Shown: piece after piece, positions 1 through 38,697 of the stretch | How the letters are laid out: each line of letters begins with the position of its first letter | Position numbering within the stretch: the stretch's first letter is position 1 | Assembly (NCBI GenBank): GCA_018813285.1 | Contig: JAHJBY010000033.1 | Location: 133,157-171,853, forward strand | Origin: Candidatus Omnitrophota bacterium | GTDB taxonomy: Bacteria > Omnitrophota > Gorgyraeia > Tantalellales > Tantalellaceae | Direction: 5' to 3' | DNA length: 38,697 nt | Position numbers and translations under genes: made by a program | Notes under the pieces: generated by a model | Told to the model about the DNA's origin: nothing | Database searches by the model: none | The model's input: the letters and a program-made list of their open reading frames with translations, nothing else

Positions 1-240
1 TGAAGGAGGCGCCCTGTAATCCTGTTTATGTCCGAGAACGAAGAACACATTACCCACGGCAAGCGAAACAGCGAAAAGTACGGGGGCTAAAGGAACCTGG
101 CCGGCAAATACCGGTATCGCGTAATTGATAAGATTAATCCCCAGAAATTTCGCGAAGCCAATAGAACCTATCATAAAAAGTGACGGCAGCCCCCTGTAAA
201 CAAGTTCTTCTTTGAGAACGTTTAACGCATCTATCCCAAG
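1..240 (-). other. CPBP (CAAX-like) intramembrane protease motifs at the truncated end of the giant protein
   Basis: Residues 4284-4289 read EELVYR, the EExxxR first motif of the CPBP family, directly followed by RGLPSLF as in many members. After two hydrophobic stretches comes NVFFVLGHK, giving FxxxH with F4340 and H4344, the second motif. The third motif (H or N in a later helix) would lie beyond base 1. CPBP proteins include the CAAX prenyl proteases and bacteriocin-immunity Abi proteins; the Glu and His residues form the active site within the membrane. The 55-residue spacing between motifs 1 and 2 is somewhat longer than usual. Confidence 0.72.
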
Positions 241-3200
241 CCTTTTGCCTGCGCTTTTTGCTTTGCCTGAAATGGTATTTTGGGCCTGCTGAAAGTAAAA
301 TTCGGCAAGCTTCATGTCATCACTTTGCGGGCTATCGGATCTTTCCTGATATGCGATGGCAAGCCCGTAATACAGGCGGCTAAGTCTTTCGGGATTGGGT
401 CCGCCCAGACGGTCCTTTTCCGTGTGGATCTCCTCTTCGGCTTCTTTTATCCTCTCATCAGGCGGTTTCGCCTTTTCTTCCGTTTCGATCGCCGTCGGCT
501 CTTCCGCAGGCTTTACAGCTTGTGAACTCTTCTCCTTTAGAACGTCTATATCTTCCTTTGTCCGTTTTAGCGTCCCCTCGGCTTCATCTTTCAATTTTCT
601 TAATACGTCTTTTATTTTTCCAAGTTTCCTTGACCTCAATTCATCCTGTTCCTTTTCGAACGACCATTCGGAAGTTTTCGGCCTTTCACTTTCTTTCTTC
701 TGCCCGTCCAGGTAAGAATCTTCCACAGGCTTATCAGGTTCATATGCCGGTTTATCCAATTTCTCATTTATGTCTTTCAAGATTTCCGGCCAATCCTCCG
801 GCCGTTTTTCAGGCGGTATACCCATAATCATCTCAGCCATCGCAAATAATATTTCCTCGTTTTGCCTATAATCAGCAACGGTTTTTTCCCACCCGCCTTT
901 TCCATCGACATAATCCGTGATATCATTAATAAGTTTCGCGGTTTCGTCCCCGGTCTTTTCATCTTTGCCCTTAAGCTGCAGGAACCTCACAAAGGCGAGC
1001 CGAACTTTAAACCAGGAATCTTTCTCACTTTCTTTTTCTTTCATCTTCTCGAGTTTTCTCGCGTTTCGCTTGTTCTTCAAAACCCTGACTATCCTTTCCG
1101 CCGCCTCCGGCAAAGGCTGTTTAGCTTCTCCGGCTGCCTTCTTCTCATAATCGTCAAGAACGTGCTGCATGAACCGCGCGGTTTCACCAAAATCGGGATA
1201 CACGATTTTTTTACGAATCGCGGCTACAGCGGGAAACGCCAACGCAATCAGCGTGATCAGGCCGACCGCGAGCGCCACGTAAGAATAACTCCGCAAAGAC
1301 GTCAAAGTGATAGACGAGGTTATAATCGCCGCGGAAACCACCATCTTCTTCAAAAGCTTCAGCAGAGACTCTTTTGCTTCATCCAGCTTTTGGGCCGCGT
1401 TCTCAAGTTTTTCACTTGTGACGAGATCCTTCTCTTTCCTGGCCATTTTGTTCAAAATATTTTCATGTTCCCGGTAATCCCTCAGGTATATGACCAACGG
1501 CCGCACGACATAGTCCGCAAAAAGCGCCGCCAGGACAACAACCACCGTCGCCGCTATCATATGCGACACGGAAATAGCCGAGATCATATAGCCAACCGCA
1601 AAGATCAGTGCCCCGAAATCTTTAAAAATTTTCATTATCTTCGACGTAAAAATCTTTTCAGGGACTTCGCTTTTCTGTTCCCCGAATTTCGTATAAGCAA
1701 ACTCTTTGTAATAATCGACTTTTTTACCGCGATCTTTTATTTTAGCGATATTGCGAAGGGCTTCCTTCCTGTCTTTGGAATCAAGCGCGAATCTCGCGAG
1801 AATCGTTCTCATGTTATCTCTCTTTTCTCCGTCAATTTTCGGGTGCCCTATCTTCATCTTCTGCCACCATTTTTCATCATCACCAAGCGCCGCGCGGGCA
1901 GCCTTCTTCACCTCATCCTTCAATGTCGGCCCGCCCATCATCCCTTCCATCCCCGCCCCCCTAAGCATCTCAGGTGATATTCCCGGAGGTATTTTCGGCG
2001 ACGGTTCCTCTTTGATCCCAAGTTCGTCTTTGGCGGTGATAATCTCGTTTCCAATTTCGGCGATAGCGCTGTTTACGTCACGGTCCCGGACGTCCCCCGT
2101 CACGGCTAAAATGTGTTTTTGAAGCCGGAGCGCGAATTCATAATACTTTAACGCTTTTTCCGTATCCTTCTTTTCGCCTTCTTTGTCTTCTTTTAATTTT
2201 TCTGCCTGTTTTTTTACTTTTTCAAACAAAATCCTTATTTTTTTATCCGGCTCTCCATCCATAGTTGCGGCCATAACAAATCTTTCAACCAGATCGACCG
2301 GCACACTTTCTTGTGCCCCCAGGCCAAGATGTTCGAGCAGTATCTTTTCTGCCTTGCTTTTTTTTGCTCTTTGTTCGGTATCTGTCACTTCGCTAAACCC
2401 CAGAATCCCCTCCGACGCCGCGGCCGTTCTTCGCCGCTCAAGCTTGAGCCAGCTATCGATACGGGCAGAAAACCATTTCTTAAACGTGGGCCATTTCTTC
2501 TTACCAACAAAAAATAAGGGGGCTCCTATTATGAGAACGCAACCGAGAGTGCCGCCAGGTAAACCGCCGGCGCTAAGAGCGCCGAGACCTTTACCGCTGA
2601 ATAAACCTGTCACGCCTGTCCAGATAGAAGCAAGAACCCCCATCTCCCACAAAACAGCCAGGCCGATCGCGACACCGGCCGTGATAACCGCGCCCTTTGC
2701 CAGTTTTCTCCGGAACGGTTTCTTTATTTTGTCCGCTTTCTTCCACAGATAAATACCCCCGGCGATCAAACTGACACCGGCTGTTATTTTTAAGCTCCTT
2801 ACCAGCATAGGGCTAAGTGACGCCACTGCCGTTTTAAGCACCGGTGGAGTGATAGTAATTGCGCCGAAAATAATCCCCCCTGTATATACCAAGGCTGAAA
2901 TTAAAAATGTTAAAACCATCACGCCGCCTACAAACACAAAGGCTTTCCTCCATGCCGGATGATACCCCGAGTCCATCCATTGAAATAACCACTCAAATAA
3001 ATTATAAAAAAGCATTAAGATCCGGTTCGCCTCGGGCATCGCTACCGCGGGAAGCCTTTTTGTCAGATAAGCGTCATCGACATATTTCTCGCTATATTTG
3101 TCCTGATTTCCGATCTTTAAAACGGCCATGCCGGCCTTAACAGCGATCTCAATCTGGTCCCGGGGCACGTCGTCAAGCGTGTGTATCTCGCCGAGAACGA

Positions 3201-6200
3201 GATCCGTCGAAATGCCCCTGCCTGTACCAAGCCTGTGAACGGTTGTCATGAAATCTCTGGAAAATTTTCCTTCTCCGGCATCTTCGACAAGAACTACCCC
3301 GTCACGGTTATTAGCGATCCTTTTCCTTGTTGCCGTATTGCCATCGCCATCAATGTACGTCACATTAAACGCCGCGATACGCGTTTCCGGAGACACCCGG
3401 CTCAGCCTCCCGGAAAGTTCAGCATCTTTCAGCCCGGGATTCACCCTTTTCTCGCTGTCGGCGATCGCCTTATCCGCTTCGAAACTGCGTGCATCTCCGA
3501 CTACACCGATACCTTTTATTTCCAGTTTATCCACACCTTCTTCTTCCCCACCGGGATAATTCACGTCGTTTACACCCAGCACAAAGTTCTTACCCGACTG
3601 CCGCATTTTAATGACTTTTTCTACCAGGTCTTTCGTATTCGACGCGGAAACATCGCCACCGATAACCAATATTGCGCAGCCCTCCTTTAACTTCCCTTCC
3701 GGCAGAGAAAAAGCTGCTCTTCTGCAATCACCCTCGTTTATCGGATCCGTCTTCCCTTTCTGCCCGTAATATTTCAGGACAAGGACATCACCGTGCCAGG
3801 TAAATGTCCTTGCTTTTATCACGATCCGTTTGTCACCCTGCATCTCATACTCATCCACGATGACACTCACATTCTTTTTATCTTCCTGGTTTATATTTTT
3901 TTCATCGCCGATCAGTTCATTAACTGAAGCTAACAGTTTTTCCTTTTCGTCATCATCATCAGGCATACCACCGAACACGTTGATCCCGGACTCAAGCATT
4001 GGCGATTTCCCGTCGGACGGCACCGGGCGTACTGCCATCGCGCGAACCGCATCGACATCACTCTCCGCCGCGTCCCGAAGCTTCTCTTTTTTCGCCTTCT
4101 CTTCTATTTTTTCCGCTTTCCTTCTCTCCTCTTCTTTCTTGACGCTTTCCTCTATAGACAGCTTTTCCTCCTCCAACTCCTTCTCCACTTCGGTGCCCGG
4201 CGCGGCGGGATCCATTCTCGCGGCGTTTACCCAGTCGGACACCTCCGTGCTTTTTTTGAGCTGCATGGTCTGTCTTGGAGAACCCCCCTTGATGTTTATA
4301 GGGTCGTTCACCTGCGGCCTGCTTCCCTGGTCAATCCCCTTCCTGATCCAGCCGATCTTGCCTTCACCTTTAGCAAAACGGCGGTACGCCCCGGCAACCC
4401 CTCTGCCGACACGCGTTACACCGATCCACCTCATGACTCTTTCAAAATCGCTGGGAGGCTTTTGTTTCGCTTCAGCATATGCTTCACTCACCATCTTTCC
4501 AATGACTTCGCCCTCCATCTTCTTATCCGTCCCCTTCTTGTTCCGGTCTCTTTCCATGAGCTGCTTCTCAAAAAACGCCCTGGCGAAGTTTTTACTGTAT
4601 TCCTTAAGAAACTTCTTTGTGGCTTTTCGGATCTCGCTTTTATATGACTTGACCTTCTCCTTGACTCTGCCTTTTTGCGCCTTAGAAAAAATCCTGCCTT
4701 GTGTCTCCTGCCACTTTTCGAAAAGGTCTGACTTGATCGCCTTTCTGCTCCATTCCAGGCATTTCATGCTGATGTGTATATGTCCAGCAAACCCTGTTTT
4801 AAGTGTCTTCCTGAGTTTTTTGAAAAACCTGATTAGTTCTTTCGAGCTTAAGCCTTCTATCGCCTCTTCCAGAGTTTTCACGCTGCCGTTTTCCCTCACG
4901 GGAAGAATTTCTTCTAGTGCCCATTTGATCTGACTTTCTTTTATTCCCAGAAATAACAGGTTCTCTCGCAATAATTTTCCGTTCTTTTTTCGTTCCTCCG
5001 CCATATCCCCTTTCTTTGCCTTCTTCTCCTTTTTCACTTCCTCGATCACGTCTTCAAAAATTATATCAAAGATATCCTCCACCATCTCCTTGGCACCATA
5101 AGAAGCCTCGTCCTCTCCACTCTTGTTCTTGCGAATATCCTGAACCGTTTTGTCGTGAATGGCCTCGAACTCCTTTTCTTCTTCCTTTTCCAATCTAAGC
5201 ATCTCCTCATAATCCGCCTGGGAGAAAGGGGTGCGCATAATACGGTTATCCGCGGCCATCTTGTCAATATTCCGCAGAGCAAGCTCAAAGAACAGGTCGA
5301 GACGACCCTCCACCTCAATCACACGCTTACGCACTTTCTGTCGCTGTTCTTCTGCTAAGTCGTCCTGTATTTTTTCCGACTGAGTTTTTAACTCCAACCG
5401 TTTCAATTCTTGGGTCAGTTTCACCCATTCGGTTCTGAGGTCGCGTACTCCCTCAAAAAGTACATCTCTCATCTCACCATACGAAGACATCCGATTAAAA
5501 AACCACCTTCTCCTCTTCTCTCCCCAGGGGATGTACCCGTCCCGGTTGAGATCACCTATGCCGCGTTCCATTATGAACGAAAAACTGCCTTCACCATCCC
5601 AGTCTTCCGGCCGATTCTGGTCACTTGCCTCCATGATGATACATTCCGTAATACGCCCGGCATCCCATTCCCTTGCCGATCTCCCGAGAACCTGGTCACA
5701 CAGCCTTTTTGTCCCCATTTTCAAGGAATAAAGCTGAAGGCCATTTATGCTGGCGGCGGTAACGACCTGGAACGCGTTAAGAAACATCTGTTCCGCGGTT
5801 ATGATATTATCAAGTCTGTCAAGTCTTTCTTCCGCGTCGTCCTTCGCTTTTTTCGCCTGTTTAAGCCCGGCAATATCGTCCTTGTCTCTCACTTCCACGT
5901 ACCTCTGCCCGGCCCTAAACGCCGCCAACCCGTACTCCCCTGCGATAGAGGAGCCGCTTAAAAGTTCAAATTCCGTTTTGTTCTCCACCGCTGCTTTTAT
6001 CGTGTTTTGGAGGCGATCCGAATATTTCTTTAACTTTGTGTTAAGTTCGATTCTTTTTGTTAACAATTCTTCTGTTATCTTTCCAATATCATATTCTTGC
6101 CCCTTTTCCGTCTTTTCTATCGCCACTTTAAGAACGCCCGTTGTTATCTCGCTGACAAGCTCCCGCGCGCCTTCTATCGTACCGTCTTCCCTTTCCTCCG

Positions 6201-9200
6201 CTTCGATAGTGTTTCTCAGATTTTTTTGAGCCTCCGCCAGGCTTTCTTCCGCCTTCCTCGTTCTTTCTTTTGCTTCATCAAGATCAATACCGATCATTTT
6301 CGCCAGTTCCCGCTGCGCCTTTCTTAACTCTTCCTGTTTCTCTTTGCGCTTCTCCGAATCTCCACCTTGCGAGCTTCTTTCACGAAACTTTTCTTTCAAA
6401 TCATTACAGATCCCGCGTATCTTTTCCGTCTGAGCCATCGCCTGCGACATCGCCTGCGACATGATTTGCTCCATCTTTTCCATTTTCCTACGAAAATCAG
6501 AAGTGTTTATCACCGTTCCAAACCTTTTGTATTCGTCCTCTTTCAAAATCTCATCAACTGACTTTTTCTCCTTTACCATTTTCCGTAACATTTCATTCAG
6601 TTTATTTCTAGCTCCTGTCTCCGTCAGCCCCTGAGCTTCGAATCCCGAACAGATCCCGGAAAACAGTGTTTCGTCGGCAATTTTTCCGACATCAATACCA
6701 TTTTCGATAACCTTCCGGTATTTATTTATCCCTTCACTAAAACGCAAAGGATTCATGTTTATGCCCCTCCCGATAATAGGTGTGCCGATGGTAACGTGCC
6801 CGTTACGGCCGCCGTACGCCTCAGCCAGATCCACATCCTCGTTAACCCTGATGAGATGTAAATATTCGTCAACAATGCCCAGATCCCGCATCGTTTCAAA
6901 AACTCTTCGAGTCTGGATACCGTTGGACAATATTATTGAGATCGGCGATGACTCGTTGTCTGCCCGCAGCCGTTTAACCTCTTCAGCGAGTTTCTCGCAA
7001 AGGTCATCCAACGTCATCGCATAGATCGGCTTGCCCTCCACGACGATCCTTTCAGCGAATCTCGGCATCTGAAGTATGTCCTCTTTTTTCTTCCCTAATA
7101 CTTTCCCCGCTTCCTCCGCCACCTGTTCTTTCGGAAACGTGCCGGTAAATCCGCTCCAGCCTTCGAAGCTCTCTATCACGTTTATACCGCTCAGTTTACT
7201 GCTCGTCTTGTTGTCTTCCTTTATCCTCACCTTATTCGTACCGGTTGTTATACTGTGTTTCGCGTCCAGATACCTGCCCAGGTCGGACAATCTCCTGTCG
7301 GTAAGCAGACCGCTCTCTTCCATCAAGCTTATCTCAGCCCTGACGGCCCACTCTTCCCCTTCGACTTCCCATTCTTTTTTTACAACTTCATAATCCTTTC
7401 CCTTCTCATACGTATATTCGACAATAAGCGCTTTGATAACATGCTTCCGAAACTCTTTTTGTGTAAGCTTTTTCCTTTCCACCTTCCAGTCAAGACCTAA
7501 ATATAACTTCTCGATAAAGCTTTCCCCAACGCCGGTCAAAGTAATAGTCTTTTTAGTCTTGTCCATCACAAGAACCGATCTGTCCGCCGCTACGGCGTCT
7601 TCAGAAACCAGCTCCATGCGTCTGCCGACCTGGTATCTATCCACCTGCGCTTCCTGCCTTACGCGATACGCCAACATAGCGAGGTTATTATGAAAAACCT
7701 CTGCCTCCTGTGTAACATTCCCGCCAAACTCAGCGATAATGTAATCTGTCGAAAACTGATCCAGAAGGACCTCGTCGAGTTCGTCTATGTTGCCGTAATA
7801 AAAACTAAATTTTTTTGATGTTTCATTGTAATTGTCGCCAAAAATTTCCTTTCTTTCTTTTATATCTTTCTGGATCATAAACGCGAGATTCGCCATGCTT
7901 ACATACGTGATCCCCGCCTGTTTAAAAGCACCTTTCAGGTCTTCCGGCTCACTTCCATTATTTATGTGTCTCACGGTTTTTGGTGCATCGCGAAAACCTT
8001 TGCCGAGAAAACGTTCATACACATCCCCCATGCCGTGTTTTCCCGTGCTCGCGTTCCGTTTCGCGAGGACATCGTTCGTCTCTAACGAAAATACCGGCCG
8101 TCCCTCCGCGTTCAGGGCCTTAAGGCCGATCGCGAGCGCCGCGGCCGTCGTTTTACCTTCACCTGTCGGAAATTCAAGAAGCTTTCCCAGTACCAGTTTC
8201 CCGGAAGCAAGGCAACGGTTATCCTGCCCTTTCGGTCCCCAGCCTTTTTCAAGAAAAATGGTATAAAGAAACGCCGCGGTTCCCTTTACCACAAATTCAC
8301 GATGATACTCGTTATCCTCGTCATATATGGCTTCGCCCTGTTCCTTCGCCAGGGTCTCCGCGCGTTCGCGTCGCGCCGTTATTTTCTGGTTTATCGCCTC
8401 ACCAAAGGCGTTAAGCTGTCCGCTTTTAAAATCACCTTTTTCATAGAAGTCCTCTTCCCTCAGGGATAGGCAATCCGGGAGTTTCGTTAGCGAGTCTTCT
8501 CCTTTCCGCGCGTTGTTTATTGCTTCGAGCAGCTCATTACAGTTCGCCTCGTCCTCAAGCTCTTTAAGCACCGCGTTCATCTCTTCTTCCGTAAGGTCCT
8601 GCATAAGCGCGGCTTCACAGGAAAGCCGTGCGTGTTCCCTCTTTGTCCTGTACGTTTCCGCGGATTTTTTGATCATGAACGCGTATCGCGCGTCTTTAAG
8701 GAATTCTTTTTGCAAGCTTTGCTCGTCTTTTTTGTGTTTTTTCTTCAAAGGCAAAAGCCTCTCCCGCAGAAAGTTATGGACATCAAAATCGCCGTCTAAA
8801 TCGATTTGTGCCGCGAATTTTAAACACGCGTCATGAGCGTCTTTAACGTCAGCTTCTGTTACCATTAACCTCTCCGTTAATTCTTCCTTTTGAGAAACCA
8901 ATCGACCCTTTTGGGTTTCCTCGGCCTTTTCGATATCCTTTTCTTTCTTATCTAATTCACCCACTAAACTCTGAGATTCTTTGTTTTTTTCGACATACGC
9001 GTCGAACAACTTTTTAAAGTCCTTAAGCGTCTCATCCGGGTCGCCTTTGTACTTTGTAAGACTCTCCTCTCCGATAATCCCCTCCTTTACAACCATATTT
9101 ACACCGTGAAGAAGCTTATAGTATGAAGACTGGGCGTATCCAAGCTTCTCGAAAACTTCCAACAGACGATCCCTGTCCTTCTGTTTACCTGCACCGATAA

Positions 9201-12200
9201 AATCCTCGAGACCAGACAGAATAGCGTAGCGTTCTTCCGCCTGACGTTCCTCATTACCTGACCCTTCACGCCGGTTGGCCAGATGGCCGTCTATCTCGTA
9301 ATTTTTCAAGTGCCGGCTAAAAACAGAAATGGCATCCCGGTCTTCATCGTTGGAAACATCAAAATTATCCGGATTGAATAAGGCTGCATTAAAATATATG
9401 ATTATAGTGTTTTTGTCTTCCGAGGTTTCCATGAATATCTTTTTTTCGCTATTCTCGACAAATCCGAACTTTACAATTTTCCCCCGGAATTTCCCGTCAC
9501 TACTCCATAAAACTTCGCGCAGTTCATTTAAAATCAAACGGAAATTATTCAGATATGTTTGTCCTCTCTCAATAATTATGCCATCATCTGAAATCTCTAA
9601 TGGTATTTTCTGCTCGAGAGTGTTGAAATCGTACATGGCCCCCGGCCGCGCGCGTTCCGTCGGCTGTCCCAAAAATCCCGATTTATCCGCAAACTCCTCC
9701 GATAAATCCATGATCTTCTCCAGAAGCAATTTCCGAATTTGCGGCGTCAATTCCCCGAACACCCCAACAAATTTCTTTTCGAATTTCATTTTCTCCATGG
9801 CACTCGCCACCTGAGTAGCGATATATTCTTCTTCAACTTTTTTAGCCACCTCGTGCGCTTTTTTGTGTATCTCTCTAGATTTTTCTTTGTCTTTGCTTTC
9901 TATTTTTAAAAGCCAACCTACGATTTCTTCGGCTGAGGCTCCTGTATTTTTCATTTCTTCTTTGACTTCAGTCAACAATATTTCCCTCTCTGTTACTTCA
10001 TGCCTCACAATGGATTCCAGGGCCAACTTCCCGGCGAATTCTTTGTTAATGTTCTTGTTAATGTTGACAATTTCTTTTGTTTTCTTCTTTAAATCACCTC
10101 TGCCTATCCAAACAACATCACTCCTTCTCGCACAGTGGGAAACTATCCTGTCCGCGATAACGACAGTTTTCCCTCTCATCCGAATAATCTCGATATCATC
10201 TAATTTACTTTTTTTATCGTTTTCCTTACATACCCGCTTGTAGAGAGATACCAACCGGCCTAATGTCTCTAGATCTATCCTTTTCGCGTCCAACAACTCT
10301 TTCAGGTCTCCCTCTTTCAGTAAAATACTTAAAAGCTCATCCTGTTTATCATTCAGCATTTTTGTCTTTTTAATATCACTTTCTACGTTCTTTAACGCTT
10401 CCTTTATCCTTTCAAACACTCTATTTATCTTGCTGTTCACTTCACCATGATCAACTTTACTGCCCTGCCACGAAATAGCTGGGACTTTTTCATGCACAAA
10501 ACTCTTTCTCTCGACCTGTTTTTCGGCAGGCGCTCCTTTTTCGATTTTTTCCTCATCTTTAAGGCCGGCAAGTTTTTCTTCAGCAGCAGGGGTTTTCTCT
10601 TCAACCTGTGCCTCTTCCCTCCAGCCGGATACGATATCCGCTATTATGGACTCCTTCGTCCCTTTATCGACGGTTATGCCGATACGACCCGCTATTTTTT
10701 CAATGACGTTTTCAAGTTTCTCCGGATCAAGTCCGCCTTGCTTGTTCAAGATATTCTTTTCGTTCCATTCGATATACTTCGCCAGCCGCTGCCGCAGTTC
10801 TTGAAGCCTCATCTCCCTGATCTTGCCGGCGAGTTCCTCTCCGCGGGAGATCGCTTCACCCGCGGCGTCTTCGGCCAGCGTCACCGACGTTATAAACCTT
10901 GCCTGACCCACGGCTTCTTTCGTGACACCATCAAACTTTTCCAGTTTCACTTTTCTTTTTCCGGACGCGTCCTTCTCCGTCAGGTTGACCCGATACATAA
11001 AATTTCCTTTATCTGTCTCAAAATATATCTTTACACGGTTCTCACCTCTTTTCTTGTCTCTTTCGATTATCATGGAATCGAGCAGGCTTCGCAGGAATCG
11101 CTTGTTTTCTTTTGATCGGTCTATGTTGATTTCGCTTTTTTCTATCAACTCGGCTTGCAATCTTACGAATTCTTTAAAGAAATCATTCTTCGTCTTCTCC
11201 ATTCCCGACTGGCTGAATCTCCCTGCTTCCATGTTTTCAAGAACTCGTCCACCGAAATATGCCGCCAGTGTTTTCATTTTTACTTTAAAACCCGCTTCGT
11301 CCTTTCCCGCGCCGCGCAGGATGTTTTTCATAACGTCGAAGAACGACGGGACCGCGAGGTAGTCTCCCGATCCGGTGTAATGTTTGTATTCGTTGGTTTT
11401 GTTCGTCAGGATCGTGATATACGGGCGTTTACCGGTTTTGGAATTGAAACGCGGGAGCAGGATCAGGTAGGATACCTTGTCCGTCTTCAGGATATCGGTG
11501 ATACCTCTTGTATGGAACCCGCCGGTAACGACGGCGGCGACACTGACCCCCTCTTTTCTCATCTGTTTGATGGTGTTCTCCACCATGCGACTGTTCCTTC
11601 CCGTCGCCGCTTCGTAAAAGTCTACCGCCTGCGGGAGTTGTTCAAAGAGCCGCGAAACCTCCGCAAGGTCCCGCGGGATCGGGATGCCGTATCTTTTATA
11701 ACGCGCTTTTATGAAATCCAGAAAAGCGGGCCACCTGAAATCCTCTATGCGGCTCTTGAAATACTTGAGCTGGCCGCTGGTGAGCCTTACGGCGAAAAGG
11801 TTGCGCAGTATTTCCGCGTTTTTCAAAAGCGCGGTAAGTTCTCTTTCATCATCGTTCCTGACGAGCTTTTCTCTTATCCGTCTCTCATAATCGTCTATCT
11901 CGTCCATGAGCCCCCCTATATCGATGGACTCGTACAGGTTGACATAATCGCAGAAACCTTCGAGGTCGTCGTAATCCTCCCGCGGAAGGGCTTCCGCTTT
12001 GGCAAGCGTGAGGATGTAAGAATAAAACTGGCTCTTTGATATCTTGCCGAGCTTGAACGAGAGGCTCCTGAGTATGAGTTCTTCAAGGCTGTCTCTTTTG
12101 AGCCGGTTTGTCAGGATATCGAGCGCGGCGTCTCTCTGGCGATTGACGGCGGCGTAATTGACGGCCTTCTCGATTTCGGCGGCCTTCATGAGGGCGCCTA

Positions 12201-13059
12201 CGTTCGGGTACCTCGCACAACCCACCCCGCGCTTTCGGCCTATCTCTTCTATGAAATACCAGCGTTCGGTGAAAGCTTTACCGTTATCGTTCGCAAGGAC
12301 GGAGTTCCTGTTAAGCGCTTTGAGCTCTTTTGAAAATACATGGTCTTCCAGGGCGTATAACGCCTCTCTCAGCGCCGCGACAAGCTTCATGTTGCGTTCC
12401 TTTTTATCCAGGAGCCCCATGAAAGCGTGATAATTCTTTAGATACAGATCGGGAGAGTCTATCCCGTAAAGCGTGACCGGTGTTTTTGAAAGCGCGGCGA
12501 AAAATTCGCCGGCGGATATTTTTCCTTCGCGCATCAGATATTCCGCTGTCATCTTTTTAGCTTCTTCGCCGGGCAAAGCGGAGATCAGGCTCATGTCGAT
12601 ATATCCTTCTGAACCTTCGATACCCACAAAACGAACGTCATAGTTTATGGCGAGGTTATCCAGAACCGAAACTATGGATTCCTGCGCGCCGTAATTATCA
12701 TGAACGTCTTTTATGTTTATGATGACTTCTTTTGAATCGTAAATTTGGACATCACGGGTAATACCGATATCGCGTGAAATAGAGAAATTATGAAGATTGA
12801 TGTGAAGGCCGCCTTTCGCGGCATTGGCAGCCGATATAGGCGCCTCCCGCGCCTGGGAACCACCGGCGCCGGAGGCGGCTTGCGCTACTCCCAATTGCTG
12901 AAAAAAGAACACAAAACTTACAATAAGCGCGACGCTTTTGAAAAATCCCTTGTGGCGCGAATATCCCCCGGATATACTTAAACTGTCACCGTTAGCGGAA
13001 CAGTCGTGATAATTATCCGTTTTTTTAGGCTTCACAAGGCTATCATAATAATCAGTCAT
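1..13059 (-). CDS. Giant multidomain protein with SecA-like motor and membrane C-terminal half (3' end outside window)
   Basis: The minus frame starting at ATG 13059 stays open to base 1: 4353 codons with no stop, so the gene is incomplete here. An in-frame stop at 13096-13098 fixes the upstream limit. Layout by residue: long basic/polar tail 1-37; hydrophobic segment about 39-58 followed by an AQAAS cleavage-like site; TraB/ChaN-like domain about 85-540; charged coiled-coil-like tracts to about 1540; SecA-like ATPase about 1540-2275; more charged helical sequence; EF-hand-like DLNRDGYI at 2503-2510; membrane clusters about 3374-3520, 3814-3852 and 3906-3950; then a last hydrophobic region from 4284 with CPBP protease motifs. 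Composition is rich in K and E, without a frameshift. Giant genes are known in Omnitrophota; the specific job of this one is unknown. A motor plus a membrane protease suggests protein movement or processing at the envelope, which is inference. Confidence 0.93.
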   Translation of the reverse strand, partial: MTDYYDSLVKPKKTDNYHDCSANGDSLSISGGYSRHKGFFKSVALIVSFVFFFQQLGVAQAASGAGGSQAREAPISAANAAKGGLHINLHNFSISRDIGITRDVQIYDSKEVIINIKDVHDNYGAQESIVSVLDNLAINYDVRFVGIEGSEGYIDMSLISALPGEEAKKMTAEYLMREGKISAGEFFAALSKTPVTLYGIDSPDLYLKNYHAFMGLLDKKERNMKLVAALREALYALEDHVFSKELKALNRNSVLANDNGKAFTERWYFIEEIGRKRGVGCARYPNVGALMKAAEIEKAVNYAAVNRQRDAALDILTNRLKRDSLEELILRSLSFKLGKISKSQFYSYILTLAKAEALPREDYDDLEGFCDYVNLYESIDIGGLMDEIDDYERRIREKLVRNDDERELTALLKNAEILRNLFAVRLTSGQLKYFKSRIEDFRWPAFLDFIKARYKRYGIPIPRDLAEVSRLFEQLPQAVDFYEAATGRNSRMVENTIKQMRKEGVSVAAVVTGGFHTRGITDILKTDKVSYLILLPRFNSKTGKRPYITILTNKTNEYKHYTGSGDYLAVPSFFDVMKNILRGAGKDEAGFKVKMKTLAAYFGGRVLENMEAGRFSQSGMEKTKNDFFKEFVRLQAELIEKSEINIDRSKENKRFLRSLLDSMIIERDKKRGENRVKIYFETDKGNFMYRVNLTEKDASGKRKVKLEKFDGVTKEAVGQARFITSVTLAEDAAGEAISRGEELAGKIREMRLQELRQRLAKYIEWNEKNILNKQGGLDPEKLENVIEKIAGRIGITVDKGTKESIIADIVSGWREEAQVEEKTPAAEEKLAGLKDEEKIEKGAPAEKQVERKSFVHEKVPAISWQGSKVDHGEVNSKINRVFERIKEALKNVESDIKKTKMLNDKQDELLSILLKEGDLKELLDAKRIDLETLGRLVSLYKRVCKENDKKSKLDDIEIIRMRGKTVVIADRIVSHCARRSDVVWIGRGDLKKKTKEIVNINKNINKEFAGKLALESIVRHEVTEREILLTEVKEEMKNTGASAEEIVGWLLKIESKDKEKSREIHKKAHEVAKKVEEEYIATQVASAMEKMKFEKKFVGVFGELTPQIRKLLLEKIMDLSEEFADKSGFLGQPTERARPGAMYDFNTLEQKIPLEISDDGIIIERGQTYLNNFRLILNELREVLWSSDGKFRGKIVKFGFVENSEKKIFMETSEDKNTIIIYFNAALFNPDNFDVSNDEDRDAISVFSRHLKNYEIDGHLANRREGSGNEERQAEERYAILSGLEDFIGAGKQKDRDRLLEVFEKLGYAQSSYYKLLHGVNMVVKEGIIGEESLTKYKGDPDETLKDFKKLFDAYVEKNKESQSLVGELDKKEKDIEKAEETQKGRLVSQKEELTERLMVTEADVKDAHDACLKFAAQIDLDGDFDVHNFLRERLLPLKKKHKKDEQSLQKEFLKDARYAFMIKKSAETYRTKREHARLSCEAALMQDLTEEEMNAVLKELEDEANCNELLEAINNARKGEDSLTKLPDCLSLREEDFYEKGDFKSGQLNAFGEAINQKITARRERAETLAKEQGEAIYDEDNEYHREFVVKGTAAFLYTIFLEKGWGPKGQDNRCLASGKLVLGKLLEFPTGEGKTTAAALAIGLKALNAEGRPVFSLETNDVLAKRNASTGKHGMGDVYERFLGKGFRDAPKTVRHINNGSEPEDLKGAFKQAGITYVSMANLAFMIQKDIKERKEIFGDNYNETSKKFSFYYGNIDELDEVLLDQFSTDYIIAEFGGNVTQEAEVFHNNLAMLAYRVRQEAQVDRYQVGRRMELVSEDAVAADRSVLVMDKTKKTITLTGVGESFIEKLYLGLDWKVERKKLTQKEFRKHVIKALIVEYTYEKGKDYEVVKKEWEVEGEEWAVRAEISLMEESGLLTDRRLSDLGRYLDAKHSITTGTNKVRIKEDNKTSSKLSGINVIESFEGWSGFTGTFPKEQVAEEAGKVLGKKKEDILQMPRFAERIVVEGKPIYAMTLDDLCEKLAEEVKRLRADNESSPISIILSNGIQTRRVFETMRDLGIVDEYLHLIRVNEDVDLAEAYGGRNGHVTIGTPIIGRGINMNPLRFSEGINKYRKVIENGIDVGKIADETLFSGICSGFEAQGLTETGARNKLNEMLRKMVKEKKSVDEILKEDEYKRFGTVINTSDFRRKMEKMEQIMSQAMSQAMAQTEKIRGICNDLKEKFRERSSQGGDSEKRKEKQEELRKAQRELAKMIGIDLDEAKERTRKAEESLAEAQKNLRNTIEAEEREDGTIEGARELVSEITTGVLKVAIEKTEKGQEYDIGKITEELLTKRIELNTKLKKYSDRLQNTIKAAVENKTEFELLSGSSIAGEYGLAAFRAGQRYVEVRDKDDIAGLKQAKKAKDDAEERLDRLDNIITAEQMFLNAFQVVTAASINGLQLYSLKMGTKRLCDQVLGRSAREWDAGRITECIIMEASDQNRPEDWDGEGSFSFIMERGIGDLNRDGYIPWGEKRRRWFFNRMSSYGEMRDVLFEGVRDLRTEWVKLTQELKRLELKTQSEKIQDDLAEEQRQKVRKRVIEVEGRLDLFFELALRNIDKMAADNRIMRTPFSQADYEEMLRLEKEEEKEFEAIHDKTVQDIRKNKSGEDEASYGAKEMVEDIFDIIFEDVIEEVKKEKKAKKGDMAEERKKNGKLLRENLLFLGIKESQIKWALEEILPVRENGSVKTLEEAIEGLSSKELIRFFKKLRKTLKTGFAGHIHISMKCLEWSRKAIKSDLFEKWQETQGRIFSKAQKGRVKEKVKSYKSEIRKATKKFLKEYSKNFARAFFEKQLMERDRNKKGTDKKMEGEVIGKMVSEAYAEAKQKPPSDFERVMRWIGVTRVGRGVAGAYRRFAKGEGKIGWIRKGIDQGSRPQVNDPINIKGGSPRQTMQLKKSTEVSDWVNAARMDPAAPGTEVEKELEEEKLSIEESVKKEEERRKAEKIEEKAKKEKLRDAAESDVDAVRAMAVRPVPSDGKSPMLESGINVFGGMPDDDDEKEKLLASVNELIGDEKNINQEDKKNVSVIVDEYEMQGDKRIVIKARTFTWHGDVLVLKYYGQKGKTDPINEGDCRRAAFSLPEGKLKEGCAILVIGGDVSASNTKDLVEKVIKMRQSGKNFVLGVNDVNYPGGEEEGVDKLEIKGIGVVGDARSFEADKAIADSEKRVNPGLKDAELSGRLSRVSPETRIAAFNVTYIDGDGNTATRKRIANNRDGVVLVEDAGEGKFSRDFMTTVHRLGTGRGISTDLVLGEIHTLDDVPRDQIEIAVKAGMAVLKIGNQDKYSEKYVDDAYLTKRLPAVAMPEANRILMLFYNLFEWLFQWMDSGYHPAWRKAFVFVGGVMVLTFLISALVYTGGIIFGAITITPPVLKTAVASLSPMLVRSLKITAGVSLIAGGIYLWKKADKIKKPFRRKLAKGAVITAGVAIGLAVLWEMGVLASIWTGVTGLFSGKGLGALSAGGLPGGTLGCVLIIGAPLFFVGKKKWPTFKKWFSARIDSWLKLERRRTAAASEGILGFSEVTDTEQRAKKSKAEKILLEHLGLGAQESVPVDLVERFVMAATMDGEPDKKIRILFEKVKKQAEKLKEDKEGEKKDTEKALKYYEFALRLQKHILAVTGDVRDRDVNSAIAEIGNEIITAKDELGIKEEPSPKIPPGISPEMLRGAGMEGMMGGPTLKDEVKKAARAALGDDEKWWQKMKIGHPKIDGEKRDNMRTILARFALDSKDRKEALRNIAKIKDRGKKVDYYKEFAYTKFGEQKSEVPEKIFTSKIMKIFKDFGALIFAVGYMISAISVSHMIAATVVVVLAALFADYVVRPLVIYLRDYREHENILNKMARKEKDLVTSEKLENAAQKLDEAKESLLKLLKKMVVSAAIITSSITLTSLRSYSYVALAVGLITLIALAFPAVAAIRKKIVYPDFGETARFMQHVLDDYEKKAAGEAKQPLPEAAERIVRVLKNKRNARKLEKMKEKESEKDSWFKVRLAFVRFLQLKGKDEKTGDETAKLINDITDYVDGKGGWEKTVADYRQNEEILFAMAEMIMGIPPEKRPEDWPEILKDINEKLDKPAYEPDKPVEDSYLDGQKKESERPKTSEWSFEKEQDELRSRKLGKIKDVLRKLKDEAEGTLKRTKEDIDVLKEKSSQAVKPAEEPTAIETEEKAKPPDERIKEAEEEIHTEKDRLGGPNPERLSRLYYGLAIAYQERSDSPQSDDMKLAEFYFQQAQNTISGKAKSAGKRLGIDALNVLKEELVYRGLPSLFMIGSIGFAKFLGINLINYAIPVFAGQVPLAPVLFAVSLAVGNVFFVLGHKQDYRAPPS
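6240..8460 (-). other. SecA-like preprotein translocase ATPase domain inside the giant protein (about residues 1534-2274)
   Basis: The motif order matches SecA closely. Walker A is FPTGEGKT (K1636), followed by SLETNDVLAKRN, matching the SecA TVNDYLAxRD stretch, and ITYVSMANLAF, matching ITYGTNNEYGF. Walker B is DELDEVLLDQ (1759-1768). A PPXD-like region follows, with ITLTGVGESF and GKDYEVV, matching the SecA substrate-binding domain. KLSGINV and then GFTGTFP (1971-1976) stand for SecA MTGTA, and VTIGTPIIGRGINM (2089-2102) for VTIATNMAGRGTDI. After it, MSQAMSQAMAQTEK sits where SecA has the long scaffold helix. SecA uses ATP to push polypeptides; this copy keeps the ATPase residues, so activity is plausible. 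No zinc-binding SecA C-terminus was seen. Confidence 0.88.
11440..12810 (-). other. N-terminal TraB/ChaN-like domain of the giant protein (about residues 85-540)
   Basis: After the signal/anchor the protein has a beta-strand followed by DVHDNYGAQ (D118-V119-H120-D121), then a second strand with VGIEGSEG (E148), and near the end VVTGGFHTRGI (H516). A strand with HD, a strand with an acidic residue, and a late G-x-H turn are the pattern of the TraB/ChaN/EreA-like fold, which includes haem-binding ChaN and esterase-like EreA. The middle section is mostly helical and much longer than in ChaN. Assignment is by motif order only and is tentative. If right, the two His and the Glu would form a metal- or haem-type site on the extracytoplasmic side. 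Confidence 0.45.
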
Positions 13060-13111
13060 TTTGATACCTACATTGATATAACTTTGTAATAGTTTTTAGT
13101 AACTGGTGAAG

Positions 13112-13140
13112 AAAAAAGTTGCGCGTGGACCAGAGCAACT
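13112..13140 (-). promoter_or_regulatory. Terminator-like hairpin in the giant gene leader (possible attenuator)
   Basis: In the predicted leader, AGTTGC (13140-13135) and GCAACT (13122-13117) can pair around a 12-nt loop, followed at once by a T run. A second nested pairing, GGTGA with TCACC, could wrap it. The 6-bp stem is weak for a plain terminator, but its place between promoter and start codon suggests attenuation. Confidence 0.35.
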
Positions 13141-13165
13141 CATCACCCCCATTTCCTTAACATAA

Positions 13166-13193
13166 AGTATACCACATAAAGACAATTTCACAA
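13166..13193 (-). promoter_or_regulatory. Predicted promoter of the giant gene
   Basis: On the minus strand, TTGTGA (13193-13188) and TATACT (13171-13166) are separated by 16 nt, and the -10 is extended by TGG just upstream. Transcription would start near 13159 and leave a leader of about 100 nt before the ATG at 13059. This lies in the 275-bp gap after the RND pump gene, so the giant gene has its own promoter candidate. Confidence 0.55.
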
Positions 13194-13334
13194 ATCTATC
13201 GTGTTGACTTTTTTATATCTTAACCTGCGCCTTAAAGTCTATAAGTCTTTTATTTGAAATATGTTATGTCGCGTGGGAAAATCGATGATATTAGTAAGCA
13301 ACTTTAAGTTCCAGCTCGACAAGAAATTGCTCCG

Positions 13335-16300
13335 TCAAAGGACTGATATCTCACCACGAACCACTTCACTTTCTTCCTCTTCCTCTTCTACTTTTCGTGC
13401 CGCGCCTGATTTAAACAGTTCAAACCTGTCAAGATACTTTCCCTGAAAATCCTGCATATACAAAAAAATGGCCGGAGTGACAAAAAGAGTAATAACCTGA
13501 GCGAACAAAAGTCCCCCCACAACAATGAGTCCGAGCGGCCTCCTTGACGCGCCATCCGCGCCGAAACCAAGGGCGATAGGCACTGCCCCGATTATCGTCG
13601 AAGCTCCGGTCATAAGTATGGGACGAAAACGAACAATACAGGCGTTGTATATCGCTTCAAAATTGGTCGTGTTACCTTCTTCCAAATTTTGATTAGCAAA
13701 ATCAACCATTATGATGCCATTCTTGGAGACAATACCGAGGAGCATAAACAGTCCTATGTACGCGTACATGGAAAGTTCGGACCCGCATAAAAAGAGCGTG
13801 GCCAAACCACCGAAAGCCGCCGGTGGCAGGGTTGTTAAAATAGTTATCGGGTGTATGTAACTCTCATACAGGACACCGAGTATGATGTACATAATAAATA
13901 CGGCTATTATCAGAAGAACGCTTAAACTTGCGACAGCGTCCTGAAATTCCTGAGCCTCCCCCTGAAGAGCTCCGCTGATACCGGGCGGAAGGATCTCCTC
14001 GGCGTTCTTCTCTAAAAGACTGGTCGCGTTCCCAAGCGCCACATTTGCTTTTAAATTAAACGAAAGTGTCGCGGAATTCAATCTGTCGGAATGCGGCACA
14101 TTCTGGGGCCCCACACCTTCTGACCATTCTACGATGGATGCCAGCGGCACCAGTTTATTTGTCGTTTGAGATAGCAAATATATTTGAGAAAGATCCATCG
14201 GAATATTCTGGTATTTCTTATCAAGCTCAACTATCACATAATACTGATCGATCTCCGTCTTATACAATGTGGTTTTCCCTTGAGCGAACGCAAGACTTAA
14301 CCCGTATTCAATGTCTTGCGCTGTCAGCCCAAGAGATGACGCACGATCCCTGAAAATGTTCACATTTAACCGGAACATGTCTAATTTTACGCTGTTCTGT
14401 ATGTCAACAAACCCGGGGAATTTCTTCATCCGATCCGCCAGTTCTATGGCGCTTCCATACAATTCTTCGCTATTGCTTCCTTTCATGATGTATGAATATT
14501 TGCATCCCTGTGCCGTACTCTCGCCGCCGGTGCTTATCTGTAGAGCTGGAATGGCCTCAACATAAACATTTCCCATCATCAGGCGGGCCATCTCCTCCCG
14601 CAATTGTCGAACCACCACCTGCATGGGCTTTCTTTCCTTGTCCCCCGGCGGTTTAAGGATAGCATAAAAGGGGCCTGTGCTCTGATCGGCGCCGGCCTGC
14701 AGGCCGGTAACTGTCACAATACGCGCGACACTCGGATTTCCCTGAAGGATCTCATTGACCTGATCTTGAAATAAACGAATTTGTTTGGTTGAAGTACCAA
14801 GAGGGACTTCCATTTGCCCCATGATCGCTCCTGAATCTCCTTCCGGCAGAAACGTTTTTGGAAGAATAGTGAAAAGCCAAAGCGTACCCAGTATGCACGC
14901 GGCCCACACTATAACAGAAACAAATTTGTGATCCAATGTCCATTTAAGTAAAACACCGTATTTGGCGTTCAATCCACCTACAAATTTTTCCGTAAATCTC
15001 TCTACCCTGGTTTTCTCCGCGTTTCCGGAACCGGTGCTCTTTGGTTTTAACATTCGCGCGCACATCATCGGTGTCAATGTCAGGGCAATTATGGTTGAGC
15101 ATATTATCGCGAAAATAACCGTAAGGGCAAATTCCCGAAAATTTCGCCCGACAATACCGCTCATGAAAACCAGGGGGATGAACACTGTTATTAGCGCAAG
15201 ACTTGTTGAGATAACAGTTCCAGTGATCTCTTTCATGCTTTTTACAGCTGCCTGCAAGGGTCTCAAACCCGCCTCAACATGCCTTACTGTGTTCTCAAGC
15301 ACAACGATAGCATCATCAACAAGAAATCCCACTGAAAGGGTAATTCCCATTAAGGACAGGTTATCCAGGCTGAACCCGGCGGCGAGCATAATAACGAACG
15401 TGGAAAATATCGTAAAAGGCAGAGTGATCCCCGGAATAATCGTATCAGTAAGTCTCCCGATAAAAAGAAATATCACAAGAACAACAAGAGCAAGAGCGAT
15501 AAAAACGGTGGTCTTCACATCGTCAACTGATTCCACGATCTGCAGCGATCGGTCATAAAACACGCTTACATGGACGGAACCCGGGATCTCCTCCCGGATC
15601 TCCTCCATGGTTTTTCTTAATTCTTGAGCCACTGCAACGGTGTTCGCGCCGGTTTCGCGGCTGACAGCGAGATGAACACAACCGGTGATCCAATCCTCAC
15701 CGGTTTCCCATGACATGACACGAAGTACATCATTTTCTGTGCTGTCAACGCATTTTGCAATGTCACCCAGATAAACCGGAGCGTTATTACGGTATACAAC
15801 GATCAGTTTCGCGTAATCCTTCGCTTCCAGTAACTGCCCCTGGGGTTCTATCGAAAACGCATGGATCGGACCGTTCAAGCTCCCCCCTGGAATAATGACC
15901 GTCCCTTGCGTTATTGCCTTTGCCACCTCGTCTATACCTATCTGAAACGAAGCAAGTTTGTTTGGATCCACCTGTATTCTGACCGCACTTTTCGCTCCCC
16001 ATGTGTCCACTTTCGACACACCATCAACCATGTTCAATCTTTGTCCTATAGTCGTATTCCCAAAATCATAAAGCTGTCCTGAGGTAAGAGTGTCCGAGGT
16101 TACGGTAAAATGCATGATCGGCTTATCTGAAGGGTTATCCTTTGTGTAAGTCGGCGGATTGGGAAGATCGTCGGGTAAATTAGATTGAGCGCGCGAAATC
16201 GCCGCCTGCACATCCGGAGCAGCCAGATCAACGCTTTTATCCAGATTAAATGTCAAAGTAAGCTGTGACTGTCCCTCGGTGTTATCGGAGATTATCGTCT

Positions 16301-16532
16301 GAAGGCCGGGAATCTCCATGCACTCATTCTCAAGCGGCGTTGCCACCGTCGAAGCCACCATCGTAGGGCTTGCCCCCGGATAAGACACGTTTATGGTTAT
16401 TACGGGATAATCCACGACCGGAAGGTCGCTGACAGGCAGAGCAAAATACGCGGCAACGCCAAAAATAAGCGCCGCCATCATGATAAGCGTCGTCATTATC
16501 GGCTTTCTTATGAATATTTCAGAAAAGATCAC
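13335..16532 (-). CDS. RND (HAE1 family) efflux pump permease, MdtB/MdtC-like
   Basis: Inner-membrane proton-driven exporter of drugs and amphiphiles, 1065 aa, the normal length of the family. It has TM1, a first porter loop, helices 2-6, a second porter loop and helices 7-12. The proton-relay residues are present: D406-D407 in FLVDDAIVVLEN, K937 in GIVSKNGIIM and R970 in RFRPILMTG, matching AcrB D407/D408, K940 and R971. Sequence such as SVATPLE, SDKPIM and SGQLYDF is closest to the MdtB/MdtC branch. The start is GTG and overlaps the adaptor stop by 4 nt (GTGA), with AAGGAA just upstream, so the two are translationally coupled. The C-terminal tail after residue 1045 is very acidic (KVEEEEEESE). 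It is the last gene of the efflux operon. The substrate cannot be told from sequence. Confidence 0.96.
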   Translation of the reverse strand: MIFSEIFIRKPIMTTLIMMAALIFGVAAYFALPVSDLPVVDYPVITINVSYPGASPTMVASTVATPLENECMEIPGLQTIISDNTEGQSQLTLTFNLDKSVDLAAPDVQAAISRAQSNLPDDLPNPPTYTKDNPSDKPIMHFTVTSDTLTSGQLYDFGNTTIGQRLNMVDGVSKVDTWGAKSAVRIQVDPNKLASFQIGIDEVAKAITQGTVIIPGGSLNGPIHAFSIEPQGQLLEAKDYAKLIVVYRNNAPVYLGDIAKCVDSTENDVLRVMSWETGEDWITGCVHLAVSRETGANTVAVAQELRKTMEEIREEIPGSVHVSVFYDRSLQIVESVDDVKTTVFIALALVVLVIFLFIGRLTDTIIPGITLPFTIFSTFVIMLAAGFSLDNLSLMGITLSVGFLVDDAIVVLENTVRHVEAGLRPLQAAVKSMKEITGTVISTSLALITVFIPLVFMSGIVGRNFREFALTVIFAIICSTIIALTLTPMMCARMLKPKSTGSGNAEKTRVERFTEKFVGGLNAKYGVLLKWTLDHKFVSVIVWAACILGTLWLFTILPKTFLPEGDSGAIMGQMEVPLGTSTKQIRLFQDQVNEILQGNPSVARIVTVTGLQAGADQSTGPFYAILKPPGDKERKPMQVVVRQLREEMARLMMGNVYVEAIPALQISTGGESTAQGCKYSYIMKGSNSEELYGSAIELADRMKKFPGFVDIQNSVKLDMFRLNVNIFRDRASSLGLTAQDIEYGLSLAFAQGKTTLYKTEIDQYYVIVELDKKYQNIPMDLSQIYLLSQTTNKLVPLASIVEWSEGVGPQNVPHSDRLNSATLSFNLKANVALGNATSLLEKNAEEILPPGISGALQGEAQEFQDAVASLSVLLIIAVFIMYIILGVLYESYIHPITILTTLPPAAFGGLATLFLCGSELSMYAYIGLFMLLGIVSKNGIIMVDFANQNLEEGNTTNFEAIYNACIVRFRPILMTGASTIIGAVPIALGFGADGASRRPLGLIVVGGLLFAQVITLFVTPAIFLYMQDFQGKYLDRFELFKSGAARKVEEEEEESEVVRGEISVL

Positions 16533-17848
16533 TGTTTCCTTCCGCCCTTATTGTTCCCGGTTTCTCCGTCCGCGGGATCTTCCTGCACCAACATCCCGGG
16601 GCTTAATCCGAGCTGCCCGGCGACAACTGCGCTTTCCCCGACTTTAGCGCCCTTCTTCGCGATTACATAATCACCTTCCTGCTGGCCGATATCGATAAGA
16701 CGCAGATCAGCCTTATCGTCTTCACTCACAACAAAGAGATACGGTCCCTTTTGTCCTATGCGCACTGCTTTAGACGGCACAAGAACCGCGTTTTTTTCTG
16801 TGTACAGGATAAGCTTTACTTTCACAAACTGGCCGGACCATAGCTTTCGGCTCTTATTCGATATCGTCGCCCGCAAAGAAACGGTTCCTGTCAAGTCGTC
16901 CACGGCATTATCAACAAGTTTAAGTTCTCCGTTATACGGCCCGTCATCATCTCCCGCCGGACGGATTTCAACTCTCAGTTCCTCGTTTGACATAGCCTTT
17001 CTCACCCGCGGAAGATCTCTTTCCGAAATGGTGAAATCGATGTATAAAGGATCTATCGTCTTCACGTTTACAAGCACAGGCCCGGAATTTGCTGTCACGA
17101 TATTACCGGGATCTACCAGGCGTTTTCCCGTTAAGCCATCTATCGGCGAAACTATGTAACAATATCCCAGGTTTATTTCCGCCGTCTCGATCTCGGCTTT
17201 ATCGAACTCCACCTTCGCCTCGGCAGCCGCGACAGCGGTTTGATACTTTTCAAAATCCTGCTGTGAGATAAGATCTTTCGCGATCAGCCCTCTATTTCTT
17301 TCAAGGGTATCGACCTTTAATCTTAATTCGGCGTGGTCTTCCGCCAAAGCAGCCTTGGATTTATCAAGATCAGCTTTGTACGGCCTTGGATCAATAGTGA
17401 ATAAAGGATCCTCCTTCGCGACCTCCTTGCCTTCGTCAAAATGGTACGCCTCTATCTTGCCGGTTACCTGAGCCACAATATCCGCACTGTACAACGATCT
17501 CAATGTACCAAACGAATCTATGTATATCGGAACATCTTTTTGGATAACAGGCGACGTCTGGACATGACGCGACCGCGCCACTTCTTTTGGCGGATGATTA
17601 AAACAGCCCTTGAGTAAAAATATCAACACGAGCAACGCAATAACCACACGAACTCTTCTCCAGAACTTTTTGTCCTGAAATAACTTTCCATATTCCGAAG
17701 AGCTTTTATAATCGAATGATCTTATTTCACTCCATAATTTTTTGTAATCAAATTTTTTAACCCGCGCAAGAAATCCTTTGTAATCGAAAGACATTATAAT
17801 CCTCAGCCTATCCTTCAGATATTTAAATACATCCATTTTTTGAGCCAT
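16529..17848 (-). CDS. Periplasmic adaptor (membrane fusion protein) of the RND system, with a cytoplasmic FDYK repeat tail
   Basis: 439 aa. It links the RND pump to the TolC-like duct. After the single membrane helix (about 66-79, RVVIALLVLIFLL) come the usual elements: a beta strand pair and lipoyl half (DIVAQVTGKIEAYHFDEG), a coiled-coil hairpin (about 160-235), the second lipoyl half (GYCYIVSPIDG), beta barrel and membrane-proximal domain (VLVPSKAVRIG). This is the MdtA/MexA family. Unusual for the family is a basic cytoplasmic N-terminus of about 60 residues holding FDYK three times, at residues 21, 33 and 45, exactly 12 apart. The gene lies 15 nt downstream of the TolC-like gene and overlaps the pump gene by 4 nt. 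The role of the tail is unknown. Confidence 0.94.
   Translation of the reverse strand: MAQKMDVFKYLKDRLRIIMSFDYKGFLARVKKFDYKKLWSEIRSFDYKSSSEYGKLFQDKKFWRRVRVVIALLVLIFLLKGCFNHPPKEVARSRHVQTSPVIQKDVPIYIDSFGTLRSLYSADIVAQVTGKIEAYHFDEGKEVAKEDPLFTIDPRPYKADLDKSKAALAEDHAELRLKVDTLERNRGLIAKDLISQQDFEKYQTAVAAAEAKVEFDKAEIETAEINLGYCYIVSPIDGLTGKRLVDPGNIVTANSGPVLVNVKTIDPLYIDFTISERDLPRVRKAMSNEELRVEIRPAGDDDGPYNGELKLVDNAVDDLTGTVSLRATISNKSRKLWSGQFVKVKLILYTEKNAVLVPSKAVRIGQKGPYLFVVSEDDKADLRLIDIGQQEGDYVIAKKGAKVGESAVVAGQLGLSPGMLVQEDPADGETGNNKGGRKQ
17705..17788 (-). repeat. Three FDYK repeats with 36-bp period inside the adaptor gene
   Basis: Codons for FDYK occur at residues 21-24, 33-36 and 45-48 of the adaptor. The DNA units are ttcgattacaaa, tttgattacaaa and ttcgattataaa. 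The residues between are mainly basic and hydrophobic, compatible with an amphipathic helix on the cytoplasmic side. Confidence 0.8.
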
Positions 17849-17863
17849 TTACCTTCCCTCCAT

Positions 17864-19309
17864 TTACTGTTCCTCAACTACATAAAGCATCCCGGTCGCA
17901 TGAATAAGCTCGGCTAAAGAAACAAAGACCTCTTTTCTTGATTCTATCAGTTTGCTCCGCGCGTCCTGAAGCTGACTTTGGGCCTGCAAAAGATCCAGTA
18001 TATCTTTCAACCCTGTTTTATACCCCCTGGCCGCCAGTTCACGCGAAGCCGTGGCACTTTCCAGAAAAGCTTCACTAAATACAAATTTTTTGCCCGCGGT
18101 TTTAAGGTTATAATATTTTGTCCAAACGTCCGCGCTTGCCGCAAGTTCGGATTGCCTTAATTTCTCGCGTTCCTTTTCCATCTCGGATCGTGCTTCGCGT
18201 TTTTTGTTAATATTTCGAAAACCGTCAAAAATATCCCATGAAACATTGAAATATCCGGAATACTCATAATCATGTCCGTATTTTCGGTCCAATGCCGTTT
18301 CTTCGTTGCCGAAATATTTATACCAGCCCGCATTACCGGAGGCGCCGATCGTCAATGACGGCCATATGTCAGAGTCAGCTGCTCTTATCGCCTCTGCTTT
18401 CGATCGTAGCGACGCCCGTCCCGCCGCTATGTCAGGCCTTTCCATGAGGGCTTCCTCTATCAGCAAACTTACGTTTTCCCGTGGAAGATATGCGGGTACT
18501 TTCTGTGCCGGACAGGCGATCTCGAATACAGCATCAGCAGGAAGACCAAGTTCTTGCGCCAAATTCGCCCTCGCAGTTTGGACATTGCCCCTCGCCTCTT
18601 CAAGGTAATAAAGCGCTTGATCATAACTGGATTCAGCCTGAAGAACATCAAGTTTGGATACAAGCCCCACCTTGTGTCTCTCTCGGGCCGTATAAAATGC
18701 CGTTCCCGCGTCTTCCAGATCGGCTGTAGCGGCTTCCACTTGTGATTGGGCGCTGTAAAGTTCGAAATACGCCGTTTCTGTGTTAAGTATCAAGTTTTGA
18801 AGAGAACGGTTGAATTGAAAATTGGCTTCAAGCATGTCCTGGATCGCCCCTCTGATCCTGGCGTTCCTTCCGCCAAGATCAAGCAAAAGAAAGGTGAACT
18901 CTCCGCCCGGTCTGGCATATATGTTGTCCTGATCGTTGACATCCAGATTGGTGTCCTTTTTCTGACCGGCGCCTTCAGCGGAGATCTCTACCTGAGGATA
19001 CCATTCACTTTGAGCCTGCTTCACTTTTGCTTCAGCGGCCCGGGCATTTTCCCACGCCTGTCGGGTGGTTGGATTATTGCCTATTGCTATGTCCACAAGT
19101 TCAAACAATACAAGGGGTTTTGAGGTATCTATTTCGCGTCGCCGAATAGCCTCCCACATGGTATCCGGGGAGATCGAGGTCTTTTCGCGGGCAGGCGGCA
19201 CCCATGTCTCATATGGTTCCGAAGGTGCCTTGATCGTCCGGCACCCAGCGCTGGATAACGCCAAAATTATCAGAGAAAAACATATTATGAACTTTCTGAG
19301 CTCCGCCAT
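17864..19309 (-). CDS. TolC/NodT-family outer membrane efflux lipoprotein
   Basis: 481 aa. Outer-membrane duct of the tripartite pump encoded with the next two genes. The N-terminus is a lipoprotein signal peptide with lipobox LSSAGC, placing the lipidated Cys at 23, typical of the NodT/OprM branch. Two tandem OEP repeats follow, about residues 65-255 and 285-475, each with long heptad helices and a beta hairpin (AYFELYSAQSQVEAA; ILDLLQAQSQLQDA). Length and repeat structure are complete. Its ATG at 19309 lies about 70 nt after a strong promoter candidate, and it is first in the operon, ahead of adaptor and pump. Confidence 0.93.
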   Translation of the reverse strand: MAELRKFIICFSLIILALSSAGCRTIKAPSEPYETWVPPAREKTSISPDTMWEAIRRREIDTSKPLVLFELVDIAIGNNPTTRQAWENARAAEAKVKQAQSEWYPQVEISAEGAGQKKDTNLDVNDQDNIYARPGGEFTFLLLDLGGRNARIRGAIQDMLEANFQFNRSLQNLILNTETAYFELYSAQSQVEAATADLEDAGTAFYTARERHKVGLVSKLDVLQAESSYDQALYYLEEARGNVQTARANLAQELGLPADAVFEIACPAQKVPAYLPRENVSLLIEEALMERPDIAAGRASLRSKAEAIRAADSDIWPSLTIGASGNAGWYKYFGNEETALDRKYGHDYEYSGYFNVSWDIFDGFRNINKKREARSEMEKEREKLRQSELAASADVWTKYYNLKTAGKKFVFSEAFLESATASRELAARGYKTGLKDILDLLQAQSQLQDARSKLIESRKEVFVSLAELIHATGMLYVVEEQ

Positions 19310-19380
19310 TGACTTCTTTCGGTATTCGCAAAGACCTTGAGTGGGTAATTATTAAAAAACACCTGTTTGCTGATAATGAC

Positions 19381-19408
19381 ATTATACTTGAACTCGAACA
19401 TTATTCAA
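19381..19408 (-). promoter_or_regulatory. Predicted promoter of the efflux operon
   Basis: Minus-strand TTGAAT (19408-19403), a 16-nt spacer, and a perfect TATAAT (19386-19381). The ATG of the TolC-like gene is about 70 nt further on. No operator palindrome was seen in or beside it. Confidence 0.6.
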
Positions 19409-19481
19409 AACATTTTCCCGTCTTGTCTTACTGTCCCCTTAAAAATCAACGTAACAGGCGGCCTAATAGATAGTTAAAGAA

Positions 19482-19519
19482 AAAAGCAGCAACACGCCCA
19501 AAGACATACTGCTGCTTTT
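19482..19519 (-). terminator. Rho-independent terminator after the STAS gene
   Basis: AAAAGCAGCA and TGCTGCTTTT form a 10-bp perfect stem with an 18-nt loop (19492-19509), and on the minus strand the stem runs into a T-rich tract. A second perfect 6-bp hairpin, CGCCCG/CGGGCG at 19524-19542, sits between it and the stop codon at 19566. Together they separate this gene from the efflux promoter. Confidence 0.75.
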
Positions 19520-19565
19520 CACTCGCCCGTAATAACCGGGCGCACCGTACTATGCGGCTATCTCT

Positions 19566-19808
19566 CTATTGTTTAGCCAATTTGTTATACAGAAGCGCAA
19601 AGATGGCACATGCGATACCAAAATCAAAAAAACCGTATACCGCGCCAATTATGCTTCCCAAAGGTGTTACTGAATAACCGATGTAATAGCTCTTTATCAC
19701 ATCAAGCGCTGATCCATAGCCGATGATCTTCATCCAGGTGATCAGAAAAACACTCGCTCCCCACAAGATACCTCCTGCAAGGGCAAAACCTTTTACATCC
19801 AGCTTCAT
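19566..19808 (-). CDS. Possible separate 80-aa small membrane protein nested in frame in the STAS gene
   Basis: The ATG at 19808 (MKLDVKGFAL) has AAAGGAGG at 19821-19814, 5 nt upstream, the best ribosome site in the neighbourhood. The product would be 80 aa with two or three hydrophobic helices and a glycine-rich turn (SVTPLGSIIGAVYGFFDFG). It resembles small stand-alone holin-like membrane proteins. It may be a real second product of one reading frame, or a trace of a recent fusion of two formerly adjacent genes that lost the stop between them. Confidence 0.45.
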   Translation of the reverse strand: MKLDVKGFALAGGILWGASVFLITWMKIIGYGSALDVIKSYYIGYSVTPLGSIIGAVYGFFDFGIACAIFALLYNKLAKQ

Positions 19809-20195
19809 TTCTGCCTCCTTTCCTGTTTTGGGAACTACCTCACTTCTTTTGGCAAAATAAGCCATAGCTTTTTTTGTATCCTCGAAAAAAATAAGCACCT
19901 TATCCAGTTTTGTGGTAGCCAGTATCTCTTTTATCCGGCTATTCACACCACAAAGAACAAAATCCCCGCCTGAAGCCCTGATCTTCTTATGAAAGAACAT
20001 CAGGGAACTTAACACCATCGAAGAAACATAAGACGTATTTGACAGGTCCAGAATCGTTTTTTGAACGCCGTCGTCCAGTATAGCCGAAAAAAACTCCATT
20101 AACTCTTTGTTTTGATGAACAGTGATGGAGTCCAGCGTCAATGTTAATATGACCGCTCCGGCCTCACCTTCCGTCCTGCGAACCAGATCCTGCAT
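19566..20195 (-). CDS. STAS-domain protein with C-terminal two-helix membrane domain
   Basis: 209 aa from the preferred ATG at 20195, which has GGAGGG just upstream; the frame also opens at 20267, but that ATG has no ribosome site and lies inside the predicted promoter. Residues about 10-115 are a STAS domain like anti-sigma-factor antagonists: ILTLTLDSITV, then ILDLSNTSYVSSMVLSSL, where S58-S59 sit at the usual phosphoserine loop, though the common DSSG is VSSM. After a short linker, residues 130-209 form a small membrane module (GILWGASVFLITW, then PLGSIIGAVYGFFDFGIACAIFALLYNKL), like small holin-like proteins of unknown function. A strong internal Shine-Dalgarno suggests the module is also made separately. 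The regulatory partner is unknown; no anti-sigma factor is nearby. Confidence 0.8.
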   Translation of the reverse strand: MQDLVRRTEGEAGAVILTLTLDSITVHQNKELMEFFSAILDDGVQKTILDLSNTSYVSSMVLSSLMFFHKKIRASGGDFVLCGVNSRIKEILATTKLDKVLIFFEDTKKAMAYFAKRSEVVPKTGKEAEMKLDVKGFALAGGILWGASVFLITWMKIIGYGSALDVIKSYYIGYSVTPLGSIIGAVYGFFDFGIACAIFALLYNKLAKQ

Positions 20196-20239
20196 TTTCC
20201 CTCCGTCAAAAACATGACCCCCAAAAAACCACCTTACTA

Positions 20240-20273
20240 AGGATATAATACCCATATTTATGGGCATTTACAA
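20240..20273 (-). promoter_or_regulatory. Predicted promoter of the STAS gene with a palindrome in its spacer
   Basis: Minus strand: TTGTAA (20273-20268), 17-nt spacer, TATTAT (20250-20245). The spacer holds the perfect inverted repeat CCCATAAATATGGG (20264-20251), placed where a bound regulator would block polymerase. The leader to ATG 20195 would be about 43 nt. Confidence 0.45.
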
Positions 20274-20293
20274 GAAAAGCTGTAAATAAATAA

Positions 20294-20395
20294 TTAGGGA
20301 TATCCCCATTCTTTATGATGATCAACAATTATAGCCACGACACTTTTTTTATCGACATCCATGCCGAAAAAAATGTCATATTCTAACGGAACCAT
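20294..20395 (-). pseudogene. N-terminal remnant of an IS110-like (DEDD) transposase
   Basis: A 33-codon frame from ATG 20395 to TAA 20294 reads MVPLEYDIFFGMDVDKKS and ends ...HHKEWGYP. The FFGMDVDKKS stretch followed by a beta strand matches the first RuvC-like strand of IS110-family transposases (G-[IMV]-D-V-x-K, with D as first catalytic acid). The rest of the gene, about 300 codons, is missing. It has no ribosome site. It marks a past insertion between the STAS and suhB-like genes. Confidence 0.5.
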
Positions 20396-20428
20396 AGTTT
20401 GAGTATTTTTTAAATCCTGTGTTTAGAA

Positions 20429-20455
20429 TTGTTGCGCGCGGTTTTTATGCAACAA
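20429..20455. repeat. Short inverted repeat beside the transposase remnant
   Basis: TTGTTGC (20429-20435) and GCAACAA (20449-20455) are perfect inverted copies around 13 bp. A competing 6-bp pair, GGTTTT/AAAACC, overlaps. It could be a leftover end of the lost element or a weak terminator; nothing decides between these. Confidence 0.3.
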
Positions 20456-20496
20456 AACCAAAGTGAAGTAAAAACGAGAATTCATTACAGGACGAC

Positions 20497-20524
20497 TGAG
20501 CACTGAAAGCTGAAAACTGATAAC
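20497..20524. repeat. Degenerate 7-bp tandem repeat (site A)
   Basis: Four consecutive heptads all begin with TGA: TGAGCAC, TGAAAGC, TGAAAAC and TGATAAC. The array ends one base before the stop codon of the inositol monophosphatase gene at 20526. It is the smallest of four such arrays in the window. Confidence 0.7.
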
Positions 20525-20525
20525 C

Positions 20526-21311
20526 TTAATTCTGAACGGAATTTAACAGACCCAGTATCTCCTTATGAACCTTCCCATTGGTGGCAACAATAGTTTTTTT
20601 AAATATGTCATAGTCGCTGCCATCGAGCGTAGTAACTCGTCCGCCCGCGCGACGCACTATCAACTCGCCGGCCACGGTATCCCATGGGTTCAACTTGAAT
20701 TCCCAAAATCCGTCAAACCGCCCGCACGCGACATAACACAGATCCAGAGCCGCGGAACCTGCCCGCCTCACAGCTTGCGCCTGATGTAACATGCAGCGAA
20801 AATATGGCAACATTTCCATTTTGCTCGACATGTGATAAGCAAATCCGGTAGCTACCAGAGAACTCTTGACCGCGGAAACTGTTGAAACGTTGAGCCTCTT
20901 ATCGTTTAAAAACGATCCTCCATTTTTCTCCGCGACGAACAGTTCATCACGGGACGGATCGTACACTACACCGGCCTGCGTTTCATTGTCCACCATTACC
21001 CCTATTGAGGTGCAGAAAAAAGGGAAAGAATGCGCGTAGTTCGTTGTGCCGTCTATCGGATCGATCACCCACAAAACCCCTTCTCGAACGGCATTTCCGC
21101 CGCTTTCCTCGGCAAGTATCGAATGGTCCGGAAAATGTTTTTTTATGATATCGACTATTATTTCTTCGCACTGCTTGTCTACTTCAGTAACAAGATCATT
21201 GAGACCGGACTTATAAGATATCTTACCGGGGCTACCCAGGCGGGATAACGCCATCTTCCCCGCTTCCTTAGCGGCCGCGACCGCGACCTCTTTGATCTTA
21301 GCAATGTCCAT
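20526..21311 (-). CDS. suhB: Inositol monophosphatase family protein (SuhB-like)
   Basis: 261 aa from ATG 21311, which has AAAGGAA upstream and gives the normal family length; the frame stays open to 21500, but that part is antiparallel noise inside the upstream gene. It is a Mg2+-dependent, Li+-sensitive sugar/inositol phosphatase. Metal ligands are visible: E68-E69 in ILAEES, D84-P-I-D87-G-T-T in WVIDPIDGTTN, and D211 in NPWDTVAGE, with RRAGSAALDL before it. In enterobacteria the homologue SuhB also acts in rRNA antitermination; whether this one does is unknown. Its start overlaps the end of the glycosylase gene by 14 nt, so the two are probably co-transcribed. Confidence 0.93.
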   Translation of the reverse strand: MDIAKIKEVAVAAAKEAGKMALSRLGSPGKISYKSGLNDLVTEVDKQCEEIIVDIIKKHFPDHSILAEESGGNAVREGVLWVIDPIDGTTNYAHSFPFFCTSIGVMVDNETQAGVVYDPSRDELFVAEKNGGSFLNDKRLNVSTVSAVKSSLVATGFAYHMSSKMEMLPYFRCMLHQAQAVRRAGSAALDLCYVACGRFDGFWEFKLNPWDTVAGELIVRRAGGRVTTLDGSDYDIFKKTIVATNGKVHKEILGLLNSVQN

Positions 21312-21999
21312 GATGATTCCTTTCTTTAGGCCCCCTCGCAAGTCCGCCCAGCGGACACTCCCCGCAAAGGGCTCTCTTCTTTTTACAGAATTTTTTCCCT
21401 GTTTCCACCAAAAACGCGTGCAGTTGGTTAAACCGTTTTGTCGTCCCGTCAAAATTCTCATGAACAAAAGTCTGAACGAGATCGTAGGGGCTGTCTTCAT
21501 CGATCAGCCGGTGCCGCGAAAATACGCGTTTAGCGTACGCACTGGCAACAAATACAGGTTTTCCAAATGCGTACAACAATATAGAATCCGCCGTCTCGGG
21601 CCCTACTCCCTTTACCCCGAGGAGCCCACATCGAAGATCTTTCATATCCCTCGCTTCCATTTTTTTTAGATCGCCCCCGCACTCGGCGATCAGATACCTT
21701 GAAAGCTCCTGTAATTTTGCTGATTTTACACGGTGATACCCGGAAGAACGGATAACCGCGGCTAAATGGGATGGTTCTTCGCGTTCGATCTTTTCTATGT
21801 CCATTAACCCGCATTCTTTCAGATTCTTTATCGCCGTTTCTACATTACGCCATGCCGTATTCTGGGTCAGCACCGCCCCGATGATCATTTCAAAAGGCGT
21901 ATCCGCCGGCCACCAACCCAGATCACCAAAATGACCTTCAAGAAGCTCATGCATCCTGTGTAAGACCATTCCCTTATTCATCACCCGCCACTTTCCCAT
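21298..21999 (-). CDS. HhH-GPD (endonuclease III-like) DNA glycosylase, catalytic Asp replaced
   Basis: 233 aa. Base-excision-repair fold: six-helix barrel, helix-hairpin-helix LLGVKGVGPETA (about 126-137) and a C-terminal iron-sulfur motif C205-X6-C212-X2-C215. The usual fourth Cys is not at its normal place. The sequence resembles the endonuclease III branch with GVGPETADSILLYA, related to MagIII-type enzymes. E. coli Nth uses Lys120 and Asp138; here the Lys position is E135 (common in this branch) and the Asp position is S153 in VFVASAYAKRV, where relatives have an Asp. The activity is therefore doubtful. Alternative starts at residues 8 and 11 are possible. It overlaps the start of the suhB-like gene by 14 nt. 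Confidence 0.88.
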   Translation of the reverse strand: MGKWRVMNKGMVLHRMHELLEGHFGDLGWWPADTPFEMIIGAVLTQNTAWRNVETAIKNLKECGLMDIEKIEREEPSHLAAVIRSSGYHRVKSAKLQELSRYLIAECGGDLKKMEARDMKDLRCGLLGVKGVGPETADSILLYAFGKPVFVASAYAKRVFSRHRLIDEDSPYDLVQTFVHENFDGTTKRFNQLHAFLVETGKKFCKKKRALCGECPLGGLARGPKERNHHGHC

Positions 22000-22115
22000 T
22001 TCTCCGCCATTTCTATTCTTTCACTGATAGACTGATAGGTGGATGATCGTTGAAAAATATTTTCTTGAACCCATAGCCTGCAACGCTTCTCCTCCATTTG
22101 TTGAATATACCGCGC
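22000..22115. other. Gap with no recognisable gene
   Basis: It lies between the lysine-rich orphan and the HhH-GPD gene. It contains CTGATAG twice, 1 bp apart (22024-22038). A 38-codon minus frame (MEEKRCRLW...) crosses it with no family resemblance. No clear promoter or terminator was seen. Confidence 0.5.
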
Positions 22116-22463
22116 CTATTTTTTCTTCGTTTTCTTACCGGCGCTTCTCACCTGCGATATGGCTTTCTTTTTCTTTTTTTCTTCGGACTGAATCCGATCC
22201 AACCGCGTCTTGTATTTGTCCATACCCGGTATGTCCAGGCCGCCCTTAAACAGCTTGGCCGCGACTTCCTTTCCGATCTCGTGATATATCCTCTCTTTCT
22301 GAAGAGTGCCGCCAAGTATGTCCATCTGTATCTTCAGCACTTTGGACATCATGACCAGACTTTCTTCGCCCTTTTTCGCGGCTTCTCCGATCTCATTACC
22401 GAACTTTTTCATTATAGGCCCATATTTTTCCATCACTTTGTTCAGATCACTTTTCTTTGCCAT
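22116..22463 (-). CDS. Small lysine-rich helical protein of unknown function
   Basis: 115 aa; I do not recognise the family. It begins MAKKSDLNKVMEKYGPIM and is predicted to be all helix with heptad-like spacing (EIGEAAKKGEESLVMMSKVL), ending in a very basic tail (EEKKKKKAISQ, GKKTKKK). No signal peptide or membrane helix. AAGGAGG lies 8 nt before the ATG, so it is very likely translated. The helical body with a lysine tail resembles phasin-like or nucleoid-associated small proteins in general character, but no specific motif supports either. It is separated from lpxA by a heptad repeat tract. Confidence 0.75.
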   Translation of the reverse strand: MAKKSDLNKVMEKYGPIMKKFGNEIGEAAKKGEESLVMMSKVLKIQMDILGGTLQKERIYHEIGKEVAAKLFKGGLDIPGMDKYKTRLDRIQSEEKKKKKAISQVRSAGKKTKKK

Positions 22464-22482
22464 CTCCCTCGCCTCCTTCGTT

Positions 22483-22608
22483 TTTCAGCTTTCAGATATC
22501 AGCTTTTTAGGGCGAAATATTTTTCGCCCCTACGATTCACGATTCACCGCTTGACCCTTGACCCGTGCCCTTTGCCCATTCACTGTGGACTATGGACCGT
22601 GGGCTACT
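22483..22608. repeat. Degenerate 7-bp tandem repeats with a central palindrome (site B)
   Basis: Left arm: TTTCAGC, TTTCAGA, TATCAGC, TTTTTAG (22483-22510). Right arm from 22532: ACGATTC twice, then units drifting through GACCCTT, GACCCGT, GCCCTTT, GCCCATT to GACTATG and GACCGTG in constant 7-bp phase up to 22608. The right arm runs into the stop codon of lpxA (22607-22609). Neighbouring units differ by one to three bases, while distant ones share little. Confidence 0.8.
22510..22529. repeat. REP-like palindrome
   Basis: GGGCGAAA, loop TATT, TTTCGCCC: a perfect 8-bp stem with a 4-nt loop. No T run follows on either strand, so it is more like a dispersed palindromic element than a terminator. 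It splits the heptad array of site B in two. Confidence 0.55.
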
Positions 22609-23398
22609 AGAAGTATTCCTCCCTTGTATATCTGTATTTACAAATTTTCCTTTTTGATCGTTCGATGAAACCAACCAGAGTCTTTATTTCCTCTGAATGA
22701 TACGCCTCTTTTATACGGCTCAAGGCGTCTTCCTGGCTCAGTCCGGAAAGAAAGAGAAGTTTGTATGCTTCTTTTATTTCCCGGATCGAGGCTCTCGCCA
22801 TACCGGAACGTCTTAGACCGATAAGATTTATGCCGCGTATCACGGAAGGACCCCTTACCAGCATATAGGGAGGGACATCCATATTGACTCCCGTAAAACC
22901 CCCGATCATTGAATAGCACCCAACGCGGCAAAATTGATGTATAACAACATTTCCGGAAATAAAAGCGGCGTCACCCACTTCTACATATCCGGCCAGTAAA
23001 GCACCGTTCGCGATTATAACGTTATCTCCTACCACGCAGTTATGCCCGAGATGGGACTGGACCATCAGCATGTTGTTATCACCGACAACTGTAACGCTTC
23101 CCTCTTTCGTACCGCGATGTATCGTTACATACTCCCGTATAACATTATTCCGGCCTATACGGGTAAATGTCTCCGCGCCAGAATAGGCGTAATCCTGCGG
23201 CGCGTTACCAATAACGGCTCCCATATGAACAACCGTATTTTCTCCGATCTCGGTACCCCCGCAAATGTACCCATTCGCCATTATCGTAACACCTGAATGG
23301 ATACGCACGCCTCCCTCTATGATCACATTGGGACCGACCTCGACAGAAGGATCTATCTCAGCATCTTTTGAAATAACAGCCGTTTTATGAACTTTCAA
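22607..23398 (-). CDS. lpxA: UDP-N-acetylglucosamine acyltransferase
   Basis: 263 aa, the usual length. First enzyme of lipid A synthesis: moves a 3-hydroxyacyl chain from ACP to UDP-GlcNAc O3 in the cytoplasm. It forms a left-handed beta helix of hexapeptide repeats (VGPNVIIEGGVRI, IGENTVVHMGAVIG), then the catalytic stretch SHLGHNCVVGDN with H119 equal to E. coli H125, VVIHQFCRVG, and a helical C-terminus (REIKEAYKLLF). The start is TTG at 23398, 6 nt after the HAMP gene stop, with GAGG upstream; the next Met, residue 40, would cut into the helix. It is coupled to the HAMP gene. No other lpx gene lies in the window. Confidence 0.93.
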   Translation of the reverse strand: MKVHKTAVISKDAEIDPSVEVGPNVIIEGGVRIHSGVTIMANGYICGGTEIGENTVVHMGAVIGNAPQDYAYSGAETFTRIGRNNVIREYVTIHRGTKEGSVTVVGDNNMLMVQSHLGHNCVVGDNVIIANGALLAGYVEVGDAAFISGNVVIHQFCRVGCYSMIGGFTGVNMDVPPYMLVRGPSVIRGINLIGLRRSGMARASIREIKEAYKLLFLSGLSQEDALSRIKEAYHSEEIKTLVGFIERSKRKICKYRYTREEYF

Positions 23399-23404
23399 TT
23401 GTCT

Positions 23405-23815
23405 CTATCCTCTCATTTTGTCCAGCTGGCCGACAAGATCGTTGATGATATCCGCCACTGGTTTAAGGTCATGGTCTTCCTGTATCTGGAGACGCACCGA
23501 ATAATCCCCGTCGTCGATCTTCTGCAGATCTTCTTCTAATCTTTCCAATGGCGCAATGAACCGATAAGATAGGATAAAAGCCCAGGCGCTTATCAACGTG
23601 AACACCACAGGCAGACCTACCCCCAGCAGAACATTGATGCGCTGAATGACCGGAATAAGATCCCGCGCAATAACATCAGGTAACGCGATCTGATCGGCCA
23701 TGATGGTAAGAATGACATAATACAAGCACCCTCCCACAAACAGCGTCGGAATGACCATGGAAAAAATGATAATGACCAGGTAATGGGTTTGTAATGATCT
23801 GTTTAGATATTTGAT
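23405..23815 (-). CDS. Small two-helix HAMP-domain protein, apparent ATC start
   Basis: 136 aa if read from the codon at 23815; 117 aa from the first ATG (23758), which would cut off most of the first membrane helix. The order is cytoplasmic KYLNRSLQTHYL, TM1 (about 13-36), a short periplasmic loop, TM2 (GVGLPVVFTLISAWAFIL), then a HAMP module (RFIAPLERLEEDLQKIDDGDYSVRL). No kinase or methyl-accepting domain follows, so it is a HAMP-only membrane protein. AAAGGAGG at 23827-23820 lies 4 nt before an ATC codon, inside the end of the DUF3047 gene. Its role, perhaps sensing or scaffolding, is unknown; it sits between DUF3047 and lpxA. Confidence 0.8.
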   Translation of the reverse strand: MKYLNRSLQTHYLVIIIFSMVIPTLFVGGCLYYVILTIMADQIALPDVIARDLIPVIQRINVLLGVGLPVVFTLISAWAFILSYRFIAPLERLEEDLQKIDDGDYSVRLQIQEDHDLKPVADIINDLVGQLDKMRG

Positions 23816-24717
23816 GGCTCCTCCTTTTGTTCTCCCCGAAAAAATGGGATTTTAGACAACCACCGAAGGTATCCCGCGCTTGAGCTTCCTTCACCGGACG
23901 TTTTTCCCGCGACCGGACCGAGAAACCCAAGCGTTATGTCACCGTAATAAGCAACAGCACTGGTCTTCGTACTGTCCGCGTCCGTCATGAATGCCACGGC
24001 ATCTACGTTTTTTTTCAGATCTTCTCCAAAAAGGTTTCGGAAATCGAGAGCAATATCCCGTTCTTCATGCTTCCACTCCTCCGACGGCCCCGATTCCAGC
24101 ACTATAAGCTTCACGTTCCCGGTATACGGGCTGTCTGAAACCATCCCAACCGGCAGGCCTTCGGCCCAAACATACTGTATAGCCCTGGCATTGGGGAAAA
24201 ACCTGGATTGAAACACCACATATACCTGGGCCGCGAAATCAAATTCCTTCTTTCTGTCCAGGGTTTCTTTCAGCTTTCGTTCAGGGAATTTTTCAACTAT
24301 CCAGTCCCACGAGACAAATGGTCTCCTATCGTACGAAAGTTTTTTCTTGAAATAAAGCGTCGATGCCGAATTCTCGCCAACGGCTCTCACGCATTTTTTT
24401 CCCTTATGTTCTGTTATAGAATAAATTGTCTTATGTCGCGAAAGTGCTTTCTCATCCCACTCCTTTATGCTGTCGTCCGCGTGGAACAAAAAGCGCCTTA
24501 CTGTCGCGTGCATCCCCCCGATCGGCCCACCGTTCATGCCGATAAGCATAACCCGCCCCACAGCTACCACGATGGCGATCACCACCAGAATCAAAACTAT
24601 CGATCTCGGCAGGTTTTTCACTTCATCCTCTTGAAACTTTGCAAGCCGCATCCATATCATCCGCACATCGAATAATATTGTATTCCATGGGGCCAAAAAG
24701 TCAATGGTATGTCTCAC
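23803..24717 (-). CDS. DUF3047 family membrane-anchored protein
   Basis: 304 aa from GTG 24717, which overlaps the recJ stop (TAGTG); an ATG at residue 20 or 23 is also possible. A membrane helix (about 38-58) is followed by a beta-rich extracytoplasmic domain of the DUF3047 family: YSITEHKGKKCVRAVGENSAST, then RPFVSWDWIVEKFPE, DFAAQVYVVFQ, AIQYVWAEGLPVG, KLIVLESG, VDAVAFMTDADSTKTSA and VAYYGDITLGF. These blocks are the family hallmark and look like a jelly-roll, carbohydrate-binding-like fold; no enzymatic role is established. Its 3' end carries the ribosome site of the HAMP gene, so the two are coupled. Confidence 0.85.
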   Translation of the reverse strand: MRHTIDFLAPWNTILFDVRMIWMRLAKFQEDEVKNLPRSIVLILVVIAIVVAVGRVMLIGMNGGPIGGMHATVRRFLFHADDSIKEWDEKALSRHKTIYSITEHKGKKCVRAVGENSASTLYFKKKLSYDRRPFVSWDWIVEKFPERKLKETLDRKKEFDFAAQVYVVFQSRFFPNARAIQYVWAEGLPVGMVSDSPYTGNVKLIVLESGPSEEWKHEERDIALDFRNLFGEDLKKNVDAVAFMTDADSTKTSAVAYYGDITLGFLGPVAGKTSGEGSSSAGYLRWLSKIPFFRGEQKEEPSNI

Positions 24718-26408
24718 TATACGATCTGAATATCCTTGATGTTAAGCTGTATTGTCTCAACACCACCCCAATCATTGACCGATGGCGTGTACGCAAGATT
24801 TATAATACTGCCCTTTCGCGGTTTGCTTATACTTCTTCGGTTGAAAGTGATAGCTTCACAAGTCAGGTTCCTGCATGTCGCCAGGAACTTAAACCCTCCC
24901 CTGCCGATATCTCTCGGAGCGTTTTTCACACCAATATCGCTTGTCGCGAAAACGGGTTCGACATTCTCCGGACCGTAAGGCATCAAAAGTTTTAGTTCTT
25001 TGACAAGTTTAAGTCCTATGCGGGAAAAGCTCAGGTTCAGGTCTATCTTTAGTTCCGGCTGTATTTTTTCTCCATGAGAAACCCTCTTCATAACAATACC
25101 ATTCAACGCCGCGCGGAAACCCGCGATATTATCCCTGTGGATCTTCAAGCCACAGGCCGCTTCATGCCCTCCAAAAGCAATAAGATGTTCTTGCGCTTCT
25201 TTGATCGCTTCAAATAAATTAACGTTATCCGGGCTTCTTCCTGATCCTTTCCCCTTATCACCATCAAGTGATATAAGAATAGCCGGGACATCATACACAT
25301 CGACCAACCGTGAGGCCACAATGCCAAGAACCCCCGGATGCCATCCATCACCGGCCAGAACTATCGGACCTGTCTCTCCCGATCTTACTCCGGATTCGAC
25401 CAGCTCGACAATACCGCTCAATAGGTCTTTCTCGATGCTCTGTCGATTTCTGTTCTCTTTGTCAAGTATCGCCGCGATATCACGAGCCCTGGCTTCATCC
25501 CGGCACATCAAAAGTTCCAGCGCCGTATTAGCCGAACCTACCCGCCCCATAGCATTTATACGCGGACCTAACGCGAACCCTATATGTTTTGATGTGATAC
25601 CATCCGCTTTTACCCGCGCGACATCCATTAACGCTTTAAGTCCGCATTTATCGGTATTTTTCAGAGTTTTTAGCCCGGCTTTCGTCAATATTCGATTCTC
25701 GCCATTCATAGGCGCTACATCGGCCACTGTGCCGAGTGCCACAAGATCTAGATGCGACTCGAGAAATTCTTTTTTTCCTTCCATAAGCGCCGAAGCAAGC
25801 TTATATGCCACACCTACACCGGCAAGTCCCTTGAAGGGATATTCACAATCCGGCTGATGCGCATCGATAATGGCGTATGCGGACGGCAAATCTTCGCCTT
25901 TTATTTCATGGTGATCCGTCACTATAACATCTATTCCGTAATCATTCGCGCACGCGACTTCATTGAACGAATTGATACCGCAATCAACGGTGATAATAAG
26001 GCCGACGCCATGTTCCCTTGCCCATGCGACACCCCTGACATTCATGCCGTATCCGTCTTCCAGCCTATTGGGAATAAACGTTTCGTAGTTAGCGCCCAGC
26101 TCCTTAAGAACATATGACAAAAGAGCCGTTGAGGCAACACCATCAACATCGTAATCACCATATATTAAAATCTTTTCTCCGCGCGCGATCGCTTTTTTTA
26201 TACGCGTAGTTCCTTTCTTCATATCCTTCATCAGAAAAGGGTCATGACAAGAGGAAAGCCCCCCAAAAAGAAAAACCTGCGCGTGTTCCGGGGTTCGGAT
26301 ATTTCGATTGATCAGTAGCTGCGCACAAAGTGGTGTAATGCCCAGATTGTCGCAAAGCACCGCCTGTAATCGCGGATCAGCTTGGCATGTTGTCCATGTT
26401 CTATTCAT
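24717..26408 (-). CDS. recJ: Single-stranded-DNA-specific exonuclease RecJ
   Basis: 563 aa (E. coli 577). A 5'-3' exonuclease on single-stranded DNA used in RecF-pathway recombination, mismatch repair and base excision repair. DHH-phosphoesterase motifs: GDYDVDG (84-90), VDCG (141-144), TDHH (164-167) and a conserved D in the next block (LGTVADVAPM). DHHA1 motif GGHEAACG and a C-terminal OB-fold (KIDLNLSFSRI onwards) complete the protein. It starts 6 nt after the cation transporter and ends overlapping the start of DUF3047, so it is in the middle of a long operon. Confidence 0.97.
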   Translation of the reverse strand: MNRTWTTCQADPRLQAVLCDNLGITPLCAQLLINRNIRTPEHAQVFLFGGLSSCHDPFLMKDMKKGTTRIKKAIARGEKILIYGDYDVDGVASTALLSYVLKELGANYETFIPNRLEDGYGMNVRGVAWAREHGVGLIITVDCGINSFNEVACANDYGIDVIVTDHHEIKGEDLPSAYAIIDAHQPDCEYPFKGLAGVGVAYKLASALMEGKKEFLESHLDLVALGTVADVAPMNGENRILTKAGLKTLKNTDKCGLKALMDVARVKADGITSKHIGFALGPRINAMGRVGSANTALELLMCRDEARARDIAAILDKENRNRQSIEKDLLSGIVELVESGVRSGETGPIVLAGDGWHPGVLGIVASRLVDVYDVPAILISLDGDKGKGSGRSPDNVNLFEAIKEAQEHLIAFGGHEAACGLKIHRDNIAGFRAALNGIVMKRVSHGEKIQPELKIDLNLSFSRIGLKLVKELKLLMPYGPENVEPVFATSDIGVKNAPRDIGRGGFKFLATCRNLTCEAITFNRRSISKPRKGSIINLAYTPSVNDWGGVETIQLNIKDIQIV

Positions 26409-26414
26409 CTTGTT

Positions 26415-27335
26415 CTATTCACCATTGGGTGGGTTATGATCTTCGTCTATGCGGTTTGTGATGCCCGGTTCAACGTGAACGATAGTTTCCCTGACTCTCG
26501 GTATTGATTTGAAAATATCCCGCCGGATACACATGGTTATTCTGTGCCCGTCTTCAACTGTCATTCTGCCATCAACACCTATCGTTACTTCAACAAATAA
26601 TTCAATGCCGGATTTGCGGACCATTACTTTACGAATCTCGTCTACACCTTTACAGTTCCTGATCACTTCCTTGATCCGCAAATTTAAACTTTCTGGAGCG
26701 GCAGCATCCATAAGATCATCATAGGCCGCGTGAAATGCCTCCATACCCATCTTAAGTATAAAACCGGCAACCACTATGCCGGCGAGAGGATCCATAAATG
26801 TCCACCCCAACATTGCGCCGGTTATACCGATTATCGCGGCTACCGAAGAAAGAACATCACTCCGATGATGATACGCGTCCGCCCTTAACGCGTTGCTATC
26901 TATTTTGTCGCCCGCCAGCATCACATACCGATATGTGATCTCCTTAACAACTACAGAAACAAACCCCATGATAAGCGCTATGCCGCGCGGCGGAAGGACT
27001 TGCCCGGAAACTAATATTCGAGCTGATTTATAAGCGATAAAAACGCCTACCAGAATAAGCACTAAAGATACTATTTTAGCGGCTATAGATTCGGCCTTTC
27101 CATGCCCGAAAGGATGACGGGAATCCGCGGGTTTTTGCGCGATCTTGAATCCTATGGCGACAGCAAGGCTGGTAAAAGTATCGCTTGCAGTATGAACGGC
27201 ATCGGCGATCATGGCCTGGGACCTGCCGACAATACCCGCGAACATCTTTAGAGCAAAGAGAAGAATGTTGCTCACGATCCCCAGCCACGCGGCCTTCTTT
27301 CCTTCTTCATAATCGTTTGCGATGATTCTTGTCAT
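26415..27335 (-). CDS. Cation diffusion facilitator (CDF) transporter, Zn-type metal site
   Basis: 306 aa inner-membrane metal/proton antiporter, with six helices and a cytoplasmic ferredoxin-like C-terminal domain (KEVIRNCKGVDEIRKVMVRK). The transport site is H48-xxx-D52 in helix 2 (AVHTASD) and H156-xxx-D160 in helix 5 (YHHRSD). Two HxxxD pairs are typical of zinc transporters, in contrast to the DxxxD pairs of many Mn and Fe exporters, so zinc export is the best guess. The HPFGHGK loop after helix 2 is family-typical. It overlaps the secDF stop by 4 nt and lies 6 nt before recJ. Confidence 0.95.
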   Translation of the reverse strand: MTRIIANDYEEGKKAAWLGIVSNILLFALKMFAGIVGRSQAMIADAVHTASDTFTSLAVAIGFKIAQKPADSRHPFGHGKAESIAAKIVSLVLILVGVFIAYKSARILVSGQVLPPRGIALIMGFVSVVVKEITYRYVMLAGDKIDSNALRADAYHHRSDVLSSVAAIIGITGAMLGWTFMDPLAGIVVAGFILKMGMEAFHAAYDDLMDAAAPESLNLRIKEVIRNCKGVDEIRKVMVRKSGIELFVEVTIGVDGRMTVEDGHRITMCIRRDIFKSIPRVRETIVHVEPGITNRIDEDHNPPNGE

Positions 27336-29566
27336 CTTTTTTTACTGTTTGATCTGCGACGCGGCCAATCTATTAAAAGCGGACTGGCAATAAATATCGA
27401 CGAATACGTGCCAACGAGCACACCGACCAGAAGAACGAATGAAAAATCATTGATAACTTCCCCGCCGAATATGAACAACGCTAATACAACGAGAAGGGTT
27501 GTCAAGGATGTCAACACTGTCCGTGAAAGGGTCTGGTTAATGCTTGTGTTTATTATTTCTTCCTGGCCGGCTTTTCGCATGAATTTGCGGTCCTCCCGGA
27601 TCCTGTCAAAAAGAACGATCGTATCATTGATCGAATAACCAACGATCGTTAAAAGCGCGGCAACGACAGGCAACGATATCTCCCGGCCGGTAAGGGCAAG
27701 AAGTCCCAGACAGACCAGGACATCATGAATAAGAGCAATGATAGCGGTAACGGCGAATCGGAATTCAAAACGAAATGAAATGTAAAAACATATTCCTATC
27801 ATCGCGAAAATAAGCGCTTTTACCGCCGCCCGGCGCAGATCTTCCCCAACGGCCGGGCCTACCGCCTCCACACGCATTATCTCAAAAGAGACGTTTTTGA
27901 ACTTTTCCTTGAGACCCGCAATTATCTCCTCTGTCTTCCCCGAAAGAGACCGTACAATTATCCCTTTACCCTCGCCGAACTGCTGTATAGATGATTCGCC
28001 CATCCCGTGTGAATCCAACATATCCCGGACGTCTTCAGTCTGAACGGCTTCTTTAAACTCAAACTGCTGCAAGGTTCCACCGGTGAAATCTATACCGTAA
28101 TTCTTCGATCCCCTCTGCACAAAAAGAAACATGCCAACGGCGATCACCACGATGGATGCGACGTACGCTATTTTCCTTACTTTCACGAACGGTATGTTTG
28201 GCTGTGAAAAAAATTGCATCATTGTGAGCTTCTTGAGGCCGCCGGAACCAAGCGTCAAGAGATCCAATATCAGACGCGTAGCAACAAGAGCGGTAAACAT
28301 GCTGGCCACAATACCTATGCTCAAGGTCGTGGCAAATCCGCGAACCGGCCCCGTCCCGAACTGAAAAAGTATAAGCGCCGTTATCAGGGTGGTAACGTTA
28401 GCGTCCAGAATCGTCCAGAACGCTTTGTCATACCCCGCGGAAACAGCCGCCCTGAGCGCCTTGCCCAATCGGCTTTCTTCCCGTATCCTTTCAAAAATAA
28501 GAACATTGGCGTCTACCGCCATGCCGATGGTAAGCACAAGACCGGCGATGCCCGGTAGCGTAAGCGTTCCGCCAAAATACGCGAGTGCGCCGGTGATCAG
28601 CGCGATATTCAGAATTAACGCGAAATCCGCGATCGCGCCCGCTATTAGATAATATGCCGCCATAAATATCAGAACGACCGCGCCGCCTATCAGAACCGCG
28701 TTTATGCCCTTTCCAACAGAATCCTTCCCGAGTGCCGGGCCGACACTCCTTTCTTCGATTATCGCGACAGGAGCGGGCAACGCGCCGGCTCTGAGAACAA
28801 TGGCTATATCTTTCGCGTCCTCGACGGAAAAATTACCGCTTATTTGCGCCCTGCCTGAAGGGATCCTCTCGCGAATCACAGGAGCCGTATAGACTTCGCC
28901 ATCAAGAACGATGGCAAGGCGCTTGCCAACATTCATACCGGTGATGTCCGCGAATATATTCCCACCTTCGCTGTCCAGTTCCAGGGAAACATACGGCTGG
29001 CCAAAATTTTGCTGGCTGAATTCCATCGTCGCGTCGACCAGCATATCGCCCGTAAGCTCGGTTTTCTCTAAAAGAAGCAACGGTTCCTTCTTACCTTCCC
29101 GAGTCCTCATGTATTCCAGTTCATACCCCCCCACTTCTTCACCGGAAATTGCCTTCTTCAAAAGTTCGGGATCATCCGATACGAGTTTAAATTCCAGGTG
29201 AGCGGTCTTTCCAATTATGTCTTTGGCTCTCGCCCTGTCCGTAACACCGGGAAGTTGAACAAGTATACGATCATTCCCCTGGAGTTGTATTACCGGTTCA
29301 AGGACTCCAAACTGGTCAATTCTGTTACGTATGACTTCAAGCGCTCGTTGCGGCGCGTCCTTGGCCTCATCCGGGGACAAGGAAGAAGTATCCACCTGCA
29401 AAACCAGATGCATACCTCCCTTGAGATCCAACCCCAGGTTTATCGTCCCTTCCGTGACAATACTACCATCTTTGTCATGAAGGTCGAACGGCGGATATGA
29501 ATACCAGATAGCCGCGCCGGCTATCACCACAACAAAAATACTTTTCCACTTAAGTTTTCCCCACAT
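27332..29566 (-). CDS. secDF: Fused SecD-SecF protein translocase subunit
   Basis: 744 aa, SecD and SecF joined as in Bacillus SecDF. It uses the proton gradient to finish export through SecYEG. SecD part: TM1, LGLDLKGGMHL (about 44-54), the large periplasmic P1 domain, then helices 2-6 with AVDANVLIFERIREE. SecF part from about residue 450: GIDFTGGTLQQF, a second small periplasmic domain, GYSINDTIVLFDRIRE and TVLTSLTTLLVV. The Asp residues in the two N/D-rich loops are part of the proton path. It lies 16 nt after yajC. There is no sign of a truncated second copy. Confidence 0.97.
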   Translation of the reverse strand: MWGKLKWKSIFVVVIAGAAIWYSYPPFDLHDKDGSIVTEGTINLGLDLKGGMHLVLQVDTSSLSPDEAKDAPQRALEVIRNRIDQFGVLEPVIQLQGNDRILVQLPGVTDRARAKDIIGKTAHLEFKLVSDDPELLKKAISGEEVGGYELEYMRTREGKKEPLLLLEKTELTGDMLVDATMEFSQQNFGQPYVSLELDSEGGNIFADITGMNVGKRLAIVLDGEVYTAPVIRERIPSGRAQISGNFSVEDAKDIAIVLRAGALPAPVAIIEERSVGPALGKDSVGKGINAVLIGGAVVLIFMAAYYLIAGAIADFALILNIALITGALAYFGGTLTLPGIAGLVLTIGMAVDANVLIFERIREESRLGKALRAAVSAGYDKAFWTILDANVTTLITALILFQFGTGPVRGFATTLSIGIVASMFTALVATRLILDLLTLGSGGLKKLTMMQFFSQPNIPFVKVRKIAYVASIVVIAVGMFLFVQRGSKNYGIDFTGGTLQQFEFKEAVQTEDVRDMLDSHGMGESSIQQFGEGKGIIVRSLSGKTEEIIAGLKEKFKNVSFEIMRVEAVGPAVGEDLRRAAVKALIFAMIGICFYISFRFEFRFAVTAIIALIHDVLVCLGLLALTGREISLPVVAALLTIVGYSINDTIVLFDRIREDRKFMRKAGQEEIINTSINQTLSRTVLTSLTTLLVVLALFIFGGEVINDFSFVLLVGVLVGTYSSIFIASPLLIDWPRRRSNSKKR

Positions 29567-29582
29567 ATCGGATCATCCTTTC

Positions 29583-29921
29583 TTATTTTGCCTCTTCTAA
29601 GGCGCCGGGGCTTCTCCTGATTTTCGAAATAAACCCCTTCTCTACCTTTATTCTGGTGTTATCATCCACTCTTAAAGTTACGACATCGTTTTGGATATTT
29701 ACGATCGTTCCTGCGATTCCGCCGGAAGTTGTAACTTCGTCATTCTTTTTTAAGGCATCAAGCATCATGACATGTTCCCTTTGGGATTTTTTCTGCGGAC
29801 GTATAAGAACAAAGTAAAAAATAGCGAATATGAGTATTATTGGAACAAAACTCATTATCGGGCTTTGCTGCGGCACCGCAGCCTGTGTCTCGGCGTTTTG
29901 CGCGAATGCAAGAACCATCAT
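29583..29921 (-). CDS. yajC: Preprotein translocase subunit YajC
   Basis: 112 aa, one membrane helix (about 23-40, SFVPIILIFAIFYFVLIRPQ) ending in the family signature IRPQKK, then a cytoplasmic beta domain (NDEVTTSGGIAGTIVNI...). Accessory partner of SecDF in the Sec translocon. It lies between tgt and secDF in the order found in many bacteria, 25 nt after tgt. Two Met codons open the frame; either may be used. Confidence 0.95.
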   Translation of the reverse strand: MMVLAFAQNAETQAAVPQQSPIMSFVPIILIFAIFYFVLIRPQKKSQREHVMMLDALKKNDEVTTSGGIAGTIVNIQNDVVTLRVDDNTRIKVEKGFISKIRRSPGALEEAK

Positions 29922-29946
29922 GTTAGCACCCCTTTGGTATTAGATA

Positions 29947-31077
<1,131 letters not shown>

Positions 31078-32088
31078 CTACAGAACCAGCATCGCGTCAC
31101 CATATGAAAAAAACCGGTACTTTAGATCTATAGCCCTGTGATACGCCTTAAAAGTAAGGTCTCTGCCCGCGAAAGCAGCGACGAGCATAAGAAGGGTCGA
31201 TTTGGGGAGGTGAAAATTGGTCACAATACCATCGATGATTTTCAACTCATAACCCGGATAAATAAAAAGATCCGTCTCGCCGCTTCGAGCTTCAACGTGC
31301 CCTTTATCCACGGCAACAGTTTCAAGAACCCTGGCTGACGTCGTCCCCACAGCTACAACTTTCCCGCCATTTTTTTTTGTAAGGTTTATAACACTAGCCG
31401 CCTCGGACGTAAATTCAAAATATTCAGAGTGCATTTTGTGTTCTTCCACCGCGTCTACTGAAACCGGCGCAAAACTGCCATAACTTGTATGGAGCGTTAC
31501 AGTTGCAACATTTACACCTTTTGCCATTGTGGCTTCTAAAAGGGATCTTGTAAAATGTAAACCGGCGGTTGGAGCCGCTGTCGCGCCATCACGAGCGGCA
31601 TATACCGTCTGGTAATCGGAACGATCCCGGAACGTGTCATCCCGTGAGATATACGGTGGAAGCGGCATATGCCCGGATCCAAGAACCTCACGAAGCGGGG
31701 CATCAAATTCTACAAAACGCCCTGCTTTCGCGCGTCCCAGCACCGTAACCCGCGCGCCGCCCTCCAAATCTATCCTTTCACCCTCATTAACTCTCCGGGA
31801 GGGATTTATCAACGCACACGGCCTTTCTTGATCAGTGTTGATCAAAAAGATCTCTACTTTTCCGCCGGTTTTCCGCCTGCCATAAAGGCGCGCCGGTACC
31901 ACTCGGGTATCGTTAATGACGAGACAATCCCCGGTATTCAGATACTCTAAAATATCCCTAAACACCCTCTCGCCGATATCACCGCTTGCTCGGTCGATCA
32001 CCATAAGACGTGCCGAATCCCGCTCACTAAGCGGCAACTGCGCGATAAGTCCCTCGGGAAGTTCATAATTGAAATCTGCCAATCTCAT
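31078..32088 (-). CDS. queA: S-adenosylmethionine:tRNA ribosyltransferase-isomerase
   Basis: 336 aa from ATG 32088. It makes epoxyqueuosine from preQ1 in tRNA using the ribosyl part of AdoMet. Family blocks: MRLADFNYELPEGLIAQ at the start, RLYGRRKTGGKVEIFL, MPLPPYI, APTAGLHFT, VTLHTSYGSFAPV and TNFHLPKSTLLMLV. The frame extends to a GTG at 32130, but those 14 residues (MAETEVERAFRQDN) are not family-like and neither start has a strong ribosome site; I chose the family start. It lies between the SpoIID-like gene and tgt. Confidence 0.96.
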   Translation of the reverse strand: MRLADFNYELPEGLIAQLPLSERDSARLMVIDRASGDIGERVFRDILEYLNTGDCLVINDTRVVPARLYGRRKTGGKVEIFLINTDQERPCALINPSRRVNEGERIDLEGGARVTVLGRAKAGRFVEFDAPLREVLGSGHMPLPPYISRDDTFRDRSDYQTVYAARDGATAAPTAGLHFTRSLLEATMAKGVNVATVTLHTSYGSFAPVSVDAVEEHKMHSEYFEFTSEAASVINLTKKNGGKVVAVGTTSARVLETVAVDKGHVEARSGETDLFIYPGYELKIIDGIVTNFHLPKSTLLMLVAAFAGRDLTFKAYHRAIDLKYRFFSYGDAMLVL

Positions 32089-32156
32089 ATTGTCTTGTCG
32101 AAAAGCCCTTTCTACCTCAGTCTCCGCCACCTTTCACGCTTGTCTCATCAATCGCG

Positions 32157-33374
32157 TTATAAAAACCCTCTTCGTTCGTTATTTTCTTTGAGATCAACGA
32201 TTTCGGCGCCCGGGTAGTAGTGATTGAGAATACTGTCCGCCTTTCGCCATCTGATAGCAAGGCCAAACGCGCCCCACTGACACATACCAACGCCATGTCC
32301 CCATCCATAACCGCTGAACCGGTAAAAAAACGGATACTTTTTTACACGCAAATTTGTGCTCCTTAAAACACGCGGCCCGATAGCGCGAATGAAATCGTCA
32401 CATTTTATATCAAACCATTTTCCACCCGGCCTAACGCTTATGTAATCGAGCCGGCCGGACTTGTCACGCACGCCTGTCTTGATATCATCTATCCGGGGGA
32501 TGTCATATCCAGCGTCATTGAGCCTTTTTTTTATCACTTTTGTGGATACGCGCGCCTGCCATCTGAAATAAGGTGACCATCCGCACCGGCGGCATTCTAC
32601 CCCTTCAAGCGGCGGCAACAACTCACCCCACAAATTTGACGCGCTCTGGGTACGCCCCCCGCAACAGGAATGGAAATACGCGGGCAGGACTTTGCCGGCA
32701 TATGCCAATACTTTTCCCCTCGTCGCGCCAACCGCTTTACTGGTCCTCAACCTTTCGGCACTTCTGCCGCCATACGCCTGTGAGAAAGTGCTGGCGCGTA
32801 GGTCATAATCGCTCTTCCCCCGCCTCTCCACCTGACTGACCGCGAAACTGCGAGACGCGATCGCCTGTGCTTTAAGGGCTTCGGCGGGCCACAAGTAGTT
32901 AACCTCGCGTGGGATCACGCCTTTTAAATAATCCTCGAGTCCCACACGGTTTATCGCGTCAAGGGTTCCCCCCACGCGGATAACATCTATCACTCCGCGA
33001 TAAAAGATATCATTCAGCGCTATGTCAAACTTTCCTTTCGGAATGATCCTGACACCCGCGGATGTCAGCACACAATCTTTAAATCTGATCCCTTCCGCGC
33101 GCCCGGTTATTTCAACCGCACTGGCGAGATCCACATCTCGCGCAAGGACACGCCCATTTTCAATATCCTCGATATCGCACGGACCCTTAGCAAAAAGCCG
33201 CAATTTGTCAGCGTCATGCGCGACGCGCACCCTCACAGTAAACAAGTATTTTTCAGCACGGAAGGATCTGATCGAGGAAAGCAAGGTCACGAGCGCGATA
33301 AAACCCGCTATCGCCAAAATAAAAATCAGAACTACTTTTTTGACGTAACTGTTTTTATGTATGTGGCGTGTCAT
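32157..33374 (-). CDS. SpoIID/LytB-domain lytic transglycosylase-like protein
   Basis: 405 aa. N-terminal membrane anchor (about 13-33) and an extracytoplasmic SpoIID domain. In Bacillus SpoIID cleaves peptidoglycan strands lacking stem peptides during engulfment; in non-sporeformers the role is cell-wall remodelling. Visible motifs: VIPREVNYLWPAEALKAQA with E157 at the catalytic Glu, ASRSFA, SQAYGG, HSCCGGRT, and the C-terminal GYGWGHGVGMCQWGA. The Cys pair and the later CRRCGW may form a metal or disulfide site. Nothing else in the window is spore-related, which fits PVC/Omnitrophota-type envelopes. It follows ruvB by about 110 nt. Confidence 0.93.
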   Translation of the reverse strand: MTRHIHKNSYVKKVVLIFILAIAGFIALVTLLSSIRSFRAEKYLFTVRVRVAHDADKLRLFAKGPCDIEDIENGRVLARDVDLASAVEITGRAEGIRFKDCVLTSAGVRIIPKGKFDIALNDIFYRGVIDVIRVGGTLDAINRVGLEDYLKGVIPREVNYLWPAEALKAQAIASRSFAVSQVERRGKSDYDLRASTFSQAYGGRSAERLRTSKAVGATRGKVLAYAGKVLPAYFHSCCGGRTQSASNLWGELLPPLEGVECRRCGWSPYFRWQARVSTKVIKKRLNDAGYDIPRIDDIKTGVRDKSGRLDYISVRPGGKWFDIKCDDFIRAIGPRVLRSTNLRVKKYPFFYRFSGYGWGHGVGMCQWGAFGLAIRWRKADSILNHYYPGAEIVDLKENNERRGFL

Positions 33375-33389
33375 AAACGCGTAAATATC

Positions 33390-33512
33390 CTATTTCTTGA
33401 AATGTGAAGAATAAATTACGAACAGAATAAGCAGGAACACCCGCGCAACAAATGCTGTTCCGAAAACGAACAGGGATATTCCGTTAGAAAAGCTCTCCCC
33501 GCGTACCGGCAT
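33390..33512 (-). CDS. Possible 40-aa single-helix membrane protein between ruvB and the SpoIID-like gene
   Basis: ATG 33512 to TAG 33390 reads MPVRGESFSNGISLFVFGTA and continues through VARVFLLILFVIYSSHFKK. It would start inside the last 29 nt of ruvB and fill the gap before the next gene. A polar start, one long hydrophobic helix and a short basic end are typical of small membrane proteins. The ribosome site is weak (GGAAAAA). Short frames of this kind can arise by chance, so confidence is low. Confidence 0.38.
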   Translation of the reverse strand: MPVRGESFSNGISLFVFGTAFVARVFLLILFVIYSSHFKK

Positions 33513-34530
33513 TTTTTCCGAGATATTTATTACCGTCTTCCGTCAATTCCCTGCCTCGCGACGTCCTTTTTAAAAGTCCGGCCATCAAGAGATACGGTTC
33601 GACAACGTCTTCCAAAGTGTCCGTTTCCTCATTCAAAGAAGAAGCAAGCGCGCCGATACCGACCGGACCGCCCTTGTAAGACCGGTAAATGGTCTCTAAA
33701 AATCTGCGATCCATACGCGTCAGACCCATCCCATCTATGCCATGCTTTTCCAGCGCCGTGATAGCCTGATCTCCGGTTATGCGCCCGTCGGATTTCACCT
33801 CAACCCAGTCACGGACTCGTCTGAGCAAACGGTTAGCGATACGCGGCGTACCGCGGGATCTTCTCGCTATCTCCCCCGCCCCGGCATCATCAATAGGGAT
33901 ACCCAGGAGTTTCGCTGAACGTTTCAGTATCGCAGTCAATTCAGCAATCGCGTAAAACTCAAGATGCACCGACATGCCAAACCTGTCTCTGAGAGGCGCG
34001 CTTAAGAGCCCTGACCTTGTCGTGGCTCCGATGAGCGTAAAGGTCTTGAGATTAAACTTTACCGTCTTCGCGTACGGTCCTTTATCAACGAGAAAATCTA
34101 TCTGAAAATTCTCCATCGCCGGATAAATAAACTCTTCCACAACCTTCGAAAGCCGGTGGATCTCGTCAATGAACAATATATCGCCCTTGGAAAGGTTCGT
34201 AAGTATCCCGATAAGATCCCCGGCCCGTTCAATGGCCGGTCCGCTTGTCGTCACGATCTTGGTGCCTCGCTCGTTTGCTATTATATGCGCAAGAGACGTT
34301 TTTCCTAAACCGGGCGGGCCCGAAAAAAGTAAATGCTCCAGGGGCTCTTCCCTTTGTATCGCGGCTTTCAGAGCGATATCCAAAGATCCCCTGACTACAT
34401 CCTGTCCAATAAAGTCATCCAGCATCCTGGGACGAAGAGTAAGATTCAATATCACATCATCGTCAGATTCGTCGGTTCGAGCTGTCCCTTCACTCTTATC
34501 TATAAATTTTTCCCGGCTCTTATACTCCAT
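33484..34530 (-). CDS. ruvB: Holliday junction branch migration ATPase RuvB
   Basis: 348 aa from ATG 34530, which overlaps the last 11 nt of ruvA and has GAGAGG upstream; the frame opens further at 34563 without family likeness. AAA+ hexameric motor that pumps DNA through the RuvA-bound junction. RPRMLDDFIGQ is the usual N-terminal block, GPPGLGKTSLAHIIANE is Walker A, ILFIDEIHR is Walker B, GATTRSGLLSAPLRDRFG is sensor 1 with the Arg finger, and a winged helix ends the protein. Complete. Confidence 0.97.
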   Translation of the reverse strand: MEYKSREKFIDKSEGTARTDESDDDVILNLTLRPRMLDDFIGQDVVRGSLDIALKAAIQREEPLEHLLFSGPPGLGKTSLAHIIANERGTKIVTTSGPAIERAGDLIGILTNLSKGDILFIDEIHRLSKVVEEFIYPAMENFQIDFLVDKGPYAKTVKFNLKTFTLIGATTRSGLLSAPLRDRFGMSVHLEFYAIAELTAILKRSAKLLGIPIDDAGAGEIARRSRGTPRIANRLLRRVRDWVEVKSDGRITGDQAITALEKHGIDGMGLTRMDRRFLETIYRSYKGGPVGIGALASSLNEETDTLEDVVEPYLLMAGLLKRTSRGRELTEDGNKYLGKNAGTRGELF

Positions 34531-35155
34531 CCTTCGCCTCTCTCCTGTCCCGATACACTTCATTCAAGATCGCCTCACTTGTTCTCGCGTCCGGGTTCCT
34601 TTTCGCGGCCTTTCGTACCATATCTTCAGCCTCGCTCTTTTTATATTGCAACTGCAAAAGAATACTAACGGCTTCGTCCCTGACATCCCGGCGATCTGAG
34701 GCCATATCAACAAACCCGTCGCGTATCAGGCCATACTTGCCAACTTTTCCTTTCAGCTTCGCGATTATCTCCCCGGCCTTTCTCTCGCCGATACCGGGCA
34801 ATCTTTTCAGAAAACCAATATCACCGCCATCAATAGCGCCGGCGATAGCGGAAAAAGGTTCCGCGAGAGCTTTACAGGCAGCTTTGGGCCCTACACCGGA
34901 AACAGAAATAAATTTTTCAAAAAACTCTTTTTCAACGTCGTTCTGAAAACCTATCAAAACAGGCACGATGCGCGACTTATCCATCTGGTAATAGTGGTAT
35001 ACTATCAGCTCTATGTCCCGCCCTTTTCTGCAATCGTCTTCCAGGGCCTTCATAACCGCCTTTGGCATCATCACTTCGTAGCCTATACCGCCCATGGCAA
35101 TAATGAGCATGTTTTCTTTCACTTCCGCGACCATACCCGTGATACGTGATATCAT
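34520..35155 (-). CDS. ruvA: Holliday junction DNA helicase subunit RuvA
   Basis: 211 aa. N-terminal OB domain (MISRITGMVAEVKENMLIIA, GGIGYEVMMP), two helix-hairpin-helix motifs (FISVSGVGPKAACKAL and KRLPGIGERKAGEII) and a C-terminal RuvB-binding helical domain (EAVSILLQLQYKKSEAEDMV). Tetramer that binds the crossed junction. GGAG lies 7 nt before the ATG. It is 13 nt after ruvC and overlaps ruvB. Confidence 0.97.
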   Translation of the reverse strand: MISRITGMVAEVKENMLIIAMGGIGYEVMMPKAVMKALEDDCRKGRDIELIVYHYYQMDKSRIVPVLIGFQNDVEKEFFEKFISVSGVGPKAACKALAEPFSAIAGAIDGGDIGFLKRLPGIGERKAGEIIAKLKGKVGKYGLIRDGFVDMASDRRDVRDEAVSILLQLQYKKSEAEDMVRKAAKRNPDARTSEAILNEVYRDRREAKDGV

Positions 35156-35168
35156 TATTGTCTCCGAT

Positions 35169-35669
35169 CTAAAATTTTACTGTTTTTTTCCGAGCGCCGC
35201 CCATGTACACAAAACTTATGGCCATCGCGAGGGCGTCACTCACGTCAGCCGGTTCCGGAAGCCGCCTCAGCCTGAGAAGCGTTTTTACGGAACCCTGCAC
35301 CTGTTGTTTGGACGCATGACCGTTCCCGGTGATCGCTTTTTTAATGCGCGTAGCAGGGTAATTCACGAGTTCCACGCCATAAAGGCCGCATGCCAGGCAA
35401 ACCACACCGCGCGCGTGTCCCATAAGAATAGCGGTAGCCGGATGTTTATAATGCGAATATATCTTTTCCAGGACCAGAACATCCGGTTTCTCGGAACGGA
35501 TTATATCCGACAAACTATTGAATATATCGGCCACTCTCGTCTGGATATGATCACCGGCCTTCGTCCTTATCACCCCGGCTTCCACAAGACGCATTGCGCC
35601 GGGACTTTCGGCTTCTATCAAACCGTACCCTGTTCTAATCAATCCTGGATCTATTCCGAGTATTCTCAT
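35169..35669 (-). CDS. ruvC: Holliday junction resolvase RuvC
   Basis: 166 aa from ATG 35669 (MRILGIDPGLIRTGYG), the family start. The open frame continues to 35732 only because the heptad repeat upstream has no stop in that frame. Acidic catalytic residues: D7 in GIDPG, E in LVLEKIYSHYK, and the two Asp of DVSDALAMAI near the C-terminus. It cuts junctions processed by RuvAB. Ribosome site weak (GGACTATAAA, made of repeat sequence). Confidence 0.96.
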   Translation of the reverse strand: MRILGIDPGLIRTGYGLIEAESPGAMRLVEAGVIRTKAGDHIQTRVADIFNSLSDIIRSEKPDVLVLEKIYSHYKHPATAILMGHARGVVCLACGLYGVELVNYPATRIKKAITGNGHASKQQVQGSVKTLLRLRRLPEPADVSDALAMAISFVYMGGARKKTVKF

Positions 35670-35760
35670 TTTATAGTCCATAGTCCACATTGTCACCCCA
35701 AAGTCCTGTATTCTGACCTCTATCTCTGACATCTATGGACTATCGACTGTGGACTGTATT
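35670..35760. repeat. Degenerate 7-bp tandem repeats (site C)
   Basis: ATAGTCC occurs twice in tandem (35673-35686), and CTATGGA, CTATCGA, CTGTGGA and CTGTATT run in phase at 35733-35760, directly into the yebC stop codon at 35761. The middle is more diverged, with one phase slip. The tract fills the whole space between yebC and ruvC and supplies the ruvC leader. Confidence 0.78.
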
Positions 35761-36513
35761 CTAATCCTCTATTTCTTCAAGTATTTCATCCGGGATGTCA
35801 AAATTTGAATATACGTCCTGGACATCGTCGTTATCCTCGAGTTCTTCTACAAGTGCAAGAATTTTACGGGCAGTTTCGACATCCTCTATCCTGACAGTAT
35901 TATTGGGGATCATGCTCAATTCGCCTGACTCTATTTTTACGCTTCTTTTCAAAAGTCCCGCGCGAACCTTGTCAAAATCCTGCGGTGGGCATGTTATTTG
36001 AAAAAAATCTTCGTCAGAGGTAAAATCGTCCGCTCCGGAATCGATCGCGACCGCCATCAATTCTTCCTCGTCCGCGTCATCGGTTTTCACCAAAAATATG
36101 CCTTTTTTTTCGAACTGAAAAGCGACAGACCCCGCGCCGGCCATATTCCCGCCGCGCTTCGCGAAAATACTCCGCACTTCGCTGGTGGTTCGATTTCTAT
36201 TATCCGTGAGCCCCGCAACTATCACGGCCACGCCGCCCGTGCCGTACCCTTCAAAGGACACGTTCTCGTATGAAACCCCCTCAAGTTCACCGGTTCCCTT
36301 TTTTATAGCGCGTTCAATATTATCAGCCGGCATATTGGCGTCTTTGCCTTTCTGGACAGCAAGCCGGAGCCGTGCGTTGGATTCAATGTTATTCCCGCCT
36401 TCCCTCGCCGCCACTGTGATCTCCCGGATAAGCTTTGTAAAAAGCTTACCGCGTTTCGCGTCAAGAGCGCCTTTTTTATGTTTTATGCTCGACCATTTGG
36501 AATGACCGCTCAT
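35761..36513 (-). CDS. yebC: YebC/TACO1-family protein
   Basis: 250 aa from ATG 36513 (MSGHSKWSSIKHKKG, the family start); the frame opens to 36603 only through the heptad repeat. Blocks DAKRGKLFTKLIREITVAAR, NMPADNIERAIKKGTGE and YGTGGVAVIV are complete, and the acidic C-terminus (EELEDNDDVQDVYSNFDIPD) is typical. YebC proteins bind the ribosome or DNA; recent work on relatives points to help with proline-rich stretches, and older work to transcription control. It sits upstream of ruvC, its usual neighbour in many bacteria. Confidence 0.96.
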   Translation of the reverse strand: MSGHSKWSSIKHKKGALDAKRGKLFTKLIREITVAAREGGNNIESNARLRLAVQKGKDANMPADNIERAIKKGTGELEGVSYENVSFEGYGTGGVAVIVAGLTDNRNRTTSEVRSIFAKRGGNMAGAGSVAFQFEKKGIFLVKTDDADEEELMAVAIDSGADDFTSDEDFFQITCPPQDFDKVRAGLLKRSVKIESGELSMIPNNTVRIEDVETARKILALVEELEDNDDVQDVYSNFDIPDEILEEIED

Positions 36514-36536
36514 TAGTGCCTCCAGATAACAAATTT

Positions 36537-36641
36537 CGTAAATCGCGGATCGTGAACCGCGGATGACAACTCGTAAATGGTTAATGGTAAATACACCATT
36601 CACTTTGAACCATTCACAATCTGCTATTCACTATTCGTCTC
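36537..36641. repeat. Degenerate 7-bp tandem repeats, 15 units in perfect phase (site D)
   Basis: Fifteen heptads with no phase slip. The left part alternates CGTAAAT, CGCGGAT and CGTGAAC; then GGTTAAT and GGTAAAT; the right part alternates TCACTTT, TCACAAT and TCACTAT with GAACCAT and CTGCTAT. The tract fills the gap upstream of yebC and overlaps the last codons and stop (36624) of the EF-G-like gene, so that protein's final residues (NSE) come from repeat sequence. Confidence 0.85.
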
Positions 36642-38675
36642 TTTCTTATTTTCCGCTATAATCTTCTGGGCCACGTTAGCCGGAACCGCCTCATATCTGG
36701 CAAATGACATCGCATAGGTGGATCGTCCCGCTGTAATGGACTTAAGTTCATTAGCATATTTGTACATCTCTTCCAAGGGGATCTCCGCATTCACTATCTG
36801 CATACTACCGTCAGAGTCCATACCTTGAACCCTTCCGCGCCTGGTGCTCAAAGAACTTGTCACATCCCCCATGCTCTCTTCCGGGACAGCAAGCTCAACA
36901 TTCATGATCGGCTCAAGAAGAACCGGTTTTGAATTTATACATGCCTCACGAAACGCGTGCGCGGCGGCTACTTGAAAAGCAACATCCTTTGAATCCACCG
37001 GATGTGTCTTTCCGTCATATACTGAGACTCTCACATCAACAACCTGGAATCCCGCCTGTATCCCTTCATCTAAAGCTTTTCGAATGCCTTTTTCACAACT
37101 TCCGATCAGCGGCTTGGGTATAACTCCTCCAACGATATCATCAACAAATTCAAACCCTTCCTCGCTGCCAAGCGGAGTTACGCGGAGCCAGACTTCCGCA
37201 AACTGCCCGGCGCCTCCCGACTGTTTCTTATGCCTGTAATGCCCCTCACCGCTAACTGAAATGGTTTCCTTGTACGCGACTTTCGGAGTACCTATCTCGA
37301 CGTCAACACCATAACGATTCCTCAAGCGATTGACCATGGTCTTTAGATGCAGCTCACCCATGCCGGAGATGACAAGTTCATGCGTCTGTTTATCTCTCAA
37401 CGTGGTGAACACCGGATCTTCAGCCGTCAGTTTGACCAGCGCGGCGGATATTTTATCTTCATCCGAACGGCTTTTGGGTTTTATAGAAAAACTGACTGCC
37501 GCCTCGGGGAAATAGATCTTTTTAAATTGTACGGGATTCTTTTCAGCACAAAGTGTATCGTTGGTTTCAGTGTTCTTGAGTTTAGCTATAGCCGCTATAT
37601 CCCCCGCTACGGCCGCATCCGTTTCTATCTGCTCTTTTCCTCTCACAAAAAACAGATGTCCAAACTTCTCGATTTCACCTTTTGTTGAGTTCTTAACCGC
37701 CTGGTTACCCTTTGCTGAACCCGACATTATCCGAAAAATTGAGATTTGCCCGGCAAACGGGTCTGAAATGGTTTTAAAAACCTGTGCCGAAAAAGGCAGA
37801 TCCGCTTTAGGTTCGATGAAGGACGTGTCCGAGCTCCCTTCACCCGAGGCCGTCTCAGCTGCTTTAGCATCCACCGGTGAAGGTAAATACTTGTTTATCG
37901 CCGTCATTATCTCATCAATGCCTATGCCCTTTTCCGCCGAGGCAGGTATCACCGGCATGATCTTACCGGAAACGCATCCGGCCCTGAACGCGCTATTTAT
38001 CTCATCTGGCGATAATGCCCCCTCCTCTATGTATTTTTCGAGAAGAGCGTCATCTGACTCAGCGACGCTCTCAGTAAGAGCGGCAGAAAGCCCTTCAGCC
38101 TTAGTTTTATCATCTCCTTCAAGTTTGTCCATCCCATCCTGTGTAAGGAGATTCACTACACCTGTAAAATTCGAGCCGGAACCAACCGGATAGCATATGG
38201 CAACAGCATTTCTGCCAATGGCCTTTTGGATACTCGCCAAAACCCCGGCAAAATCAGCATTGTCCTTATCCATACGATTGACAACGATAATAGCGGGAAG
38301 CCCACGTTTTTTCGCGAGCTTCCAGAATTTATTTGTTCCGACTTTCACTCCGCCACCTGCGTCAACCAGCAAGACCACGGCATCAGCCGCGGCCACACCG
38401 GCGGCAACGTCGCCCGAATAATCCAGAAATCCAGGCGCGTCAAGAAGGTTGACCTTAACGCCGTCTTTCTCATAAAATGAAACCGAGAGGTTTATCGAAT
38501 TTTTTCGATCTTTCTCGTCGTCATTGTAGTCTGAAACGGTCGTACCGGCGGAAACACTCCCTTTTCTCGAAATGGCTCCACCCTTAAACAGGAGATCCTC
38601 AACAAGCGTAGTTTTACCTTCGCCCGCATGGGATAAAAGTACAACATTGCGAATATCTTTCGTCGCGAAAGCCAC
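36624..38675 (-). CDS. Elongation factor G-like GTPase (EF-G2 type)
   Basis: 683 aa from GTG 38675, with AAAGGAGG 5 nt upstream. Domains I-V of EF-G are all present. GTPase motifs: SHAGEGKT (15-22), DAPGFLDYSGDV (from 79, where true EF-G has DTPGHVDF), NRMD (133-136, in place of NKMD), then KPLIGSCEKGI in domain IV and ELKSITAGRSTYAM in domain V. The changed G1 and G3 place it in the EF-G-like paralogue group rather than the main translocase; the normal fusA would sit elsewhere, near rpsG and tuf. The precise role of this group is uncertain. Its last codons are made of heptad repeat. Confidence 0.93.
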   Translation of the reverse strand: MAFATKDIRNVVLLSHAGEGKTTLVEDLLFKGGAISRKGSVSAGTTVSDYNDDEKDRKNSINLSVSFYEKDGVKVNLLDAPGFLDYSGDVAAGVAAADAVVLLVDAGGGVKVGTNKFWKLAKKRGLPAIIVVNRMDKDNADFAGVLASIQKAIGRNAVAICYPVGSGSNFTGVVNLLTQDGMDKLEGDDKTKAEGLSAALTESVAESDDALLEKYIEEGALSPDEINSAFRAGCVSGKIMPVIPASAEKGIGIDEIMTAINKYLPSPVDAKAAETASGEGSSDTSFIEPKADLPFSAQVFKTISDPFAGQISIFRIMSGSAKGNQAVKNSTKGEIEKFGHLFFVRGKEQIETDAAVAGDIAAIAKLKNTETNDTLCAEKNPVQFKKIYFPEAAVSFSIKPKSRSDEDKISAALVKLTAEDPVFTTLRDKQTHELVISGMGELHLKTMVNRLRNRYGVDVEIGTPKVAYKETISVSGEGHYRHKKQSGGAGQFAEVWLRVTPLGSEEGFEFVDDIVGGVIPKPLIGSCEKGIRKALDEGIQAGFQVVDVRVSVYDGKTHPVDSKDVAFQVAAAHAFREACINSKPVLLEPIMNVELAVPEESMGDVTSSLSTRRGRVQGMDSDGSMQIVNAEIPLEEMYKYANELKSITAGRSTYAMSFARYEAVPANVAQKIIAENKKETNSE

Positions 38676-38697
38676 CGTTACCTCCTTTGGATTAGTC
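38676..38697 (-). promoter_or_regulatory. Strong ribosome binding site deciding the GTG start of the EF-G-like gene
   Basis: AAAGGAGG on the minus strand (38688-38681) lies 5 nt before GTG 38675. No promoter is visible in the few bases left in the window. Confidence 0.75.

Follow-up and report, generated by a model that had tools for sequence, protein, structure and literature searches.

The window, a stretch of 38,697 nucleotides from a Candidatus Omnitrophota bacterium (contig JAHJBY010000033.1), carries an EF-G-like gene (fusA), a gene of the YebC/TACO1 family and ruvC in succession near its right end. The 110-bp gap between the EF-G-like and YebC genes is filled, between the stop codon of EF-G and a point shortly ahead of the yebC ribosome-binding site, by a degenerate tandem array of heptads (Table 1). 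The fifteen in-phase heptads originally predicted at 36537-36641 were confirmed: identity over these positions is 0.51 at lag 7, 0.54 at lag 14 and 0.45 at lag 21, while the remaining lags give 0.19-0.30 (typically about 0.22), and the best-lag value (lags 3-30) was reached by none of 20,000 base permutations. The log-odds limits of the tract show those coordinates to be correct to about 14 bases. The array also makes the last codons of the EF-G-like gene, as had been predicted; these read ACG AAT AGT GAA TAG on the minus strand, with the stop codon at 36624-36626. The true start of yebC is the ATG at 36513, with GGAGG at 36519-36523, and relatives begin at the same residue. An Rfam search of the window gave no match. 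An intrinsic terminator was rejected, since no GC-rich stem with a T-run is found at the array site. Elsewhere, the minus strand of positions 1-13059 reads as a single open frame, about 4353 codons long, that runs past the edge of the window.

Table 1. Heptad tracts of the window and the genes flanking the array between EF-G and YebC (positions within the window).
Feature	Position	Strand	Basis
Degenerate heptad array, about 15-16 units in a single 7-bp phase	36523..36636		Log-odds lag-7 segment score 14.1; 0/20,000 permutations
Forward half of the array, 8 units	36537..36592	+	7/8 units 1-2 mismatches from [CG]GTGAAT
Reverse half of the array, 6 units, [CG]GTGAAT word on the other strand	36593..36634	-	4/6 units nearest ATTCACC
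EF-G-like gene, end codons and stop inside the array	36624..38675	-	Pfam EF-G domains; sequence
YebC/TACO1 family gene, downstream of the array	35761..36513	-	Pfam PF01709/PF20772; sequence
Second heptad hairpin, filling the yebC-ruvC gap, word TAGTCCA/TGGACTA	35670..35760		Inverted repeats; fold z -5.02; lag-7 identity 0.49
Mosaic heptad array, successive words TTTCAGC, ACGATTC, GACCCTT, GACTATG	22477..22604		Lag-7 segment; unit comparison
Short heptad array, GACGACT GAGCACT GAAAGCT GAAAACT GATAAC	20491..20524		Lag-7 segment

The units of the forward half are CGTAAAT, CGCGGAT, CGTGAAC, CGCGGAT, GACAACT, CGTAAAT, GGTTAAT and GGTAAAT. Units 1-4 and 6-8 differ by one or two substitutions from [CG]GTGAAT, which is this genome's most frequent heptad word. 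The reverse half consists of ACACCAT, TCACTTT, GAACCAT, TCACAAT, CTGCTAT and TCACTAT. Here the units at 36593, 36600, 36614 and 36628 are one or two mismatches from the reverse complement, ATTCACC, and GAACCAT, the unit at 36607, lies as close to one strand of the word as to the other. Three units (GACAACT, the fifth of the forward half, CTGCTAT and TCGTCTC) fit the word poorly on either strand, and no two adjacent units are identical. The array forms an imperfect hairpin (RNA fold z -3.52) with inverted arms at 36577-36588 and 36609-36620. The change from GGTAAAT to TCACTAT, taken originally as drift of the unit, is thus mostly a strand switch inside one word family.

The arms of the second hairpin lie at 35673-35687 and 35733-35758. 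The ruvC open reading frame (35169-35732) was called 21 residues too long; its conserved start, MRILGIDPG, lies at about 35669, and the false extension is translated heptad hairpin. Such tracts are a warning for gene callers, as one creates the EF-G stop codon and the other falsely adds residues to ruvC.

The excess at lag 7 on which the original prediction hinged was found genome-wide: 332 kb of this genome, part of which was picked for holding ATTCAC arrays, contain 72 lag-7 tracts where a Markov shuffle gives 3. At lag 8 there were 20 tracts against 2, and lags 5, 6, 9, 10, 11 and 13 gave 2-14 against 0-3. Most lag-7 tracts are intergenic; on crude gene calls, 54 lie in gaps (1781 per Mb) and 18 in ORFs (60 per Mb), so that gaps are about 30 times denser. 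Contig C117 alone has 23 tracts in 14.4 kb of gap, and stretches not chosen for repeats have 5 in 10.2 kb of gap. The tracts start at a median of 3-8 bp past the upstream stop codon. Divergent gaps seldom hold them (1/16 and 0/11, versus 31/116 and 44/178 co-directional gaps). This placement on the 3' side fits either a function located there or plain avoidance of promoters and ribosome-binding sites.

The similarity of units falls with the distance between them through 0.60, 0.48, 0.375 and 0.29 to 0.25, the last being background, and arrays of genome G010 decay in the same way. The drift between neighbours is therefore real and is a general property of the heptad arrays in this genome. That nearer units are more alike, with a smooth decay, fits local copying such as slippage, the growth mode put forward originally. 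Neighbours differing at 0, 1 and 2 positions number 48, 160 and 161 in this genome and 4, 75 and 75 in G027.

Among related genomes, heptad gap arrays are common in G001, G010 and G013, present in G002, G027 and G032, and absent or nearly so in G009, G011, G016, G018, G022, G024 and further Omnitrophota genomes sampled. No second genome from the genus of the window turned up among the relatives; the genera of G013 and G027 comprise one genome each, and genomes sampled from multi-member genera have almost no arrays. The orthologous fusA-yebC gap is occupied by heptad tracts, of differing words, in G000, G013, G006, G010 and G002. It is 12-66 bp long and free of heptad tracts in G001, G003, G004, G009, G011, G015 and G016, and exceeds 200 bp, again free of heptads, in G017 and G018. 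The yebC-ruvC gap shows the same pattern across genera. In G004 (L033) the latter gap has a hexad tract, AGGTTC-like with a lag-6 identity of 0.53, where other genera carry heptads. Orthologous gaps hold unrelated words or no tract at all, and therefore local birth, or complete turnover, appears more likely than inheritance. The sequence comparison suggests that seven-base tracts are born again and again. With the same gap carrying different words or no tract in related genera, these genomes offer a comparative system for the birth, drift and loss of tracts. Exact ATTCAC[CG] triplets occur at more than 100 loci in many phyla, isolates included.

At least since 2007 it has been an unsolved question why seven-base units are the favoured long simple repeats of many bacteria. 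Published systems were likened to the window array from their published descriptions. Heptanucleotides were the most abundant long repeats in the 2007 survey of Mrazek, as cited in PMC4679880 and PMC4692102. As these papers describe them, the 7-nt long simple sequence repeats (LSSR) and cyanobacterial short tandem repeats (STRR) resemble the present tracts in their period, in their intergenic placement at many loci, in their sporadic occurrence between lineages and in the slippage proposed for them. The window array likewise has a 7-nt tandem period above chance, and tracts of its kind lie in many gaps of the genome. However, LSSR and STRR are mostly exact fixed words by the same accounts, whereas neighbours here are usually one or two bases apart. 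The TAACTGA direct repeats of Beggiatoaceae, Cyanobacteria and Bacteroidetes, many of them directly before start codons, are also heptads in gaps, patchy across phyla and mixed with other heptamers (PMC4679880). Unlike the window array, whose word is [CG]GTGAAT, they are one fixed word, nearly all direct, with no particular secondary structure predicted (PMC4679880).

The P6b hairpin of the trnL (tRNA-Leu UAA) intron of Nostoc and Calothrix contains the degenerate heptads TDNGATT and NNTGAGT, and its length changes by heptads (PMC4476775). By description it has degenerate heptads on both hairpin arms and a word replaced between lineages (PMC4476775); the window array and arrays of relatives share the first of these features, and words likewise differ between genera in the orthologous gaps. 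That hairpin, however, lies inside a group I intron, while the tracts described here lie between protein genes, that of the window between EF-G and YebC, with many words per genome. The GGGAATC or (GGGANTN)n repeats of Xanthomonas and Nostoc are described as heterogeneous intergenic heptads with fixed and free positions and some inverted pairs (PMC4692102). They are G-rich, with a G-quadruplex proposed (PMC4692102), whereas the window word is not G-rich. In Geobacter metallireducens, degenerate tandem heptads (MTYCTGA, GGACCGG) and octads (GTTGCTYN) occur in dozens of copies, and some are drawn as strand-switching pairs; according to that account, the elements comprise four or five units and mark predicted sites of regulators (PMC2700814). 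No literature on intergenic tandem repeats in Omnitrophota was found. Since degenerate heptads are already published (TDNGATT and NNTGAGT, PMC4476775; (GGGANTN)n, PMC4692102; MTYCTGA, PMC2700814), the window array is no new class, and the original view that known heptamers have fixed units does not hold.

On balance, the degenerate heptad tracts probably arise by slippage in 7-nt steps and fold-back copying, followed by point divergence, with imperfect forms surviving in tolerant 3'-side gaps. A short sequence past a stop codon would be copied in 7-nt steps by replication slippage. Occasional fold-back template switching would copy heptads onto the other strand, so that the heptads of one side are direct and those of the opposite side reverse-complement, and the units would afterwards diverge by point substitution. 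Tracts would last where promoter, ribosome-binding site and protein are undisturbed, in most cases in the stretch that separates a stop codon from the following ribosome-binding site. Mainly imperfect tracts would survive, perfect direct or inverted repeats presumably collapsing or being removed. In this genome the folding of most arrays is no stronger than that of the remaining gaps (median z -1.0 for array gaps versus -0.9), and fold-back copying is therefore unneeded for most of them. Two further observations speak against this account: identical neighbours are scarcer than in a young slippage tract, and uniform slippage with mutation does not predict the five fixed and two free positions of the G027 heptads (see below). 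Lost mismatch repair was rejected as a cause, because this genome has MutS, as do most members of its family that bear arrays, as was a reverse transcriptase as source, because this genome has no RVT_1 match. SbcD (TIGR00619) gave no above-cut-off match in 24/24 Omnitrophota genomes, while 13/14 control genomes match. Its loss may permit arrays but does not explain them, because genomes with and without arrays alike lack a match over the cut-off.

It is rather unlikely that the tracts are instead functional RNA or DNA hairpins between stop codon and next start, with a role in mRNA processing or stability or in translational coupling, and that their words change while the hairpin form is selected. 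The hairpin layout dominates in relatives, where gaps with arrays fold much more stably than shuffled sequence (median z -4.3, versus -1.6 for the remaining gaps); the window array and its adjoining gap (z -3.5 and -5.0) and the avoidance of divergent gaps in favour of the 3' side of genes also agree with such a role. However, array gaps in this genome show no such advantage, several related genera lack a tract in the orthologous gap, no terminator or T-run accompanies the array, and promoter avoidance would yield the location bias as well.

The hairpins of G027 (loci L239-L258 and L303-L311) have a fixed core, and 22/22 show the exact one-base centre TCAGC-N-GCTGA. The core TCAGC carries 1.3-1.9 bits per position and the two free positions 0.24 and 0.04 bits. 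Identical neighbours make up 10.6% of cases at the freer position, versus 18.3% in within-arm permutations and 30.8% from base frequencies, and in-register partners are complementary in 13.6% versus 28.8%. Compensatory pairing of the free bases was rejected, as the trend was reversed when tested. At one free position the left arm prefers C and the right arm A, apparently whatever the gene strand. A weaker alternation is seen for ATTCACN in this genome, while neighbours in G013 share variable bases more often than permuted ones (.53 versus.41-.45), in line with the slippage account. If perfect direct and inverted repeats were purged, the avoidance seen in G027 would follow, but the constant phase of its free positions would not; a fixed 5-base core with two free, mutually dissimilar bases is left unexplained by simple slippage. 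It is conceivable, if doubtful, that in part of the Omnitrophota gaps are repeatedly rebuilt by a process or reader working in 7-base steps, so that hairpin heptads keep a five-base core and two other bases are kept unlike their neighbours and in-register partner, the word being replaced between genera while gap position and hairpin form recur.

A protein reading a repeated 5-base core at a 7-base pitch, with two spacer bases, would account for the core, the exact centre and the two free positions of the G027 hairpins. Similar hepta- and octanucleotide elements of Geobacter were called predicted regulator sites by their authors (PMC2700814), and MacGregor proposed TAACTGA repeats as sites of translational regulators (PMC4679880). 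Such binding arrays are nevertheless improbable, as the word changes from one gap to its neighbour within a genome and from genus to genus, and with the many words of this genome one reader protein would need continual change. The 7-bp binding pitch considered in the original prediction finds no support in the window array, since the next gap and every relative use another word, but might apply to the heptad hairpins of G027.

Slightly less probable still is that the tracts belong to a REP/REPIN-like mobile family spread by a Y1 (RAYT) transposase. G013 has about 40 intergenic hairpins (loci L219-L238) in which heptad arms, A[GC]GTT[TAG]C, flank a conserved CCGCCGAAGGCGG double palindrome, as such a family might produce, and Y1_Tnp occurs in 9/12 genomes, with two copies here. 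Against this, the window array matches only itself in the genome and is no palindrome of many copies, heptad tracts are lacking within 1-2 kb of most Y1_Tnp genes, G024 shows no array in its sampled 20 kb despite four Y1_Tnp matches, and G019 has an array and no Y1_Tnp. A dispersed element was rejected for the window array, of which the rest of the genome contains no long copy.

Chance periodicity or assembly error, which the fragmented draft (146 contigs, some starting at or near heptad tracts) might suggest, can be dismissed as already refuted because of the genome-wide count, the permutations of the window array also standing against it, together with the same kind of tract in independent assemblies and isolates, e.g. 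of Terrimonas and Mesorhizobium.

Lag-8 arrays form a second class in this genome. One, an octad array of about 20 units built of ACACTCTG/ATACTCTG, lies at L019:2167-2345 (G000 contig C129). A dispersed heptad-built block, CTCGTCCCGCGTTGTGTGTCCGGCGTTATGCG, recurs in the genome at L012:18956-19105, L013:1415-1579, L029:7464-7600 and L011:4064-4205, and unit identity climbs again at a distance of 9-13 units.
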